NCBI RefSeq assembly: GCF_027247405.1
Contig: NZ_CP097463.1
Span: 1,302,001-1,366,000 of the forward strand
DNA: 64,000 bases
DNA from: Jatrophihabitans cynanchi
Lineage (GTDB): Bacteria; Actinomycetota; Actinomycetes; Mycobacteriales; Jatrophihabitantaceae
Direction: 5' to 3'
Shown here: positions 1-64,000 of the stretch, in pieces
Layout: each line of letters starts with the position of its first letter
Numbering within the stretch: the first letter of the stretch is position 1
Program-made: the position numbers and the translations under genes
The notes under the pieces: model-generated
What the model was told of the DNA's origin: nothing
The model's database searches: none
The model's input: only the letters and a program-made list of their open reading frames with translations

Positions 1-19
1 GGCCCATCTGCCATACATC

Positions 20-34
20 AATTGTCAGGCTATT
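20..34. promoter_or_regulatory. Putative GntR/FadR-type operator, site 1
   Basis: The 15-mer AATTGTCAGGCTATT matches the palindrome consensus AAYTRTCAGACAATT that recurs eight more times in the window. It lies downstream of the first GntR gene, so it probably serves a promoter reading off the left edge. Confidence 0.5.
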
Positions 35-75
35 ATATGGAACGCGAAGAGGCTAGGTGTCGGCCGAAAAATGAC

Positions 76-831
76 CTATCGAGCGCGCCGGGCCGAGGCC
101 GGGCGACGGGTACTTGGCGCACCCTGCGCCACGCTGGCCAGATGCGCCAGATGTGACCGCGTGGCCCGCTCGGCCCGATCGGGGTCGCCCTCGGCGATCC
201 CCTCCAGGATGTCTCGATGCTGCCGGACGGCTTCGCGCGCGCTCTCGGCAGAGTGCCGCACCAATCGAACCGGCTGGGTCAGGTCGTGCAGCGCGCCCAG
301 GAGGGCGGCCAACACGTCGTTGTGCGTCGCCCGCGCGACCAGATAGTGGAACTTGGCGTCGAGCGGGGGGACCGCGGGATCCTCGAACGTCATAACCCGT
401 TCGGAGTCGAGCACGTTGCGGATCGCGGTTACGTCGTCCTCGGTGCGGTTGGTCGCCGCCAACCGAGCGGCCGGGATCTCGAGGATCTCGCGAACCATGG
501 AGATCTGATCGTGGTCGATGGTCCCAAGCGACAGCGTCGCCCGCATCGACGCGGCGATCATCTCCGCCAGTTCCGTCGGGCCGATCTGGCGCACGAAGCT
601 ACCGCCGGTCGCGCCCGGCTGCGTGAGGATCAGGCCCGAGGCGGCGATCGACCTGAGCGCCTCACGGATGGTCGCCCTCGACACCCCGAACAGCTCGGCA
701 AGTTCGGCCTCGCTCGGCAGCTTGTCGCCCTGCTGCAACTGGCCGGTCGTGATCGCCTCCCGCAGCTGCTCCTCGACCTGCAGGCGTGGGCGCTTGACAC
801 TCTTGGGGTTGAATCCGGTTGGCGCAACCAC
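76..831 (-). CDS. GntR-family (FadR/FCD) transcriptional regulator
   Basis: This encodes a 251-residue cytoplasmic DNA-binding regulator. Residues 13-80 form the GntR winged helix-turn-helix, with the typical run LPSEAELAELFGVSRATIRE. Residues 95-230 form an all-helical FCD ligand-binding domain with the expected metal ligands D158, H162, H205 and H227. The start is GTG at 831, preceded by GAGGTGA at good spacing. It is a close paralogue of the next gene, and an operator-like palindrome (865-879) lies just upstream. FCD proteins usually repress catabolic operons and release DNA on binding an organic acid or CoA ester. Control of the neighbouring catabolic operons is inferred from the repeated palindrome. 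Confidence 0.93.
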   Translation of the reverse strand: MVAPTGFNPKSVKRPRLQVEEQLREAITTGQLQQGDKLPSEAELAELFGVSRATIREALRSIAASGLILTQPGATGGSFVRQIGPTELAEMIAASMRATLSLGTIDHDQISMVREILEIPAARLAATNRTEDDVTAIRNVLDSERVMTFEDPAVPPLDAKFHYLVARATHNDVLAALLGALHDLTQPVRLVRHSAESAREAVRQHRDILEGIAEGDPDRAERATRSHLAHLASVAQGAPSTRRPASARRAR

Positions 832-864
832 GCAGTCACCTCGGCGCTAGAAATCGCATTTATC

Positions 865-879
865 TTACATCAGACATCA
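865..879. promoter_or_regulatory. Putative GntR/FadR-type operator, site 2
   Basis: TTACATCAGACATCA contains the TCAGACA core of the shared palindrome, 34 nt upstream of the first GntR gene start. This suggests autoregulation. Confidence 0.5.
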
Positions 880-1056
880 AGACGCTCGACTCGGACTCTA
901 TAGCAAGTCCGAACGCAAATCAGCTAGCCGGCTGGTGGAATCGTAGGGACAACTCTGCCACGTAGCGCCAATTTCGTCCCGCCCGAGGCGCGCGCAGCCT
1001 GCCTCAACCCAACCGGTCTGACAGTTAGCCAGGGCCAGCTGATCCAACCCTGGCGG

Positions 1057-1800
1057 TCACCGGGCTCCGGCGACGCGCTTCGGCGCGCGCTTACGGGCCG
1101 CCTTCGGGCTCGCTGATGCTGGCGTGCGCGCCGACTCGAGCACATGCCGGCGCGAACACTTCTCCGCTTGATCCGGGTCGCCGGCGGCGATCGCCTCGAG
1201 GACCTCCCGCTGCGTAGGCGAGTTCGCGCCGCGCGCGCTGTCCGTGTCCGCCACCGGTTCGGTGAGCTGTCGCATGGCGCCGAGCAGGGCGGACAGCACG
1301 TCGTTGTGGGTAGATTTCGCGACCAGTGCGCCGAAGGCGGCCGCGCTCGGCTTGTCGTTCTCAGCATCGGCGTCGCTCGCATCGAGCGCACCTCGGATCT
1401 CAGTGACGTCCATCGCGCTGCGGTTTGTGGCCGCGAGCCGGGCGGCCGGAACCTCGAGCAGCTCACGCACGACCCGGATGTCATCTCGGCTGACCGTGCC
1501 GAGCGCGAGCGTGGCACGAATCGGGACGGCGATCATCTCGGCCAGTTCGGCGGCGCCGAGCGTGCGGATGAAGCTGCCGCCGCTCGCCCCGGGCTGGGTG
1601 TGGATGAGCCCCGATGCACCCAAGGAGCGCAGTGCTTCACGCACGGTGACTCTGGACACGCCGAACAGCTCAGCGAGCGCCGCCTCGCTGGGCAGCTTCT
1701 CCCCTTGCTTGAGCTGCCCGCTCGCGATGGCCTCGCGAAGCTGGTCCTCGACCTGCAGCCGAGGCCGCTTGACGCTCGTCGGAGAGAACTTGGTCGCCAT
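1057..1800 (-). CDS. GntR-family (FadR/FCD) regulator, paralogue with degenerate metal site
   Basis: This 247-residue paralogue of the preceding GntR protein is strongly similar over the winged helix (about residues 10-75) and most of the FCD domain. I chose ATG 1800 because GGAGG lies 8 nt upstream; ATG 1815 is the alternative. Aligned to its neighbour, the FCD metal ligands D158, H162 and H205 are replaced by Ala, Gly and Gln (residues 153, 157 and 197 here), and only the last His (219) remains. The C-terminus is extended and rich in Lys and Arg. It probably recognises the same DNA sites, but its effector binding must differ or be lost. A copy of the shared operator lies 37-51 nt upstream. 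Confidence 0.92.
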   Translation of the reverse strand: MATKFSPTSVKRPRLQVEDQLREAIASGQLKQGEKLPSEAALAELFGVSRVTVREALRSLGASGLIHTQPGASGGSFIRTLGAAELAEMIAVPIRATLALGTVSRDDIRVVRELLEVPAARLAATNRSAMDVTEIRGALDASDADAENDKPSAAAFGALVAKSTHNDVLSALLGAMRQLTEPVADTDSARGANSPTQREVLEAIAAGDPDQAEKCSRRHVLESARTPASASPKAARKRAPKRVAGAR

Positions 1801-1836
1801 TCGCGCAGCCTCCATTTGTCGGTCGGCTGCATATTC

Positions 1837-1851
1837 TAGCGTCAGACAGTG
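1837..1851. promoter_or_regulatory. Putative GntR/FadR-type operator, site 3
   Basis: TAGCGTCAGACAGTG carries the TCAGACA core upstream of the second GntR gene. Confidence 0.45.
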
Positions 1852-1881
1852 AACTGCTCTGCACCCTGCGGGGCGCCGCGC

Positions 1882-2538
1882 TCAAGCGGCAAGTACAACA
1901 CCCAGGATGGCGCGGACCCGACCGAGCAGATCGAGATCCCGGGCACCGAGGCCTCGCCCGCGTCCGAGCCACAAGCGACCGACCTGATCACCGTCCTCTT
2001 GGAGCGGCCAGGTGTGGCACGCCTCGCCCGGCAACACGACGGTCTCGTTCGGCGTGGCGCGTACCGACGAGCACCGCGGCGAACCGCCGTACTCCTGCGC
2101 GCGCGAATCCTGGATCAGGACAGTGCGGTCGATCGTGCGGGCCAGCTCCTTCGTCAACGCTTCGATGCCGGCCGATCGGTCGGGCCCGTCGAGCGACTCG
2201 GCCACCGCCGCGGCGGCGGCCGCGACCAGGGTCGTGAATCTGTCGTCCGCGGATCCCGTGACCTGGACCCGGATCTCCACCCGCTGGTCGCCAGCGGCGT
2301 GCTTCCAGGTGCGAACGGATCCGGCGACGCGCGCCCCGGCCGACCACGAACCGCGCTGGCAAACACCGGCCGGCGTCGTCACGGCCAGCTCGACGGTCCG
2401 CGCTGCCAGCCCGTCGCCCACTGCTCGGGCCAGTCGGTCCAGGGGCGCCGCAGACTGCGATCCGACGATCCGCAGCTCCGGCGAGGCCGGCGTGGGGGCG
2501 TCGTAGTCGGCCTCGGCGCGCAGCATCCTGTGGTTCAT
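1882..2538 (-). CDS. Uncharacterised protein with PucR-like sensory segment
   Basis: This 218-residue protein starts at ATG 2538, preceded by GGAAGG at good spacing; an upstream in-frame ATG at 2715 has no support. I do not recognise the whole protein. Residues from about 118 to the end resemble the N-terminal sensory (GAF-like) domain of PucR/CdaR activators: a helix ending in ELARTIDRTVLIQD, then WPLQEDGDQVGRLWL and a helical tail. No helix-turn-helix follows, so it cannot be a complete PucR regulator. It sits between GntR and LysR regulator genes. It could be a stand-alone ligand sensor or a relic of a larger regulator. Confidence 0.6.
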   Translation of the reverse strand: MNHRMLRAEADYDAPTPASPELRIVGSQSAAPLDRLARAVGDGLAARTVELAVTTPAGVCQRGSWSAGARVAGSVRTWKHAAGDQRVEIRVQVTGSADDRFTTLVAAAAAAVAESLDGPDRSAGIEALTKELARTIDRTVLIQDSRAQEYGGSPRCSSVRATPNETVVLPGEACHTWPLQEDGDQVGRLWLGRGRGLGARDLDLLGRVRAILGVVLAA

Positions 2539-2731
2539 CAGCCATCCTTCCGCTGGTCTGGCCGAGGTGCCTGCCGGCCCTCGTTGGCCCTCGACAGCAG
2601 TGAACTCCGGCGCTCCTACGCTGTCCAATGCAAGTTGGACCGCGACACATGCGTTCGGCGCATGGCGGTTCTCGCACCGCAGGTGATCGCCGAAGCCCGA
2701 CCGCGCCAAATGCACTCGGCCTCCCCGCGAC

Positions 2732-3667
2732 TCAATCTCCCGGGAACTTGCCGACGGCAGCTCGTTTGAGCAACGCGATGAGACGGTCGGCGACCACCCG
2801 CGCGAGCGGGCTCAGGGGCGAACTCTCGACCGTCACGAGGCAGGCCTCCAGGTTGGCCCGGTCGCTCGGTAGCTGAACCGGGAGCGCGACGAGGTCCGCG
2901 GCCCACCGGGATCCGGACAGCAGCACCGGGGCGAGGACGAGCGCGTCCGAGCGCCCGCCGATCTCCGCGAGCAGGCGGTAGTTGTCCGCCTCGAGACTGG
3001 GGATCTGCAGGCCGAGCGAGGCCAGCACGGTGTCGTCCAGGATCCGTCGGATGGGACTCGACCCGATGACCGGGTAGCGGCCGAGTTGACGCGCGGAGAA
3101 GTCCGAGCCCCGGAGCAAGGGATGGTCCTTGCGCACGAGCAGACCGTAAGTCGGAGCCATGCTGACGCTCTCGATGCGCAGCCGGCTCGAGACGGCGAAC
3201 TCACTAGCTCCCGGCCAGGTTCCGCCTACGTAGAAGGCGATCTCACCGTCGAGCAGCAGTCGACGCAAGGCCGCGTCGTTGTCCACCCGGACGACGGCGC
3301 GCATTCGTTGCGCGAACACGAGGTCGGCCAACTCGGGGAGATAGAGGTTGGCAGCGAGTGGCCCGAGTCCGAACGAGACGGAACCGGCGCCCCCGGAGCT
3401 CACCACGCGCAGCTCTGACTCCAGTTCCTCCGATCGCCGCACGAAGTCCTCGGTTAGGGCGATGAACTGCAGCCCGGCCCGCGTGAGAATGGCCCCCGAA
3501 CGGCTCCGGTCGAAGATCTTGATGCCGAACTGCCGCTCGGTGGCCTGCACGCTTCGCGTCAGAGCCGGCTGCGACATGTTGATGACCTGGGCAGCGCGCA
3601 CGAAGCTCCCTTCGCGCGCGACCAGAAGCACGTGGCGGAGCCGGGGCAGGTCGATCACGCGTGCCAT
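2732..3667 (-). CDS. LysR-family transcriptional regulator
   Basis: This is a 311-residue regulator of usual LysR length. The N-terminal winged helix (residues about 8-65) contains the canonical pattern GSFVRAAQVINMSQPALTRS, and a periplasmic-binding-protein-like effector domain covers about 90-300. It is transcribed on the minus strand, 70 nt away from the acyl-CoA synthetase operon, which runs in the same direction. No TnA-type LysR box was confirmed. It may control the operon upstream of it or the adjoining PucR-like gene; neither can be decided from sequence alone. Confidence 0.93.
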   Translation of the reverse strand: MARVIDLPRLRHVLLVAREGSFVRAAQVINMSQPALTRSVQATERQFGIKIFDRSRSGAILTRAGLQFIALTEDFVRRSEELESELRVVSSGGAGSVSFGLGPLAANLYLPELADLVFAQRMRAVVRVDNDAALRRLLLDGEIAFYVGGTWPGASEFAVSSRLRIESVSMAPTYGLLVRKDHPLLRGSDFSARQLGRYPVIGSSPIRRILDDTVLASLGLQIPSLEADNYRLLAEIGGRSDALVLAPVLLSGSRWAADLVALPVQLPSDRANLEACLVTVESSPLSPLARVVADRLIALLKRAAVGKFPGD

Positions 3668-3736
3668 CCCGTCGATCGAAGCGTGCCGCCACGCTACAGG
3701 GAACTACGCCCAGTGCCTCGATAGCGGCGCACGTGA

Positions 3737-5851
3737 TCAGTGAATGACGGCCGACGGCGCACTCTCGATCACCAGGGCGTCAAGTGCGCTGATACCGCCA
3801 TCGGTATCGATCCGGACCGGGTTCACGTCGAACCCGGCGATCGTGGCCGTCGCCGCGAAGGCAGCCGATATCCGGGCAACGGTCTCGACCAGCGCGGCGA
3901 AGACCGACGGCCGATCCTCGGCCAGCAGCCCTCCGGGCAGCGTGCGGCGAAGTGCCCGACTGACCGCCCCTTCGCTGAGTGGCGCCGGCAGAAGCGTGGT
4001 GTCCCCCATTGATTCGGCGAACCAGCCGCCCGTACCGATGCCGACGACCGGACCGAAGCGCGGTTCGGCTACCCCTCCCACCAGCAGGTCCAACCCGTCA
4101 ACGGCCGCGCGCTCACAGACGACGCCGTCGAAGTCGGGCAAGGTGGCACCCCTATCGGCGAGATGCTCCCAGGCCCGCACCGCGCCGTCCGCCTCCGTGA
4201 TACCCAGCTTCACCAGACCGGCCTTGAACTTGTGCGGAGTCGCAGCCGACGATGCCTTGAGCACCACCCGGGGTCCTAGCTGCGCGAACGCCTCCCGGAC
4301 GTCGCCCTCGTCGTGCACCACGACGGCCTCGACCAGTGGGACCCCAATCTGCTGCAGAACCCGCCGTGAATCGATGTAGCCGAGAACCGCGCCCGGTTCG
4401 CGGGGCGACAAGGTCCATCGTCGGGCCGCCGCCAGCCGGTCCGCGGCGTGCCCACCCGCGAGCTCCCAGCGATCGAAGACCGCGTGCAGAGCGCTTACCG
4501 CCTGAGGCAGGCCGTCGAGCGTCAGCACGCCGGCGTCCTCGAGCAGCCGGCGCGCCGTCTCGCTCTCGTTTCCGGCCAGGTAGGTCGACACGAGAACTCT
4601 CCCGGCCAACCCCTCCCTGCCGCCCAGCCCGGCCAGCAAGGGCGGGATGACCTGGTGCGCCGCGACGTCCTGCAGCGTGGGCAGCGCGACAAGGATGCCG
4701 TCGTACCGTCCCTTACGGTCGAAGACCTGGACGACCTCACGGAACAGTTCGGGTTTGGTGAGCATCTCGCCGGTCGGATCGAGCGGGTTCCCCGCCCGGC
4801 CGAGGGACAACATGCTCGAGATGCGCGCCTCGTCCTCAGGGTCGAGCGCCGGGAGCTCGAAGCCGGCGTGCTCGGCCGCGTCGGCCGCGGCGACCCCGAT
4901 GCCGCCGGAGATGCTGATCACGCCCAGCGAACGGCGTCCGGAGAGCGGTGCCCGCATGTCCCATCGCGCCAAGGCCGCCGCTGCCTGCCAGAGTGCGTCG
5001 ACGTCGTCCACGACCGTCACCCCGAGCTCGCGGGCGACGGCGAGCTCGACGTCGTGCGAGCCGGCCACCGCGCCGGTGTGCGTCGCCGCTGCCTGCCGCG
5101 CCACGTCTCCGACGCCCATCGCCAGCAGGAGCAACGACTTACCGTGTTCGAGAGCCATCGCGCTACTGGCGATCAGCCGATCGGGATCGATGCCGCTCTC
5201 GATCGCGAGCATCACCGTCGTCAGGCCGGGGTCGGCCAACGCGAAGTCAACGAAGTCCCAGACGGACAGGTCGATGGCATCGCCGGTGGCCACGCTGTAA
5301 CCGATCCCGAGACCGGCCGCCTGAGCCCGGTTGAACACGACGTTGCCGAGCCCGCCGCTCTGCGTCACCAACGCCACCGGACCCGTCCGGAACTCGCGGA
5401 GCTGGTTACGAGCCGCCCGAGGGCAGTACGCCGCCGCGACGTTGATCAGCCCCGCGGTGTTCGGGCCCAGGATCCGCAGGCCGCTCGCGGCGATGGCATC
5501 CTCGAGGTCCTGTTGCAGTCCGAGAGCGCCGAAGCCGGCTGTCACCACGGTGGCGCTCGAGGCCCGACCCTTGGCGGCGCGAAGCACGTCGGGCACCACG
5601 GCCGCCGGCGTGACGACCACGAGGGTGTCGACGGGCTCGCCGAGCGCATCGAGGGTCGGGACACACGGCACCCCGCACAGTGTCTCGTGCCGGGGATTGA
5701 CCGCGACGATGCGCCCGCGGTAGCCGTGGTCGACGAGATTGACCAGCGACGCGCCGCTCATCGACTCCAGTCGGCTCGATGCGCCGACGACGGCCACGGA
5801 CGCCGGCGCAAGCAGCGAGCGCACGGCCTCCGTCGTAGCCGGGTCGATCAT
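3737..5851 (-). CDS. Acyl-CoA synthetase, NDP-forming (acetate-CoA ligase family)
   Basis: This 704-residue single-chain NDP-forming acyl-CoA synthetase activates a carboxylic acid with ATP and CoA. Residues 1-130 form the CoA-binding Rossmann domain (ASVAVVGASSRLE), followed by two succinyl-CoA-ligase-like domains. The loop AATHTGAVAGSHD carries the His expected to be phosphorylated in this family. An ATP-grasp domain occupies about 480-704 and contains VVLKASSAATPHKFKAG. The start is ATG 5851, which overlaps the stop of the BKACE gene by 4 nt; longer readings into that gene are spurious. It is the last gene of the three-gene operon amidohydrolase-BKACE-synthetase. The substrate is unknown. 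Confidence 0.9.
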   Translation of the reverse strand: MIDPATTEAVRSLLAPASVAVVGASSRLESMSGASLVNLVDHGYRGRIVAVNPRHETLCGVPCVPTLDALGEPVDTLVVVTPAAVVPDVLRAAKGRASSATVVTAGFGALGLQQDLEDAIAASGLRILGPNTAGLINVAAAYCPRAARNQLREFRTGPVALVTQSGGLGNVVFNRAQAAGLGIGYSVATGDAIDLSVWDFVDFALADPGLTTVMLAIESGIDPDRLIASSAMALEHGKSLLLLAMGVGDVARQAAATHTGAVAGSHDVELAVARELGVTVVDDVDALWQAAAALARWDMRAPLSGRRSLGVISISGGIGVAAADAAEHAGFELPALDPEDEARISSMLSLGRAGNPLDPTGEMLTKPELFREVVQVFDRKGRYDGILVALPTLQDVAAHQVIPPLLAGLGGREGLAGRVLVSTYLAGNESETARRLLEDAGVLTLDGLPQAVSALHAVFDRWELAGGHAADRLAAARRWTLSPREPGAVLGYIDSRRVLQQIGVPLVEAVVVHDEGDVREAFAQLGPRVVLKASSAATPHKFKAGLVKLGITEADGAVRAWEHLADRGATLPDFDGVVCERAAVDGLDLLVGGVAEPRFGPVVGIGTGGWFAESMGDTTLLPAPLSEGAVSRALRRTLPGGLLAEDRPSVFAALVETVARISAAFAATATIAGFDVNPVRIDTDGGISALDALVIESAPSAVIH

Positions 5852-6777
5852 CGGGCCGCTCCGTCGAGAGAACGGGCGACACCAAGGATGCGCCGCGCGT
5901 CGTCGGCGGACGCGACCTGACCGCCCTGCGACCGCACGAGCTCGACCGCTGCGCGCACGACCGATGCATTCGACGCCTCCGGGGCGAAACCTTCGATCGG
6001 CGGCGAGCCGAGGCCGACTCGTAGGTGGCCGCCGGTACGGACGGCGTGCTGCTGCAGGCGACGCTCGGTGTCTGCGGCGACTCCGATCGGACAGCAGAAC
6101 CATTCGTAGGGCATGTCGGCCGGAATCATCGCCCGAAGCCGATCGAGACTCTCCGCAATCGGATCGAGCCCGAAGTGGAAGCGTTCGGTCAGGAACAGGT
6201 TCAGCACGACTGGACCATCGACCAGCCCGTTGCGCCACCAGGTGACGATCTTTCGCAGGGTGCCCGGCTCGAAGACTCCGAACAGCGGTTTGAGTTCGAG
6301 ACGGCGGGCTTCGGCGCAGAACCAGAGCCATTGCGCGAGCGGCGACTCCGGCTCGCCCGCCGATTCGGAGGACTCGAGCTTGGCCATCCAACTCGGCTTG
6401 ATAGCTCCGGTCCCGGGATCGACATCCATCATGTCGAACAGATGGGGGTCGATCGAAATCAGGTTCATCCCCACCACCCGCTGCACATCAGGAAGGAAAC
6501 GCCAGCGAGACCGCCCGTTCACGCCGTGCCCTTGCGGTGGGTACCAGTTCAGCGAGTTCAGGTCGGTCAGACCCTGCAGCGCGCTCACGTAGTACGCCGT
6601 GTCGTCGGGTGCCTGTCCCCCACTAGGCGTGCGCCCGTGGAAGTGGATCACCGAGGCGCCCGCGCCCAGTGCTCCGGCCATCTCCTGCCGCACCTGGTGC
6701 GGCAGGATCGGGACGCCGGGTACGGCGTCGGTACGGACATCCTCGTTGAGGACCGCTTGGATGATTGTCTGGCTCAT
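5848..6777 (-). CDS. BKACE-family enzyme (3-keto-5-aminohexanoate cleavage-type, DUF849)
   Basis: This 309-residue TIM-barrel protein of the beta-keto acid cleavage enzyme family uses Zn to condense a beta-keto acid with acetyl-CoA, yielding acetoacetate and a new CoA ester. The N-terminal GASVIHFHGRTPSGG supplies the HxH zinc pair typical of the family. Residues near 195-240 (FGLDPIAESLDRLRAMIPAD) fit the barrel. The family is very diverse in substrate, so the keto acid cannot be named. It is translationally coupled to the downstream acyl-CoA synthetase by an ATGA overlap. This pairing suggests that a keto acid is cleaved and its product activated. Confidence 0.88.
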   Translation of the reverse strand: MSQTIIQAVLNEDVRTDAVPGVPILPHQVRQEMAGALGAGASVIHFHGRTPSGGQAPDDTAYYVSALQGLTDLNSLNWYPPQGHGVNGRSRWRFLPDVQRVVGMNLISIDPHLFDMMDVDPGTGAIKPSWMAKLESSESAGEPESPLAQWLWFCAEARRLELKPLFGVFEPGTLRKIVTWWRNGLVDGPVVLNLFLTERFHFGLDPIAESLDRLRAMIPADMPYEWFCCPIGVAADTERRLQQHAVRTGGHLRVGLGSPPIEGFAPEASNASVVRAAVELVRSQGGQVASADDARRILGVARSLDGAAR

Positions 6778-6856
6778 GACCGCTTTCTGGTGACGACCCG
6801 GTGCCGGCGGACGAGCCGTGGGCGGGTGGACGGGGCACGTTTGCCGGTACGAACGA

Positions 6857-8107
6857 TCAGTAGGGGAGCTCGAGCTTGAGCATCCGGATGGCGTTGCCCC
6901 GGAGAACCTTCCATCGGTTGAGATCCGATAGGTCCTTCGTCAGGCGCTCGGCGACCTCTCGGCACTCGGGCCAGGTGCTGTCGGCGTGCGGGTAGTCGGT
7001 CTCGAACACGACATTGTCGGCGCCGATCTCGTCCAGGCACCGCAGCCCGTGGGCGTCCTCGAACACGCAGGCATACATGCGCTCACGGAACATCTCACTG
7101 GGCGGCAAGGTGAGAGCGGACGAGGCGTTGTTCCACGCGCGGTTGTAGTCGAACACGACATCGGCCCGTTCCAGCACGTACGGCAGCCACCCGGCCTGGG
7201 CCTCGGCGAAGGAGAGATCGATGTTCGGGTAGGTGGCGAGTCGGCCGGAGAAGATCCAGTCCAGGATCGAGCCCGCAGCGTTCACGAAGGTCAGCGTGTT
7301 CCCGACGGCCGCCGGCGCGTCGTCCGACGTGGTCGGCATGCTGGAGCTGGATCCGATGTGCACCTGCAGCACGCTCTGCGTCTCGTCGCAGGCCCGGAAG
7401 AACGGATCCCAGTGGTCGGTGTAGATGGAGGGCAGGCCGAGCTTGGTCGGGTTCTCCGAGAAGCAGATCTGATTGACGCCACGAGCCCTGACGCGGTGGA
7501 CCTCGGCGGCCGCCAGCTCCGGATCCCACATCGGTACGATCGCCAGTGGGACGAGCCGACCGCTCGAACCCGCTGTCCACTCGTCGATGATCCAGTCGTT
7601 GTAGGCCTCGACCGACAGCTTGGCGAGGTCCTTGTCCTTCGCGTGCAGGAAGCGCTGTCCGCAGAAGCGGACGAACATGTTCGGAAAACACAGCGATGCC
7701 TCGATCCCGGCCGAGTCCATGTCCTTCATCCGCGCGACGGGGTCGTAGCAACCCGGCCGCATTCCGTCGAAGGTGATCGGGTAGGCGATCATCTCGTCCC
7801 GGCTGAATCCCGCCGCCGAGCCCAGGCGGATGTTCGGGACGATCGTGCCCTCGTACACCCAGGAGTCGATCTCGGGCGCCGACGGGTCGTCAGTGAACGC
7901 CTTCGAATAGTCGTACGAGCCGCCGTTGGTCGCGGCAGCCAGTTCGTCCGGGTAGGCGCGGCCGCGAATGACACGCGGCCCCTCTTCGTGATACTTCGCG
8001 GGCAGGCGGTCGGTCCAGAGATTCGGCGGTTCCACGACATGATCATCGACAGAGATGATCTTGGGGAACTCGGAGAGAATCTCAACCGGCGGGTTCGTCT
8101 GCTTCAT
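6857..8107 (-). CDS. Amidohydrolase-2 family metal-dependent hydrolase
   Basis: This 416-residue TIM-barrel hydrolase or decarboxylase belongs to the ACMSD-like amidohydrolase family. The N-terminal IISVDDHVVEPPNLWTDRLP replaces the classical HxH with DDH, a variant common in actinobacterial members. The C-terminal FETDYPHADSTWPE carries the conserved Asp that binds the metal. I chose ATG 8107 because the 12 residues before it look non-native, although ATG 8143 is possible. It is the first gene of the operon that continues into BKACE and the acyl-CoA synthetase. A GntR-type operator lies about 85-99 nt upstream. The reaction may be C-C or C-N bond hydrolysis, or decarboxylation, of a cyclic intermediate. 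Confidence 0.88.
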   Translation of the reverse strand: MKQTNPPVEILSEFPKIISVDDHVVEPPNLWTDRLPAKYHEEGPRVIRGRAYPDELAAATNGGSYDYSKAFTDDPSAPEIDSWVYEGTIVPNIRLGSAAGFSRDEMIAYPITFDGMRPGCYDPVARMKDMDSAGIEASLCFPNMFVRFCGQRFLHAKDKDLAKLSVEAYNDWIIDEWTAGSSGRLVPLAIVPMWDPELAAAEVHRVRARGVNQICFSENPTKLGLPSIYTDHWDPFFRACDETQSVLQVHIGSSSSMPTTSDDAPAAVGNTLTFVNAAGSILDWIFSGRLATYPNIDLSFAEAQAGWLPYVLERADVVFDYNRAWNNASSALTLPPSEMFRERMYACVFEDAHGLRCLDEIGADNVVFETDYPHADSTWPECREVAERLTKDLSDLNRWKVLRGNAIRMLKLELPY

Positions 8108-8191
8108 CGAAGTACCAATCTGGTGGCAACGGGGCGCGCGCACACTCGACGCGCGATTAGCCGAATCCTAAGACCATCCTTCTAAATACTC

Positions 8192-8206
8192 AACTGTATG
8201 ACATCT
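8192..8206. promoter_or_regulatory. Putative GntR/FadR-type operator, site 4
   Basis: AACTGTATGACATCT matches the shared palindrome with a T centre. It lies between the divergent amidohydrolase operon and the flavin dehydrogenase gene and could control both. Confidence 0.5.
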
Positions 8207-8323
8207 AGCCTGCGCACCCGCCGCCACGCGGGGACGGGCCACAGGAGTGACCATGTTCGGTCCAGGCCCTTCCGATGGCGCCGGGGCTGGTCTTGCATCG
8301 AACCAATCGTCTAACATTTGCCC

Positions 8324-9688
8324 GTGACGACCAATCAACTCGCAGTCGACTTCCTCGTAATCGGCGCAGGCATGGCCGGACTGACCGCGGCCGCACGAGC
8401 GGCCGCCGCCGGATGCTCCGTCGCGCTGGTGGAGCGGGGGCCGGCTACCGGCGGATCCGCGGCGATGTCCGGCGGCGTGCTGTGGCAACCGGCATCCCGC
8501 GAGGCTCTGGCCGCCATCGATCCGCTGGGCGATCCAGCGCTCATCGACGTGTTCTTCGCCCGCTTCCCCGAGGTGCTGACGTGGGTGCGCGGTCTTGGGA
8601 TCGAGGTCGACGAACCCACCCCCGTGCTCATCTACGGCCTCGGCCGACTCATCGACGTCATCGGTTACCTGCGAGCCTGCGAGCGCCAGGTGACCAAGGC
8701 AGGTGGCTGGGTCGTCACCGACGCGACGGTGGACCACCTGATCGTCGACGACGGCGCCGTCATCGGAGCGGCGGTCGTGGACCGCGATGGCAGTTACGAC
8801 GTGCACGCGACAACGACCCTGCTGGCCACCGGTGGATTCCAGGGCGACGCCGAGACCCGAGCACGCTACCTCGGTGCGAACGCCCGCCGGATGCTGGTGC
8901 GCTCCAATCCCGTCAGCGACGGCGCCGGACTGCGCCTCGGCCTGGAGGCCGGAGCGGCGACCTCGCGTCACATGGACGGCTTCTACGGACATCTGATGGT
9001 CTCGCCGCTCGAGGTGCTGCGCGAGGCGGACTTCGTGCGGCTCTCGCAGTGGTACTGCATGCAGAGCGTCGTCGTGGGCAAGCTGGGCCACCGGATCACC
9101 GACGAGTCGAACGGCTACCCGGTCTGTGCCCAGGCCGCGCTCCAAGAGCCTCAGCCCCGGGTTGCGGTCCTGTTCGACGAGCACATTCACACGACGCTCG
9201 CGCAGGCCGCGTCAGGAGCACGGGGGCTGGAGGTGATCGATCGGATCGCCGAGGCCGAGCGAGTGGGCGGACGGGTCGCCGTCGCCGACTCCTGGGCCGA
9301 CCTGTGCGACTCCGTGTCCGGCTGGGGGTTCGACGCGAAGCAGTGCCTGCGCACGATCGATGCGTACAACGAGGCGATGACGACCGAGGACGGTCGCACC
9401 GACCCGCCGCGGACAAACTATCGCCGGCCGCTCACCCAGGCTCCGTTCTACGCGGTCGAGGCGCAGCCGGCGATTACCTTCACTATGGGCGGTCTGCGGA
9501 TCGATGACAGCACGCGCGTCCTGGACACGCGTGGGGTGCCGATCTCGGGTCTGTACGCGGCAGGCGCCGACAGCGGCGGCACGTTCGCGCATGGCTACGG
9601 CGGCGGCCTGGCCCTCGGCTCGGTCACCGGTCTCGTTGCCGCCGAACAGGCCGCGGCCCGCGCCGCATCGCCCGCGGTCCTGCGCTAA
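8324..9688 (+). CDS. FAD-dependent oxidoreductase (fumarate reductase / 3-ketosteroid dehydrogenase type)
   Basis: This is a flavoprotein of about 454 residues in the FAD-binding-2 superfamily. The dinucleotide fold is at the N-terminus (VIGAGMAGLTAAARAAAAG). The C-terminal SGLYAAGADSGGTFAHGYGG closes the FAD site, as in 3-ketosteroid-delta1-dehydrogenases and fumarate reductases. GTG 8324 is the likely start; TTG 8318 is also in frame. No signal peptide or heme or FMN domain is present, so it is probably cytoplasmic. Members desaturate ring ketones or reduce double bonds. It is transcribed divergently from the amidohydrolase operon, with an operator copy between them. An IS110 relic follows it. 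Confidence 0.9.
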   Translation: MTTNQLAVDFLVIGAGMAGLTAAARAAAAGCSVALVERGPATGGSAAMSGGVLWQPASREALAAIDPLGDPALIDVFFARFPEVLTWVRGLGIEVDEPTPVLIYGLGRLIDVIGYLRACERQVTKAGGWVVTDATVDHLIVDDGAVIGAAVVDRDGSYDVHATTTLLATGGFQGDAETRARYLGANARRMLVRSNPVSDGAGLRLGLEAGAATSRHMDGFYGHLMVSPLEVLREADFVRLSQWYCMQSVVVGKLGHRITDESNGYPVCAQAALQEPQPRVAVLFDEHIHTTLAQAASGARGLEVIDRIAEAERVGGRVAVADSWADLCDSVSGWGFDAKQCLRTIDAYNEAMTTEDGRTDPPRTNYRRPLTQAPFYAVEAQPAITFTMGGLRIDDSTRVLDTRGVPISGLYAAGADSGGTFAHGYGGGLALGSVTGLVAAEQAAARAASPAVLR

Positions 9689-9910
9689 CTTCAGCCCGCC
9701 AGTCAAGTTCGATCTTGGGCGTGCTGGCGCGCACCGGTTGTCAAGACCGGTGCTGAGTGGATGCGCTGGTGTCGTGGCGGGTGGGGGCCGCTGTAGTCGG
9801 CTGGCTGATCAGTCGCCCTCGCGGGGCAGGCTTTCGTGTTCGCCGTGAGCGGGCCCGAGCGGGCGGGCGGCAAAGCTAGGTTGCGCCGTCGAGCGGCATA
9901 GCGCAGCAAG
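9689..9910. other. Non-coding stretch between flavin dehydrogenase and IS110 transposase
   Basis: I find no credible gene here. The stretch contains the perfect stem-loop at 9731-9753 and G-rich sequence. It is downstream of the transposase, where IS1111-type members of the IS110 family carry their structured non-coding end. Confidence 0.5.
9731..9753. terminator. Stem-loop, 8-bp perfect stem
   Basis: GCACCGGT and ACCGGTGC flank a 7-nt loop (TGTCAAG). It lies 43 nt after the flavin dehydrogenase stop and may terminate that gene. There is no U-tract, and it could instead belong to the non-coding end of the IS110 element. Confidence 0.5.
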
Positions 9911-11162
9911 TCACCGTCCGCTCGGGTGCCTGCCTTGACGGTAGCGCTCTTCGTCGAAGGGCTGCTGGGTGCGCAGCATCCGGTAGGTCAGTCGGCAGGC
10001 GTGTCGGGCCAGCGCGACGCGGGCCTGGATGGGAGCCATGCCGCGGGCGCGCAGCTCGGCGTCGCGTTCTGCGAACGGTCCGCAGTACTGGGACAGGCCC
10101 CAGGCGATGCCCATGAGTGCGTCGCGGTGTTCGGCCAGTCCGGTGCGCGAGATCCGGCCGGTGCGGTTGATCGTCGCCGACTGATAGCGCGCCGGCGCGA
10201 GCCCGGTGGCCGGGTAGAGATGCTCGGCGGTCGGGAAGCCTTCGATCGGCAGGGAGAACGCGGCGAAGCCGACGGCGCGGATCACGCCGACGTCGGGCAG
10301 GGTGGTCTGTACCTGCCTGGCGGTGGCGGCCAGCAGCGCCTCGATCTCGGTCTCGACGGCGACGATGTCGGCGCGGATGGCCTGCCAGCGGGCGATGCTT
10401 CGGCCCAGCCGTTCGGCCCGCACCGCCGCATCCGGCGGCCGTGGCAGGCACTGCTTCCACCGTTCGGCCCAGTAGCGGGCGTTGCTGGCGAGCAGCCGCC
10501 CGGGCGCGCGGGCCTGCAGCGAGCGGGCCGAGGGTGCGCGGCCGGCATAGGCGACCGCGCAGGCCAGCACTGCCTGCCCGGAGCTGTCCTCCAACTCGAG
10601 GACCCGTCCGTGGCCCTCTGGTGCGGACAGGCCAGGGCACAGGCGTTGAGCTGGTCGTGCATCCGCTGCTGCGCAATCTTGCGGTCGGCGACCACGCCGC
10701 GGCGATAGCGCACCGCTGCCCGCATCGCCTCGACCGGGTCCTCGACCACCGGGCAGCCCTGACCCTGACGGGCCAGATAGGTCAGCGCGGCGCAGTCGCG
10801 ATCGTCGGACTTGAACCGTTGGGAGCCGAGCTGCGCCCGCGCGGTCGCGGTCTCCGACGGCGCGAACACCCGCACCGCGGACGGGACCGCTGCTCCAACG
10901 CGCGCACCCACGGACCATGCAGCGCGCCGGTCGCCTCGATCGCGACCACAGCGCCAGCCGGCCCGGACAAGCGGCGGATCGCCGCGGCGACCTCGTCCAA
11001 CCCCGCACGCAGCGCCGGCACAGACACCGGCTCGGTAAGCAACGCGGCATCGCCAGTGCTGAACCACACCCGATGCGCCACCTTGCCCGGATCGAACGCC
11101 ACGACCAACGCCGACCCCGGCAACGCCTGCGCAAGCAACTCCGACACCCTGACCTCCTTCAC
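9911..11162 (-). pseudogene. IS110-family transposase, disrupted by two frameshifts
   Basis: The family domains appear in order but in three different frames. The N-terminal DEDD-type segment (ALVVAFDPGKVAHRVW, IEATGALHGPWVRALE) runs from 11162 to about 10890. The middle segment (RVFAPSETATARAQLGSQRF, then KSDDRDCAALTYLARQG) runs in a second frame to about 10645. The C-terminal transposase-20 segment (GVIRAVGFAAFSLPIEGFPT, ATGLAPARYQSATINRTG) runs in a third frame to 9911. Joined, they give about 410 residues, which is normal for the family. At least two indels therefore inactivate an otherwise well-preserved transposase. The element inserted between the flavin dehydrogenase and the VOC/TPP operon. 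Confidence 0.9.
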
Positions 11163-11277
11163 CCGACAACGTCCTCACGAACGCTGTCAGGGACTCAGGT
11201 CAGGAGCTATCAGCGCTCCCGGTCGAGCGGAGTCCGTCGCCGATGCTGTGCACCGGTCGGCCTCGAGCCCTCGACCG

Positions 11278-11667
11278 CTAGAGCGAGGTGCCCAGCCAGG
11301 GGTGCTCGGCGATGTCGAAGACCAGGCCCGACGGTCCCACGAACTTGACCTCGAATCCGCCATCGTCGCCACCTTCGAAGTCGAGGCGGCGGCCGCCATG
11401 GGACTGGATGTCATCGGCGGCCTGCTCACCGTCGGAGACGAGAACGCCGATGTGGTGCAAGCCCGTGTAGGCCGGACCCTTGCCGATCTGGTCGCTGCTG
11501 AAGTCGACGAAGGCGATGTTCACGGTCCCGTCGGTCACCACCACGAAGCGTCCCAGCGGGTGATCAGCCGGGCCGGCCAACCGCTGCCAACCGAACGTGT
11601 CCTCGTAGAACTTGGCGTCCTCGGCCGGCGTCCGAGTCGCAATCGCGATGTGTCGAAGCTTGGCCAT
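11278..11667 (-). CDS. VOC-family (glyoxalase/dioxygenase fold) protein
   Basis: This 129-residue single-domain vicinal-oxygen-chelate protein has the paired beta-alpha-beta-beta-beta modules. It starts LRHIAIATRTPAEDAKFYED, with a second module at LHHIGVLVSDGEQAADDI; the His of each and a C-terminal Glu are the likely metal ligands. ATG 11667 overlaps the stop of the TPP-enzyme gene (TGATG), which indicates coupled translation and fixes the start. Members include glyoxalases, methylmalonyl-CoA epimerases and extradiol dioxygenases. The size and operon context favour an epimerase or lyase-like step, but the substrate is open. Confidence 0.87.
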   Translation of the reverse strand: MAKLRHIAIATRTPAEDAKFYEDTFGWQRLAGPADHPLGRFVVVTDGTVNIAFVDFSSDQIGKGPAYTGLHHIGVLVSDGEQAADDIQSHGGRRLDFEGGDDGGFEVKFVGPSGLVFDIAEHPWLGTSL

Positions 11668-13313
11668 CAGTCGCTTTCTCCGAAGTAGAGGGTGCGGTAC
11701 ACCCGGCTCGTCACATTTCTGGAAACGCGAACGTCGATCAGCATCGGGCCGTCGGCGGGGTTCCATCGCCCGATGGCCTCGCGGACTCCACCGGAGGACT
11801 CGACCCGAACGGCCGTCCAGCCGAAGGCCTTGGCTATCGCCACCAGATCCGGGCCCGGCTGCACCGCAAGATCGGTCTCGAGGCCGTGCGCGCGCATCTT
11901 GTGGAACTCGGCTCCGATCGCCTCGTCGTTGATGACGACCACGCACATCCGCAGTCCGGCCGCGCGGGCCGGCTCCAGCTCCTGGATGTGCATGCGGATG
12001 CTGGCGTCGCCCTCGATCAGGATGACCGGACGCTCCTTCAGCGCGGCGGCGAAACCGATCCCGACCGGCAGTCCGTTGCCGATGCTGCCGAAACCGTAGG
12101 TCGCGGTGAACGGCCACCGGAAACGTTGCAGATGAGCGATCGCGATCGTCCAGAAGTGACCGGTTCCGACCACGAGAGCCGCTTCGGGAAGGACGTCGTC
12201 GATCTCAACCATCACCGCCCGCGGGTCACAACGGTTCGGCTCCAGTGCGATCGGCTTGTCGTCGATCGGTGCGCTGACCAGTCGCTGCTCGACGTCGGCG
12301 GCCCAGTCACAGCGGACTTCGGCGTCGGCCAAGGCCTCGAGCAGGCTGCCCGTCACCACCCCGACGTCTCCCTGGACGTAGGCGTCCGCGTACTCACCGG
12401 TACCCATCGGGTAGGGGTCGCGGCGGTCGACGTGTACGAACTTAGCCTCGGGAAACATGTAGCCGCGCTCGAGCGTGAACGAGTCGAAGCTCGTCCCGAG
12501 TCCGATCACGCAGTCGGCCTGCGCGAACATCTCGACCGCCGTGTGATGGGCGTACAGCCCCGCGATCGCCGCGTTGCGCTTCTCGCCGGCGAACCAGTTC
12601 TTCGCCAGCAGGGTCGTGGCGAGCAGTGCGCCCGTTCGCTCGGCCAGCCGAAGCACCAGGTCACGGACATCGCTGTCGACCGCGCCCTTGCCGGCCAGGA
12701 TCACCGGCCTCGACGAGCCGGCGATCAGGCGGGCCGCCTCAGCCAGCCGATCCGGGTCAGGCGCGATGCGCTGAGCCGATCGGGCCGGCCGATCGACCGT
12801 CTGCTCGCCCGCCGACTCGTCGTCCCATTCGTCGTCGGAGGTCAGGCTCGGCGGCACGCCCAGCACGATCGGGCGACGTTCGTCGCGCGCCCGCCGGAAC
12901 GCTCGCCGCGTGATCTCGACCGCGGTCTCGGCCTCGGTGACGCTCTCGTAGCCGCTCTCGCAACTCAGCACCCACTGTCGCTGGTCGAACGACTGCACGT
13001 CTCCGCCGACGCCCAGGTCCCCGACGTACACGACCACCGGCACGTGGAGGCGGGCCGCCGCGACCAGAGCCGTACCGAGCTGCGTGACGCCCGGACCCTG
13101 CGTCGCGGTGGCGACACCGACGCCGCCGACGGCCTTGGCCCAGCCGTCGGCCATCGTCACGCCCGGTCCTTCGTGCCGCACGTGGTGGAACCGAACGTGC
13201 GGGTGGGCAGCGAGGGCCACGCAGAAGTCCACGTTCCCGTCGCCGACCATGCCGAACACCTCATGGGCGCCCTCGTCGACGAATACCGCAGCGATGTCCT
13301 CGAAGACAGTCAT
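11667..13313 (-). CDS. Thiamine-pyrophosphate-dependent enzyme (acetolactate synthase-like)
   Basis: This 548-residue TPP enzyme has the three usual domains. The N-terminal pyrimidine-binding domain carries the catalytic Glu in VRHEGPGVTMADGWAKA. The central Rossmann-like domain includes SSRPVILAGKGAVDSD. The C-terminal pyrophosphate-binding domain shows LIEGDASIRMHIQE followed by VVINDEA, the GDx...N Mg/TPP motif. It resembles benzoylformate decarboxylase, oxalyl-CoA decarboxylase and acetolactate synthase-like proteins, but none can be singled out. It is coupled on both sides: ATGA with the CoxG-like gene and TGATG with the VOC gene. A decarboxylase or carboligase on a 2-oxo acid or acyl-CoA intermediate is plausible. 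Confidence 0.9.
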   Translation of the reverse strand: MTVFEDIAAVFVDEGAHEVFGMVGDGNVDFCVALAAHPHVRFHHVRHEGPGVTMADGWAKAVGGVGVATATQGPGVTQLGTALVAAARLHVPVVVYVGDLGVGGDVQSFDQRQWVLSCESGYESVTEAETAVEITRRAFRRARDERRPIVLGVPPSLTSDDEWDDESAGEQTVDRPARSAQRIAPDPDRLAEAARLIAGSSRPVILAGKGAVDSDVRDLVLRLAERTGALLATTLLAKNWFAGEKRNAAIAGLYAHHTAVEMFAQADCVIGLGTSFDSFTLERGYMFPEAKFVHVDRRDPYPMGTGEYADAYVQGDVGVVTGSLLEALADAEVRCDWAADVEQRLVSAPIDDKPIALEPNRCDPRAVMVEIDDVLPEAALVVGTGHFWTIAIAHLQRFRWPFTATYGFGSIGNGLPVGIGFAAALKERPVILIEGDASIRMHIQELEPARAAGLRMCVVVINDEAIGAEFHKMRAHGLETDLAVQPGPDLVAIAKAFGWTAVRVESSGGVREAIGRWNPADGPMLIDVRVSRNVTSRVYRTLYFGESD

Positions 13314-13909
13314 CGGACCGATCCATCCAGTTGACGCGCGGCGCCGGGCCGGCGTGAGAAGAGGCGTCTGAGCGCCTGCACGATGCGCTGGAACCGGTTC
13401 GTTCGCGAACCCGCTTCGGCGGCGGGGCGTCGGCTGCGATCGGGTTCGGCGCCGAATACGTGAGCGACGTTCTCGACGAAGTCGCGGGTCATCCGTTTCA
13501 CGAGGTGCTGCCCGCCGGTGCGGGCGAACGGGGCGAGTGGGCCCAGAACCTCGACGCTTCCCTCGACCGAGAGCACACAGCGACTCGCGTCGCCCTCGGT
13601 AACGATCCGATAGGTGACCGTCGAGCGTGCCTTCGTGCCGCGCCGATCCGCGCCCTTGGCCACCAGCCGGCCCTCGCGGAGTTCGTCCGAGATCTCCAGG
13701 CTCAGTTCACCGACGAAGTCGATCGCGGTTGGTCCCAGCTCGACCCGCATCTTGCCGGTGTAGGCGCCGGACTCGAGGTGGTCCCAGAGTTCGGCGCCGC
13801 TGATGCAGTCGGCGACCGCGCCGATGTCCTGGAGGAAGGCCCAGATGCGCTCCGGCGGTTCCGCCAGCTCGATCCGCTCGGCCACTCTGATCTGCGAACG
13901 CGCCGCCAC
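13310..13909 (-). CDS. CoxG/SRPBCC-family protein
   Basis: This 199-residue protein has an SRPBCC (START-like) domain over residues 1-150, of the carbon-monoxide-dehydrogenase subunit G type (ELAEPPERIWAFLQDIGAVA). A basic tail of about 40 residues is rich in Arg. CoxG proteins are accessory factors, associated with molybdenum hydroxylases or acting as hydrophobic ligand carriers. No CO dehydrogenase subunits occur in the window, so the CO role does not apply here. It is the first gene of a three-gene operon with the TPP enzyme and VOC protein. Two operator-like palindromes sit directly upstream. Confidence 0.82.
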   Translation of the reverse strand: MAARSQIRVAERIELAEPPERIWAFLQDIGAVADCISGAELWDHLESGAYTGKMRVELGPTAIDFVGELSLEISDELREGRLVAKGADRRGTKARSTVTYRIVTEGDASRCVLSVEGSVEVLGPLAPFARTGGQHLVKRMTRDFVENVAHVFGAEPDRSRRPAAEAGSRTNRFQRIVQALRRLFSRRPGAARQLDGSVR

Positions 13910-13948
13910 GTGTCATCGCCCTTCTCGCCCGCCCTGGGCGAACATTAG

Positions 13949-13963
13949 CATTCTCAGACAGTA
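13949..13963. promoter_or_regulatory. Putative GntR/FadR-type operator, site 5
   Basis: CATTCTCAGACAGTA has the TCAGACA core. It lies 40 nt upstream of the CoxG-like gene. Confidence 0.5.
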
Positions 13964-13971
13964 TGTCAATT

Positions 13972-13986
13972 AACTGTATGATGTTT
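13972..13986. promoter_or_regulatory. Putative GntR/FadR-type operator, site 6
   Basis: AACTGTATGATGTTT is a second copy 23 bp (about two helical turns) from site 5, a spacing that would allow side-by-side dimers. Confidence 0.5.
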
Positions 13987-13990
13987 TAGA

Positions 13991-14758
13991 CTAGAGGACC
14001 TGCCCGCCGTCGATGACGATGGCCTGACCGGTCATGAAGTCCGAGGCGGGTCCGGCGAGCAGCAGGAGCCAGGGGCCGAGCTCCTCGACCGCGCCCATCC
14101 GCCGCGCGGGGATCGCCTTCAACACCCGCTGCAGGGCCGGCTCGTCGGCTCGGAGGTCGCTGTTCAGGTCCGTGGCGAAGTACCCGGGAGCCAGCGCGTT
14201 GACCTGGACGTTGTGGCGGGCCCACTCGCTCGCCATCGCGCGGGTGAACGCGACGACGGCCGCTTTGGAGGCGCAGTAGGCGGCATGACGCGCGATTCCG
14301 GTGAAGGCGAAGTTGGACGCGACGTTCACGACTTTGCCGCTGCGTTGGGCCACGAAGTGACGCCCGACCGCTCGGGTCGCGAGGTAGACGCCGCGGAGAT
14401 TGGTCGCAATGACACGGTCCCACTCCTCGGGTTCTTGCTCGAGCAGCAGCGATGAGGCGATGATTCCGGAGTTGTTGACCAGGATGTCGACGCGACCGAA
14501 GCGCGCGACGGTGGACTCGACGAGATTCTCGACCGCTGACGCATCCGTGACGTCCGTCGGGCACGCGAACGCCTGGCCGCCGCTCGTCTCGATCTCGTCG
14601 ACAACGACATCGAGCTGGTCGCTGCTGCGCGCGGCGATCACAACGTCCGCTCCCGCGGCCGCGAGTGCCAAGGCGATCGCCCGCCCGATGCCGCGGCCCG
14701 CTCCGGTGATGATCGCCGTCCGTCCGCTGAGGTCGGCGAGCGCGTTCGCGAAGGTCAT
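13991..14758 (-). CDS. Short-chain dehydrogenase/reductase (SDR)
   Basis: This 255-residue classical SDR has the nucleotide motif TGAGRGIGRAIALALA near the N-terminus, NNSG at about residue 93, and the catalytic Tyr-x3-Lys in AYCASKAAVVAFTRAM. The C-terminal FMTGQAIVIDGGQVL is typical. It interconverts a hydroxyl and a ketone with NAD(P)H. It is the last gene of the long catabolic operon and overlaps the preceding acyl-CoA dehydrogenase by 4 nt. A beta-hydroxyacyl-CoA or ring-alcohol dehydrogenase role is inferred from the context. Confidence 0.92.
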   Translation of the reverse strand: MTFANALADLSGRTAIITGAGRGIGRAIALALAAAGADVVIAARSSDQLDVVVDEIETSGGQAFACPTDVTDASAVENLVESTVARFGRVDILVNNSGIIASSLLLEQEPEEWDRVIATNLRGVYLATRAVGRHFVAQRSGKVVNVASNFAFTGIARHAAYCASKAAVVAFTRAMASEWARHNVQVNALAPGYFATDLNSDLRADEPALQRVLKAIPARRMGAVEELGPWLLLLAGPASDFMTGQAIVIDGGQVL

Positions 14759-15762
14759 CGTGGTTCTCCTGGTCCGAGGTTCCGGCAGACGGCGTTCGCC
14801 GCCGCCCGCAGCGAGAGGGCGTCGCGAAACAGCTCCTCGACCGGGTAGTCACGCAGGTATCCGTAACCCCCGAGAATCTGGATCGCGGACGTCGCTGCAT
14901 CCGCGGCGCCGTCGAGCGCGCTCGCGAGCACGGCTGCGACGTCACGTTCGGGGCCGGCACACCCCGCGGCACCCGTGAGAGCGGTCGCCGCCACCCGGCG
15001 TTGCTCGGCGAGCGCGATCTGCACGGTCGCGATCGCCGACAGCGGGCCACCGAACTGCACCCGCTCGTCCGCGTACCTGCCGGCGTGCCCGGATGCAGCG
15101 GTCGCGATTCCGGCGGCCACAGCGGTGATTCCCCGTATCAGCCGGACCCGCACCTCAGCGGCCAGGTCGGGCGATCCCCCGCGGTGTCGCTGGGTGAGCA
15201 CGGTTCTGGCCGACATGGCGAAGGAACCGTGCAGGCCGCAGATCCGCGCCGGAGAGGAGAACGTGACCTCGGCCGCGCGCACGAACGCCACACCGTCGGC
15301 GAACAGGACGAGCAGATCGGCGGCACCCGTCGCGTCGGTCCGCGGCACGACAACCTGGGTCCGTTCGCCCAGCGGCTCGGCGATCGCGGTCCCGAGGGCG
15401 GCGTCGACGACGACGATCGGGCGGCCGTGCTCATGCAGGTTACGCAGCTCAGACCCCGCTCCGCATACCGCGGCAACCGCGACCGCGGCCGCGTTCGCAT
15501 GCGCAGCGGCCAGGGCCAAGGCCGGCCAGGACGCGCCGAGGATCGCGAGCGCACTCGCCGTCGTGGACGCATCGGCTCCGCCGCCGCCGGCGGCTTCCGG
15601 TGCCCCAAGTGTCCACACGCCGTGGGCGGCCAGCACCGAGACGGCAGCCGGAGCATCAGGCCGGTCAGCGCGGTCGAGCAGCCGCTCGGCGAGCTTGCCC
15701 ACCAGGTCCAGGACGGTCTGGTCGGCCGGCGGGTCGAGCGTCGGCAGGTCGGTGACAATCAT
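14755..15762 (-). CDS. Acyl-CoA dehydrogenase-family protein, short form
   Basis: This 335-residue protein is shorter and more divergent than the usual 380-residue acyl-CoA dehydrogenase. It has an Ala-rich N-terminal helical region, a reduced middle domain (RICGLHGSFAMSARTVL) and a C-terminal helical domain ending ATSAIQILGGYGYLRDYPVE, the family signature that carries the substrate-pocket residues. It overlaps the larger acyl-CoA dehydrogenase gene by 4 nt. Such pairs often form heterocomplexes in steroid and cyclic-acid degradation (known for FadE26/27-type systems). I infer a heteromeric dehydrogenase here. Confidence 0.85.
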   Translation of the reverse strand: MIVTDLPTLDPPADQTVLDLVGKLAERLLDRADRPDAPAAVSVLAAHGVWTLGAPEAAGGGGADASTTASALAILGASWPALALAAAHANAAAVAVAAVCGAGSELRNLHEHGRPIVVVDAALGTAIAEPLGERTQVVVPRTDATGAADLLVLFADGVAFVRAAEVTFSSPARICGLHGSFAMSARTVLTQRHRGGSPDLAAEVRVRLIRGITAVAAGIATAASGHAGRYADERVQFGGPLSAIATVQIALAEQRRVAATALTGAAGCAGPERDVAAVLASALDGAADAATSAIQILGGYGYLRDYPVEELFRDALSLRAAANAVCRNLGPGEPR

Positions 15763-17072
15763 GTCGACGTCAGTCGGTCGGTCCGGTGCCTTGTGTCCCG
15801 CGCAACCAGCAGGCGCTGGATCTCGTTGGTTCCGTCGTAGATCTGGGTGACCTTCGCATCACGCAGGTAGCGCTCGACGCCGAGGTCGGTGCGATCACCG
15901 AAGGCGGCGAGCAGACGGACCACCGCGGCCGACACCGCGAAGCCGAGATCGGTGCAGTGCTGTTTCATCACTGCGATCGAGGCCGTCGGCGGCGGACCGT
16001 CGCCCGTGGCATCGACGTGCGCGGCCGTGGCGATCAGCAACAGCCTGCCCTGCACGATCCGCCCTCGCAGGTCGGCCAGACGATCGGCGACAGCCTGCGG
16101 GAGGATGCGTCCGTACAGCGCGCTCAGCAGAACGAGACCGTGCGCGTACGCGCCGCGGGCGATGCCGACTCCTTGCGCAGCGGCACTGATGCGGGACTTC
16201 ACGACGGCGTGCGTCAGCAGGTCCCAGGCCGTCCCCGCGCGACCGATCATATGGTCATCAGGGATCCGCACGTCAGTGAGGAATAGCTCGGCCGTCGTCG
16301 ATCCGTTCATGCCCAACTTGTGCATCGGTTGTCCGCGTGTCAGACCTTCGGCGGCACCCGGCACGACGAACGCCGTTACCGCGGCGCGGCCGCCGCCGGC
16401 ATCGGCTGTGCGGGCGAACAGCACGATCACGTCCGCCTTGTCCCCGGTCGTGATGAACGTCTTGGAGCCGTTGAGTCGGTACGAACCGTCCGGGTCGGCG
16501 AACGCGGTCGTCCGTAGACCAGCGGCGTCGCTGCCGGCGTCCGGCTCGGTGATGGCCATGGAGCCGTACGCGCGCCCGTCCAGGAGTGGTGGGACGTAAC
16601 GCTGGATCAACTCGTCGCTGCCGCGGAGCGTGATCGGATACGCCGCGTGCGTCTGGGTCATGAAGACCAGGCTGGTGGCGGGGCAGGCGGCTGCGATCTC
16701 TTCCATCGCCACCGCGTAAGCGACTGTGGTCGAACCTAGACCGCCGAGCTCTCGGGGGAAGAGCACGCCGATCAGGCCCGCGCGCGCGAGCGCTTGATAG
16801 CTCTCCTCGACGAAGACCGAGTCGCGGTCGACACCCGCCGCCCGCGGAGCGACGAGGTGAGCCACCACGTCGCGGAACCGCCCCCGCAGCGAGAGCGCGT
16901 CGGCGGGCAGCAGCCCGTCGCATACCGCGTCGTCCAGCTCCGCGTGCACGCGCAGGTAGTCCGTCGGTTCGGTGTCGAACGCCGCTGGCTCGAGCCACCG
17001 CGGCGCGGCGGCCACCGCGGTGTGATCACCCGGCTCGACGTCCGGCAAAGGCGCCACAAGAAGCGACGTCAT
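15759..17072 (-). CDS. Acyl-CoA dehydrogenase
   Basis: This 437-residue FAD enzyme introduces an alpha,beta double bond into an acyl-CoA. The central beta domain includes GSMAITEPDAGSDAAGLRTT (FAD and substrate contacts), and the C-terminal helical domain ends with TQIYDGTNEIQRLLVARD, the family signature. An N-terminal extension of about 50 residues precedes the usual start. It is coupled by 4-nt overlaps to the short dehydrogenase downstream and to the enoyl-CoA hydratase upstream. It is the likely catalytic partner of the shorter paralogue. Electrons would go to ETF, which is not encoded here. Confidence 0.93.
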   Translation of the reverse strand: MTSLLVAPLPDVEPGDHTAVAAAPRWLEPAAFDTEPTDYLRVHAELDDAVCDGLLPADALSLRGRFRDVVAHLVAPRAAGVDRDSVFVEESYQALARAGLIGVLFPRELGGLGSTTVAYAVAMEEIAAACPATSLVFMTQTHAAYPITLRGSDELIQRYVPPLLDGRAYGSMAITEPDAGSDAAGLRTTAFADPDGSYRLNGSKTFITTGDKADVIVLFARTADAGGGRAAVTAFVVPGAAEGLTRGQPMHKLGMNGSTTAELFLTDVRIPDDHMIGRAGTAWDLLTHAVVKSRISAAAQGVGIARGAYAHGLVLLSALYGRILPQAVADRLADLRGRIVQGRLLLIATAAHVDATGDGPPPTASIAVMKQHCTDLGFAVSAAVVRLLAAFGDRTDLGVERYLRDAKVTQIYDGTNEIQRLLVARDTRHRTDRLTST

Positions 17073-17878
17073 CGTAGGTCCACTGGGCGGTCCACATCGG
17101 CGAACACCGCTGATCGCTTGTCGAGGAACGCAGCGACGCCCTCGCGCGCCTCCTCGCTGGCGATCGCGATCGCCGCGTACCCCGCTTCGAGCTCAAGACC
17201 GGTGGCCAGCGAGCCCTCCAGTCCGTGCCGCGACGCGAACAAGATGGCGGCGACAGCGGCGGGCCCACGGGTCGCGATCCGCTCGCCGAGCCGGACCGCG
17301 ACGTCCACGACCTCGCCGACCGGCGCGGGCGGCACGGGCGTGAGCCCGAGTTCGTACGCCCGCGCCGCGGTGATCCACTCCCCCGTAATCATCAGGTGAA
17401 TGGCGACGGGTACGCCGACTCGCCGGCTCAGACGCTGGGTCCCGCCGTAACCCGGGATCAGCCCGAGCCCGGCTTCCGGGAGCCCCAGCTGCGCCGAGTC
17501 GGCCAGAACGGCGAACGAACAGGCCAGCACCAACTCGAACCCACCACCGAGCGCGAGCCCGTTGACCGCGGCGATCACCGGAACCGGGCTCGCCTCGATC
17601 AGGCGCATCGTCCGCTGGCCGCTCTGTAGCGTGCGCTGGGCCGCACGGGCATCGATCCCCGCGAGTTCGCCGAGGTCGGCACCGGCACTGAAGGCCTGGG
17701 TGCCGGACCCGGTGAGGACGATCGCGCGAACCTCAGGCTCGTTCGCCGCGGCGCGGATCGCCTGTTCCAGTCCCTGCAGCACGGCCTGGTTGAGCGCGTT
17801 GCGGACGTCCGGCCGCGCGATGCGGACGAGCGCAACTCGAGCCGACGGCCTAGTGACCTCGACCGGGGCCGCGGTCAT
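17069..17878 (-). CDS. Enoyl-CoA hydratase/isomerase (crotonase)
   Basis: This 269-residue crotonase starts at ATG 17878, which overlaps the MaoC gene stop by 4 nt. The oxyanion-hole segments are AFSAGADLGELAG and NGLALGGGFELVLACSFAVL. LGLPEAGLGLIPGYGGTQRL supplies the second catalytic Glu, so both hydratase glutamates appear present. It would hydrate the enoyl-CoA made by the neighbouring acyl-CoA dehydrogenases. It belongs to the middle of the long catabolic operon. Confidence 0.93.
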   Translation of the reverse strand: MTAAPVEVTRPSARVALVRIARPDVRNALNQAVLQGLEQAIRAAANEPEVRAIVLTGSGTQAFSAGADLGELAGIDARAAQRTLQSGQRTMRLIEASPVPVIAAVNGLALGGGFELVLACSFAVLADSAQLGLPEAGLGLIPGYGGTQRLSRRVGVPVAIHLMITGEWITAARAYELGLTPVPPAPVGEVVDVAVRLGERIATRGPAAVAAILFASRHGLEGSLATGLELEAGYAAIAIASEEAREGVAAFLDKRSAVFADVDRPVDLR

Positions 17879-18369
17879 GCCGGGTCGACGCGGTCGGTCG
17901 CGTGATCGAGGGCCGGCGCGCTGAAGTGGTGCCCCATCACCGTCGTCGCCTCGACCACCTTCACCTCGTGCTGGTTGTAGCCGGTATGCCTGAAGCGCAC
18001 GATCCCGAACCGTGACTTCGGCTGCTTGTCGATCACCTCGATGACGACCCGGATCGTGTCGCCGACGAACACGGGAGCGAGGTAACTGACGTGGTCCTCC
18101 AGATGGGTGGCGACGGCGCGACCGCCGATCCGCCCGATCGGGGCGATGACGAGGCCGGCCGTGAAGATGCCGTGCGCGATCCGTCGGCCGAACGGACCAC
18201 TGGCCTGAGTGACGTCGTCGACGTGGAAAGGGTGGAAGTCCCCGTACAGCCCCGCGGTGTTGACCAGGTGGGCATCGGTCACCGTGACCGAGCCGGCGTG
18301 GAAGGTCTGGCCGGCCTCGAGTTCGTCGTAATAGTTCCCACGCCACAGATCGGTTGGCGGACCGGGCAT
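17875..18369 (-). CDS. MaoC-like (R)-specific enoyl-CoA hydratase / dehydratase
   Basis: This is a 164-residue single hot-dog-fold protein. The hydratase-2 motif is visible as YGDFHPFHVDDVTQASGPFG followed by RRIAHGIFTAGLV, giving the conserved Asp and His. ATG 18369 is preceded by GGAGGT, which decides the start over longer readings. It overlaps the crotonase gene by 4 nt. The presence of both a crotonase and a MaoC hydratase in one operon suggests two separate hydration steps, or hydration of a bulky or branched substrate. Confidence 0.9.
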   Translation of the reverse strand: MPGPPTDLWRGNYYDELEAGQTFHAGSVTVTDAHLVNTAGLYGDFHPFHVDDVTQASGPFGRRIAHGIFTAGLVIAPIGRIGGRAVATHLEDHVSYLAPVFVGDTIRVVIEVIDKQPKSRFGIVRFRHTGYNQHEVKVVEATTVMGHHFSAPALDHATDRVDPA

Positions 18370-18394
18370 CACGGACCTCCTGTCGTCGATTCGA

Positions 18395-19756
18395 TCAGCT
18401 GTGCAGCAGTAGACGCGCGGGCTCTTCGCAGAGCTGGCCGAGATGATCGATGAAGCGACCGGCTTCCCCGCCGTCGCAGATCCGGTGGTCGAAGACGAGC
18501 TTGAGGCGCGCGACGCGGCGCACCGCCAGCTGGCCGTCGACAACCCACGGCCGTTCGCGGATCGCCCCGATACCGAGAATTCCCGACTCCGGGGCGTTGA
18601 TGATCGGGTCGCCGTCGTCGTTTCCGAACGAGCCGTAGTTGTTGACGGTGAACGTGCCTCCGGTGAGGTCGGCGGGCGTGGCCGCCCGGGTCCGGCACCG
18701 CTCGGCCAGCAGCGCGGCCTGCTCGGCCAGGTCGAGCACGCTGAGCCGTTCCGCGTTCTTGATGTTCGCCACCATCAGGCCGGCCTCCGTGTCGACGGCC
18801 ACGCCGAGGTTGATCGCGTCCAGCAGCCGAATCTCGCCGGCCGCGGGGTCGTACGCGGCGTTGAGGGTGGGGAACCGGCGCAGGGCGGCGACGGTCGCGC
18901 GGCAGATCAGCGCGAAGGGCGTTATCCGCACGTCGTATCCCTCGGCGCGCGCCTGCTCGGTGAGCGCGGCGCGAAGGGCAACCAGAGCGGTCAGGTCGGT
19001 GTCGCGCGAACAGCTCGCGTCGGGGATCGTTCGACGAGAGTCCTCCATCTTCGCGATGATCCGTTTGCGGATCCCCCGCACCACCTCGACCTCGCCCGGG
19101 TACCGGCCGCGGAAGCCGACGCGAGTCGGTCGCGGCGGCGTCGGGGTCGCGGTGGCGGCCACCGCGGAACGGACGATGGCGGCCTCGACGTCCTGACGCA
19201 GGATGCGGCCGTCCGGACCCGAACCGGGCGCGAGCGCGTGCAGCTCGACGCCGTTGAGCTTGGCCAGCTTCCGCACCGGCGGCAGCGCCCGGACCGGTGA
19301 CTGGGCGCGCGGCTCCGCCGGCGGTGGTTCCGGTCCGGCCGTCGGATCAGGCCGTGCACCGCTCGTTGACCCCGAAGACACGCTTACTCGCCGGCGGCGT
19401 CGCGGTGACGGCGCCTCCGCCGATCCGTACCCGACCAGCGGCTTGGGTTCGGCGTCCGGCTCGGCGACTGCTTCGGCGGAGCGGACGTGGCTCGGGTCGG
19501 GAGCGTCTGCTGGATCGGCCGCGATTCGCAACAACACCGAGCCGACCGGGACGGTTTCGCCGGCCGCGACGCAGATGTCCTCGACCGTTCCTTCGAACGG
19601 TGACGGAAGTTCGACGAGCGCCTTCGCGCTCTCCACGGTCGCCACCGTCTGGTTCAACGCAACCGGGTCTCCGACCTTGACCATCCACTCGACGATCTCG
19701 CCGTCCTCCAGGCCCTCACCGAGGTCGGGCAGCCGAAACTCCCGGGTCTGCGTCAT
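18395..19756 (-). CDS. 2-oxo acid dehydrogenase E2 (lipoyl acyltransferase)
   Basis: This 453-residue E2 core enzyme carries a single lipoyl domain at residues 1-80, with the lipoylated Lys in VESAKALVELPSPFEGTVED. A Pro- and Ala-rich linker follows, then a peripheral-subunit-binding domain at about 155-195 (VRKLAKLNGVELHALAPGSG). The C-terminal catalytic domain shows LVFDHRICDGGEAGRFIDHL (HxxxDG). The start is ATG 19756, one nucleotide from the E1beta stop. It works with the adjacent E1alpha and E1beta to turn a 2-oxo acid into an acyl-CoA. No E3 lipoamide dehydrogenase is in the window. Branched-chain or acetoin-type assignment is not resolved. Confidence 0.92.
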   Translation of the reverse strand: MTQTREFRLPDLGEGLEDGEIVEWMVKVGDPVALNQTVATVESAKALVELPSPFEGTVEDICVAAGETVPVGSVLLRIAADPADAPDPSHVRSAEAVAEPDAEPKPLVGYGSAEAPSPRRRRRVSVSSGSTSGARPDPTAGPEPPPAEPRAQSPVRALPPVRKLAKLNGVELHALAPGSGPDGRILRQDVEAAIVRSAVAATATPTPPRPTRVGFRGRYPGEVEVVRGIRKRIIAKMEDSRRTIPDASCSRDTDLTALVALRAALTEQARAEGYDVRITPFALICRATVAALRRFPTLNAAYDPAAGEIRLLDAINLGVAVDTEAGLMVANIKNAERLSVLDLAEQAALLAERCRTRAATPADLTGGTFTVNNYGSFGNDDGDPIINAPESGILGIGAIRERPWVVDGQLAVRRVARLKLVFDHRICDGGEAGRFIDHLGQLCEEPARLLLHS

Positions 19757-19757
19757 C

Positions 19758-20728
<971 letters not shown>

Positions 20729-20732
<4 letters not shown>

Positions 20733-21877
20733 GACGCGTCGCCTCGGGCCGCCGCGATCTCGCCCTGCAGCTGCGCCCGCTGGGCCGCCAGGTGCGCGGG
20801 CACGCCTTCGTACACGTGCTCGAACAGCTCCGCCGGGTCGCCGTGGGGCGCATCGTAGATCTCGCTGCGCACCCGGGCACACATGTCCGCCGACTCCTGA
20901 GCGACCTCCGCGACGAAGGCGTCATCGAGCAGACCCCGGGCCGAGAGGAACAGTTGATAGCGCTCCAGGGGGTCCTGGGCGGACCAGAAGGCGAGCTCGT
21001 CCCCGCCGCGGTAACGCGTTGGGTCGTCGGCGGTCGAGTGCGCCTCCATGCGGTAGGTCAGCGCCTCGATGAGCGTGGGGCCACCACCCGAGCGAGCGCG
21101 GTCCACCGCGACTCGGGAAACCGCATACGAGGCGAGCACGTCGTTGCCGTCCACCCGGATACCCGGCATGCCGTACGCGATCCCGCGGTGCGCGATAGTC
21201 GGCGCGGCCAGCTGCCGACTGACCGGCACCGAAATCGCCCAGCCGTTGTTCTGGCAGAAGAACACGATCGGAGCCTGGAAGACCGACGCCCAGTTCATCC
21301 CTTCGTGGGTCACACCCTCGGACGTGGCCCCGTCGCCGAAGTAGGTCATCACCACGATGTCGTCCTCGGCGAACTGGGCGGCGGTTGCGAGGCCGGCGGC
21401 CTGGATGATCTGCGTGCCGATGGACACCGCCTGCGACGCGAACCGCCACTCGCGCGGGTCATGCGCCGACACCCACGTCCCGCGGCTGTGGTGCAGCAGC
21501 CGGACCGGGTCGACGTCCCGCACGCGGGCCACCGCGTGCTCGCGGTAGGAGGGAAAGATCCAGTCGTCCCGGCGCAGGGCGTAGGCGCTGCCGACCTGCG
21601 CGCCCTCCTGCCCGAGGCACGAGGTGTACACGGCGAGCTGGCCCTGTCGCTGCAGCTTGATCGACTCGTCGTCGAGTCGTCGGCCGAGCACCATGTACCG
21701 GTACAGCTGCTGCAGGTCATGATCGTCGAGGTCCAGCGGGTAGCGCTCGTCCTGGGTCAGGGTCCCGTCCGGCGACAGCAGCCGAACGGGCTCCTCGTCG
21801 GGGAGCAGGTCGGCCCGCGCGGGAACGTGATAGCGGTGCCGTGTCGCCTGCTCGAGCACCTCCAACGGCTGGTTCAT
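20729..21877 (-). CDS. 2-oxo acid dehydrogenase E1 alpha subunit
   Basis: This 382-residue E1alpha subunit contains the TPP/Mg motif MTYFGDGATSEGVTHEGMNW followed by VFFCQNNGWAISVP, and the loop TYRMEAHSTADDPTRYR, which carries conserved phosphorylation-loop-like residues. It is coupled by 4-nt overlaps to the E1beta gene and to the preceding luciferase-like gene. The length and motifs resemble branched-chain and pyruvate E1alpha equally. With E2 and CoA chemistry around it, it probably decarboxylates a 2-oxo acid formed in the pathway. Confidence 0.93.
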
Positions 21878-22851
21878 CGCTTGGCGCTCCTAGTGTCGGG
21901 GAGTTCAGCCAGCACGGTTCGAGCCCGTTGATGGCATTCGGCCGCGAGCTCGAGATGACGGTCGAGAGAGTCTTCGGCGCCGTCCGGCCCGGCGAGCGCG
22001 ATGTGGGTGGCACCGACGGCCAGCCAGTCCCCCACCTGAGCATCGACCGCGTGGAGGCCCGACCACGGCACCCGGCCCTCCACGCCGACCTCGCTCCGAT
22101 CGCGCTGGAACTGATCGCAGGCCGCGTCGAGTCGGCGCAACAGGGCGGGCACGTCCGGCGGAGCTCCCGTGCGCGCGTCGACCCGGCTCGGGATGAATCC
22201 GTCCCCCCAGAGCGCGGTTCGGCGCAGCGTTGCCTGCGCATTTCCGCCGAACCACAACGGGATGCGATGACGAGGGCGCGGCGCGATCCCGATCGACCGC
22301 CAGTTGTCGGACTGCCCGCGCGCGGTTACGAGCTCGGCAGACCACAAGGCACCGATCAACGGCACCTGCTCGTCCAGTCGGCGCCCTCGGCGCTCGAAGT
22401 CGGACCCGAGGCCTTCGAACTCGGCCGGGTTCCAACCCACGCCGAGGCCCGCGCGCACGCGGCCACCGGACAGCTCGGACAGCGTCGCCAACTGCTTGGC
22501 CGCGAGCACGGTCTGACGCTGCGGCAGCACGAGCACCCCCGTCGCGAGCTCGATCCGCCGCGTGACCGCGGCGCCATGCGCCAACGTGACGATCAGTTCC
22601 ATGAACGGATCGGCCACCGTGTATGGAGCGAAGTTCCGGCCCGCGAATCGCTCCCGCGGCGCGCCGGCGACGTGGTCGAAGCCGACCACATAGTCGAAGC
22701 CGAGGTTCTCGATCGTCGTGAAGAACTCGCCGGTGCGCATCGGTTCGGCGCACAGCACGCGATGAGGAACGAGCCAGCCCAGCCGGGTACGAATTGAACG
22801 ACGGGGCCAAACCGTCGTGGTCGGAGCCTGCCGCACGACACTTCTGTTCAT
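21874..22851 (-). CDS. Luciferase-like (LLM class) flavin/F420-dependent oxidoreductase
   Basis: This 325-residue TIM-barrel protein of the bacterial-luciferase-like family has ENLGFDYVVGFDHVAG near the N-terminus and ATLSELSGGRVRAGLGVGWN in the centre, the usual cofactor-binding stretches, plus PLWFGGNAQATLRRTALWGD. Actinobacterial members use F420 or FMN to oxidise or reduce ketones, alcohols or double bonds. It is coupled on both sides (ATGA to the CoA transferase, 4 nt to E1alpha) inside the catabolic operon. The exact cofactor is inferred from the family only. Confidence 0.9.
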   Translation of the reverse strand: MNRSVVRQAPTTTVWPRRSIRTRLGWLVPHRVLCAEPMRTGEFFTTIENLGFDYVVGFDHVAGAPRERFAGRNFAPYTVADPFMELIVTLAHGAAVTRRIELATGVLVLPQRQTVLAAKQLATLSELSGGRVRAGLGVGWNPAEFEGLGSDFERRGRRLDEQVPLIGALWSAELVTARGQSDNWRSIGIAPRPRHRIPLWFGGNAQATLRRTALWGDGFIPSRVDARTGAPPDVPALLRRLDAACDQFQRDRSEVGVEGRVPWSGLHAVDAQVGDWLAVGATHIALAGPDGAEDSLDRHLELAAECHQRARTVLAELPDTRSAKR

Positions 22852-24062
22852 CGTGGCGGCCGCCCGTCTGCGAACGCCCCACAGGCACGCAAGGCGGCGA
22901 GATCGTCGTCGGAGAGGCCGACCTCCCGCAGGATCTGCTCGCCGTGCTGTCCCGCCTCAGGTACGGGCCCGTCCGCTCGCCGGTGTCCGCCGATCACCCG
23001 CCAGGGCGTCTCGATCGAGGCGAGCCGCTGTTCTCCGCCGTCGCCGACGAGGATGCTCCGCCGGGCCTTCACCTGCGGATCGGCAACGACTTCGGACAAG
23101 AACTGCACCGCCGCGCTGGGAACGTCAGCCCCCTCGAAGCGTTCGAGCCACTCGGCCGCCACCCGTTGGGCGATGACCGCTTCGATGACCGCTGTCAGTT
23201 CACTCCGAGCGTTGCGCCGCAGCTCGTTGGTGCCAAATCGTGGGTCCTGGCCGAGATCGGGGCGCTCGATGGCGGCACAGAAGCGGCGCCAGATAGCGTC
23301 GTTGCCGATCGCGATTACGATGGTGCGGTCCGCGGCGCGGAACGGGCGGTAGATCGACAACACCGAGTCGGTGGCGCCGGACGGTCGCGGCTCGGGTTCT
23401 CCAGCCAGGTAGCTCGCGATGCGCGGGGCCATGAGGTTCAGTGCGACGTCGAGCAAGGAGACGTCGAGGGCAACGCCGCGCCCGGTGCGCTCCACATCGC
23501 GCAGGGCCGCGACGATCGAGAGGGCGCAGACGTACGCGGCCACGATGTCGGTGAGTGCGGTGCTGGGTCGCTGGGGAGCTCCACCGAGCTCACCGGTGAC
23601 GCTCATGAGCCCGGATCGGGCCTGGGCGATCAAGTCATAGCCGAGCAGGCCCGAGTCGGGACCGTCCACCCCGAACCCGGTCAGCGAGCAGTACACGAGC
23701 CGGGGATGGGCCGCGAGTACCTCGTCCGGGGTGAGCCGGAGCCGCGCGAGCTTCGGCGGCGACACGTTCACGAGCATGGCCTGCGCGGTGGCCAATAGCC
23801 GGTCCAGAGCGGCGCGGCCCGCATCGGCCCGCACGTCGAGCGTCAGACTCCGCTTGTTGCGATTAGCACTCGCGAACCAGGCCGACACACCGTCGACGAA
23901 CGGTGGACCCCAGGTGCGGCAGTCGTCGCCGCCACCGGGCCGCTCGATCTTAATCACATCCGCGCCGAGGTCGCCGAGGTGCATGCTCGCGATCGGGCCG
24001 GCGTATGACGTCGTCAGATCGATGACGCGAACGCCGTCAAGGGGGAGAAATCGGCGCGTCAT
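22848..24062 (-). CDS. CaiB/BaiF-type CoA transferase
   Basis: This is a class III CoA transferase of about 404 residues. PLDGVRVIDLTTSYAGPIAS starts the fold, the DLGADVIKIERPGGGDD segment binds CoA, and the catalytic Asp lies in LLGYDLIAQARSGLMSVTGE. I chose ATG 24062 because the family normally begins a few residues before PLDG and because this codon overlaps the stop of a small upstream ORF with a strong ribosome-binding site. ATG 24110 is an in-frame alternative. It moves CoA from one acyl-CoA to the pathway acid. Confidence 0.92.
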   Translation of the reverse strand: MTRRFLPLDGVRVIDLTTSYAGPIASMHLGDLGADVIKIERPGGGDDCRTWGPPFVDGVSAWFASANRNKRSLTLDVRADAGRAALDRLLATAQAMLVNVSPPKLARLRLTPDEVLAAHPRLVYCSLTGFGVDGPDSGLLGYDLIAQARSGLMSVTGELGGAPQRPSTALTDIVAAYVCALSIVAALRDVERTGRGVALDVSLLDVALNLMAPRIASYLAGEPEPRPSGATDSVLSIYRPFRAADRTIVIAIGNDAIWRRFCAAIERPDLGQDPRFGTNELRRNARSELTAVIEAVIAQRVAAEWLERFEGADVPSAAVQFLSEVVADPQVKARRSILVGDGGEQRLASIETPWRVIGGHRRADGPVPEAGQHGEQILREVGLSDDDLAALRACGAFADGRPPR

Positions 24063-24127
24063 CCGGCCGCCGCCCGCTCCGGAGCCACGAGTACCGACGG
24101 ACGCGAGCATGCCGGCGTGGCAGCCAT
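24059..24127 (-). CDS. Possible 22-residue leader ORF coupled to the CoA transferase
   Basis: ATG 24127 is preceded by the strongest ribosome-binding site of the region (GGGAGGAGAACTA). It reads 22 codons (MAATPACSRPSVLVAPERAA, then AG) and stops in TGA exactly overlapping ATG 24062 of the CoA transferase. The CoA transferase start itself has only a weak site. I infer translational coupling through a short leader peptide. It could also reflect an unrecognised start for the transferase or a sequence error. Confidence 0.45.
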   Translation of the reverse strand: MAATPACSRPSVLVAPERAAAG

Positions 24128-24168
24128 TAGTTCTCCTCCCCGGCAGCGGTCAGTTCCACGAACGGATC

Positions 24169-25077
24169 TCAGCGGAACCGGTTGTCCCACGCCTGCAGTT
24201 CGTGGTCCAGGCCGAGTAGGCGTTGAGCCGTCCGCACCAGCGGGCCGTCGACCATCTCGCCGCCGACTACCACTACCGTGTGACCTTCGGCCGCGGCGGC
24301 GTCGAAGGCGCGCACGATATCGCTCGCCCAGGCCAGGTCCTCGGGCTCCGGACGAAAGGCGCGGTGCACGTGTTCGGGCTGGCGCGGCGAGTAGACCGAC
24401 GTGCCGTCGAAGCCGAACTGCGCCGCGTACAACGCGGCTTGGTAGGTTGCTTCGGCGTCGTGGACATCGAGGCAGCCCGGGTCTATCGCTCGCAGCCCGT
24501 GGGCCCGAGCGCTGGCCACGATTCGTCCCCGTGCATAGGTGAGTTCGACCTGGCGCGGCTGGTCGACGAGCGGCGAGACCTGACTCAGCGAGTTGCGCTT
24601 CGTGCGGATGTCGGCGGCGAAGTCAGCCGCTCCGAAGATGAAGGCCTGCATCCGGGGCGCCGCGGCGATGCGGTCGATGTTCTGCAGCCCCTTCGCCGTC
24701 TCGATCATGGTCCACAGGCGCACGTCGTCCGCTCCGGGGATCGAGTCCAAGATCGCCGCGGCCCGCTCCACCTCGTCCGCGTCGTCGACCTTGGCCAGCA
24801 CCAGATAGGTGGGCCTGGACGGCGCGACGGCCCGGATGTCGTGCTCGAAGTCCGGCGTGGACGAGTGGTTGATGCGGGCGCCGCGCTTGCGCGGTCCCCA
24901 GGGCAGCTCCGCCATGGCGTCCGCGACCGTCTTGCGCGCGACGTCCTTGCTATCAGGGTGGACGCCGTCCTCGAGGTCGAGGGTGCAGCAGTCGCTCCGA
25001 GCCGCGGCGGCCTTGGCGACCAGGCGGGCGTTGCTACCCGGCGTCATCATCATGGAGCGGAAGAAGTCGACCATCAC
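24169..25077 (-). CDS. CoA ester lyase (HpcH/HpaI aldolase, citrate lyase beta-like)
   Basis: This 302-residue TIM barrel belongs to the malyl-CoA/citramalyl-CoA lyase family. TPGSNARLVAKAAAARSD begins the fold and is followed by CTLDLEDGVHPDSKDVARK. The Mg ligands are the Glu in WTMIETAKGLQNIDRI and the Asp in FIFGAADFAADI. It cleaves or condenses a beta-hydroxy acyl-CoA to release a CoA ester and an oxo acid, which could feed the E1/E2 complex encoded downstream. It is the first gene of the long operon; operator site 7 is 25-39 nt upstream. Confidence 0.92.
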   Translation of the reverse strand: MMVDFFRSMMMTPGSNARLVAKAAAARSDCCTLDLEDGVHPDSKDVARKTVADAMAELPWGPRKRGARINHSSTPDFEHDIRAVAPSRPTYLVLAKVDDADEVERAAAILDSIPGADDVRLWTMIETAKGLQNIDRIAAAPRMQAFIFGAADFAADIRTKRNSLSQVSPLVDQPRQVELTYARGRIVASARAHGLRAIDPGCLDVHDAEATYQAALYAAQFGFDGTSVYSPRQPEHVHRAFRPEPEDLAWASDIVRAFDAAAAEGHTVVVVGGEMVDGPLVRTAQRLLGLDHELQAWDNRFR

Positions 25078-25101
25078 TAACCTCCTAACAGGCTGACGTC
25101 A

Positions 25102-25116
25102 AACTATCAGACAATT
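25102..25116. promoter_or_regulatory. Putative GntR/FadR-type operator, site 7
   Basis: AACTATCAGACAATT is a near-perfect consensus copy between the CoA-ester-lyase operon and the end of the BadI-like gene. Confidence 0.6.
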
Positions 25117-25117
25117 G

Positions 25118-25906
25118 CTACTTGAGGAAATGGCTGGAGTCGGGTCGGCGCCGCTCGGCGAATGCGGCGGCGGTCTCCTTCGCCTCTTCGCTCATGAGAT
25201 ACAAGGTCAGCTGTTGATCGTGGGCCATCCGCGCCTGCCCGGCGACGCCGTTGTGCCGCGCGGAGAAGGCTGCCTTGAGCGCTCCGACGGCGAGCGGGCT
25301 CCGCGCGGCGATCTCGTCCGCGATCTCGCGAACGCGCTCCAGCAGTCGGTCCCCGGGCACGACCTCGTTCACCAGGCCCATGCGCTCGGCTTGCTCGGCC
25401 GAGTACTTCCGATTGAGCAGCCACATCTCCTTCGCCCGCTTGCGGCCGATGGTGTCTTCGAGATACCAGGTGCCGTAGCCGGCGTCGAAGCTGCCGACCA
25501 GAGGGCCGACCTGCCGGAAGACCGCGTGCTCCGCGGCGATCGACAGGTCGCACATGTTGTGCAACACGTGACCGCCACCCACCGCGAACCCGTTGACGGC
25601 CGCGATGATCGGTTTGGGAATCGAGTCGATCAACTGGTACACGTCGATGATCGGCAAGACCGTGCCATAACCCACGGATGTCAGGGGGTCATGCTCGCCG
25701 CCGATGCAGAAGAACTTGTCGCCGGCCCCGGTGAGGATGACGACTCGAACGTCGTCGTCCTGCCGCAGCCGGCGTAGTGCGTCGGCCAGCTCCAGCGCCG
25801 TCTGCCGGCGAAACTTGTTCCCGTTCTCCGGCCGGTTGATCGTGAGGGTCGCGACCGCACCGTCGACCGTGTAGACGATGTCCTGGTACTCCGAATTCGC
25901 GCTCAT
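25118..25906 (-). CDS. MenB/BadI-like crotonase (probable ring-opening beta-ketoacyl-CoA hydrolase)
   Basis: This 262-residue crotonase has features of the 1,4-dihydroxy-2-naphthoyl-CoA synthase and 2-ketocyclohexanecarboxyl-CoA hydrolase (BadI) branch rather than a simple hydratase. These are the loop VGSFDAGYGTWYLEDTIGRK, the run RKYSAEQAERMGLVNEVVP, and the tail LTLYLMSEEAKETAAAFAER ending near the stop. The oxyanion-hole Gly stretch is NGFAVGGGHVLHNMCDLSIA. A de novo menaquinone role is unlikely outside a men cluster. Reverse Dieckmann ring cleavage of a cyclic beta-keto acyl-CoA is the best inference, because two hydroxyacyl-CoA dehydrogenases lie directly upstream. Confidence 0.88.
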   Translation of the reverse strand: MSANSEYQDIVYTVDGAVATLTINRPENGNKFRRQTALELADALRRLRQDDDVRVVILTGAGDKFFCIGGEHDPLTSVGYGTVLPIIDVYQLIDSIPKPIIAAVNGFAVGGGHVLHNMCDLSIAAEHAVFRQVGPLVGSFDAGYGTWYLEDTIGRKRAKEMWLLNRKYSAEQAERMGLVNEVVPGDRLLERVREIADEIAARSPLAVGALKAAFSARHNGVAGQARMAHDQQLTLYLMSEEAKETAAAFAERRRPDSSHFLK

Positions 25907-26769
25907 CGCGCACCTCCCGTTCCGACGACGAATCCCCGACCCGACTTCACCCCGAGGCGGCCGGCGGCAACCATCCGCCGCAGCAGGGGCGGGGGCGCAA
26001 ACTGGGGGTCGAGAGTGCTCTTGTATGCGCTGTAGGTTGCGTGCTGGTGGACGTCGAGGCCGATCAGATCGAGCAGGGCGAGCGGTCCGCGCGGATACCC
26101 GAGTCCGAGTTCCAGCGCTTGGTCTATGTCCTCGGCGCTGGCCAGACCATCGTCGTATGCCTGGATCACGTCGTTGAGGTAGGGCATCAGCAGTCGGTTG
26201 ACCAGGAACCCGGGTCGGTCGGGCGCCTCGATCGCGACCTTGCCGAGTTGCGCCCCGAGGGCGAGCAGCCTGGTGACGACGTCGCCCGAGGTCTGTAGAC
26301 CGCGGACGACCTCGACCAGGCCCATGACCGGCACCGGATTGAAGAAGTGCAGCCCGGCGACCCGCTCCGGGCCGGGCACGGATGCGGCAATGTCGGTCAC
26401 CGCCAGCGCGGAGGTGTTGGTGGCCAGCACAGTGCTGCTGCCTACGACCGCGGCCACACGGCTCAGCACGTCGACCTTGGTGTCGAGCACCTCGGCAACC
26501 GCCTCGACGACGAGATCGGAGCTGGCGAGGTCGGCAACTTCGGTCGTCGCGCGGATCGTGTCGAGGATTCGGTCGCGCTCGACTGCATCCAGTTTGCCGC
26601 GGGCGACCCCTCCGTCGAGCATCGCCGACATCCGTCGGCGGCCGTCGGCCAGTCGCGTCTCGTCGATGTCGAAGACCGTCACCTCGAGTCCCGCTTGGGC
26701 CAGCACCTGCGCGATGCCGGCGCCCATGGTGCCGAAACCGAGAACGGCGGCATGGTGGAACTTCGTCAT
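25903..26769 (-). CDS. 3-hydroxyacyl-CoA dehydrogenase (first copy)
   Basis: This 288-residue NAD-dependent enzyme has the dinucleotide motif VLGFGTMGAGIAQVLAQAG at the N-terminus, the catalytic His-Asn in LHFFNPVPVMGLVEVVRG, and the C-terminal helical domain FLVNRLLMPYLNDVIQAYDD. ATG 26769 has an AAAGGTGAGG ribosome-binding site and was preferred over two upstream ATG codons. It overlaps the BadI-like gene by 4 nt, so the oxidised beta-keto product would pass directly to the ring-opening enzyme. Confidence 0.93.
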   Translation of the reverse strand: MTKFHHAAVLGFGTMGAGIAQVLAQAGLEVTVFDIDETRLADGRRRMSAMLDGGVARGKLDAVERDRILDTIRATTEVADLASSDLVVEAVAEVLDTKVDVLSRVAAVVGSSTVLATNTSALAVTDIAASVPGPERVAGLHFFNPVPVMGLVEVVRGLQTSGDVVTRLLALGAQLGKVAIEAPDRPGFLVNRLLMPYLNDVIQAYDDGLASAEDIDQALELGLGYPRGPLALLDLIGLDVHQHATYSAYKSTLDPQFAPPPLLRRMVAAGRLGVKSGRGFVVGTGGAR

Positions 26770-26819
26770 TACCTCACCTTTCATACCTGTCGGCGCTGGC
26801 CGCACTGCCTGACACCGCG

Positions 26820-27695
26820 TTAGCTACCGAAGTGGCCCGTACTGTCATACGTGTAGAAGCCCCTACCGCTCTTGCGACCCAGGTCTCCGGACGCGATCAT
26901 CCGGTCGACGAGTGGGGGCGGGGCGAAGCGCGGTTCGCGCAACTGCTCGTACAAGCTGATCGACACTGCACGGTGGACGTCCAGGCCGACGATGTCCAAC
27001 AGGGTGAAAGGCCCCATCGGGTAGCGCAGGCCCTGCGTCACCGCCTTGTCGATGGACTCCACCGTGCCCATGTTCATCTCGAGCAGCCGGATCGCGTTGT
27101 TCTCGAACGGGATCAGGAATCGGTTGACGATGAACCCGGGCATGTCCTTCGTGGTGACCGTCGTTTTACCGACCCCCGCGAGGAACTCGTGAGTTCGCCG
27201 GCACGCGTCGGCACTCGTGTGCCGTCCTTCCACCACCTCGACAAGTGACATGAGCGGTGCCGGATTGCAGTAGTGGGTGCCCACGACTCGCTCGCGGCGG
27301 ACCGACCCGGCCGCGATCGCCGTTACTGCCAGCGTCGAGGTGTTGGTGTGAAAGAGCGTATCCGGCTTGCAGATGTCGTCGAGGTCGGCGAAGAGCCGTT
27401 GCTTGACCGCCACGTCTTCGTACACGGCCTCGATGACGACATCACAATCGCTCAGTTCCTCCAGAGCCGTCGAGCCCGACAGTCCCCTGCGCGCTTGATC
27501 GGCCTGGTCGGCTGACAGCTTGCCCAGCTTCGTGCTTCGGGCCAGGAAGGCGTGGACGCGATCGATGCCGGCCGCGACACGTGCGTCGTCCACGTCATGG
27601 AGCACCGTTCGGTGTCCCGCCCGGGCCGCCACGACGGCGATTCCGGATCCCATCGTGCCGGCGCCGATCACGCCGACCGTACCGGGCACGAACAT
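26820..27695 (-). CDS. 3-hydroxyacyl-CoA dehydrogenase (second copy)
   Basis: This 291-residue paralogue of the downstream enzyme has VGVIGAGTMGSGIAVVAARA for NAD binding, the catalytic VGTHYCNPAPLMSLVEVVEG, and GFIVNRFLIPFENNAIRLLE. The two copies are clearly diverged, so they may act on different intermediates (before and after ring opening) or form a heteromer. There are 50 nt between the two genes, with no promoter recognised. It is part of the same short operon as the BadI-like crotonase. Confidence 0.93.
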   Translation of the reverse strand: MFVPGTVGVIGAGTMGSGIAVVAARAGHRTVLHDVDDARVAAGIDRVHAFLARSTKLGKLSADQADQARRGLSGSTALEELSDCDVVIEAVYEDVAVKQRLFADLDDICKPDTLFHTNTSTLAVTAIAAGSVRRERVVGTHYCNPAPLMSLVEVVEGRHTSADACRRTHEFLAGVGKTTVTTKDMPGFIVNRFLIPFENNAIRLLEMNMGTVESIDKAVTQGLRYPMGPFTLLDIVGLDVHRAVSISLYEQLREPRFAPPPLVDRMIASGDLGRKSGRGFYTYDSTGHFGS

Positions 27696-27728
27696 GAGTC
27701 TCCTTTGTGGGTACGAGGGTTTCCGAGC

Positions 27729-28349
27729 TCAGGAAGAAGGGGCCGACCCGGGGGCCGATGCGGTAGTGAACATGATCATGTGGGCGACGAACCGAGGAAT
27801 GTCCTCGGTGATCCGCGGCCGCCCTTCGCGAGCGAGCCGGACGTGATCGACCAGATCCTGGGTGGTCCTGTAGTACTGCTCGACCACGCCGTCCCACTGG
27901 AAGTCGCCGGCGACGGCGGCGACCGTGTTGGTGACATATCGCCCGAAGGTGGGTTCGTAGCTGATCGTCACCTTGGAATGGTGCTCACGCCAGTAGGAGC
28001 CGAACTCCTCTGGGCTCATGTCGTCCCGCCGTCGCAGGACTCCGAGCATCTTGTGGGCGTATCGGTCCGTTGTGCGAGAGAGCAGATCGACTTCGGTCAC
28101 CGCTACGGCTGCCTTAGCACCGGCGGTCCGGCGAAATGCCTCGAGGTCATCCGGGCTCGGCATACCCTTGACGGTGAACGACGTGACGGTCGTCCATGGA
28201 CGCACCGGTTCCTCTGGCACGATGCCGTCCGCCGGCGAGCAGGCCGCATTGGTCTCGCAGCCGATGAAGTGATCTATGACGGCGCCGTGGGCGCCGGCTG
28301 GCAAAGCCAGATCTGCCGGCGCGCTCTCGAAGAACATCATGATCTTCAC
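27729..28349 (-). CDS. EthD-domain protein
   Basis: This 206-residue protein is probably built of two ferredoxin-like (dimeric alpha-beta barrel) repeats. The second is recognisable as an EthD domain: MLGVLRRRDDMSPEEFGSYW followed by REHHSKV. GTG 28349 follows AGGAAAG and fits the N-terminus VKIMMFFES. EthD proteins accompany oxygenase and CoA-dependent degradation genes but their role is poorly defined; some act as small lactonases or isomerases. It is the first gene of the operon with the two hydroxyacyl-CoA dehydrogenases and the BadI-like enzyme. Confidence 0.75.
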   Translation of the reverse strand: MKIMMFFESAPADLALPAGAHGAVIDHFIGCETNAACSPADGIVPEEPVRPWTTVTSFTVKGMPSPDDLEAFRRTAGAKAAVAVTEVDLLSRTTDRYAHKMLGVLRRRDDMSPEEFGSYWREHHSKVTISYEPTFGRYVTNTVAAVAGDFQWDGVVEQYYRTTQDLVDHVRLAREGRPRITEDIPRFVAHMIMFTTASAPGSAPSS

Positions 28350-28427
28350 GAAGCACTTTCCTGTCTGTGGAGAACACTCAACCGCCGCCTGATGAACCAC
28401 GAATGACTCCCTGACAGCAGCCAGGGT

Positions 28428-28466
28428 CTCCGGTCGATGAGAAACCGCGTCCCTCAGCGACCGGAG
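28428..28466 (-). terminator. Stem-loop terminator of the binding-protein gene
   Basis: Perfect 9-bp arms (CTCCGGTCG and CGACCGGAG) are separated by 21 nt, 18 nt after the stop of the Liv-type binding-protein gene. No U-tract is visible, as is usual in actinobacteria. Confidence 0.6.
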
Positions 28467-28483
28467 GCGCCTACTTCATCGCG

Positions 28484-29677
28484 TCAGCTGGCGTCGAGCT
28501 TGATGTCGTAAGGCTGTCCAACCGCCGTCGGCTTACCGTCCTTCATGCCGAACAATTGGGCCTGGTCTGCGCCGTAGTGCTTGTCCTTCGAGAACGTATC
28601 CGTGCCGAGGACTGAGTCGAGCTGGACCGTGCCTAGTCCCTCGATTGCTCCGGGGAGGTCTTTGCACGGGACTCCGCAGGCGGTGAACGCCTTGATGAGG
28701 ACCTGACCGATGGTCCAGCCGCGACCGAAGTACGCGGTAGGGGCGTACTGACCCACTCCGTACTTTTGTGCAGCCTTGGTGAACATGTCACCGGGCGCGG
28801 GCTCCCGGTAGACGCGGGTCGCGTAGAAGTTCGATGCGTTCACCTTCTTGAAGACCGTCGTGTCAGCCGCAGCGTCACTGGTCACGATCGGCGTCTTGAC
28901 GCCCGCAGTCACGAGTGCCTGCGCATCGATGATCGTGTTGTCGACCGACGAGTATATGATGACCCCGTCGGGCTTCTTAGCCGCGATATTCGCGGCTTGA
29001 CTGGCGAATGACGTCATACCCGCGGTGTCGTGCTCGGTGCCGATAACTTGGCCGCCGTTGGCCTCGATCAGCTTCTTCATCGCGGCCAGACCCTCATCCA
29101 CAGCCGGGTTCTGCAGACCGACGAGTTCGATGCGCTTGCCAGACATGCTCCCGAGCACCTGCTGCAGTCCGCCTACCACCTGCTTTGCAGTGGATCCTGA
29201 CGGCTGGGCGATCGAGAAAAACCACGAAGCCGGCTTAGGAGTCACATACTTGTCGAGGATCGTGCCGGATACGACCGTCAGACTCGGGTTGCTGTCAAAC
29301 ATCGGCCCTGCCACCGCGAGTTCGGAAGCTGAGGCACCGAAGACGACCGCCGCCGGCTTGGAGGCACTCACCTGCCGCACGGCTGCCTGCGTCCCCTGCG
29401 GACTTGTCATGGCATCGATGGTGGTGATGTCGAACTGAGCTCCTTTGACGCCGCCGGACGCGTTCGCGGACTTGAGAGCGGCCGTCAGGCCGGCCGACAG
29501 CGGGTTAGCATTCTGAGCCTGCGATCCTGACAGGTCCGCGATCAACGAGATCTTGATCTTTGAGCTATTGGACGGTCCTCCCGAGTCACCTGAGCTGCTG
29601 GAGCACGCGGCGCTGAGCAGACCAGTGATGACGACTGGGATGACAGCCCACGCTCTGGTTCGGCGATGACGTGACAT
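28484..29677 (-). CDS. Branched-chain-type ABC transporter substrate-binding lipoprotein (LivK-like)
   Basis: This 397-residue exported binding protein carries a lipoprotein signal: basic RHRRTR, hydrophobic core AVIPVVITGLLSAAC with the lipobox Cys, then a Ser-rich linker. The rest is a periplasmic-binding-protein type I fold (SLIADLSGSQAQNANPLSAG near the start; a domain of about 370 residues). ATG 29677 has GAGGAGAG upstream. It is transcribed separately from, but next to, livMHGF, so it is the likely receptor of that importer. Operator site 8 is upstream. The ligand may be an aromatic or cyclic acid rather than an amino acid, given its neighbours. Confidence 0.93.
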   Translation of the reverse strand: MSRHRRTRAWAVIPVVITGLLSAACSSSSGDSGGPSNSSKIKISLIADLSGSQAQNANPLSAGLTAALKSANASGGVKGAQFDITTIDAMTSPQGTQAAVRQVSASKPAAVVFGASASELAVAGPMFDSNPSLTVVSGTILDKYVTPKPASWFFSIAQPSGSTAKQVVGGLQQVLGSMSGKRIELVGLQNPAVDEGLAAMKKLIEANGGQVIGTEHDTAGMTSFASQAANIAAKKPDGVIIYSSVDNTIIDAQALVTAGVKTPIVTSDAAADTTVFKKVNASNFYATRVYREPAPGDMFTKAAQKYGVGQYAPTAYFGRGWTIGQVLIKAFTACGVPCKDLPGAIEGLGTVQLDSVLGTDTFSKDKHYGADQAQLFGMKDGKPTAVGQPYDIKLDAS

Positions 29678-29750
29678 GAAGCTCTCCTCGCTGGTTATGA
29701 ATGGATCCGCGCGCGGCAATGCTAGCGCTTCGCTCCGACATCAGGCAATC

Positions 29751-29765
29751 AATTATCAGATAATT
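29751..29765. promoter_or_regulatory. Putative GntR/FadR-type operator, site 8 (perfect palindrome)
   Basis: AATTATCAGATAATT is a perfect 15-bp palindrome (7-bp arms around a central A), 74 nt upstream of the binding-protein start. Confidence 0.65.
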
Positions 29766-29842
29766 ATTCCTTCGACAGTTCGCAACAGGGCATTGAACAT
29801 CAGATCGGCCCCCGGCGGACGCCGCGATCAGCAGTAGGCGAG

Positions 29843-30970
29843 TCAGGCGCCGGAATGTTCATTTCGCGCATCACTTGCCAAGACGACGGCCGGCGGCGAC
29901 TCGATCAAGGCTCCGTCGGCCGGGCTCTCGCGTCGCCGTCCGCGTCGCCACAGCGGTGAGACCCGCAGTGCGCGGAACCAACCCACAATGCCGTCGGGCG
30001 ATCGGGTGATGAAGATGATGATGAGCAGCCCGTACACGATCGTGGAGATCTGTGGGCCCTTCAGCGCCGCCGATGATTCGTTCATGAATACACGAGTGAT
30101 CTTGGGTACTAGATAGGGCAGCCACGTCACCAAACCGGCCCCTATGACGGCGCCGAGGATAGAGTCCAGGCCCCCGATAAGGATCATCGCAACGAACTGG
30201 ATCGACAGAAGCAGCGTGTAGTTCTCGATCGTTACCGTGCCGTCGTAATGTGCCGCGAGCCCGCCTTGCACCCCTATGAAGAAGCTTGAGATGACGAAGG
30301 CCGTGAGCTTATAGGTCGTGACAGGAACACCGACCGTGGCCGCGACCCCCTCGTGCTCGCGGAGCAGCCGCCAGGCGCGACCTGCCTTGCCTCGAGTAAG
30401 CAGCCAGACCAGCACGACGATCCCCGAAACAACAGCCCATAACAGCCAGGCCCAATACCGTTCCTTGCCGTCGAAGCCCTTTGACTGGAAGAGCGGAGCG
30501 AAGTTGAATCCGGCCGAGCCCGCACCACGCGCCTTGCTCTGGTACTGAGTGGCGAGGTAAACGACGATGAAGAAGCCTGCCAGCGTCGCGAGGGCAAGGC
30601 TCAGACCGCGCAGCCGCAAGGCCGGTAGACCGACTATAAGTCCCAGCACTGCCGCAACAACTCCCGCCAGCAGCAGGTCGAACGGGAACGGCACACTCGA
30701 TCGGAGAAAGAAAACCGCGCTGTACCCACCGGTGGCGAGGAACGCAGCGTTGCCGATTGAAACCAGGCCGGCCGTTCCCATCAACAGGTTGAGCGCGATC
30801 GCGCCGATACACGCCAGCAGCGCCGTGTTATAGATAAACAAGTTGTAGGACGACTGCGTCGATGTCATCAGCGCGGTGACAAGTGCGAGCACGCCGATTC
30901 CGCCGACCGGCCCTCGTAGGGCTGTAAGCAGCCGCCGCAGCGCCGACTCTCGGACTTGGGCACTAGTCAT
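29843..30970 (-). CDS. livM: ABC transporter permease, LivM type
   Basis: This 375-residue inner-membrane permease has about nine or ten hydrophobic segments. The LivM signature region NLLMGTAGLVSIGNAAFLAT lies at about residues 60-80 and the EAA-like loop is RGKAGRAWRLLREHEGVAAT. ATG 30970 overlaps the livH stop by 4 nt. A 40-residue charged cytoplasmic tail follows the last helix. It partners with LivH to form the channel of the importer. Confidence 0.92.
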   Translation of the reverse strand: MTSAQVRESALRRLLTALRGPVGGIGVLALVTALMTSTQSSYNLFIYNTALLACIGAIALNLLMGTAGLVSIGNAAFLATGGYSAVFFLRSSVPFPFDLLLAGVVAAVLGLIVGLPALRLRGLSLALATLAGFFIVVYLATQYQSKARGAGSAGFNFAPLFQSKGFDGKERYWAWLLWAVVSGIVVLVWLLTRGKAGRAWRLLREHEGVAATVGVPVTTYKLTAFVISSFFIGVQGGLAAHYDGTVTIENYTLLLSIQFVAMILIGGLDSILGAVIGAGLVTWLPYLVPKITRVFMNESSAALKGPQISTIVYGLLIIIFITRSPDGIVGWFRALRVSPLWRRGRRRESPADGALIESPPAVVLASDARNEHSGA

Positions 30971-31842
30971 ACGCGCGTCACCTCCGCGGTGCCGAACAGT
31001 CCGGTCGGCCGAACGAGCAGTACAGCCAACAGAAGGAGGTAGGTCATAACGTCGGTGAGTTCGCCGCCCCAGTATGTGGCGACGAAGCCCTGCATGATGC
31101 CTACGATGATGCCGCCCACAACGGCACCCTCGATGCTGTCTAAACCGCCGAGCAGGATTGCGGGAAAGGCCAGCAGCGCGAGGTTGACCACCGACGGCGA
31201 CACCACGTTCGTAGCCCCGTAGGACAGTCCGGCGACTCCGGCGAGGACGCCGGCCATGGCCCACGACACGATGTACAGCCGGCGAACATTGATCCCCCCC
31301 TGGCTGGCGAGCACAGCGTCTTGACCCGCAGCCCGTACCTGTGTCCCGAAACGCGTGGTGCGCAGCACAGTGGCCACCGCGATTGCGAGGACAAGCGTGA
31401 ACCCGGCCAGCACCAGCGAAGTCGACGAGACCCGAGTGCCCAGCACTGTTACCGGCCCAGTCGGCAGGAACGGAATGTTGATCGTGTACTGGGTCGAGCC
31501 GAATTGGAGCGCCATCGCCCCGTCCAGCACCGCGGCCAGACCAAGCGTCGCGATGACACCCATGAAGTGCGGCAGCCCGGTGAGCTTTTGCAGCACGAGC
31601 AGGTAGAAGAGGATCGAGACGGCGGCGACGACAAGCAGGCTGAAGGCGATTGAGATGCCAAGGGGCGCGGCGCGCTCCGTCTGCCACTTGGCAACGATGA
31701 ACGCGGGCAGAAGCATCAGCTGGCCGTGGGCGAAGTTGAAGGTGGCTGTCGCCCGGAAGGCCAACACCAGTCCGAGGCCGATGAGGGCGTATGTGCCGCC
31801 GAGGGAGGCTCCACCGATGATGGAGACGATCACTTGGTCCAT
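30967..31842 (-). CDS. livH: ABC transporter permease, LivH type
   Basis: This 291-residue polytopic membrane protein starts with SIIGGASLGGTYALIGLGLV and FRATATFNFAHGQLMLLPAF, both typical of LivH, and has the cytoplasmic loop RTTRFGTQVRAAGQDAVLAS that contacts the ATPases. It overlaps livM by 4 nt and livG by 13 nt, so the four transport genes form one tightly packed operon in the order livF-livG-livH-livM. Confidence 0.93.
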   Translation of the reverse strand: MDQVIVSIIGGASLGGTYALIGLGLVLAFRATATFNFAHGQLMLLPAFIVAKWQTERAAPLGISIAFSLLVVAAVSILFYLLVLQKLTGLPHFMGVIATLGLAAVLDGAMALQFGSTQYTINIPFLPTGPVTVLGTRVSSTSLVLAGFTLVLAIAVATVLRTTRFGTQVRAAGQDAVLASQGGINVRRLYIVSWAMAGVLAGVAGLSYGATNVVSPSVVNLALLAFPAILLGGLDSIEGAVVGGIIVGIMQGFVATYWGGELTDVMTYLLLLAVLLVRPTGLFGTAEVTRV

Positions 31843-32720
31843 AGGGGTCCCACCTTCTTCGCCGGACTGGAACTGACGGCGCCAGCCGATCTGGCGCCCA
31901 CCACCGCCTGCCGGAACTCCGCCGAGTCGAGTACGTCCTCCGGCGTCCCGCTGGCCACCACACGTCCAGCCTGCAGTCCCAACACATGACTCGCGGTCGC
32001 TCGGACGAGCGCCATGTGATGCTCTACCGCGAGCACGGTCGTCCGCCGCGAGCGACGGATCTCGGTGAGCAGGGCTTCCACACCCGAGCGCTCGCTCGCG
32101 TCCAGTCCGGAGGAAGGCTCGTCGAGCAGGAGGAGCCGGGGACCGGACACGATCGCACGAGCGATGTCGGCAAGCTTGCGCTTTCCATAGGGAAGCGACC
32201 CGGCCTTCAGGTCTCGGCAGTCCGAAAGGCCGACGAAGTCAATCGCCAGTTCGGCTCGCTCGCGAGCCTGACGTTCGCGCTGACGCACTCGGCCGAAGCG
32301 CCACAGCTGTTCCACCAACGAGTAGCCGATGCCGAGGTGGAGTCCGCAGATGACGTTCTCCCAGACAGTTGCGCTCTCGATCAGCCGCGGATCCTGGAAG
32401 CTGCGGCCGATACCCGCTCGAGCGGCGGCTGCAGGTGTCCAGCCGGCGACCGCCTTGCCGCAGAACTCGATCGTCCCCGTCGTTTGCTGCCGGATCAGGC
32501 CACAGACCGCATTTAGCAGCGTCGTCTTTCCTGCCCCATTGGGACCAACGATCGCACTCACCTCAAACTCGCACAGGTCCAGGCTGATCTCCGAGAGCGC
32601 ATAGATGCCGCCGAACGCGACGGAGAGGTCACGCGTGCTGATCAGGTGGTCAAGGGGTTCCCAGGTGGCGTGGTCGAAAAGCCGCGCGACCGCCGGTTCG
32701 CTGAGCGCATCACTCTGCAT
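31830..32720 (-). CDS. livG: ABC transporter ATP-binding protein, LivG type
   Basis: This is a 296-residue ATPase. The Walker A motif is IVGPNGAGKTTLLNAVCGLI, the signature loop is the LivG-type LKAGSLPYGKRKLADIARAI, and Walker B is LLLLDEPSSGLDASE. A 25-residue N-terminal extension precedes the domain. It provides half of the energy-coupling dimer with LivF. The 11-nt overlap with livF and 13-nt overlap with livH indicate coupled expression. Confidence 0.94.
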   Translation of the reverse strand: MQSDALSEPAVARLFDHATWEPLDHLISTRDLSVAFGGIYALSEISLDLCEFEVSAIVGPNGAGKTTLLNAVCGLIRQQTTGTIEFCGKAVAGWTPAAAARAGIGRSFQDPRLIESATVWENVICGLHLGIGYSLVEQLWRFGRVRQRERQARERAELAIDFVGLSDCRDLKAGSLPYGKRKLADIARAIVSGPRLLLLDEPSSGLDASERSGVEALLTEIRRSRRTTVLAVEHHMALVRATASHVLGLQAGRVVASGTPEDVLDSAEFRQAVVGARSAGAVSSSPAKKVGPLWTK

Positions 32721-33507
32721 CGACGTACCCCGCAGCCAGCAGTTCGCTGCCTCGGAACTCCTCGGCCGGCCCGCTCATCCGGGTCCGGCCGGCACTGAGC
32801 AGATAGCAATGGTCGGCCACGTCGAGCGCGAAGCCGGTGCTCTCATCGACGAGCAGAACGGAGGTGCCCTGCGCCGCAACTTCCCGGACCGCGTCGAACA
32901 GAGGCTCGTGCAGGCTGTGATGCAGACCTAGCGTCATCTCGTCGATGATCAGGAGCCTCGGATCGGTCAGCAGGCCTCTTGCGATTGCCAGCATCTGCTG
33001 CTGGCCGCCGCTGAGTCGACCGGCCTGCGATCGCCGACGTTCCCACAGAATCGGAAACATGTCGTAGACCCGTTGGAACGCTGCGGCCCGCTCTGCGCGA
33101 GGCGGCAACTGACCAAGCGCCTCGAGGTTCTCGCGAACGGATAGCGATGCGAACACCTTCTTGCGTTCGGGGACGAAGGCCAACCCGATCCGCGCTGTCC
33201 GGCTCGGCTCCATGTTGGTGGTGGCCCGCCCCATCAACGAAACCGAACCGTCGATGACCCTCGCACCTTCGCTGCGGAGGAACCCGCTGATCGCGCGAAC
33301 GGTGGTGGTCTTGCCGGCGCCATTCGGGCCGAACAGCGCTACCACCTGGCCGACCTTGACCTCGACCGAGACATCGAGGATGCCGAGGGCGCCGTTCCGA
33401 TAACGCACGCGAAGGCTGTTCGCGGACAGGACTACCGGCGCGCCAGGGGCGCTTGGTGGGCTCTCGCCCGTTTTGGTCACGATTGGTGAGGCGGTTGGTG
33501 GCCGCAT
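32710..33507 (-). CDS. livF: ABC transporter ATP-binding protein, LivF type
   Basis: This is a 265-residue ATPase with Walker A LFGPNGAGKTTTVRAISGFL, signature AGRLSGGQQQMLAIARGLLT and Walker B LLIIDEMTLGLHHSLHEP, in which the family DEP is DEM. ATG 33507 has AAGGGG upstream. It is the first gene of the Liv operon. Its promoter should lie in the 77 nt before it, which hold AT-rich sequence and an inverted repeat at 33578-33603. Confidence 0.92.
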   Translation of the reverse strand: MRPPTASPIVTKTGESPPSAPGAPVVLSANSLRVRYRNGALGILDVSVEVKVGQVVALFGPNGAGKTTTVRAISGFLRSEGARVIDGSVSLMGRATTNMEPSRTARIGLAFVPERKKVFASLSVRENLEALGQLPPRAERAAAFQRVYDMFPILWERRRSQAGRLSGGQQQMLAIARGLLTDPRLLIIDEMTLGLHHSLHEPLFDAVREVAAQGTSVLLVDESTGFALDVADHCYLLSAGRTRMSGPAEEFRGSELLAAGYVDAE

Positions 33508-33577
33508 GAACACCCCTTCAGCGTCTGACCGAGCACGGCGGACCGCTCGAGTACGCCAAGACTAAAAACGTTGAAAT

Positions 33578-33603
33578 GCAAATGTCAACAGTCAGTCATT
33601 TGC
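33578..33603. promoter_or_regulatory. Inverted repeat upstream of livF
   Basis: GCAAATG and CATTTGC (7 bp) are separated by 12 nt across the stop codon of the epoxide hydrolase gene. It may be an operator for livF or a weak terminator; it does not match the GntR-type palindrome. Confidence 0.35.
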
Positions 33604-34790
33604 GGATTGACGGACACCTTGTCAGGGTCCCGTGCGGCCCGCCTCCAGAGGGGGCCGAAGAACTCTCTCAGGTCCTCGGCCAGAGCAGCCGGTTGCTCCA
33701 TCGCGGCGAAGTGCCCGCCTTTCGGATGCTCAGTCCAGCGGACCACGTTGTAAGCGCGTTCGGCCCAGGCGCGGGGAGGGCGCCACAGCTCTTTGGGGAA
33801 CAGGGCACACGCTGTGGGTACGGACACGTACTGATCTGGAAGTGGACTGCGGCCCGATCGGTGCGATTCGTAGTAGAGGCGGGCCGAGGATGCGACGGTG
33901 GCCGTGAACCAATACGTCGCGATGTTGCGCAACACCATGTCGCGAGTGAGCACCGACTCCAGGTCGCCTCCGCAATCGGTCCAGGACCGATACTTCTCCA
34001 GCATCCAAGCGGCGAGGCCGGCTGGCGAGTCGGTGAGCCCGAAGGCCAGCGTCTGCGGCTTGGTTCGTTGGATGGCCGAGTAGCCGCGCTCCTCGCGGTC
34101 CAGCTCGGCGCGGCGCGCCAATTCGGCGCGGCCCAGGTCGTCGTCGACGACGTCGGGGGGCTGGACCATCACGAGGTTCAGATGGATGCCGACCAGCCGG
34201 TCGGGTATGTGTACAGCCAGGTTGGCCGTCGCCATCGAGCCCCAGTCACCGCCCTGCGCGCCGAACCGCTCGTATCCGAGCAGCTGCATGAGCTCGCCCT
34301 CCATCCGAGCCACCCGCTGAATGTCCCAGCCGGGTTCGGTCGTAGGGCCGCTCCAGCCATACCCCGGTATGGACGGACACACCACGTGAAACGCGTCCGC
34401 TCGACGGCCACCGTGTGCCACCGGGTCGGTGAGTGGCCCGAGCAGGTCCGCGAACTCCCAGATCGAGCCCGGCCAGCCGTGGGTCAGCAGTAGCGGCATC
34501 GCCTCCGCGTGCGGCGAGCGCACGTGAAGGAAGTGCACCGTCTGGCCGTCGATCACAGTGCGGTACTGAGGCCAGCCGTTCAGCTCGTTCTCCGCCGCTC
34601 GCCAGTCGAACTCGTGCAGCCAGTAGTCGCACAGAGCGCGCACATATGACACGTCTGCACCTTGTGACCATCCGGAACCGGAGAGCTGATCAGGCCACCG
34701 TGTGCGGCTCAGACGATCGTGCAGGTCGGTCATCGCATCGGCGGTAACCGAGACGCGGAACGGCCGGATCTCATGGACCCCGACCGCCAT
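33585..34790 (-). CDS. Epoxide hydrolase (EHN domain, alpha/beta hydrolase)
   Basis: This 401-residue protein has the epoxide-hydrolase N-terminal domain at residues 5-115 (RPFRVSVTADAMTDLHDRLS) and an alpha/beta-hydrolase domain after it. The oxyanion HGWPGS, the nucleophile Asp in GAQGGDWGSMAT and the catalytic His in PKGGHFAAMEQP are all visible. ATG 34790 overlaps the stop of the flavin monooxygenase gene (TGATG), so longer readings are spurious. It converts an epoxide to a diol with water. The neighbouring monooxygenase could supply the epoxide. Confidence 0.92.
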   Translation of the reverse strand: MAVGVHEIRPFRVSVTADAMTDLHDRLSRTRWPDQLSGSGWSQGADVSYVRALCDYWLHEFDWRAAENELNGWPQYRTVIDGQTVHFLHVRSPHAEAMPLLLTHGWPGSIWEFADLLGPLTDPVAHGGRRADAFHVVCPSIPGYGWSGPTTEPGWDIQRVARMEGELMQLLGYERFGAQGGDWGSMATANLAVHIPDRLVGIHLNLVMVQPPDVVDDDLGRAELARRAELDREERGYSAIQRTKPQTLAFGLTDSPAGLAAWMLEKYRSWTDCGGDLESVLTRDMVLRNIATYWFTATVASSARLYYESHRSGRSPLPDQYVSVPTACALFPKELWRPPRAWAERAYNVVRWTEHPKGGHFAAMEQPAALAEDLREFFGPLWRRAARDPDKVSVNPQMTDC

Positions 34791-36172
34791 CAGCCGTCCG
34801 CGCCGACGAGTTCGCCGAGCCGGTTCCAGTCCTCGCGTACCCGAAGCTGTATCTCCTCGCCGTACATCCATGACGGGTCGCGCAACAGCTGGGCGGTCTC
34901 CCAGAACTTGAGATAGAGATCCTGGTCTTCGGCCGTCAGTGCCTCGATACGATCCATAACTGCGTTCAGCTCACGCGCCCCGGGTGGGGGCGGAGGGCCC
35001 ACCACTCCCTCGACGCGATAGTCGGCGCCTGTCGCCATTCGCCAGCAGAACAACGCGTCCTCGGCGATGCGGCTCTGGACACGACCCGCAGTGCCCGGCG
35101 TCAGCCCGCTACCAGCCAATTCCGTCCGCAGGTGATGGGCAGCCAGAGCCGCGACCGTCATACCCTGCCCGTAAACCGGATTGAACGCAGCGAATGCGTC
35201 ACCCACGACCAGTAGGCCGTCAGGCATGGTGGCCTGGTCGTACCGACGGAGCCGGTTGACGGTGTTGCGCCACACACGAGGCGTCCCGATCACCCGGACC
35301 TGGGCGACCGCGGCGTCCAGTGGCGCATACTCCAGGCTGGCGATGAACTCGAAGAAGCCCTTCGGATCGGCCGGCGGATGATCGCCGGCCGAACCCATCG
35401 CGGTGAGGATCCACCGGCTGTCCCCGTCCTGCACCCACATCGCGGCGCCACGCGTACGCGACGGATGGTCACCGACAGCCCGACCGCGGGGCAACGCGGA
35501 GAGCGCGAGATAGCCGGGGTCGAATCCGTCCGGTACCTCGACGAAGCAACTCGAGTAGCCCCAGCGAGCATCCACGGTCACCTCCTCGGGCGAGGAATAC
35601 CCGGCCGCGACGAGCCAATCGGGCGTCTTCGACTGCCGACCGGTCGCATCGACGATTAGGTCCGCGTCCAGCACCTCGACATCGGACGAACCGGATCGTC
35701 GGACCTGCAGGCCGCTCACCCGACCGTCGCGCACGACCAGACCACTGGCCGCTGCATCCGACAGGAACTCCACGCGCGGGTGTCGCCGCGCCCGTTGGCG
35801 CACGGTCCACTCGATCAGCTCGCGGCTTAAGAGCAGCAGCGACATCGGCGACTCGAATCGCGGCGCCCAGCCGTACCGCCGCATTGCCAGGCACTCTCGG
35901 GTCATGCAGGTCAGCACAGCGCCACGCTCCACCGTCTCAGCGGTGAAACCGGGGTAGATGCTCTCGATGACGTCCCGTCCGCGCGCGAGGAGCGTATGGA
36001 AGTGTTGCGCGTGCGGCACCCCGCGCCGCGGCCCGATCGCGTCAGGCATCGGGTCGCGCTCGACGACAATCACCCGGTCCACTGAGTCCGCAAGTACGCC
36101 GGCCGCAAGTGCGCCGGCGATGCTTCCGCCGACAACTAGGGCCACGCGTGATCGCTCGAGATCTCCCACCAT
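34790..36172 (-). CDS. FAD-dependent monooxygenase / oxidoreductase
   Basis: This 460-residue flavoprotein has VALVVGGSIAGALAAGVLAD near the N-terminus for FAD binding, followed by the acidic VIVVERDPMPD. The second FAD motif is LLVVGDAFAAFNPVYGQGMT at about residue 330. It belongs to the PHBH/squalene-epoxidase-like group of aromatic or alkene monooxygenases and tryptophan-halogenase-like proteins. The conserved halogenase motif WxWxIP is not seen. It is coupled by TGATG to the epoxide hydrolase gene, which supports epoxidation followed by hydrolysis. ATG 36172 is used; no strong ribosome-binding site was found. Confidence 0.87.
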   Translation of the reverse strand: MVGDLERSRVALVVGGSIAGALAAGVLADSVDRVIVVERDPMPDAIGPRRGVPHAQHFHTLLARGRDVIESIYPGFTAETVERGAVLTCMTRECLAMRRYGWAPRFESPMSLLLLSRELIEWTVRQRARRHPRVEFLSDAAASGLVVRDGRVSGLQVRRSGSSDVEVLDADLIVDATGRQSKTPDWLVAAGYSSPEEVTVDARWGYSSCFVEVPDGFDPGYLALSALPRGRAVGDHPSRTRGAAMWVQDGDSRWILTAMGSAGDHPPADPKGFFEFIASLEYAPLDAAVAQVRVIGTPRVWRNTVNRLRRYDQATMPDGLLVVGDAFAAFNPVYGQGMTVAALAAHHLRTELAGSGLTPGTAGRVQSRIAEDALFCWRMATGADYRVEGVVGPPPPPGARELNAVMDRIEALTAEDQDLYLKFWETAQLLRDPSWMYGEEIQLRVREDWNRLGELVGADG

Positions 36173-36180
36173 GTCCGCTC

Positions 36181-37926
36181 CTAGCGATTCTCGCTGGACT
36201 TCAGTTCGGGCGCCGGCGCTGGCTGGGCGCCGCGCACGAGTCGACCGGGAAGGGCACCCGTGTGTCGACCGTTCTCGAACGTGACCTCGCCGGCCACGAT
36301 GGTGGCGACATAGCCCGTCGCCTCCTGCATCACCCGGCGTCCACCCGCGGGCAGGTCGTACGCGACGTACGGATGTTTGGCGTTCAGGTTCTCGAAATCG
36401 ATGACGTTGAGGTCGGCGCGATAGCCAGGGGCGATTCGGCCTCGGTCGAGCAGACCGACGGTCCGCGCCGTGTCCATGGTCTGACGCTTGATGAGCCATT
36501 CCACCGGCAGTCGTTCACCGCGGACACGGTCGCGACCCCAGTGCGTCAGCAGCGTTGTCGGGAAGCTTGCATCGACGACCGCGCCGCAATGCGCGCCGCC
36601 GTCGCCGAGCGCCGGAACCGTGTTCTCGTGCTCGAGCATCTCGCGCACGTCCTCGAGGTCGCCGTAAAAGTAGTTCAGCGTCGGGAAGTACAGCAGCGCC
36701 TGACCGTCCATCTCCATCATGTGGTCATACGCAACAGCCAGTGGGTCGACTCCGGCGCGCTGGCCGATCGCGGCCAGACTCTGGTCGGCGACGGGCTCGT
36801 AGTCCGGCGGGTCACCCAATCGGTAGATTCGGTCCATCGACGCGATCAGGCGATGCAGGTACGCGTCGTCGCTCTCGGTCTGCTCGGCCAGAATGCGGGA
36901 CCGGATCTCCGGACGCCGCAGCTCGGCAACCCGTTCAGGCAGTGGAAGGTCGGCCAGGGCGCGGTAGGTCGGATGCCCCACAAATGGATGAAACGTGAGA
37001 TCCCAACCGAGCATGAGCCCGATGGCCCGCACGGAAACCTGGCCTACGATCGGGCTTCCGCTCTCGCGGCTGATCTCGGCGAACTGTGTTAGCCACGTAC
37101 GCCAGGCATCAGGCTCGGCATCGCGTTGAAGCATGGTGATCGACATCGGACGACGCGACGTCAGAGAGATCTGACGGATCAACTCCATCTCCGTGGCCTC
37201 GGACAAGAAGTCCGACATCACGTCGATGACTCCGGCCTGCACGTCGGCCAATCCCGCCGACAGGCTGATCAACTCCTCCGGTGGTGCGGTCATGCTCGGC
37301 GTCGGTAGCCCAGTAGCCGTCTTGTGGGCCGGAGTGCGCCCGGTCGACCAACCGATCGCCCCGGCCCGCACACCATCGACAATGATCCGGCGCATCTCGG
37401 CAAGTTCGTCCGCAGTAGCGACAGACTCGTGGTCGGCGCCCCGCTCACCCATCACATAGGTACGGACAGCGTCGTGCGGGATCTGAACGGCGAAGTCGAT
37501 GGCGTGCGGTGTGTCGATCACATCGAGGTACTCGGCCACCGACTCCCAGCCCCAGGTCATTCCTTCTGACAGCACGCTTCCCGGGATGTCCTCGACGCCC
37601 TCCATCAGCCCGATCAGCCAATCGTGCCGATCCGGCGCCACCGGCGCAAACCCGACCCCGCAGTTACCCATCACTACGGTGGTCACGCCGTGAAGAGACG
37701 ACGGCGCGAGCAGTGAATCCCAGGAGACCTGCCCGTCGTAGTGGGTATGGACATCCACGAAGCCCGGCGTGACCATCAATCCAGTGGCGTCGATCTCGGT
37801 GCGCGCCGATCCGGCAACGACACCCACCTCGGCGATGACGCCGTCGAGGACGGCGATATCGGCGGTGGTCGATGGACTGCCCGTCCCGTCGACCACGGTT
37901 CCGTTGCGAATCACGACGTCGTACAT
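36181..37926 (-). CDS. D-aminoacylase-like amidohydrolase
   Basis: This 581-residue cyclic amidohydrolase of the N-acyl-D-amino-acid deacylase type begins with [16 protein letters not shown]. The metal-binding [20 protein letters not shown] carries the Hx[21 protein letters not shown] is characteristic of this family. The N- and C-terminal beta-sandwich flanks (ending [20 protein letters not shown]) are complete. ATG 37926 has GGGGCGAG upstream. It is the first gene of the operon with the monooxygenase and epoxide hydrolase, 9 nt from the former. Operator site 9 lies in the divergent promoter region. The physiological amide or ester is unknown. Confidence 0.88.
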
Positions 37927-37990
37927 CTCGCCCCTGCCCCCTGAGTTCCTGTAGCTACGGAGGACCCAATCACGTGGCGCTCTGACAGTC

Positions 37991-38005
37991 AACTATCTAA
38001 CAATT
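37991..38005. promoter_or_regulatory. Putative GntR/FadR-type operator, site 9
   Basis: AACTATCTAACAATT matches 13 of 15 consensus positions. It lies between the divergent amidohydrolase operon and the P450-Rieske operon. Confidence 0.6.
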
Positions 38006-38145
38006 GCGGTCTCTTCCAAAATGAGGCAGCTCCATAGCCGGACGATCGCCCCGGCGCGTTAGGCATGTGTTGACCGCAAGCAGTTAAAGTCCTACATTTG
38101 CCATTCAGCGTTTCGCCGCTGCCGCCTCGAACATTGGGAGGGCCC

Positions 38146-39432
38146 TTGAGCTACCGCGATTTTCTCGCCGCCGTTGAAGGCCGCGACCTGTTCGTCTCCC
38201 ACGACGCCGCGGCCGGTCACGACCTCGACATCGATCCGTACGCGGCGTTTGGCCGGCTCCGCGCCGAGGCCGAGGTCGTTCCGGCCGACCTACACGACGT
38301 CTTGGGCATCTCGGCCGACATCATGGTGACGGCCCAGTCCGGCGGGTATCGAGACTTGACGTCACCGGTTTTCTCCGCCGTCAGCTTCGACTCGGTCCGG
38401 ATCATCCTGAAGGACGCGGAGTCGTTCAACCAGGAGATCACGCGGCGCGCCTACACCGGCACATTCGGCCGGGCTCTGAACACGCTCGACCCGCCGGATC
38501 ACAGTCGAATGCGGGCGATCGTCGATCAGGTCTTCGGCCGGCGCTCGATGGCCTCGTGGTGTTCTGACATCGTGGCGCCACTGGCCCGCCGAACCGTGCG
38601 CCGTGCGCTGGCCGACGCCGCAAGCGACGGCGAAATCGAGTTGGTCGGGCAACTGCTGTTCACATACCCCGCCGAGGTCATCACCACCCTCCTCGGCCTG
38701 CCGGAGGACCGGATCGGCGACTTCATGCGCTGCGCCGTGGCCATGGGCTCGTTCTTCGATGCTGATCTCGCCCACGCGGGAGCGCAAGCCATCACCGACT
38801 GGGTACGGGAGATCGTCACCGATCGCCGCGCAGCGGGCGGCGCCGAGCACGACCTGATCGGCTTGCTCATCAACGCAGAGGTCGACGGCGCCCGGCTCGA
38901 GGACGAGGAGATTCTCAGCTTCGTCCGCCTGCTCTACCCGGCCGGCTACGAGACCACGTTCCGGGCCCTCTCGAACACGCTGGTCGGCCTGCTCACCACC
39001 GGCCAGTGGGAACTCGTGGCGCGCGATCGATCCCTGGCCCCGGTTGCGGTCGAGGAGGGTCTGCGCTGGGAACCCTCCGTCCTTGGGCACCCGCGTTGGG
39101 CGAGCCGAGACACCACGGTGTGCGGCGTCGACATCCCGGCCGGCAGCGTCGTGCACGCGTTCCATGCGTCCGCGAACCGGGACGAGTCGCGGTGGGAACA
39201 CGCCGAGCGGTACGACCTGCGGCGCCCACGCCTGGGCAACAGCACCTTCGGCTTCGGCCCGCACACGTGCTTAGGCATGCACCTGGCCCGGTTCGAGATG
39301 ACGGCGATGCTGGCCGCGCTCGCCGACGCGATACCGCGACTGCGCCTGTCTCCCCGCGCGACTCCCGACGAGTACCGGGTCCGCGGACTCGCTCTCCGAT
39401 CGCCGCGGAGCATTCCCGTCGTCGTTGCATGA
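38146..39432 (+). CDS. Cytochrome P450
   Basis: This bacterial soluble P450 has about 428 residues. The I-helix oxygen-activation motif is PAGYETTFRALSNT, the ExxR pair lies in VAVEEGLRWEPSVLG, and the heme loop is STFGFGPHTCLGMHLARFEM with the ligand Cys. TTG 38146 is preferred because GGGAGG sits 4 nt upstream; TTG 38098 is in frame but lacks a site. It overlaps the Rieske oxygenase gene by 4 nt (ATGA). No ferredoxin or reductase is encoded nearby, so redox partners come from elsewhere. It probably hydroxylates the cyclic substrate. Confidence 0.93.
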   Translation: MSYRDFLAAVEGRDLFVSHDAAAGHDLDIDPYAAFGRLRAEAEVVPADLHDVLGISADIMVTAQSGGYRDLTSPVFSAVSFDSVRIILKDAESFNQEITRRAYTGTFGRALNTLDPPDHSRMRAIVDQVFGRRSMASWCSDIVAPLARRTVRRALADAASDGEIELVGQLLFTYPAEVITTLLGLPEDRIGDFMRCAVAMGSFFDADLAHAGAQAITDWVREIVTDRRAAGGAEHDLIGLLINAEVDGARLEDEEILSFVRLLYPAGYETTFRALSNTLVGLLTTGQWELVARDRSLAPVAVEEGLRWEPSVLGHPRWASRDTTVCGVDIPAGSVVHAFHASANRDESRWEHAERYDLRRPRLGNSTFGFGPHTCLGMHLARFEMTAMLAALADAIPRLRLSPRATPDEYRVRGLALRSPRSIPVVVA

Positions 39433-40754
39433 CTGCCAACCACCGAGCGCTGCGCTCGCAAGCACCTGACCCCGCGAACTCGCATCTGGAGGTACGAGAG
39501 CTCGTCCTACCCGACCGAGTTCACGGGTCGATCTACACGAACCCCACGCTCTTCACCGAGGAGATGCGGACGATCTTCCACCAGGGTTGGGTATTTGTCG
39601 GGCACGCCAGCGAGATCCCGACAGCCGGAGACTTCCGAACAACCACGATCGGCCAGCAGCCGGTGATCTTCGTACGCGGAGACGACGACGTCGTCCGCGT
39701 ACTTCTGAACCGGTGCACCCACCGCGGGACGGCCCTGTGCGTCGAAGAAGCCGGCAACAGTCGGCGCTTCACGTGCGCGTACCACGGCTGGTCCTACCGA
39801 ACGACCGGCGAACTGCACGCCGTTCCGCAGATCGAGCAGTACGACGGCTTGGATCGGTCGATGTTCGGCCTACGACCGGCAGCGCGCGTCGCCACCTATC
39901 GCGAGTTCGTGTTCGCTTCGCTGGGCGACTCCGGCCAACCCTTCGACGATTACCTGACCGTCGGCGCCCGCGCCTACCTCGACCTGGTCACCGATGTCGC
40001 GCCTGATCGTCGCCTGCAGGCGTCGGCCGGAGTTCACAAGTATGGCTACGACGGCAATTGGAAGCTCCAAGCCGAGAACAGCGTGGACGCCTATCACGTC
40101 CCGTTCGTCCACCGTAGCTTCCTGCAGATCCACCAGCGCCGCTCCGGGCAACGGCTGGACTCATTGACCCGCGGCGCTTCGCCGGTCATCGTCCGAGACC
40201 TCGGCGGAGGTCACGTGGGATGGGACTATCGGCCGATCAACGAGCATCGCGCCGACCTCGTTCGCCCGCATACCACTCAGTCGGCCGCCGAGCGGAGCCA
40301 CGTCGACGCGCTCGTGGCTCGCGACGGTCGCGAGGCGGCCGCTGAGCTCCTACGCGTCGGCGCCGCCCACGCGTTCATCTTTCCGAACCTCGCGTTGATT
40401 GCCTCTCAGCTGCGGGTGATCCGGCCGGTGACGGTCGACCGGACCGAGGTGTACCTCTACCCCACCCTGCTCGCCGGCGCGCCCGACGAGGTCAACGAGC
40501 ACCGGCTGCGAAGCCACGAAGCCTTCTACGGACCTGCCGGCGGAGGTCAGGCTGACGATCTGGAGATCTTCGCCCGTCAGCAACATGGGCTGGACGCCAC
40601 GGTGGATCCGTGGTGCTTGATCGCCAAGGGAATGGGGCGCGAGTGGCACGACGCGGACGGCCGCCTGAGCGGCTACGCCACGGACGAACTCGCTAGCCGG
40701 ACCATCCTGGGTCACTGGGCGACGCTGATGGCCGGAGCGCCATGCCCGATCTAA
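39429..40754 (+). CDS. Rieske aromatic-ring-hydroxylating oxygenase, alpha subunit
   Basis: This 441-residue terminal oxygenase has its Rieske [2Fe-2S] ligands at C96, H98, C116 and H119 (RCTHRG, then TCAYHGWSY). The mononuclear iron site is in ENSVDAYHVPFVHRSF, with a downstream Asp. ATG 39429 overlaps the P450 stop. The catalytic domain ends normally and the beta subunit gene follows with a 13-nt overlap. Ferredoxin and ferredoxin reductase are missing from the window. Substrates of this family are benzoates, phenylacetates, terpenoids or steroids; no narrower call is possible. Confidence 0.93.
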   Translation: MTANHRALRSQAPDPANSHLEVRELVLPDRVHGSIYTNPTLFTEEMRTIFHQGWVFVGHASEIPTAGDFRTTTIGQQPVIFVRGDDDVVRVLLNRCTHRGTALCVEEAGNSRRFTCAYHGWSYRTTGELHAVPQIEQYDGLDRSMFGLRPAARVATYREFVFASLGDSGQPFDDYLTVGARAYLDLVTDVAPDRRLQASAGVHKYGYDGNWKLQAENSVDAYHVPFVHRSFLQIHQRRSGQRLDSLTRGASPVIVRDLGGGHVGWDYRPINEHRADLVRPHTTQSAAERSHVDALVARDGREAAAELLRVGAAHAFIFPNLALIASQLRVIRPVTVDRTEVYLYPTLLAGAPDEVNEHRLRSHEAFYGPAGGGQADDLEIFARQQHGLDATVDPWCLIAKGMGREWHDADGRLSGYATDELASRTILGHWATLMAGAPCPI

Positions 40755-41212
40755 CTAAGGCGCGGCAGTTCCTCTACCACGAGGCCGACCTGATGGACCG
40801 GCACGCCTACGACGACTGGCTCGCGCTGTGGACGCCGGACGCGAAATACCTGATCCCCTGCAACGAGGACGACTATGACGATCGACTGCACGTATCGATC
40901 GTCAACGAAGACCACGCTGGGTTGTGTGATCGAGTTGCTCGGCTGAAGAGCTCGTCGGTCTGGGCGCAGCGTCCCAAATCCCGCCTGAGCCGCATCATCG
41001 GCAACGTTCGCTTCCAGCCGACCGGCCCGGACGGCCTGGTGGGCCAAGCGACGTTCAACCTCACAGCGGTACGGCACGGAGCCATTGACGTGATCGCCGG
41101 GCGCACGGAGCATCGGCTGCGCGCCACACCCAGTGGGCTTCGCTTGGTAGAAAAGACCGTCTGGCTGGTCACGATCGACGACGTCATGCCCAACCTCACG
41201 TTTCTCCTCTGA
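40742..41212 (+). CDS. Aromatic-ring-hydroxylating oxygenase, beta subunit
   Basis: This is a 156-residue small subunit of the NTF2-like fold. FLYHEADLMDRHAYDDWLAL at the N-terminus and WLVTIDDVMPNLTFLL at the end are typical of dioxygenase beta subunits. It overlaps the alpha-subunit gene by 13 nt in another frame. It forms the alpha3beta3 oxygenase with the preceding product and has a structural role. It is the last intact gene of the catabolic block. Confidence 0.92.
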   Translation: MPDLTKARQFLYHEADLMDRHAYDDWLALWTPDAKYLIPCNEDDYDDRLHVSIVNEDHAGLCDRVARLKSSSVWAQRPKSRLSRIIGNVRFQPTGPDGLVGQATFNLTAVRHGAIDVIAGRTEHRLRATPSGLRLVEKTVWLVTIDDVMPNLTFLL

Positions 41213-41229
41213 CCCGGTCCGAAGGTGCG

Positions 41230-42130
41230 TCAGGGTTGCGGCAGGGTCTTTATCGCGCGGCGTTCGTCCATCGCGCGGTAGCCCTCGGCGACCTGGTCGA
41301 GGGGCAGGGTGAGATCGAAGACTTGACCCGGATCGATCGTGCGTCGCCGGATGCGCTCGATCAGGTCGGGTAGAAATAGGCGTACGGGAGCCGGGCCGCC
41401 GTGCTGGTGGACATGGCTGTAGAACAACTCCTCGCCGGGCGGGTGAAACCATGGGAGACGCCGACGAAGCCGACGTGGCCGCCGCGCCGGGGTCGAGCGA
41501 ATGGCATGCAGCATCGCCTCCTGGGTGCCGACGGCCTCAGTGACGCTATGGACGCCGAGGCCGTCGGTCACCTCTTTGATCACCCCGACGCCGTCGTCGC
41601 CAAGGTCGCCAGCCTCTGTCGCTGCTCGTGGCGGGAGAACACGATGACGCGCGCCGCACCGAACTGCGTGGCGGCGAGCACGGCGAGCAGTCCCACTGCA
41701 CCGTCACCCACTTTGGCGACGACCCCGCCGCGTTGCACGCCGGGGCCCGACCGCACCGAACCAGCCGGTGCCGAGGACGTCGGACTCGGCCAGCAGGCTG
41801 GGCACGATCGCGGCGTCGGGGAACTCGGGGGTGGCGACCACGGTGCCGTCGGCAAGGGAGGACGCGCAGGCACTTCGCCTGCGCCCCGTTCGCGCTGAGG
41901 TACTCGCGACGGACGCAGCTGCTCTGGTAACCGACCAGGCAGACCTCACAGCTGTGTGGGCGGCAAAAAGGATCCGATGTCGAACTGGCCCGCGCGAGGG
42001 TGGTGACGGCGGAGCCGACCTCTTCGACGATGCCGACGTATGCGTGGCCCATCGGCGTGGGCCAGGTCACCGGGTTGACGCCGCGGTAGTCCCACGGGTC
42101 CGACCCACACATGCAGGTGGCCGACACACC
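41230..42130 (-). pseudogene. Zinc-type alcohol dehydrogenase, multiply frameshifted remnant
   Basis: Pieces of one MDR alcohol dehydrogenase run in order on the minus strand but in changing frames. TCMCGSDPWDYRGV and GHAYVGIVEEVGSAVT (zinc site and GHE-like motif) lie near 42130-42000. VATPEFPDAAIVPSLLAESD lies near 41830. The cofactor-fold stretch VGLLAVLAATQFGAARVIVF lies near 41640. The tail DLTLPLDQVAEGYRAMDERR ends at 41230. At least three frameshifts separate them, so it is dead. It abuts the stop of the dioxygenase beta gene (convergent). Confidence 0.85.
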
Positions 42131-42258
42131 CAGCTCGCCGCGGATGATCGGCAGCGTCACGTTGACCACAACCGCGTCCAGGGTGATCACGAAGAAGCCG
42201 AGCAGCGCGGCGAACAGGGTCGAGTTCGCGTTCTGGGCACCGCGCAGAGCTGTCGTCG
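42131..42258 (-). pseudogene. N-terminal fragment of an MFS (DHA2-type) transporter
   Basis: Reading minus, TLFAALLGFFVITLDAVVVN followed by VTLPIIRGELG is the first transmembrane helix and loop of a DHA2 drug transporter (the known LDxTIVNVALP motif). It then runs without a break into the alcohol dehydrogenase fragment, so the junction is a deletion scar rather than a real fusion. Confidence 0.75.
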
Positions 42259-42304
42259 CCAGCGCCTAGAAGCTCGACCTCCCTAACCGCGCCGATGCTC
42301 ACAG

Positions 42305-42693
42305 CGTGGAGTGCGTGAACAAGCGCGCCGAGATCCGCAACTTCCTCGCCACCCGCCGCGCCAAACTCACCAGCGAGCAGGTCCGGGCTCCCGACCTCTT
42401 TCCGCCGGCGCGTATCCCGGCTGCGCGCGAGGAGGTTGCCGTGCTCGCCGGAGTCAGCACCGACTGGTAGCTCCAGCTGGAAAGGGGCCCACATCGCTGG
42501 CGTGTCCGGCGGCGTCCTCGAGGCCGTCGCTCGAGCGCTGCACCTGTCCGACGCCGAGCACGAACACCTGTTCAACCTTGCCCGGGCCGCGAAACCGGTC
42601 CGCGCCTACGCTGTCGCGACAGCTAGCGCCGACGCGGACCCATCCGGTCGCGCGTCCTACGTGCTGCCACGTCGCGAACTGTCAAAGAATTGA
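42305..42693 (+). pseudogene. XRE/MmyB-like helix-turn-helix regulator remnant
   Basis: The pieces EIRNFLATRRAKLTSEQV, AAREEVAVLAGVSTDW and, in another frame, GVSGGVLEAVARALHLSDAE then HEHLFNLARAA match the N-terminal HTH of MmyB-type regulators. An in-frame TAG follows STDW and a frameshift follows it. The ligand-binding half is gone, and the sequence ends where the att-like segment begins. Confidence 0.8.
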
Positions 42694-42853
42694 ACGTTCG
42701 GCTCCACACATCCGTGTGGTTCGCAGCGTCCGCGTGTCGTTTTCGTGCCACCTGGTCACGGATTTGCTTCACCCGCGGACGGTCATCTCGGGGTCAGACC
42801 CCGCGGCGCCAGAGCCGAACGTAAATGAGGGCCCTGCAATTCGGCACCTGTGG

Positions 42854-42905
42854 GTGGAGCTGAGGGGACTCGAACCCCTGACCCCCACACTGCCAGCGGG
42901 GTGGT
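42854..42905 (-). repeat. Left att-like segment, tRNA/tmRNA 3'-end mimic
   Basis: Read on the minus strand it ends in a T-arm (AGGGG, loop TTCGAGT, CCCCT) followed by CAGCTCCAC, as in the 3' end of tRNA-like molecules. The 5' half of the gene is absent. It is homologous to 54081-54132, with compensating changes in the T stem. Confidence 0.6.
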
Positions 42906-43025
42906 GGTGGTTCAGCGAGTCCTTGTCTTCCGGCCGTCGAGGATACGATGAGCCATATTTTACCGCCAAGGTGTGGTGTCTTCGATGTCAGCCGATGTCG
43001 GCTCGTGCCGCCGCGTGGCGGCGGG

Positions 43026-43046
43026 TCGCAGGGTCAAACCGGGGTC
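43026..43046. repeat. 21-bp repeat, copy 1 of 3
   Basis: This is a copy of TCGCAGGGTCAAACCGGGGTC, shared with 44007-44027 and 54254-54274. It belongs to the integrase-upstream region of the left att segment. Confidence 0.6.
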
Positions 43047-43071
43047 CGGTCGGAACCACCCTATTGGGTGC

Positions 43072-43374
43072 ATGGACGTGTCGTGCGGCAGCCGCGTAAG
43101 CGGGCCGCGTATCGCCTACATCAGCGACGACATCATCGTCGAACAGGCCTTCGTCGCCGCCGGACTCGGCGTGACCACCTCTCCGCGGATGGCGCTGCGC
43201 TCACATCATGCGGCGGGGGTATACGCGAGCGACATCCCGCACTTTTGCCGCCACATCTACGTCACGACCTACGGCGAGCCACCCGATCCGCCAGCCACCG
43301 CGGCCTTCGTCGCGGCCTTGCAACACGCCGTCACCGACCCGAGCTGGCGGACCGTCGTCGATACCTCAGACTGA
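43072..43374 (+). pseudogene. Integrase start stub joined to a LysR effector-domain fragment
   Basis: The first codons (CGGCAGCCGCGTAAGCG region at 43086-43102) copy the start of the integrase found at 54312. The reading frame then turns into the C-terminal effector domain of a LysR regulator (RIAYISDDIIVEQAFVAAGL, then GVTTSPRMALRSH and HIYVTTYGEPPDPPATAAF). No DNA-binding domain is present. It is a deletion junction between an integrase and a LysR gene and is unlikely to be functional. Confidence 0.7.
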
Positions 43375-43425
43375 TCGTCCTCGGTCACGACCATGCTCGG
43401 GGTTAAGAGTGTTCGATGGCCGGGG

Positions 43426-43839
43426 TCAGGTGTGCAGCGCGGGCGCGTAGGAGATGCCGACGATCGCCCCTTCCGGTGATTGCAATCGCGCGACCGTCTG
43501 GCCCCACGGCTCTTCGCGAGGCCCATGCAGCAGTTCATGTCCGGCGCGTTCGAGTTCCAGCGCCGCCGGACTGACCGCAGCGGCGCTGTCCACGTCGAAC
43601 TCGATGCTGACCTGTGGGACGGGTCGCTCTTGCGGCCACTGGTCGGTTCCGAAGCACGCTTGGGCGGCCTGGGAGAGCGGCCAGATCCCGAAAGACTTGC
43701 ACCCGGCGATCTGCTCGCTGTGGTAGTACCCGTCACCCTCGCCCTGCAACGGCAGTCCCAGCGCGTCGATGTACAGGTTTCGGCTGTTCGTCGGGTCTGG
43801 AGCGATCACGGCTACGGTCGCGAGGAACTCAATGTTCAT
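43426..43839 (-). CDS. VOC-family protein
   Basis: This 137-residue vicinal-oxygen-chelate protein opens with FLATVAVIAPDPTNSRNLYI and has a second module at PQVSIEFDVDSAAAVSPAAL. The C-terminal GQTVARLQSPEGAIVGISYA is the usual metal-site end. Such proteins are glyoxalase/bleomycin-resistance-like or DoxX-associated lyases. Within an arsenic island an ArsI-type C-As lyase must be considered, but the Cys-Cys pair expected for ArsI is not seen. The function is unresolved. Confidence 0.8.
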   Translation of the reverse strand: MNIEFLATVAVIAPDPTNSRNLYIDALGLPLQGEGDGYYHSEQIAGCKSFGIWPLSQAAQACFGTDQWPQERPVPQVSIEFDVDSAAAVSPAALELERAGHELLHGPREEPWGQTVARLQSPEGAIVGISYAPALHT

Positions 43840-44075
43840 GGCACCTCCTGGTTCGTAGATGTCGTTCGTAGTTGTTCAGCCACCCATAGAAACAGGTCGC
43901 GGCCCCGCGCCCGCGGTCTCTGCCCGTTCGTGGAGTGCAAGGTGACACCCGATCGCGATCGCGAGGGCGCCGGGGGCCGGTCTTGTCATGACCGCTGGCC
44001 CGCTGCTCGCAGAGTCAAATCGGGGTCGAGGAAGATCCTCGTCCTCGCGCGCGCCGCGGGGCGAACGACGGGAGT
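43840..44075. other. Non-coding stretch upstream of the Clp-N operon
   Basis: No credible gene is seen. It holds the third copy of the 21-bp integrase-upstream repeat (44007-44027), which points to rearranged element ends. Confidence 0.5.
44007..44027. repeat. 21-bp repeat, copy 2 of 3
   Basis: TCGCAGAGTCAAATCGGGGTC differs at two positions from the copies upstream of the integrase start. Confidence 0.55.
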
Positions 44076-44120
44076 CGTCAAAGACTATTGACGCCTTCCG
44101 ATCGTCAATCTACATTGACG
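44076..44120 (+). promoter_or_regulatory. Doubled operator and leaderless promoter of the HTH/Clp-N operon
   Basis: Two 18-bp palindromes of the form CGTCAAWNNNNATTGACG lie at 44076-44093 and 44103-44120. The right arm of the first gives a -35 box (TTGACG, 44088-44093). After exactly 17 bp, TACATT (44111-44116) gives a -10 box inside the second palindrome. Transcription would start at about 44123, the GTG of the next gene, so the mRNA should be leaderless and self-repressed. Confidence 0.7.
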
Positions 44121-44122
44121 GT

Positions 44123-44359
44123 GTGAGTGAGGTCGTGTCGGAAGGCAGCCGGATGGTGCAGGCCGCGGCAGACCCGGATCCGGCAACGGGTTTGGCTGCG
44201 GTTGCGGCGTTGCGCGGTTTGGTGGAGGTGCTGGAGGAGCTGCAGGTCGACAATGCCCGCACCCGCGGCTGGTCTTGGCGTGACATCGCCCGGGTGCTTG
44301 GGGTGAGCAAGCAGGCGATGCATTACAAGCACGCCGGTCGGCTGCGCGGGCGGCGGTGA
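44123..44359 (+). CDS. Small helix-turn-helix protein
   Basis: This 78-residue protein starts at GTG 44123. The C-terminal third is a clear HTH: GWSWRDIARVLGVSKQAMHY followed by KHAGRLRGRR. The N-terminal part is a helical dimer-like segment (GLAAVAALRGLVEVLEELQV). It is coupled to the Clp-N gene by overlap. The pairing of a small HTH with a Clp-N protein recurs in actinobacteria (family knowledge), but its role is unknown. It probably binds the paired palindromes in its own promoter. Confidence 0.85.
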   Translation: MSEVVSEGSRMVQAAADPDPATGLAAVAALRGLVEVLEELQVDNARTRGWSWRDIARVLGVSKQAMHYKHAGRLRGRR

Positions 44360-45030
44360 TGGCCAAGATGGCGGAGCGACCCTCGTTGGCCAATCAGCAG
44401 ATCCTGCGGCTGGCCGAGGCCGAGCGGCATCGCCTGGACCATCCGTATCTCGGCGATGAGCATCTGCTGCTCGGCATGCTCTCGCACGGCGCGAACCCGG
44501 CCGCCGCGATGCTGACCGAGCGCGGGCTGGAACTCGACGCGGCGCGCACCGAGATCGCGCGCATCGTCGCCGCGTCCGGACCGATCGCCCAGGACGCCGC
44601 CGCTGTGTTGGGTGGGTTCGGCGTGGATGTGGTGCAGATGCGGCGACGGCTGGAGTCGACGTTCGGCTCGTTGGCGGTGCACGAGGCCGCCCGGCAGGTG
44701 CGCCGCCGTCCGTGGTGGCGCGGCCGCGCGCAGCACAGCCCGCTGTGCGGGCCGCCGTATCTGATCAAACGAGCACAGCACATCGCCTGCACCACTGCCG
44801 GCAAACGCGGTGAGATCGAGATCGGTCCGGAGCACCTGCTCTACGGCGTGCTGCGCGCCGCGCGCGACCCGCTCGGGACCGGGCTGGGCCGGCGCGGTCG
44901 CCGCGAGATGGCCCGTCTTGGCCTGCGCGTCGGCGGCCCGCATCCGGTCCGGTTGCTGATGGCCGAGTACGGAATCGACCTCGAGATGTTTGCTGATGAC
45001 GTGCTGGTCAACCGCACGCCGAGGACCTGA
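44359..45030 (+). CDS. Clp-N (double Clp repeat) domain protein
   Basis: This protein of about 223 residues has two Clp N-terminal repeats and no AAA ATPase. The first contains RLDHPYLGDEHLLLGMLSHG at about residues 25-45, and the second contains GEIEIGPEHLLYGVLRAARD at about 150-170. A basic linker (RRRPWWRGRA) joins them. ATG 44359 (or GTG 44356) overlaps the HTH gene stop. Without an ATPase domain it may act as an adaptor, or as the ligand-sensing partner of the HTH protein. The function is not known. Confidence 0.85.
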   Translation: MAKMAERPSLANQQILRLAEAERHRLDHPYLGDEHLLLGMLSHGANPAAAMLTERGLELDAARTEIARIVAASGPIAQDAAAVLGGFGVDVVQMRRRLESTFGSLAVHEAARQVRRRPWWRGRAQHSPLCGPPYLIKRAQHIACTTAGKRGEIEIGPEHLLYGVLRAARDPLGTGLGRRGRREMARLGLRVGGPHPVRLLMAEYGIDLEMFADDVLVNRTPRT

Positions 45031-45053
45031 ACCGCGAAAGGGAGGATAGCTGC

Positions 45054-45356
45054 GTGACGACCGCTGCTACCGAGTCGGATGCGGCTGAGCCGCTCGCCTG
45101 CTGGTGCTGCGGCTCGGCGTATCGAGAGGCCGAGCTGGTGCGGCTGGGGAACCATCCCGAAGTCGGCGTCTGCCTGCGTTGTGCGCACTTCCTGCATCAG
45201 CAGGCCCGCGGCCGTGAGGATGCGCTGCACCCGTCACCCGCCACCCGGGTCCGCGACCAGTTCCGCGCCGGCCGACGGGTCGTGATGCAGCGGGGTTGGC
45301 ATCAGAAGCCGGTCATCGGCAGGCCGTTGCGCTGGTTGGGGCGTCGCCTGCCGTAG
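45054..45356 (+). CDS. Small Cys-rich protein, possible zinc ribbon
   Basis: This 100-residue protein starts at GTG 45054. Two Cys clusters (ACWCCGSAYREAELVRLGNH, then GVCLRCAHFLH) would bind one zinc ion in a ribbon or knuckle. A basic C-terminal part (RAGRRVVMQRGWHQKPVIGR) could bind nucleic acid. It is the third gene of the HTH/Clp-N operon, 23 nt after Clp-N. I do not recognise a named family. Its conserved Cys pairs make it a candidate metal or redox sensor in a metal-resistance island, but that is speculation. Confidence 0.65.
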   Translation: MTTAATESDAAEPLACWCCGSAYREAELVRLGNHPEVGVCLRCAHFLHQQARGREDALHPSPATRVRDQFRAGRRVVMQRGWHQKPVIGRPLRWLGRRLP

Positions 45357-45357
45357 C

Positions 45358-45726
45358 TCAGCGTCCGGCCGCGCTCGGGTCGTCGGTGCGGTATTGCTGC
45401 ATCGCGGTGACCTTGCCGCCGGCGACGGTGATGCGGGTCGCGACCGGGAAGGGCTGCGGCCCGTCGTAGTCGATGGGTTTGGTTGAGCTGACGATGAAGG
45501 TGTGCTCGTCGACGTGCTCGATGGTCACCGGGTAGGCCGCGTTACCCTCGCGCTGCCGGTGCCGCAGTAGCCGCATCACCTCATCGCGGCCGACGCAGTC
45601 CCACTCGCCGGGCTCCACCCAGTTCAGGGTCACGGCCGGGTCGAGCACCACTTCGAGCGCGTCGAGGTCACCTGTGGTCCAGGCGCGCAGCCCACGTTCG
45701 ATGATCTGGTCGGTCGCGCTGGTCAT
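45358..45726 (-). CDS. NTF2-like (SnoaL/nuclear transport factor 2) protein
   Basis: This 122-residue cone-fold protein contains TDQIIERGLRAWTTGDLDAL and LDPAVTLNWVEPGEWDCVGR, and ends with ITVAGGKVTAMQQYRTDD, all typical of SnoaL-like proteins. ATG 45726 is chosen over GTG 45738. Roles in this fold range from isomerases to polyketide cyclases to scavengers. It lies tail-to-tail with the Cys-rich protein gene and downstream of merB. Its function is unknown. Confidence 0.75.
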   Translation of the reverse strand: MTSATDQIIERGLRAWTTGDLDALEVVLDPAVTLNWVEPGEWDCVGRDEVMRLLRHRQREGNAAYPVTIEHVDEHTFIVSSTKPIDYDGPQPFPVATRITVAGGKVTAMQQYRTDDPSAAGR

Positions 45727-45757
45727 CGCCACTCCCATGCGCAGGTTTCTGTGCTCA

Positions 45758-46825
45758 TCATCCGCGCCAGGTCACGGGGTCGCCAGGTGCGCTGGGTCGG
45801 GAATGAAGCAGGGTGCCGAAGATGCGCTGGCCGCGGTGCTCGGCGCGGGCCCGGTCCAGGATGTCGCCGCGTAGCTGTGGGTGTGCGTCGATCCAGGTCT
45901 GGGCGCTGGCTGGGGTGGTGAAGAAGTTGAGGTCGTTGCAGCAGGTTTCGGCCGAAGGCGCGTCGCTGCCGGCGGTCGCGCTGAGGAATACCACCGCGGT
46001 GACCGGATCCCAGAGGTAGCGGCCGTCCGCGACCGTGACGGTGACCGGCCGACCGTTGGCCGGGTCGCTGGATGTGATGACCGCGTCGGTGTCGAGCATG
46101 GCCGGCATGCCGAGTGCGTCGATGGCGCACATCGCCCAGACCTCGATCCCGCTGGTCAGCCGCACCCGGTGACGTGTCGGCGTGGCTGAGAAGGGGTAGG
46201 CGACGGCGATCTGGTTGTCGGCGTCGAGCCGGACGGCGTCCATGTTGTGCAGGTTGACCAGCACCTCGTGTGCGGTCGCGCCGTGAACCGCGGCGATCGA
46301 CTCGAGTTCCGCTGCGGCCGGGGCACGCCCGGTGCTGGCGAACGCGCGCAGGATTGCGCGATGTACCGCCTGGCCTGCCGGATGGGTCGGCGCGGTGCGC
46401 GCGCGCCGCTCCTCGAGGCTGACCGCCGAGTCCCCCGCGTCCGCGGCCGTGGCGCAGCAATCGCGCTGCACGCGGGCGGCCTGGTCGATCCCGGCATCTG
46501 CCGACCCGAGTACCGCCGACTCGACGATGGCGCCGCGCAGCTGGGCCACCGACGGCGCGCCGACGAGCTGTCCCGTCTCATCGCGGTAGAGCCGGCACGA
46601 CAGGCTGGCCGCACGGTCCGGTTCGGCGAACGGATCGCGGCCGTCGACGAGCAGGGTCGGCGAGCCCGTCATCCCGAGTTCTCGGGCGGCCTGCTCGCTG
46701 TCCACCACCTGCCGATTCACGTCGACGACGTCGAGGTCGCCGCGGCCGGCGATCACCTCGCCCAACCGGTCCGCCAGCGTCGCGACGTTCGGGCAGTCCG
46801 GCACATGGAGAATCGTCAACCTCAT
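45758..46825 (-). CDS. merB: Organomercurial lyase MerB with N-terminal thioredoxin-like domain
   Basis: This 355-residue protein has two parts. Residues 1-100 have a thioredoxin-like fold (TILHVPDCPNVATLADRLGE, then GMTGSPTLLVDGRDPF) with a single Cys at 11 instead of CxxC. Residues about 140-355 are the alkylmercury lyase, with the catalytic set C233, D236 (WAMCAIDALGMPAML) and C295/C296 (SAETCCNDLNFFTTP). It splits C-Hg bonds of organomercurials to Hg(II). ATG 46825 overlaps the merR stop by 4 nt. No mercuric reductase (merA) or merT/P is present, so Hg(II) must be handled elsewhere. Confidence 0.92.
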   Translation of the reverse strand: MRLTILHVPDCPNVATLADRLGEVIAGRGDLDVVDVNRQVVDSEQAARELGMTGSPTLLVDGRDPFAEPDRAASLSCRLYRDETGQLVGAPSVAQLRGAIVESAVLGSADAGIDQAARVQRDCCATAADAGDSAVSLEERRARTAPTHPAGQAVHRAILRAFASTGRAPAAAELESIAAVHGATAHEVLVNLHNMDAVRLDADNQIAVAYPFSATPTRHRVRLTSGIEVWAMCAIDALGMPAMLDTDAVITSSDPANGRPVTVTVADGRYLWDPVTAVVFLSATAGSDAPSAETCCNDLNFFTTPASAQTWIDAHPQLRGDILDRARAEHRGQRIFGTLLHSRPSAPGDPVTWRG

Positions 46826-47238
46826 CGGCCATCTCCAGCCACCGCGTCGCTGGTCTGCAAGGCCTGCAGCAGCGAGCACTTTCGATCGCGGCGGGGCAGA
46901 TCACAGGTTGCCACCAGTTCGACGAGCGAGTCGCGCATCCGCTGCAGGTCGGCCAGCCGCCGCTCGATCTCGCCGATCCGCGCTGTGGCCAGCGCCCGTG
47001 CGCTCGCACAGGCCCGGGGACCACCCGCGGCCAGTTGCACCAGTTTGGCTGCCTCGTCCAGCGAGAACCCCAGCTCATGCGCGCGTTTGACGAACCGCAC
47101 CAACTGTTCCGCGGATGCCGGGTAGTTGCGGTAGCCCGAGGTCGAACGCGGCGGGCGGTCCAGCAAGCCGCGCCGCTCGTAGTACCGCAACGTCTGGGTG
47201 TTCACCCCGGCCCGCTCGGCAAGTTCGCTGGTGCGCAT
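46822..47238 (-). CDS. merR: MerR-family mercury-responsive regulator
   Basis: This 138-residue MerR has its winged helix in residues 1-70 (SELAERAGVNTQTLRYYERR). The Hg-binding cysteines expected of mercury sensors are present: C77 and the pair C112-x8-C121 (TCDLPRRDRKCSLLQALQ). It binds the dyad in its own promoter and activates transcription by unwinding when Hg(II) is bound. It is the first gene of the merR-merB operon, overlapping merB by 4 nt. Confidence 0.94.
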   Translation of the reverse strand: MRTSELAERAGVNTQTLRYYERRGLLDRPPRSTSGYRNYPASAEQLVRFVKRAHELGFSLDEAAKLVQLAAGGPRACASARALATARIGEIERRLADLQRMRDSLVELVATCDLPRRDRKCSLLQALQTSDAVAGDGR

Positions 47239-47244
47239 TCCTCT

Positions 47245-47275
47245 AGCGTGAACCCTGTACCTGAGTACAGGGCAA
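47245..47275 (-). promoter_or_regulatory. MerR-type promoter with 19-bp spacer and dyad operator
   Basis: An 8-bp dyad, CCCTGTAC-ctga-GTACAGGG, occupies 47253-47272. On the minus strand TTGCCC (47275-47270) and CACGCT (47250-47245) are -35 and -10 elements 19 bp apart, the long spacer that MerR corrects by DNA distortion. Confidence 0.85.
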
Positions 47276-47298
47276 ACGTCCTACGGCCGTGGCGGTCG

Positions 47299-47847
47299 CT
47301 AGCCGGCGCTGGCCCTGCCGTCTCGGCCCGGGCTGGTCTCCAACGGTCGGGCCCGGCGTGCGCGGCGGAGCGCGCGGACGGTAATCGGGATGCCGATTGC
47401 GCTGGGCAGCAGCCACAACGCGACGGTGGGCAGTCGATCCCACAGCGGCAGGTGCGGGCCGTTGTCGACGTAGAAGGCGGTCAGCATCGCGATGTAGGAC
47501 AGGCCCATCCCGGTGATGTGCGGGGCATCGCCGGGTCGGTGCCGGCGCCGGTGCAGGTAGCCGATGCGGGCCGCGGCGAAGGCGACCAGGCCGATGATTG
47601 CCAGGTGGTAGTCCTGTCGTGGCCGCATCGCGGTCAGCGCGAGCGCAGTGAGCACCACGGCGAGAATCGCGCGGTAATACCAGCGGCCGAGCCGGATGTG
47701 ACGTGGGCTGCCTTTGCTCGTCAGCGCGGCGCTCGCGCCGGTGATGACTGCGGTCAACGCGGCGAGCAGGTGCACGGCCAAGACGGCAAGGAAAGCCGGG
47801 GCGGTCGAGCCGACCTCGGTGCCCAGAATCCGTGCCGCGTCGATCAT
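47299..47847 (-). CDS. DUF2306-like multi-pass membrane protein
   Basis: This 182-residue integral membrane protein has about five hydrophobic segments (for example FLAVLAVHLLAALTAVITGA and IAMLTAFYVDNGPHLPLWDR). The pattern of RHIRLGRWYYRAILAVVL followed by HLAIIGLVAFAAARIGYLHR resembles DUF2306, a family of unknown function with conserved His and Arg at the membrane edge. ATG 47847 is the likely start. It is divergent from the PadR gene, and a PadR-type operator lies between them. The function is not known. Confidence 0.75.
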   Translation of the reverse strand: MIDAARILGTEVGSTAPAFLAVLAVHLLAALTAVITGASAALTSKGSPRHIRLGRWYYRAILAVVLTALALTAMRPRQDYHLAIIGLVAFAAARIGYLHRRRHRPGDAPHITGMGLSYIAMLTAFYVDNGPHLPLWDRLPTVALWLLPSAIGIPITVRALRRARRARPLETSPGRDGRASAG

Positions 47848-47875
47848 GCACACCTCGCGCCCGACGAGCGGATAG

Positions 47876-47945
47876 GTAGTGTTGCTACGTATAGACGCTA
47901 CTCGGGATGGTGTCGATTGAGAACAGCGAGATGTAGCGTTGCTAC
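47876..47945. promoter_or_regulatory. Twin PadR-type operators
   Basis: GTAGTGTTGCTAC (47876-47888) and GTAGCGTTGCTAC (47933-47945) are near-identical palindromes; a further half-site GCTAC lies at 47897-47901. They flank the divergent promoter region of the membrane protein and padR genes. The second ends 2 nt before the GTG start of padR, so autorepression is likely. Confidence 0.65.
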
Positions 47946-47947
47946 CT

Positions 47948-48286
47948 GTGCGGGCCGAGTCGTTGAAGGGGCACCTGGACGCGCTGTTGATGGCGAGCCT
48001 GGAGGCCGGGCCGCGGCACGGCTACGCGGTGATCGAAGCATTGCGCGACTCCTCGGGGGGCCAGCTGGATCTGCCGACCGGGACGATCTACCCGGCGTTG
48101 CACCGGCTGGAGGCGGCCGGGTTGATCCGCGGCCGCTGGTCGGCGGCGACCGGACGGCGGCGCCGGGTATACGAGCTGACCGCGAAGGGACGCCGCGCGC
48201 TGGCCGGTGAGCGCGCGGACTGGCAGCGGTTCTGCGCGGTCGTCAGCGCAACCTTGGAGGGCGGGCCATGTCCAGATCCGGCCTGA
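47948..48286 (+). CDS. PadR-family transcriptional regulator
   Basis: This PadR regulator of about 112 residues has a winged helix with the family motif GPRHGYAVIEALRDSSGGQL and TGTIYPALHRLEAAGLIRGR, followed by a short dimer helix. GTG 47948 lies just after a palindrome; TTG 47939 is upstream in frame. It overlaps the HAAS-domain gene by 19 nt, a known pairing in which PadR controls a membrane protein operon. The effector is unknown. Confidence 0.92.
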   Translation: MRAESLKGHLDALLMASLEAGPRHGYAVIEALRDSSGGQLDLPTGTIYPALHRLEAAGLIRGRWSAATGRRRRVYELTAKGRRALAGERADWQRFCAVVSATLEGGPCPDPA

Positions 48287-48846
48287 TCGACGCCTACCTG
48301 GCCCAGATGGCGAGCCGGTTGCCGGCGCCGATCATCGCCGAACTGGCCGACGGACTGCACGACACCTACGACGCACACCGTGCCCGCGGGCTGGGTAGCG
48401 AACAGGCCGAGCGGGCCGCGGTTACCGAGTTCGGCGATCTCGCCACCGTCGTTGCCGCGTTCGTCGCGGCCAGCACAGCCCGCCGTGCGGCGCGCTTCCT
48501 GCTGGTCACCGGCCCGGTCGTCGGCGCAACCTGGGCCGCTGTCCTGCTGGCGCGCCACGGGTGGGACTGGCCGCTCGGGCTGGCCACCCGCATCGGACTC
48601 GGCACCGCGGTGCTGACCGCCGTCGCGCTGCTGGCCGCGGCCGCGTTCCAGACGCGTTACCGGGCAGCCGCGCGCAGCACGGCCGCCGCGTGTCTGCTCG
48701 TGCTCGCGGTGGACGCCGGCATGCTCGGCTACATCGTCACGACCGGCCAGTTGGCCAGTTGGCCGGTGCCGGTCGCCGCCACACTCAGCGCAGTCCGGGT
48801 CGGGTTCACGCTCACCAGGCTGCCGCGCGTGCTGCTGGTGGCATAG
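48268..48846 (+). CDS. HAAS-domain (permease prefix domain) membrane protein
   Basis: This is a 192-residue protein. The N-terminal 70 residues (PAPIIAELADGLHDTYDAHR, then RAAVTEFGDLATVVAAF) form the helical HAAS/permease-prefix domain. About four hydrophobic segments follow, including FLLVTGPVVGATWAAVLLAR and GLGTAVLTAVALLAAAAFQ. It is coupled to padR. These proteins pair with PadR regulators as membrane sensors or membrane-stress factors, but there is no firm function. Confidence 0.85.
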   Translation: MSRSGLIDAYLAQMASRLPAPIIAELADGLHDTYDAHRARGLGSEQAERAAVTEFGDLATVVAAFVAASTARRAARFLLVTGPVVGATWAAVLLARHGWDWPLGLATRIGLGTAVLTAVALLAAAAFQTRYRAAARSTAAACLLVLAVDAGMLGYIVTTGQLASWPVPVAATLSAVRVGFTLTRLPRVLLVA

Positions 48847-48888
48847 CGCCCGACGCTGGGTGCTCGCCGCGGTCGGTCGCTTCGTTTC

Positions 48889-50304
48889 TTAATGCGTCGA
48901 TTGCAGCGCGGCTCGTTGGCCGTCGAGTTGATGCTCGCGCACCCAGGCTTGGGCGGCCATCTGCACGGCGTCCCACGGCGAGCCGAGCGGCGGCGTGTAG
49001 GACAGGTCGAGTTCGCTCATCAGGCCGACGGTCATGCCGTGGAACAGGGCGGTGGCGTAGGTGTCGACCCGCTTGGCGGTCTCCGTGCCGCGCGCGCCGA
49101 TGAGTTGCGCGCCGAGCAGCAGTCCGCTGTCGGCGTCGCCGGTGATGCGGATGGTGATCGGCTGCGCGCCCGGGTAATAGGCCTTGTGGTCATCGGGTGT
49201 CGCGGTGCTGCTGACCGGATGGAACCCGGCAGCGCTGGCCTCCTGCTCGCGCAGCCCGGTGCGGGCCGCGACCATGTCGAAGACCTTGACGACCTGGGTG
49301 CCGAGGCTGCCGGCGAAGCAGCCGGTTCCGCCGAGGGCGTTCTCGCCGGCGACGCGACCCTGCTTGTGGGCCGTGGTGCCCAGCGGTAGGTAAGTGACGC
49401 CGAGCTGGCGGTGGTGGGTGATCACGCAGTCGCCGGCGGCCCAGACGTGCGGCAGCCCGGTGGCCATCGACGCGTCGACCACGACGGCGCCGCGCGGCCC
49501 GGTGCGGGCGCCGGCGGCGGTGAGCAGCTCGGTGTCCGGGCGGACGCCGACCACCACCAGGACCAGGTCGACGTCCCAGCCGAGGGGTTCGCTCTCGGGG
49601 CCAGTCCCCTCGACGTGCAGGCGCGCCGGCCCGTCCTCGGTGCGGCGGATCCGGGTGACGGTGGTGTTGGTGTGGACCTTGACACCGTGCCTGGTCAGTT
49701 CGGTGTGCAAGAGGGCGCCGAGCTCGGCGTCGACGGTGGGCAGCACTTGGGGCAGCATCTCGACCTGGGTGACGATGATGCCGCGGGCGGTGAGTCCTTC
49801 GGCCATTTCCAGCCCGACGTAGCCGGCGCCGACGATCAGCGCGGTGGCCGGGCGGATGCTGTCCAGGCTGGTGGTGAGGTCGAAGGTGTCGCCCATCGAG
49901 TGCAGCAGATGCACCCCGTCCTCGACACCGAGACCGTCGAGTCCATCGATGGGTGGGCGGACGGGGAGCGCGCCGGTGCCGACGACCAGTTCGTCGTAGT
50001 CGAGCCAGGACTGGACGCCGTGCTGGTCGCGGACGGTGATCCGCTGCTCGGGCACGTCGATTGCAGTGGCCCGGGTGTCCAGGCGCAGCCGCATGCCGGT
50101 GGCTTCGAGCTCGGGGTGGGTGCGGTGCGCGAGGTTGCGCCAGTGGGTGACCTCGCCGGAGATGTAGTACGGGATGCCGCAGATGGAGAAGTTGGGGTAG
50201 GCGTCAGCGACCACGACCGTCACGTCGGAGGATGGGTCGAGTTCGCGGGCGCGCAGCGCGGCGGAGATGCCGGCGTCGCTGCCACCGATGGCAACCAGAT
50301 GCAT
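48889..50304 (-). CDS. CoA-disulfide-reductase-like FAD/NAD oxidoreductase
   Basis: This 471-residue pyridine-nucleotide-disulfide oxidoreductase has the N-terminal FAD motif MHLVAIGGSDAGISAALRA and the single redox Cys in NFSICGIPYYISGEVTHWRN, as in CoA-disulfide reductases. The NAD-binding motif is LIVGAGYVGLEMAEGLTARG and the FAD-binding loop is LPHVWAAGDCVITHH. The C-terminal dimerisation domain is complete. There is no C-terminal Cys pair, so it is not mercuric reductase. It lies directly downstream of the aquaporin in the ars block. A thiol-redox role in arsenate or organomercurial detoxification is inferred. Confidence 0.9.
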   Translation of the reverse strand: MHLVAIGGSDAGISAALRARELDPSSDVTVVVADAYPNFSICGIPYYISGEVTHWRNLAHRTHPELEATGMRLRLDTRATAIDVPEQRITVRDQHGVQSWLDYDELVVGTGALPVRPPIDGLDGLGVEDGVHLLHSMGDTFDLTTSLDSIRPATALIVGAGYVGLEMAEGLTARGIIVTQVEMLPQVLPTVDAELGALLHTELTRHGVKVHTNTTVTRIRRTEDGPARLHVEGTGPESEPLGWDVDLVLVVVGVRPDTELLTAAGARTGPRGAVVVDASMATGLPHVWAAGDCVITHHRQLGVTYLPLGTTAHKQGRVAGENALGGTGCFAGSLGTQVVKVFDMVAARTGLREQEASAAGFHPVSSTATPDDHKAYYPGAQPITIRITGDADSGLLLGAQLIGARGTETAKRVDTYATALFHGMTVGLMSELDLSYTPPLGSPWDAVQMAAQAWVREHQLDGQRAALQSTH

Positions 50305-50345
50305 GCGTCGTCCTTGGTCGGTACGGGAACCTGTTCGGAGCGTGC

Positions 50346-51137
50346 TCAGGGTCGTTGCGTGGCCTCGGCCGCCTCGGCATGGCCGCTGTGCTGGGTGTGT
50401 GCGTGCGGGACGACGACGTCGTCGGCCTCCGCCCCGGCATCGGGGTAGAGGATCAGCACGATCACGATCGCGACGATGAGCCCGACCAGTTGCATCGCGA
50501 TGAAGCCGGCGACCGAGGCGGGGGCGATGCCGGCGAAGGTGTCGGAGAACATCCGCCCGATCGTGACCGCGGGGTTGGCGAAGCTGGTGGAGCTGGTGAA
50601 CCAATACGCCGCGCCGATGTAGGCGCCGACCGCGGGCGCGGCCAGCAGGCCGCGGTGTGTGCGGGCTAACGCGAAGATCAGCACGATCAGTCCGGCGGTG
50701 GCCACCACCTCGCCGAGCAGGTGGCCGCCGCTGGCCCGATGCTTGGTCGAGACGTGCACGCCGACGCTGAACATCGCATCGGCCAGCAGCGCCCCGCCGA
50801 CCCCGCCGACACACTGCGCGATCGAGTAGGCGCCGACGTCGCTCAGGGACAGGCCGCTGCCGGTGCGCCGGCCGACGAACCAGTCCGCGAGCGAGACCAC
50901 CGGGTTGAAGTGCGCGCCGGACACCGGACCGAGCATCAGGATGAGCACGGCGAGACCGAACACAGTGGCGGTGCTGTTCTCCAGCAGCTGCAGGCCCACG
51001 TCGTTAGAAAGCTGCTGGGCGGCGATGCCGGAGCCGACGACGACCGCGACCAGCAGGCCGGTGCCGAGGAATTCCGCGAACAGCCGCCGGGCCAGCGGCG
51101 CGGCACGCTCGGCTGACGCCGGCGGTGGTTTGGTCAC
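50346..51137 (-). CDS. MIP/aquaporin-family channel in the arsenic block
   Basis: This channel of about 263 residues has six membrane segments and two half-helix motifs, NPV (SGAHFNPVVSLADW) and NPA (SFANPAVTIGRMFSD). GTG 51137 is used because the arm of the operator at 51144 must lie upstream; the longer reading to 51332 would cross the divergent arsR gene. In actinobacteria MIP channels next to arsR and arsC can conduct arsenite outward, replacing ArsB or Acr3. That role is inferred, not seen. Confidence 0.88.
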   Translation of the reverse strand: MTKPPPASAERAAPLARRLFAEFLGTGLLVAVVVGSGIAAQQLSNDVGLQLLENSTATVFGLAVLILMLGPVSGAHFNPVVSLADWFVGRRTGSGLSLSDVGAYSIAQCVGGVGGALLADAMFSVGVHVSTKHRASGGHLLGEVVATAGLIVLIFALARTHRGLLAAPAVGAYIGAAYWFTSSTSFANPAVTIGRMFSDTFAGIAPASVAGFIAMQLVGLIVAIVIVLILYPDAGAEADDVVVPHAHTQHSGHAEAAEATQRP

Positions 51138-51143
51138 GGCGCC

Positions 51144-51176
51144 ATCTTGACGCACCGTATTTAGTTCAGTCAAGAT
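51144..51176. promoter_or_regulatory. Symmetric ArsR-type operator between divergent genes
   Basis: Perfect 8-bp arms ATCTTGAC and GTCAAGAT are separated by 17 bp. Each arm carries a TTGAC -35-like element for one of the two divergent genes (aquaporin and arsR-phosphatase fusion), whose start codons lie only 7 nt outside the dyad on either side. Confidence 0.6.
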
Positions 51177-51183
51177 TGAGGCA

Positions 51184-51861
51184 ATGAACGCTGAAGCAAC
51201 TGTTCGGGTGAGTGAGCGGGCGGCAGTGCATTCCGCGCTCGGTGACGTGGCGCGGCTGCGCATCGTGGACATACTGAGCGTCGGCGACGCGGCGCCCTCG
51301 GAGCTGGCCGAGTTGCTCGGCATGCCCTCCAACCTGCTCGCGCACCACTTGCGGGTGCTGGAGGGGGTCGGGCTGATCGCCCGCTCCCGTTCCGAGGGTG
51401 ACCGGCGCCGCAGCTACCTGCGTCTGGTGCCCGGTGCGCTGGACGCGCTGAACACCGGTGGTGTGCGGGTGGCGCGGCGGGTGGTGTTCGTGTGCACCGC
51501 CAACTCGGCCCGCTCCCAACTCGCCGCCGCACTGTGGCGCCGGGCCAGCGCAGTCCCGGCAACATCGGCCGGCACCCACCCGGCGCGGCGCATCGATGCC
51601 GGCGCGGTCGCCGCAGCGCGCCGCCATGCGCTGCCGCTGCGGGTGTTGCGCCCCCGCGCCCTCGCCGATCTCGTGGCTGACGACGACTTCGTGATCACAG
51701 TGTGCGACAACGCGCACGAGGAACTCGACCGGCTGCGCGGACTGCACTGGTCGGTGCCTGACCCGGTTCGAGTCGGGACCGACGCGGCCTTCGACGCGGC
51801 CTTCGACGAACTCGCCCGCAGGGTCAGCGACCTCGCGCCTCGACTGTCCGCCACCTCCTGA
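51184..51861 (+). CDS. ArsR regulator fused to LMW-phosphatase-type arsenate reductase domain
   Basis: This 225-residue fusion has an ArsR winged helix in residues 1-90 (DVARLRIVDILSVGDAAPSE, LGMPSNLLAHHLRVLEGVGL). Residues 95-225 have a low-molecular-weight phosphatase fold with the CX5R loop C104-TANSA-R110 (VVFVCTANSARSQLAAALW). A conserved Cys follows in FVITVCDNAHEELDRL, and the DP signature in PDPVRVG. Sensing and arsenate reduction sit in one chain. It is divergent from the aquaporin gene and 16 nt upstream of arsC. Confidence 0.93.
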   Translation: MNAEATVRVSERAAVHSALGDVARLRIVDILSVGDAAPSELAELLGMPSNLLAHHLRVLEGVGLIARSRSEGDRRRSYLRLVPGALDALNTGGVRVARRVVFVCTANSARSQLAAALWRRASAVPATSAGTHPARRIDAGAVAAARRHALPLRVLRPRALADLVADDDFVITVCDNAHEELDRLRGLHWSVPDPVRVGTDAAFDAAFDELARRVSDLAPRLSATS

Positions 51862-51877
51862 CAGGAACGGATCAGAC

Positions 51878-52555
51878 ATGACCTCGGACCACCCGCACGC
51901 CACGATCACCCTCGACCAGAGCGTCGCGCTCAAGACAGCCGCGACGCGGCTGGCCCGCGATTTCGACGGCGTCTTCAACGCCGAGACGATCGAGCGGTTC
52001 CTGCACTCCTCTTACGATCAGTTCGCCGGGCACGCCACCATTGCCAACTTCCTGCCGCTGCTCGCCGAACGCTTCGCCCGGGAGCGCCTGCAAGCACTGG
52101 CCCGAGTCGAAGGCTTACATGTGGACGGCAAACCGACCGTGCTGTTCCTGTGCGTGCACAACGCCGGCCGCTCGCAGATGGCGCTCGGCTTCTTCGAGCA
52201 CTACGCCGGCGAGGCGGCCGTGGCCTGGTCCGGCGGGTCCGAGCCCGGCGAACAGGTCAATCCCGCAGCGATCGCCGCGATGGCCGAACGCGGCATCGAC
52301 ATCGCTCGCGCCTACCCGAAGCCGTGGACCGACGAAATCGTGCGGGCGGCGGACGTGGTGATCACCATGGGCTGCGGCGACGCGTGCCCGATCTTTCCCG
52401 GCAAACGCTACGAGGAATGGGTCCTCGACGACCCGGCCGGCAAGGACGTCGCCGCCGTGCGCCCGGTTCGCGACGAGATCGAACGCCGCGTGCTCGACCT
52501 GCTCGCCGAACTTCAGGTGCCGGTTCAGCGGCAGCCGCACGACCCCGCCGGGTGA
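51878..52555 (+). CDS. arsC: Arsenate reductase ArsC, LMW-phosphatase type with helical N-terminal domain
   Basis: This 225-residue enzyme has an N-terminal 80-residue three-helix domain (GVFNAETIERFLHSSYDQFA), seen in actinobacterial arsenate reductases. The catalytic P-loop is C92-VHNAG-R98 (LFLCVHNAGRSQMALGFFEH). MGCGDACPIFPGKRYEEW provides further Cys residues and the Asp loop (DDPAGK). It reduces arsenate to arsenite, probably with mycothiol/mycoredoxin in actinobacteria (family knowledge). Its 3' end overlaps the convergent arsM by 31 nt. Confidence 0.94.
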   Translation: MTSDHPHATITLDQSVALKTAATRLARDFDGVFNAETIERFLHSSYDQFAGHATIANFLPLLAERFARERLQALARVEGLHVDGKPTVLFLCVHNAGRSQMALGFFEHYAGEAAVAWSGGSEPGEQVNPAAIAAMAERGIDIARAYPKPWTDEIVRAADVVITMGCGDACPIFPGKRYEEWVLDDPAGKDVAAVRPVRDEIERRVLDLLAELQVPVQRQPHDPAG

Positions 52556-53442
52556 TCGCCGCTGCAACAGGTCGACTTCGCCGCCGGCTCGCAGCAACTG
52601 TTCTGCTCGGTCGGTTCGCAGCACTGCGTAGCGGGTTTTGTGGCACGCACGATCGCACCGTGCATGCCCGGCGCCGCCTCATGGGTGAAGATCACCTCAG
52701 CCTCGGTGAAACCCACCGCCGCAAGCCCGTCGAGGTACTCCTGGCGCGACAGCGCCCCGGCGATGCAACCGACGAAGGAGCCGCGCTCGGCACGATCGGC
52801 CGCGCTGAGCTGGTCTTCGGCGACCACGTCAGAGATCCCGATCCGACCGCCCGGCGTCAGCACCCGAAACATCTCGGCCAACGCCGCCGGCTTGTCGGTG
52901 GACAAGTTGATCACGCAATTGGAGATCACCACGTCCACCGAGGCGTCCGGCAGCGGGACCTCCTCGATGGTGCCCTTCAGGAACTCGACATTGGCCACAC
53001 CCGCCTTGGTCGCGTTGCGGCGCGCGAGCTCGAGCATCTCCTCGGTCATATCCACCCCAAAGGCGAACCCGCTCGCGCCGACCCGCCGAGCCGACAGCAG
53101 CACGTCGATGCCGCCGCCCGAACCCAGATCGAGCACCCGCTCGCCTTCGCGCAGCTCGGCCACCGCGGTCGGGTTCCCGCAGCCCAGGCTGGCCGCGACC
53201 GCCTCCGCCGGCAGCTCGCCCTGCTCCCCCGCGCTGTACAGCCCTGCCCCGAACGCGGCATCCACCTCGGCTCCACCGCTGCAACACGACGCGGTCTCCG
53301 CGGCTGAGTCCTCGGCAGTGCTCGACCCGCAACACTGATCCGCATCAACCAACGCCAACGCGTCCCGGCCGGTCGCCGTCACCGCGACCGCCGCCGCGGC
53401 ATACCGCGCCCGCACCTGCTCCCGTACGTCCTGATCCAGCAT
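52525..53442 (-). CDS. arsM: Arsenite S-adenosylmethionine methyltransferase ArsM
   Basis: This 305-residue methyltransferase has the SAM motif VLDLGSGGGIDVLLSARRVG. The cysteines that bind arsenite are in the DADQCCGSS and ASCCSGG region, VVISNCVINLSTDK and RGSFVGCIAGALSRQ. The C-terminal 40 residues have four CC or CxC motifs (QCCEPTEQNSCCEP, STCCSGDH), an unusually rich metal-binding tail. ATG 53442 is preceded by GGGAGAG. It methylates arsenite to volatile or less toxic species. It is divergent from the ArsR gene at 53527 and convergent with arsC. Confidence 0.93.
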   Translation of the reverse strand: MLDQDVREQVRARYAAAAVAVTATGRDALALVDADQCCGSSTAEDSAAETASCCSGGAEVDAAFGAGLYSAGEQGELPAEAVAASLGCGNPTAVAELREGERVLDLGSGGGIDVLLSARRVGASGFAFGVDMTEEMLELARRNATKAGVANVEFLKGTIEEVPLPDASVDVVISNCVINLSTDKPAALAEMFRVLTPGGRIGISDVVAEDQLSAADRAERGSFVGCIAGALSRQEYLDGLAAVGFTEAEVIFTHEAAPGMHGAIVRATKPATQCCEPTEQNSCCEPAAKSTCCSGDHPAGSCGCR

Positions 53443-53465
53443 CACAACTCTCCCATCGACAACCA

Positions 53466-53513
53466 TCAATGTGTTGAGGTTGCCTGACGTATCGAAGTTT
53501 GTCAATGTGTATG
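53466..53513. promoter_or_regulatory. Divergent arsM / arsR control region with direct repeats
   Basis: TCAATGTGT occurs twice (53466-53474 and 53502-53510) in direct orientation 36 bp apart; the first is part of the palindrome TCAATGTGTTGA. These may bind the ArsR protein encoded at 53527 and serve both directions. Confidence 0.45.
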
Positions 53514-53526
53514 GCATGCTGATTGC

Positions 53527-53895
53527 GTGCCCACCACGACCCTGCCGGTACTGACCGACGATCTTGCCCCGTGCTGCGCACCGGTCACCGGCGGCGTCCT
53601 CGACATCGAAGCCGCCGAACGGCTCGCCCACATCTTCAAAGCTCTTGGCGACCCAACCCGGGTGCGGCTGCTCTCGTTGATCGCGGCCACCGAGAGCGGC
53701 GAAGCCTGCATCTGCGACCTCACCGAACCCGTCGCGTTATCCCAGCCGACCGTCTCGCACCACATGAAACTGCTCGTCGACGCCGGCCTGATCACTCGCG
53801 AACAACGCGGCAAATGGGCCTACTACCGCGTCGCCGACCAAACCTTGCAATCCATCTCGCAAGCGATCGCGCCGCCAACCGACGCGCCAGATTGA
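53527..53895 (+). CDS. arsR: ArsR-family metalloregulator
   Basis: This 122-residue winged-helix repressor has the metal site of arsenic sensors in EACICDLTEPVALSQPTVSH, where the Cys-x-Cys replaces the usual ELCVCDL. ERLAHIFKALGDPTRVRLLS precedes it. A second Cys pair, DLAPCCAPVTGG, lies in the N-terminal tail and could add a ligand. GTG 53527 is used. It is divergent from arsM and probably represses it until arsenite binds. Confidence 0.92.
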   Translation: MPTTTLPVLTDDLAPCCAPVTGGVLDIEAAERLAHIFKALGDPTRVRLLSLIAATESGEACICDLTEPVALSQPTVSHHMKLLVDAGLITREQRGKWAYYRVADQTLQSISQAIAPPTDAPD

Positions 53896-54080
53896 TCCCC
53901 AACTACGCCGAGATCGCTTGAATCCGCACCCCACCTGCGGTGTGGTGTTGCTGTTCAACGATCAGATCTTAATAGCTAGCGGCATCCAGAGTCGTGCATC
54001 GAAGTGGTCAACTAAGGGTCAGACCCCCCGAAATTCGGCACGGCAAATACGCAGAGACCCCTAAAAATGGGAGATCCGAA
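53896..54080. other. Intergenic stretch before the right att segment
   Basis: No gene seen. It contains the short palindrome GGGTC-A-GACCC (54016-54026), whose counterpart GGGGTC-A-GACCCC (42790-42802) precedes the left att segment. Confidence 0.55.
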
Positions 54081-54132
54081 GTGGAGCTGGCGGGACTCGA
54101 ACCCGCGACCTACACACTGCCAGCGGGGTGGT
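54081..54132 (-). repeat. Right att-like segment, tRNA/tmRNA 3'-end mimic
   Basis: On the minus strand the T-arm (GCGGG, loop TTCGAGT, CCCGC) is followed by CAGCTCCAC. It is homologous to 42854-42905, and the homology continues to 54330. It is not a complete tRNA: the anticodon and acceptor regions upstream do not pair properly. Confidence 0.6.
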
Positions 54133-54253
54133 ACCGGTTCAGCTACTCCTTGTGTTCTCGGGCCTCCGCGCTACGATGAGCCCTATTTTATCGCAGATAT
54201 GTGGGGCCGGCGGTGCCATCTGATGTCGGCTCGTGTCGCCCGATGGTGGCGGG

Positions 54254-54274
54254 TCGCAGGGTCAAATCAGGGTC
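54254..54274. repeat. 21-bp repeat, copy 3 of 3
   Basis: TCGCAGGGTCAAATCAGGGTC lies just upstream of the integrase start and may be an arm-type integrase site. Confidence 0.55.
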
Positions 54275-54311
54275 CGCCCGAAACCACACCGTTGAAACCG
54301 TGGGAGGTGTC

Positions 54312-55649
54312 ATGGGGCAGTCGCGTAAGCGCGTCGGCCGCGACGGCAAGGCCCGTTACACCGCCTACTACGACGACGTCGCCGGTCGGCGCCGCTCGGC
54401 CGGCACGTTCGCCTCCCGTCGTGACGCGGATCGGGCCTGGCAGCGGGCCGATGCCAAGACCGCGGAGGGCCGGCACAGCGACGCTGGCCGCGGGCGGCAA
54501 GCCTTCGCCCGCTACGTGGAAGACGAATGGTTCCCGAACCATTCGATCGAGCTGACCACCCGGCAGAACTATCGCTACGTGCTCGACAAGCACATCCTGC
54601 CGGTGTTCGGCGGCTACAAAATGATCGCCATCCTGCCCGCGGACGTGCGGACCTGGGTCACGCACCTGAAGGACCAGGGAGTCAAGCCGGCCACGATCAA
54701 GTACTGCCTGTCGGTGCTGTCGGCGATCTTCACCACCGCGCTCAACGACCAGATCACCAGCCTGCACCCGTGCGCCGGCATCAAAGCCCCGACCGTGCCA
54801 CCGGCAACGCGGCGGATCATCACCCCCGAGCAGTACGCGCGCATCCACGCCGCCCTGCCCGACGAACAGATGCGGCTGCTGGTCGAGACCGACATCGAGA
54901 CCGGGCTGCGCTGGGGCGAACTGGTCGAACTCCGAGTCCGCGACCTACGCGTGGCTGAAGGCGCGGTCATCGTGTCTCGGGTCGTGATCGAGATCGCCGC
55001 CAAGTTCCACCCCAGCGGCGGCCGATTCCTGGTCAAGGACTACCCGAAGGACAAGGCACCCCGCCGGGTCGGGCTCTCCGCTCACGTCCGGGACCTGCTC
55101 GCCGCCCACGTCACCGGCAAGGCGCCTGACGACCTGCTCTTCGCCGCGCCCGCGCGCGATCGGGCAAGCAAGCTCGAACCGGTCGGCGACCAGATGGAGT
55201 TCGGGATGACCGAGCCGAACGCGGTCGGCAAATCCTACCGGCACGGCACCCTCACCGCCTACAACATGGTCCCGTGCCGCTGCCAGCATTGCCGGAACGC
55301 GTACGCCACCTACCGCGCCGAACGCCGCGCCAACGGTGCCGACAAGTCCCGCGCCGCCAACCCGCCACCTCTCGGCGAGACTGATCCGCACATCTCCCGC
55401 TCCTGGTTCCGGCAACAGATCTGGGAACCCGCCCTCGCCGATGCCGGGCTCGGGTTCCACGTGCGCGTGCACGACCTGCGCCACGCCCACGCCTCCTGGC
55501 TGCTCGCCGGCGGCGCCGACCTGCAATCCGTCAAAGACCGAATGGGACACGCCCGACTCACCACCACCGAGCAATACCTGCATTCCCTCCCCCACGCCGA
55601 CGCCGCCGCCATCGCCGCCCTCGACCACATCCGCAAACGAACAACCTGA
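54312..55649 (+). CDS. Tyrosine recombinase (phage-type integrase) with CxCxxC insert
   Basis: This is a 445-residue integrase. The N-terminal AP2-like arm-binding domain is GRDGKARYTAYYDDVAGRRR, and the SAM-like core-binding domain follows (DEWFPNHSIELTTRQNYRYV). The catalytic domain has Arg in ETGLRWGELVELRVRDL, HDLRHAHASWLLAGGADLQS, GHARLTT and the nucleophile in TEQYLHSLP. Between its strands is an insert with C322, C324 and C327 (NMVPCRCQHCRNAYATYRAE), a short zinc-finger-like element. ATG 54312 has GGGAGG upstream. It should act on the att segment at 54081. Length is normal apart from the insert of about 60 residues. Confidence 0.94.
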   Translation: MGQSRKRVGRDGKARYTAYYDDVAGRRRSAGTFASRRDADRAWQRADAKTAEGRHSDAGRGRQAFARYVEDEWFPNHSIELTTRQNYRYVLDKHILPVFGGYKMIAILPADVRTWVTHLKDQGVKPATIKYCLSVLSAIFTTALNDQITSLHPCAGIKAPTVPPATRRIITPEQYARIHAALPDEQMRLLVETDIETGLRWGELVELRVRDLRVAEGAVIVSRVVIEIAAKFHPSGGRFLVKDYPKDKAPRRVGLSAHVRDLLAAHVTGKAPDDLLFAAPARDRASKLEPVGDQMEFGMTEPNAVGKSYRHGTLTAYNMVPCRCQHCRNAYATYRAERRANGADKSRAANPPPLGETDPHISRSWFRQQIWEPALADAGLGFHVRVHDLRHAHASWLLAGGADLQSVKDRMGHARLTTTEQYLHSLPHADAAAIAALDHIRKRTT

Positions 55650-56188
55650 CCGGTGCGACGACACGAGCCGAGCAACCGAAGACGTCAACCTGCGTTCAGC
55701 AGCCCCCGGCCGAGATCCGCAATGGCGGACGAGCCGGGAACTGCCGAACACACGACGCCTCCGTGCTTATACCCGCATATACAACCCCGGCTGTATGAAC
55801 CAAGTGCTATGAACCAAGTGCTATGACTCGGAGCCGGGCCCGACCGATTCGCGCGACCGCGTTCACCTCGATCGGTAGCCGTCGCCCATCCAGGACCGGC
55901 CGCGTCGGCCGACGCCGTCACAGAGCATGACGAACCTTGGCAACCGCAACCGCATCCGCGTCGGAACCGATAGCGAGCACTCGTCCGCAGGCCCTCGTCT
56001 GCGCATATGAATAGATCTGTGCGCGAGCGGCCGCTGTCACGCATGTCCGGCCTTCACCGGGCTTGCCACCGGGCGCGTCTTACGAGACCGTTCGCGCGTC
56101 CAAGCCGGTCGGCTGCCGCCGCCGACCCCGCGTCTATGCCGGTGGACGTTCCGCTTTCGCAGATGACCGCGGGCTTCGGTGGGCGGCG
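55650..56188. other. Non-coding stretch after the integrase
   Basis: No supported gene. It contains a 14-bp tandem repeat TATGAACCAAGTGC (55794-55821). Confidence 0.5.
55794..55821. repeat. 14-bp tandem duplication
   Basis: TATGAACCAAGTGC is present twice without spacer, followed by TATGA. It is probably a replication-slippage product. Confidence 0.7.
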
Positions 56189-56614
56189 CTACAGGCGGGT
56201 TGCCGTCAGATACTGGGCGCTCGCGGCCGCGGCTGACGACTCTGGGTTCGGTCGGCCGTACTTCGCGGCGAGGTCGTCATGGTTGTCGAAGACGACGCTC
56301 CAGCCTTGGTCCGCGAGCCGGTAGGCGTTCTCGCGATCAACGCCGCTGACGCCCGCGCTCGGTGTCTCGGACGCGCCGACAAACACCCGCATCCGCTGGT
56401 ACGTCTCATCGTCGGGACGAGGCGGCGCCATCGCGGCCTTGGCGCGCGTGCTGCCGGGCACCGCGGTCGCGGTAATCGTGTCAAGCACAGCGGTGGCATC
56501 AGATGGTGAGAGATAGGCGAGCACTCCCTCCTCGAGCCGCGCAGTTGGCAGGCCCGGATCGAATCCCGCCGCGGTCAGGTCCGCGAACCAAGAGCCGCAC
56601 AGGTCAGTGGACAC
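56189..56614 (-). pseudogene. C-terminal fragment of a SAM-dependent methyltransferase
   Basis: This 141-residue reading frame matches the C-terminal part of the actinobacterial leucine-carboxyl-methyltransferase-like family: LTAAGFDPGLPTARLEEGVL, then SPSDATAVLDTITATAVPGS and GWSVVFDNHDDLAAKYGRP. The SAM-binding N-terminal half is missing, so it cannot be catalytic. It abuts the permease fragment that starts on the opposite strand. Confidence 0.8.
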
Positions 56615-57606
56615 GAGGCCGCAAACACCGCCTACAACGGCTTCCCGGTGCTGTCGTCAATCCTCGCCCAACACAGCTTCCTGCCACGCCAAATGCACAC
56701 CCGAGGCGACAAGCTCGTCTTCAGCAACGGCATCATCCTGCTGTCACTGTTCACGATCGCGCTCATCATCGGCTTCGACGCGCGAACGGACGCGCCCACC
56801 CATCTCTACATCGCCGGCGTGTTCACCAGCTTCACGCTGAGCCAAGCCGGGATGGTCAAGCGATGGAACCGGCTGATCCGGACCAGCCGCCGAACCGTCG
56901 CAACCAGATGCGGCTCTCGCGAGCCATGAACCTCATCGGGGCGATCGCGACCGGACTGGTCCTCGGGATCGTCATCTACACCAAACTCGTCCAAGGAGCG
57001 TGGATCGCGATCAGCGCGATGATCATGATCTTCGCCATGATGAAGGGCATCAGCCGGCACTACCGCACGATCGCCAGCGAGTTGGATCTCGCCGGGTCCA
57101 GCAAGCCGGTGCTGCCGCCGCGCAACCACGCGCTGATCCTGGTCTCCAAGCTGCACCTGCCGACCATGCGCGCGATCTCCTACGCGAAGGCGACCCGGCC
57201 GGACACGCTGCAGGCGCTGACCATCTAGATCGATGAGGCCGAGACCGCCCAGCTCCTCGACGGCTGGACCCGCCATGACATCGACGTCCCATTGATCATC
57301 CTCGAATCCCCCTACCGTGAGGTCACCAGGCCCCTGCTCGAACACCTCGGTCGCATGCGCCGTGACCGCCCGCGTGACGTGGTGATGGTGTTCCTGCCCG
57401 AATACGTCGTCGGGCGCTGGTGGGAGCAACTTCTCCACAACCAGAGCGCGCTGCGGCGCAAGGCGCGCCTCCTGTTCGAGCCCGGCGTGATGGTGACCAG
57501 CGTGCCGTGGCAGATACGCTCCACCACCCGCGCCGAGCGGCAGTTGGTGGCCGATCCCGCCTCGTCCGACCTCAGCCACGCCTCAACGCCGCATGAGATT
57601 CCCTAG
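56602..57606 (+). pseudogene. APC-family permease fragment, frameshifted and with an internal stop
   Basis: The fragment begins in mid-protein with ANTAYNGFPVLSSILAQHSF. It reads SNGIILLSLFTIALIIGFDA to about 56900, shifts frame, and continues MNLIGAIATGLVLGIVIYTK to a TAG at 57226-57228. The same frame resumes after the stop with DEAETAQLLDGWTRHDIDVP and FLPEYVVGRWWEQLLHNQSA, ending at 57606. These are the last helices and cytoplasmic tail of an amino-acid permease. The N-terminal two thirds are gone. Confidence 0.85.
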
Positions 57607-57613
57607 GTCAACC

Positions 57614-58130
57614 TCAAGCGGCCTGGAGCATCACCGCCGATCGGTGGAGGTCGGGGTTGTAGGCGACGCCGTCGTGTCAGCAGCGCCAGACGACGCGGAT
57701 CCAGGCTCGGGCCAGGATGCGCACGGCGTGCGGGTGGCGTTTGCCGCGGTTGATGGCGTCGGCGTAGATCTTGGCGGCCCAGGGGCTGGCGTGGCGGGAG
57801 TCGTCGGCGAAGTCGATGATCGCGTTGCGCAGCTTGTCGCAGGCGTAGTGGAATCCGACGACGTGCATCTTGCCCTGGCTCGGGTGACCGGGGCGACTCC
57901 GGCCAGGGCAGCGAGGGATTCCTCGTCGGGAAAGCAAGATCGGACGTCGCCGATCTCGGCCAGCATTGCCGCAGCGCGGACGCCGTGCCCGGCCTTGGGC
58001 AGGCTGGTGAAGATGTGGGCGTCGGCGTGCGCGTCGAGACGTTCGATGATCTCGGCTTCGAGTTCGCGTTCCTCGCGGCGCACGGTCTCGATGGCACGCA
58101 GCAGTCCCAGCACGCAGACGCCGCGGCCGT
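57614..58130 (-). pseudogene. IS110-family transposase C-terminal remnant
   Basis: The pieces ALAGVAPVTRA and KMHVVGFHYACDKLRNAIID then FADDSRHASPWAAKIYADAI, with RILARAWIRVVWRC, and finally HDGVAYNPDLHRSAVMLQAA run to 57614. A frameshift lies near 57890, and a TGA replaces the expected Trp codon at 57677-57679. The catalytic DEDD half is absent. It is a different IS110 lineage from the copy at 9911. Confidence 0.85.
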
Positions 58131-58259
58131 CGGCCTCGGTAGCACTGAGGCCCGCTGGCGAACTACCGCACCGTCGACAGCTGCGCCGGCGAACACCTCC
58201 TCACCGCCGAGGATCCACTCCCCGCCGACCTGCGCGAACCCCTCGCCCTGATCACCTGA

Positions 58260-58537
58260 CCTGCGCAGGTGCGCACGAATTTGGACCAAGTCGGTCAGAC
58301 CGGAGCTGAGTCCGCGCGCCGTTCGTCCCGACGCACGCCATGCCGGGCTGAGTGGCGGAGCCCCGCCGCTCCCCTCACGGACCCGCTGGATTCCTCACCG
58401 CGGCGCAAGCTCGGACGGCGAATCGCAGCGGCGAGCACACACGTTGTGACGACGGCCAGCGCTCCAGATAAGTCATCAAACGCGAGTGGATCGGCGACGC
58501 GGTCTTCGACGCTTGGCAGGCGGCTTCATCCTGGTGT
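58260..58537. other. Non-coding stretch before the fused transporter gene
   Basis: No gene seen. The bases just before it (58155-58259, plus strand) encode 34 residues (ANYRTVDSCAGEHLLTAEDP and onward to a TGA) that look like the end of a lost gene. Confidence 0.4.
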
Positions 58538-61258
58538 TCATGCCAGGTGGACCGCCCGGGTTGCTACATCCAGTTCCTCGGAGCCTAGGTAAGCCGATCG
58601 CACGACCGTGGATGCGGCGACTTCATGTGGGGTGCCCCGGAAGATCTCTTCGCCGAAATCGAGGACGTAGATGTACTCGCAGACGTCCATTACGAGGCGC
58701 ATATCGTGTTCGACCAGCAAGATTCCGATCCCCCGTTCTTCCACAACTTGCCGCAAGACGTGCCCGAACGCTTCGGTCTCAAACGCGTCCAGGCCGGAGG
58801 ACGGTTCGTCGAGTAGCAACAGGGTGAAGTCGCCAGCTAGACAACGTGCAAGCTCGATCAGGCGCCGCTTCCCGGTTGATAACGAGGCCACGACCGCGTC
58901 CGCGAGCTCGGTCAGTCCGCATAGTGCAATCGCGTCGTCGGCTGCGCTGACCGCAGCGTTGCGATCCCCGCGCATGGGAACCAGCTGGCGCACGATGTTG
59001 CTACCCGCGAGCGCGCCCTCGTGCCCAAGGGTGACGTTCTGGCGCACCGTCATGGAATCCCAAAGCTCGATGTGTTGATAGGTGCGCCCAATGCCGCGGC
59101 GCGCACGGGCGGCAGGACTTAGACGCGATATGTCGGCGCCGGCGAAAGTAACTCGACCGCCGGTCGGGCGGATCAGCCCGGAGCACACGTTGAAGATTGT
59201 TGTCTTGCCCGCACCGTTCGGGCCGATCAACCCGGTGATAGTCCCGGTATGCGCTTCGAGATCGAAGTTGCGTACCGCAGTGAGGCCGCCGAAGCGGACG
59301 GTTAGGTCTTGGACCTCCAGTCTTCCCGGCGAGATACGACGACCGCGACGGATGTCACGTTTGGGTGCCGTCACCTGTCTCGCTTTGGGCGCCTCGGGGT
59401 TCGCTCCGCCCCACCGGTCGATCTTCGCGCGGACCCCGGCCGGCAAGCCCTGTGGCGGCAGAATAGCCACGCTGATCGCCGAGAGCCCAAACAGAATTTG
59501 CAGGTAGTTGCTCATCCCGGTCGGGTGCCAGTAGGAGCTAACGATGGTCAGCGCTATGGCTCCGTTGAGGGCGTACCAGGGCGCGATACCCGACATGATC
59601 GCTAACAAGGTGACGTAGGTGGCTGACGTGAACGCATCGAACGACTGGCCGGTCGGAGCGACGATGTACATGCCGTAAAGCGCTCCCGCGATTGCCGCGA
59701 AGAAGGCAGATATGCAGAAAACAAGCAAGCGCGTGAGATTGACACTGACTCCGGCGGTTGCGAGAGCCTGTGGCGAGTCGGCCATAGCTCGCAACAATCT
59801 TCCCAGCCGGCTTCGGACTAGGGTCACAACGACTAACGCTGTTACGCAGGCGACCGCGAGAACAACGTAGTAGAAGCCGGTATCTGTATCGAGCGCGAGC
59901 CATGAGAGGTGCGGCTTCGGCATCGCGAGCCCGAAGCCATCGAGGCCGAACATCCAGCTCGACTGATAGAACACACTCTGCACGAGCAGACCGAAGCCGA
60001 GTGTCGCCAGTGCCAAGAAGGTGCCGGATAGGCGGATGGCAGGGATCGCGATGATCGCTCCGATCGGCACAACGACCAGGCCGGCCAGAACGAGTGCGAC
60101 TAACCAGGGGATCCCGGCTTCATGAGCCAGTTTCGAGAATGCCACTGCCCCGATTGCGGCGAAGGTCGCATGACATAGCGCGACCTGCCCAGAAGTCCTC
60201 ACCAAGAGGCCGACCGACAGGAAAAGGACGACGTAGCTGAGCATCGCAGTCCAGTCGCCGAGGTGGTAGCCGGCCCACAACGGCACTGTGAAGAGAAGTG
60301 TCAGAGTGGCAATCCCCGTTCCTATCTGAAAGCGCGGTGGTAGTGACCAGCGGACGTGCAACTTTCGTTTCATCATGGATCTGACGACGAGCCGGGCTTT
60401 CGGCATGACAAGCATCAAAACGAACAAGATGATGAACGGCATGGCCGATGGGATCGCGCTGACGATCTGGTCAGATGTGTGGATGTATTTCGTGGACACG
60501 CTCGTGGCCAGCCCGATAAACAGGCCGCCAACGTACGTCAGCGGAAGGCTCGAGAACGATCCCAATGCAGCTGCCGCGAAGGCCTGGATCACCAGGGCCG
60601 TCAGCGTTCCGACGTCGACGCTTCCCAAAGTGTCGACGAGCAGCGGGCCGGACAGGGTCGCGAATGTGCAGCCGATGATCCACGCGACCCGCCTCACGCG
60701 CGTGGGGCTGGTACCGGACAGGTCGAGGAGTTCTGCGTTGTCGACGACGGCACGGATCGACTTGCCGAGCCGACTGTTGCGGAAGAACACGTACAGCGCG
60801 ACCGTTGCGATGAGCGCAACGGCGACGATGATGATGCGGTCGACGGTGACGGCGACGCCGAAGATGTTAACGACGTTCACGGGCAAGAACGGTTCGACCG
60901 GCAGCGGAAAACTTCCGAACGCGAGCTGGCAGGTATTGGTGATTAGGAGCAGTATGCCGACGGTGGCGACGATCCGCATCGTGAAGTCGGCGCCCTCCAG
61001 GGCCTTGGCGATCCGTTCCATGATGAGGCCGAACACGAGACCCGCGCCGACGACTGAGGCGAGGGCTGCGAGTGGCCAGGACACGTGATGCTGCACGTGC
61101 AACGCATAGAAGATGTACGCCGATACGGTCGCGATTGCGCCGTGTGCGAGATTGAATATGTTGGAGACTTTGTACGTGAGCACGAGGCCGAGTGCTATGA
61201 GCGCGTATACCGAGCCGCTCGTCAGCCCGATGATGAGGTACGGGAGGAGGTCGTGCAT
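58538..61258 (-). CDS. Fused Liv-type ABC transporter: LivH-LivM-LivG in one chain
   Basis: This 906-residue membrane protein joins three normally separate subunits. Residues 1-295 are LivH (GLTSGSVYALIALGLVLTYK, SNIFNLAHGAIATVSAYIFY). Residues about 300-610 are LivM (LLVRTSGQVALCHATFAAIG), and about 647-906 are a LivG ATPase (GLIGPNGAGKTTIFNVCSGL, ASLSTGKRRLIELARCLA, LLLLDEPSSGLDAFE). Residues 611-646 are a basic linker. There is no LivF partner in the window, so the ATPase may act as a homodimer of the fused chain. The binding protein is encoded upstream. A transporter of this kind should import organic acids or amino acids. Confidence 0.93.
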   Translation of the reverse strand: MHDLLPYLIIGLTSGSVYALIALGLVLTYKVSNIFNLAHGAIATVSAYIFYALHVQHHVSWPLAALASVVGAGLVFGLIMERIAKALEGADFTMRIVATVGILLLITNTCQLAFGSFPLPVEPFLPVNVVNIFGVAVTVDRIIIVAVALIATVALYVFFRNSRLGKSIRAVVDNAELLDLSGTSPTRVRRVAWIIGCTFATLSGPLLVDTLGSVDVGTLTALVIQAFAAAALGSFSSLPLTYVGGLFIGLATSVSTKYIHTSDQIVSAIPSAMPFIILFVLMLVMPKARLVVRSMMKRKLHVRWSLPPRFQIGTGIATLTLLFTVPLWAGYHLGDWTAMLSYVVLFLSVGLLVRTSGQVALCHATFAAIGAVAFSKLAHEAGIPWLVALVLAGLVVVPIGAIIAIPAIRLSGTFLALATLGFGLLVQSVFYQSSWMFGLDGFGLAMPKPHLSWLALDTDTGFYYVVLAVACVTALVVVTLVRSRLGRLLRAMADSPQALATAGVSVNLTRLLVFCISAFFAAIAGALYGMYIVAPTGQSFDAFTSATYVTLLAIMSGIAPWYALNGAIALTIVSSYWHPTGMSNYLQILFGLSAISVAILPPQGLPAGVRAKIDRWGGANPEAPKARQVTAPKRDIRRGRRISPGRLEVQDLTVRFGGLTAVRNFDLEAHTGTITGLIGPNGAGKTTIFNVCSGLIRPTGGRVTFAGADISRLSPAARARRGIGRTYQHIELWDSMTVRQNVTLGHEGALAGSNIVRQLVPMRGDRNAAVSAADDAIALCGLTELADAVVASLSTGKRRLIELARCLAGDFTLLLLDEPSSGLDAFETEAFGHVLRQVVEERGIGILLVEHDMRLVMDVCEYIYVLDFGEEIFRGTPHEVAASTVVRSAYLGSEELDVATRAVHLA

Positions 61259-61291
61259 CTTGTCTCCGCGGCTCGGAATGTGCGGGTCGGA

Positions 61292-61335
61292 AGGGTGCGG
61301 GGCCGGCCAAGGGGCGATGCACCCTGACCGGCCCC
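61292..61335 (-). promoter_or_regulatory. Interlocking inverted repeats between binding protein and permease genes
   Basis: On the minus strand the order is GGGGCCGG, AGGGTGC, CCGGCCCC, GCACCCT. The 8-bp and 7-bp stems interleave (A-B-A'-B'), so they are mutually exclusive or pseudoknot-forming. They sit 28 nt after the binding-protein stop, a place where expression of the permease is often damped. Confidence 0.55.
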
Positions 61336-61362
61336 TCGTAGGTTAGCCGTGACGAATTTGGT

Positions 61363-62655
61363 TCACGGTGTCACGCAGTGCGTTGTGTCTGCACCAACGT
61401 TCGACCACTGTCCATCCTTCAGCTGTGAGATGTAGTAGCAGTTGTCGACGTGAAGCTTGTCGCTGGCGCTAAACGTCAGCGGCCCCGTCAGGCCGTCGAG
61501 TGTGTTGTTCTTGATTGCGTACAAGCCGGGAAGGAGATCATCACCCGTTGACGTGGGGGTGAGCTTGGCGTTTTCGGCCGCCGTCCTGAACAGCTGAAAC
61601 GCCACCCACGCGCTCTGGACGTACGCGTTATAGCCGGCATTGGTCAACATGCCCGGATCGTACTGGTTGATCGCAGCGAAGTAGTCCTTCTGAGCCTGGG
61701 TGCGCTGTTCGTCGAACGGCCACACGTCATCCACCAGATAGAGCGTTGCGCCCCTCAGATCCGAATCCTTATCCCATGCGGGGTTGGCCAGACCGTTAGT
61801 GGTCAGGTAGGCACCGGCGTAGCCCTGCCGCATGCACGTCTTGATGATGTTCAGCGTCACCGTCGGCGAGATTCCGACGGCGGCGATGTCTGCCTTCGAG
61901 TTCTTCACCGAGAGGCAAGGGGCCGTGAAGTCAGGCGAGGTCGGCGATACTGTCGTGGTGTAAACGATCTTGACCCCGGTCGCCGCAGCCGCCGAGCTCA
62001 GCGCGGCTTCGAACTGCTGCACATTCTGCCCAGCACCTTGCGCAAGCAGATTTGCCACCGTCTTGAATCCGAGGCTCTTGTAGAGCTCGAATTGAGCGCT
62101 GATCAGCTCGCTGACGCCCAATGCGGCCGGGAATCCGTACTTCGGAGAGCCCGTCGTATTACCTGTTGCAGCCCCGCCGATGATCGGAACGTGCTTCTGC
62201 TCGAGATAGGGCGTCCAGGAGCCGAATGTGCCGGCCTGCGAACCCACGATCGCGACCACATGGTCCTGCTCGACCAACTTCTTGACGGCGCTCAGACCCT
62301 GGGCAGGGTTGCCAGCGTCGTCGACCGCGATCACCTTCACCGGGTGTCCGTTGATGCCGCCGTGTGCGTTTGTCCACTTGGCCCATACATCGGTGATCTT
62401 CAGGAAAAGCGGATCACCGAACGCGCCGCTTGCCGTCTGCACTGATCCGATTGTGATCGGGGAGCCCGTCGGAGTGTCTCCAGTACCGGTGGACGAGCTG
62501 CTTGCCGTCGTTGAACTCGTGGCGGCTCCGCCGGCGGTGCTGCTGCAGGCGGCCAAGGTCAGCGCGAGGCATGCCGTCGCTGGAATGACGATCTTCCATC
62601 CTCTTGCCGGCAGACGCTTCTCCGTCGCGCGACGTGAACGGTAAGTACTTCGCAT
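61363..62655 (-). CDS. ABC transporter substrate-binding lipoprotein (LivK-like)
   Basis: This 430-residue exported binding protein has a lipoprotein signal (KIVIPATACLALTLAACSSTAGG with the lipobox Cys), a Ser/Thr-rich linker, and a type I periplasmic-binding fold starting with ITIGSVQTASGAFGDPLFLK. It ends with GPLTFSASDKLHVDNCYYIS, typical of the Leu/Ile/Val-binding family. It lies immediately upstream of the fused LivHMG gene and should feed it. A palindrome lies about 100 nt upstream. The ligand is not predictable. Confidence 0.93.
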   Translation of the reverse strand: MRSTYRSRRATEKRLPARGWKIVIPATACLALTLAACSSTAGGAATSSTTASSSSTGTGDTPTGSPITIGSVQTASGAFGDPLFLKITDVWAKWTNAHGGINGHPVKVIAVDDAGNPAQGLSAVKKLVEQDHVVAIVGSQAGTFGSWTPYLEQKHVPIIGGAATGNTTGSPKYGFPAALGVSELISAQFELYKSLGFKTVANLLAQGAGQNVQQFEAALSSAAAATGVKIVYTTTVSPTSPDFTAPCLSVKNSKADIAAVGISPTVTLNIIKTCMRQGYAGAYLTTNGLANPAWDKDSDLRGATLYLVDDVWPFDEQRTQAQKDYFAAINQYDPGMLTNAGYNAYVQSAWVAFQLFRTAAENAKLTPTSTGDDLLPGLYAIKNNTLDGLTGPLTFSASDKLHVDNCYYISQLKDGQWSNVGADTTHCVTP

Positions 62656-62755
62656 TACCTCTCCTCTGTGATGACTTGGCGAGCGTCCAGGTGGGTATTA
62701 CGTCACGTCCGCGCTACATGACCCGCCGACGACAGATGCGAGTAGTTGTCTGGGT

Positions 62756-62771
62756 TTGAATTCGTATTCAA
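62756..62771. promoter_or_regulatory. Palindrome upstream of the second binding-protein gene
   Basis: TTGAATTCGTATTCAA has perfect 6-bp arms around TCGT. The adjoining AGTTGTCTGG (62744-62753) matches one half of the GntR-type operator. It is a possible control site for the transporter operon. Confidence 0.4.
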
Positions 62772-63030
62772 GATAGGCGCACCCGAGATCGACGTCAAGG
62801 TCTCGCAGGCAAGCGGCGTTACATGGGCCACGCGGTGTGGCCAAGCTGGCCGCGTTTCGCGACCACGACGAAGCGGTGTGGAGTGACGTCCCACGCCTTC
62901 GCCGACTTGAAACCCTCGGGTATGTCGGCGCTTCCGGATGAGGGTGTAGTTCCTGGCACGTCGGTGCCGGGGCGCGGATCGAGATCTTCCGATGATGGGA
63001 GTTCTCACACCGCCCACTCGGAAGACCTCG
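62772..63030. other. Intergenic stretch upstream of the ISL3 remnant
   Basis: No supported gene. Short reading frames here show no family similarity. Confidence 0.45.
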
Positions 63031-63690
63031 ACGTGCCTGACGCCACCTTCTTCGTGCGCCCTGACCTGGGCGCGTTCCGCCGTCTTGACGAGCTCGGGTT
63101 GGGGGTCGTCGGGCACTACCCTTCAGCCGGATCGGGCGGTGCTGGCATGTCGGGTCGAGCCCGGCGAGTTCGACCGGTGGTGCCGTCGGTGCGGGGGGGA
63201 AGGAGTACCGCGCGACACGGTGACCCGACGGCTGGCGCACGAGCCGTTCGGGTGGCGGCCGACCACGCTGCTGATCACGATCCGCCGCTACCGATGCGCG
63301 TCGTGCTCTCCGGTGTGGCGGCAGGACACCGCTCGCGCGGCTGAGCCGCGGGCGCGACTGTCGCGGACGGCGCTGCGGTGGGCGTTGCAGGCGATCGTCG
63401 TGCAGCACCTCACGATCGCCCGCGTCGCCGAAGCCCTCGCAGTCACCTGGAACACCCGCCAACAGCGCGGTACTCGACAAGGGCCGCCGAGTGCTGATCA
63501 ATGACCCGCGCCGCCTCGATGGCGTGGCCGTGATCGGCGTCGACGAGCAGGCCGTGCGGCACACCCGACGGGCGACAAGTACGTCACCGTGGTCCTCGAC
63601 CTCACCCCGGTGCGTGACGGGGCCGGCCCGGCACGGCTGCTGGACATGGTCGAAGTCCGCTCCGAAGGGCCGAACTGAAGAAGCTCATCA
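63031..63690 (+). pseudogene. ISL3-family transposase, frameshifted remnant
   Basis: In order but in changing frames it reads PDATFFVRPDLGAFRRLDEL, QPDRAVLACRVEPGEFDRWC, TLLITIRRYRCASCSPVWRQ (zinc-finger region), RLSRTALRWALQAIVVQHLT, and INDPRRLDGVAVIGVDEQAV with GDKYVTVVLDLTPVRDGAGP, the start of the DDE domain. At least three frameshifts occur, and the rest of the DDE domain is missing. No terminal repeats were identified. Confidence 0.85.
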
Positions 63691-63827
63691 CCACGATCAG
63701 TGCTCACGTCCCGGCCGAACTCACCGAACTGATCACCCTCGGGTGCGTGTGATCACCTGACTTGGCCCCACTTCGGCCGGGCGGTTTCTAGCGATCGTTG
63801 CAACACCGGAGGTTTCCGGGAGCTGCT

Positions 63828-64000
63828 ATGGCGGGTCGTGGTCGGCGTGGTCGCGAGCCAGATGTTGACAAGCGTGAGCGGTTTGCTGAGCTGATCGCGC
63901 AGGGGGTGAGTAACCGGCGGGCGTGCCAGCTCGTGGGCATCGCGCGCAAGACGGGGACACGCTGGCGGTTGGGGCGCACAGTCACGCTTCCCGACGGTCG
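63828..64000 (+). CDS. IS30-type transposase, N-terminal part (cut by window edge)
   Basis: ATG 63828 opens a frame to the window end (about 57 residues): GRGRREGREP-like basic start, then VDKRERFAELIAQGVSNRRA and CQLVGIARKTGTRWRLGR. This is the helix-turn-helix start of IS30-family transposases. The catalytic domain lies beyond the window, so intactness cannot be judged. It follows the ISL3 remnant by about 140 nt. Confidence 0.7.
   Translation, partial: MAGRGRRGREPDVDKRERFAELIAQGVSNRRACQLVGIARKTGTRWRLGRTVTLPDG

Follow-up and report, generated by a model that had tools for sequence, protein, structure and literature searches.

A LivH-LivM-LivG fusion of Jatrophihabitans cynanchi as the probable large subunit of a two-chain HAAT importer with a displaced LivF

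The 906-residue LivH-LivM-LivG chain encoded in the stretch of 64,000 nucleotides analysed here (the window) is probably the large subunit of an ordinary two-chain HAAT importer whose livF has been displaced, with an unpaired LivF encoded at C1:1411990-1412742 as its partner in trans. The fused chain would combine the two permease domains with the LivG ATPase, the second ATPase being a LivF made separately; livF would have moved from its downstream position, probably by mobile elements breaking up the cluster, and the unpaired LivF would join the fused chain from its distant locus. The domains are abbreviated H, M, G and F below. The fusion cluster has the following features:

58538..61258, minus strand: LivH-LivM-LivG triple fusion, 906 aa (ORF translation, Pfam, NCBIfam, alignment)
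60413..61237, minus strand: LivH-type permease domain, residues 8-282 (Pfam BPD_transp_2)
59459..60256, minus strand: LivM-type permease domain, residues about 335-600 (the other BPD_transp_2 stretch, for which Pfam gave a count but no boundaries; the approximate limits were taken from alignments)
58577..59320, minus strand: LivG-type ATPase domain, residues 647-894 (Pfam, NCBIfam, alignment, motifs)
61363..62655, minus strand: substrate-binding protein of the fusion cluster, Peripla_BP_6, 430 aa, upstream of the fusion, open frame

All 906 codons of the minus-strand frame 58538-61258 are open. Pfam placed BPD_transp_2 on two stretches of the chain (best 8-282) and ABC_tran on residues 663-820, and 12 other fusions were aligned with the whole frame at 45-54% identity; the three-part chain proposed from the sequence alone is thereby confirmed by its intact frame, its Pfam and NCBIfam domains and its aligned relatives. 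The two BPD_transp_2 permease domains, the LivG-type ATPase with its motifs kept (a match at family level, under the LivG equivalog cut-off) and the Peripla_BP_6-type binding protein beside the fusion are those of a HAAT (Liv-type) importer. LivG was the best NCBIfam model for residues 647-893, with 203 bits against an equivalog cut-off of 362 bits. The motifs of the fused LivG domain are GPNGAGKT, LSTGK, LLLLDEP and LLVEHD, so that Walker A, Walker B and the H-loop are preserved; a signature ending in Lys (LSTGK) occurs in 1/44 fused LivGs, and LSTGQ in 23/44.

To locate LivF at related loci, each domain was assigned to whichever of five domain types gave the best BLAST hit. Of the 48 triple-fusion loci examined, taken over all groups, 44 have LivF immediately downstream: 42/44 of the main classified set, 2/3 further named loci and 0/1 extra locus of genome G019 (L187). 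The 48 include near-copies (L060, L061, L063 and L064; L068 and L069; L085 and L086) and are therefore not independent. The four loci without an adjacent LivF are the window, L094 (8.2 kb of downstream sequence covered), L187 (2.4 kb read) and L114 (2.9 kb of contig). The main set of 44 was obtained from 54 sources after removal of ten without an HMG frame (L014, L034-L039, L091-L093). Also left out were L009-L011, L017 and L023 as shorter copies (of L030, L031, L036, L032, L094), L018 and L022 as HM fusions covered by L034 and L035, and L083, L084 and L088, which have no G domain in the stretch; class matches without a locus stand outside the count of LivF positions. LivF was scored as present where it was cut at an end (L072, L085-L087), aligned over only 86 residues (L020) or split over two frames (L065); L016 is cut within H at the contig end. 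At L065:4317-5400 (genome G228) the split LivF beside the triple fusion reflects a frameshift or an assembly fault.

With LivF downstream in 44/48 loci, the standard machine is HMG plus F, with two permeases and two ATPases in two chains. A LivF gene just beyond the cluster in relatives, which the sequence-only reading had named as the observation to set against its own proposal, is what most of these loci carry. A LivF next door is nevertheless not absolute, because L094, L187 and L114 also lack one in the sequence covered and the 11 LivFs found in genome G019 at E <= 1e-25 each adjoin a LivG or lie within a fusion. In that genome the 17 kb read around the C12 fusion contain no LivF, and at the same threshold none of its LivFs is unpaired. 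The LivG of the C12 fusion pairs tightly with that of the C32 fusion (100/100). The reciprocal arrangement, in which LivH, LivM and LivF form one open frame and LivG is separate, was found at three loci:

L186:2715-5510 (G019:C20): reciprocal HMF fusion, separate LivG just upstream
L130:4486-7647 (Streptomyces longisporoflavus): reciprocal HMF fusion, separate LivG just downstream
L135:4411-7161 (Sphaerisporangium fuscum): reciprocal HMF fusion, separate LivG just downstream

This arrangement follows the same principle, with one ATPase fused and the other free.

The genome of the fusion (one contig, 99.67% complete) encodes nine LivFs: each of the eight complete other Liv systems has its own, and one is unpaired. 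The earlier statement that no LivF is encoded is thus correct for the fusion cluster, but not for the window (LivF at 32710-33513) or for the genome. The two LivFs that bear on the argument are:

32710..33513, minus strand: LivF of the separate first Liv system and sole LivF in the window; not a likely partner
C1:1411990-1412742, minus strand (same strand as the fusion): unpaired LivF, 250 aa, about 49 kb from the fusion

When the whole genome was searched with a fusion-partner LivF, the best match was C1:1411996-1412727 (E 1.6e-75, 51%), followed by one at 9.0e-59. No H, M or G was found near the unpaired LivF in the 58 kb around and before it (L033, L089, L090). Its gene belongs to a tight row: it shares 4 bases with the gene upstream, for which Pfam gave no match, and CO-dehydrogenase flavoprotein-like and 2Fe-2S-like genes come close behind it. 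In the LivF tree (50 rows) the unpaired LivF falls into a clade of 31 rows (100/97) together with 28 triple-fusion partners and two HM-fusion partners (L034, L035), and the other eight own LivFs as well as the partners of group-B fusions (see below) fall outside it. The row fus_L014, which also sits outside with the own LivFs, is mislabelled: it belongs to an H plus MG system, not to a triple fusion. Mean identity to the 28 clade-A LivFs is 0.511 for the unpaired LivF and 0.373-0.458 for the other own LivFs; within the clade-A set, the corresponding values are 0.469-0.581 for 27/28 LivFs and 0.373 for the split L065. The LivF at 32710, proposed in the sequence-only reading as a possible donor, is the least similar of the nine (0.373) and lies outside the partner clade; as a partner it is disfavoured by both tree and identity. 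Across individual relatives, the identity values for the fusion and for the unpaired LivF correlate at only 0.08 (true partners, all pairs, 0.69). With the branching inside the clade poorly resolved as well, the LivF tree shows clade membership and not shared history. Apart from the Liv genes themselves, no gene linking the unpaired-LivF locus with the fusions of relatives was found in the 11 loci compared.

Because it shares a clade with the fusion partners, has the highest identity to them and is left over where every other cluster owns a LivF, the unpaired LivF is the likeliest partner. Alternatively, any of the eight complete Liv systems might lend its LivF to the fused chain, much as multitask ATPases do in sugar importers. 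Such sharing of one ATPase among several sugar importers is described in PMC7658222, and LivF sharing is plausible for the G019 C12 fusion described above. In the present genome, however, all eight candidate donors lie outside the fusion-partner clade, and the best of them (0.458) stands behind the unpaired LivF as the better candidate; we regard borrowing here as unlikely.

With seven LivF queries, tblastn detected no trace of LivF in 54000-58700, in 61200-64000 or in the 20 kb beyond (lowest E 0.053), and the best match in 54000-58700 (E 0.056) falls within the fusion itself; a decayed livF in the flanks was accordingly rejected. A livF in the same cluster, usual in relatives though not strictly defining for HAAT importers or for the HMG group A introduced below, is thus lacking at the window fusion. 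Mobile DNA was found on both sides:

57631..58113, minus strand: IS110 transposase remnant (Pfam, NCBIfam), downstream of the fusion, on the side where relatives carry livF
63740..64000 in the window and on to 66035, plus strand: 2296-bp element encoding an HTH-plus-rve transposase, on the upstream side of the binding-protein gene

Elsewhere in the genome, two sites match the IS110 remnant at the DNA level (73%). The 2296-bp element, the transposase of which we take to be IS30-type, is one half of an inverted pair (63740-66035 and, beyond the window, 71503-73798; 99.4% identical) with IS21-type genes between the copies; such a pair could invert the intervening segment. Further observations were made in the surroundings. 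A broken frame at 62992-63504, just upstream of the binding-protein gene, appears by eye to be an ISL3-type transposase remnant. Broken transporter-like frames at 56600-57600 (by eye amino-acid-permease-like) have a 66% DNA match at C1:220235-221131. A tyrosine-recombinase-like gene (54201-55649, by eye) adjoins an apparent partial tRNA 3' end (about 54085-54120, by eye), where ARAGORN reported no tRNA, and a 77% match over 262 bp joins 42854-43109 and 54081-54342, possibly as island ends.

With transposase remnants or genes on both sides and livF absent, we infer that the cluster was broken by mobile DNA. The same flanks, free of any livF trace, would also suit a defunct importer that has lost livF and of which the fusion is a recent relic. 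This reading is improbable: 906 codons have stayed open, Walker A, Walker B and the H-loop are kept, and the frame of the binding protein is open as well.

The motifs of the two ATPase types bear on their pairing. The H-loop carries His in 56/56 LivG and Gln in 47/50 LivF (the exceptions being two own LivFs, one of them that at 32710, and the split L065), and the third signature residue is Gly in 50/50 LivF as against 0/56 LivG. ABC ATPase dimers are built head to tail, and with this geometry the LivG His and a canonical LSGG come together in one site only when the LivG nucleotide site meets the LivF signature. As far as sequence motifs can tell, these differences favour the pairing of HMG with F over a LivG homodimer carrying four permease domains. 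The dimerisation of the ATPase across two fused chains, put forward in the earlier reading, would give four permease domains and two identical ATPases. Although it would account for the missing neighbour at the window and at L094, L187 and L114, which likewise lack LivF in the stretch examined, it would leave both sites with a non-canonical signature, and two ATPases would have to serve four permease domains; we consider it very improbable.

The fusion itself is of an already known kind, routine in many related bacteria, and is not new. A stop-free full-length HMG match was present in 34/393 other genomes of the class, counted by eye from the table as one stop-free match with start residue <=10 and end >=893; the count omits G315, which has one stop, and fusions whose match is broken in two. 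The class-level search gave matches in 48/394 genomes, own included. Among 60 relatives and the own genome, 9/61 match the fusion at E <= 1e-90, with G007 and G059 showing stops within the match and being in fact HM+G and H+MG systems. Named plasmid-borne HMG fusions occur in Rhodococcus jostii RHA1, Streptomyces sp. NBC_00564 and Rhodococcus sp. BH4, and RefSeq labels two of them 'branched-chain amino acid ABC transporter permease/ATP-binding protein'. The idea that a three-part chain is rare therefore does not hold. A single-protein scan of named genomes returned no relative, and an alignment scan of named genomes, the patterns of which were two generic ATPase patterns, gave an HMG frame in 3/80 retained loci (still three at a relaxed threshold). 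Outside the actinobacteria, an HMG frame with LivF downstream was found in L110 (Dechloromonas MAG) and L112 (beta-proteobacterial MAG), both according to BLAST domain calls on MAG contigs. Literature searches on the fusion and on LivG/LivF heterodimers, in a library with few subscription journals, listed no paper that names the HMG fusion in its title or in the opening of its abstract; passages of PMC2821768 describe the Liv subunits as separate.

In the LivG tree the fusions form two groups, A (35 rows, 33 triple fusions, 100/99) and B (11 rows, 87/76). The window fusion, with H-M-G order in one chain and its position in the tree, belongs to A, the named members of which are actinobacterial. 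Unfused systems lie between A and B, and A also encloses the HM-plus-G systems L034 and L035. Fusion or fission has probably occurred more than once, but many inner branches of this tree are weak. That an assembly or sequencing error deleted stop codons or livF, for which no supporting point was found, is scarcely credible given the same fusion in many other genomes and named records and an own genome in one contig at 99.67% completeness.

For the two-chain importer with a displaced LivF, assembly of the fusion with the unpaired LivF, their co-expression and mobile elements as the cause of their separation are what we infer from the comparisons above. As a counterpoint, the unpaired LivF, lying in a CO-dehydrogenase-like gene row, could serve something else. 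A tentative and rather doubtful extension is a split importer, with the fusion and binding protein in an islet bounded by mobile elements and the second ATPase in the CO-dehydrogenase-like row 49 kb off, so that uptake would take place only if both loci are expressed. Since the fusion sets H:M:G at 1:1:1 and LivF alone remains free, the LivG/LivF pairing is easy to test, and a genome in which one of nine LivFs is apparently a displaced partner offers a natural setting in which to study the exchangeability of Liv ATPases in trans.

The binding protein (61363-62655) shows low similarity to HAAT-type binding proteins only (best E 1.3e-14), the ligands of which are unstated or varied by name. The RHA1 and Streptomyces fusions sit among dehydrogenase, thiolase, enoyl-CoA hydratase, thioesterase and amidohydrolase genes, and these neighbours hint at a possible role in carboxylate or CoA-linked catabolism. 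'Branched-chain amino acid' is a family label, and the substrate of the window importer need not be one.

Among the known systems, the fusions of Streptomyces sp. NBC_00564 (WP_332880747.1) and Rhodococcus sp. BH4 (WP_081559128.1) bear the RefSeq permease/ATP-binding name given above, and the equivalent fusion of Rhodococcus jostii RHA1 pRHL2 (WP_011600149.1) is named 'ATP-binding cassette domain-containing protein'. As in the window, H, M and G follow in that order on a single chain in all three (about 910-940 aa; 99% of the query covered by tblastn), the BH4 fusion belonging to the more distant group B with 28.9% identity. They also share a binding-protein gene in the same cluster, which lies upstream in RHA1, BH4 and the window and downstream of livF in Streptomyces. 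Unlike the window, all three have a separate LivF-type ABC ATPase gene directly downstream. The own genome contains partial versions with two domains only, namely two LivH-LivM fusions and one LivM-LivG fusion (C1:4363508, 3620057, 3538096), each with the remaining parts and a LivF beside it. In Escherichia coli LivKHMGF (HAAT family) the subunits are separate chains, and their domain types are those of the fusion, LivG being the best NCBIfam model for its ATPase domain (203 of 362 bits).
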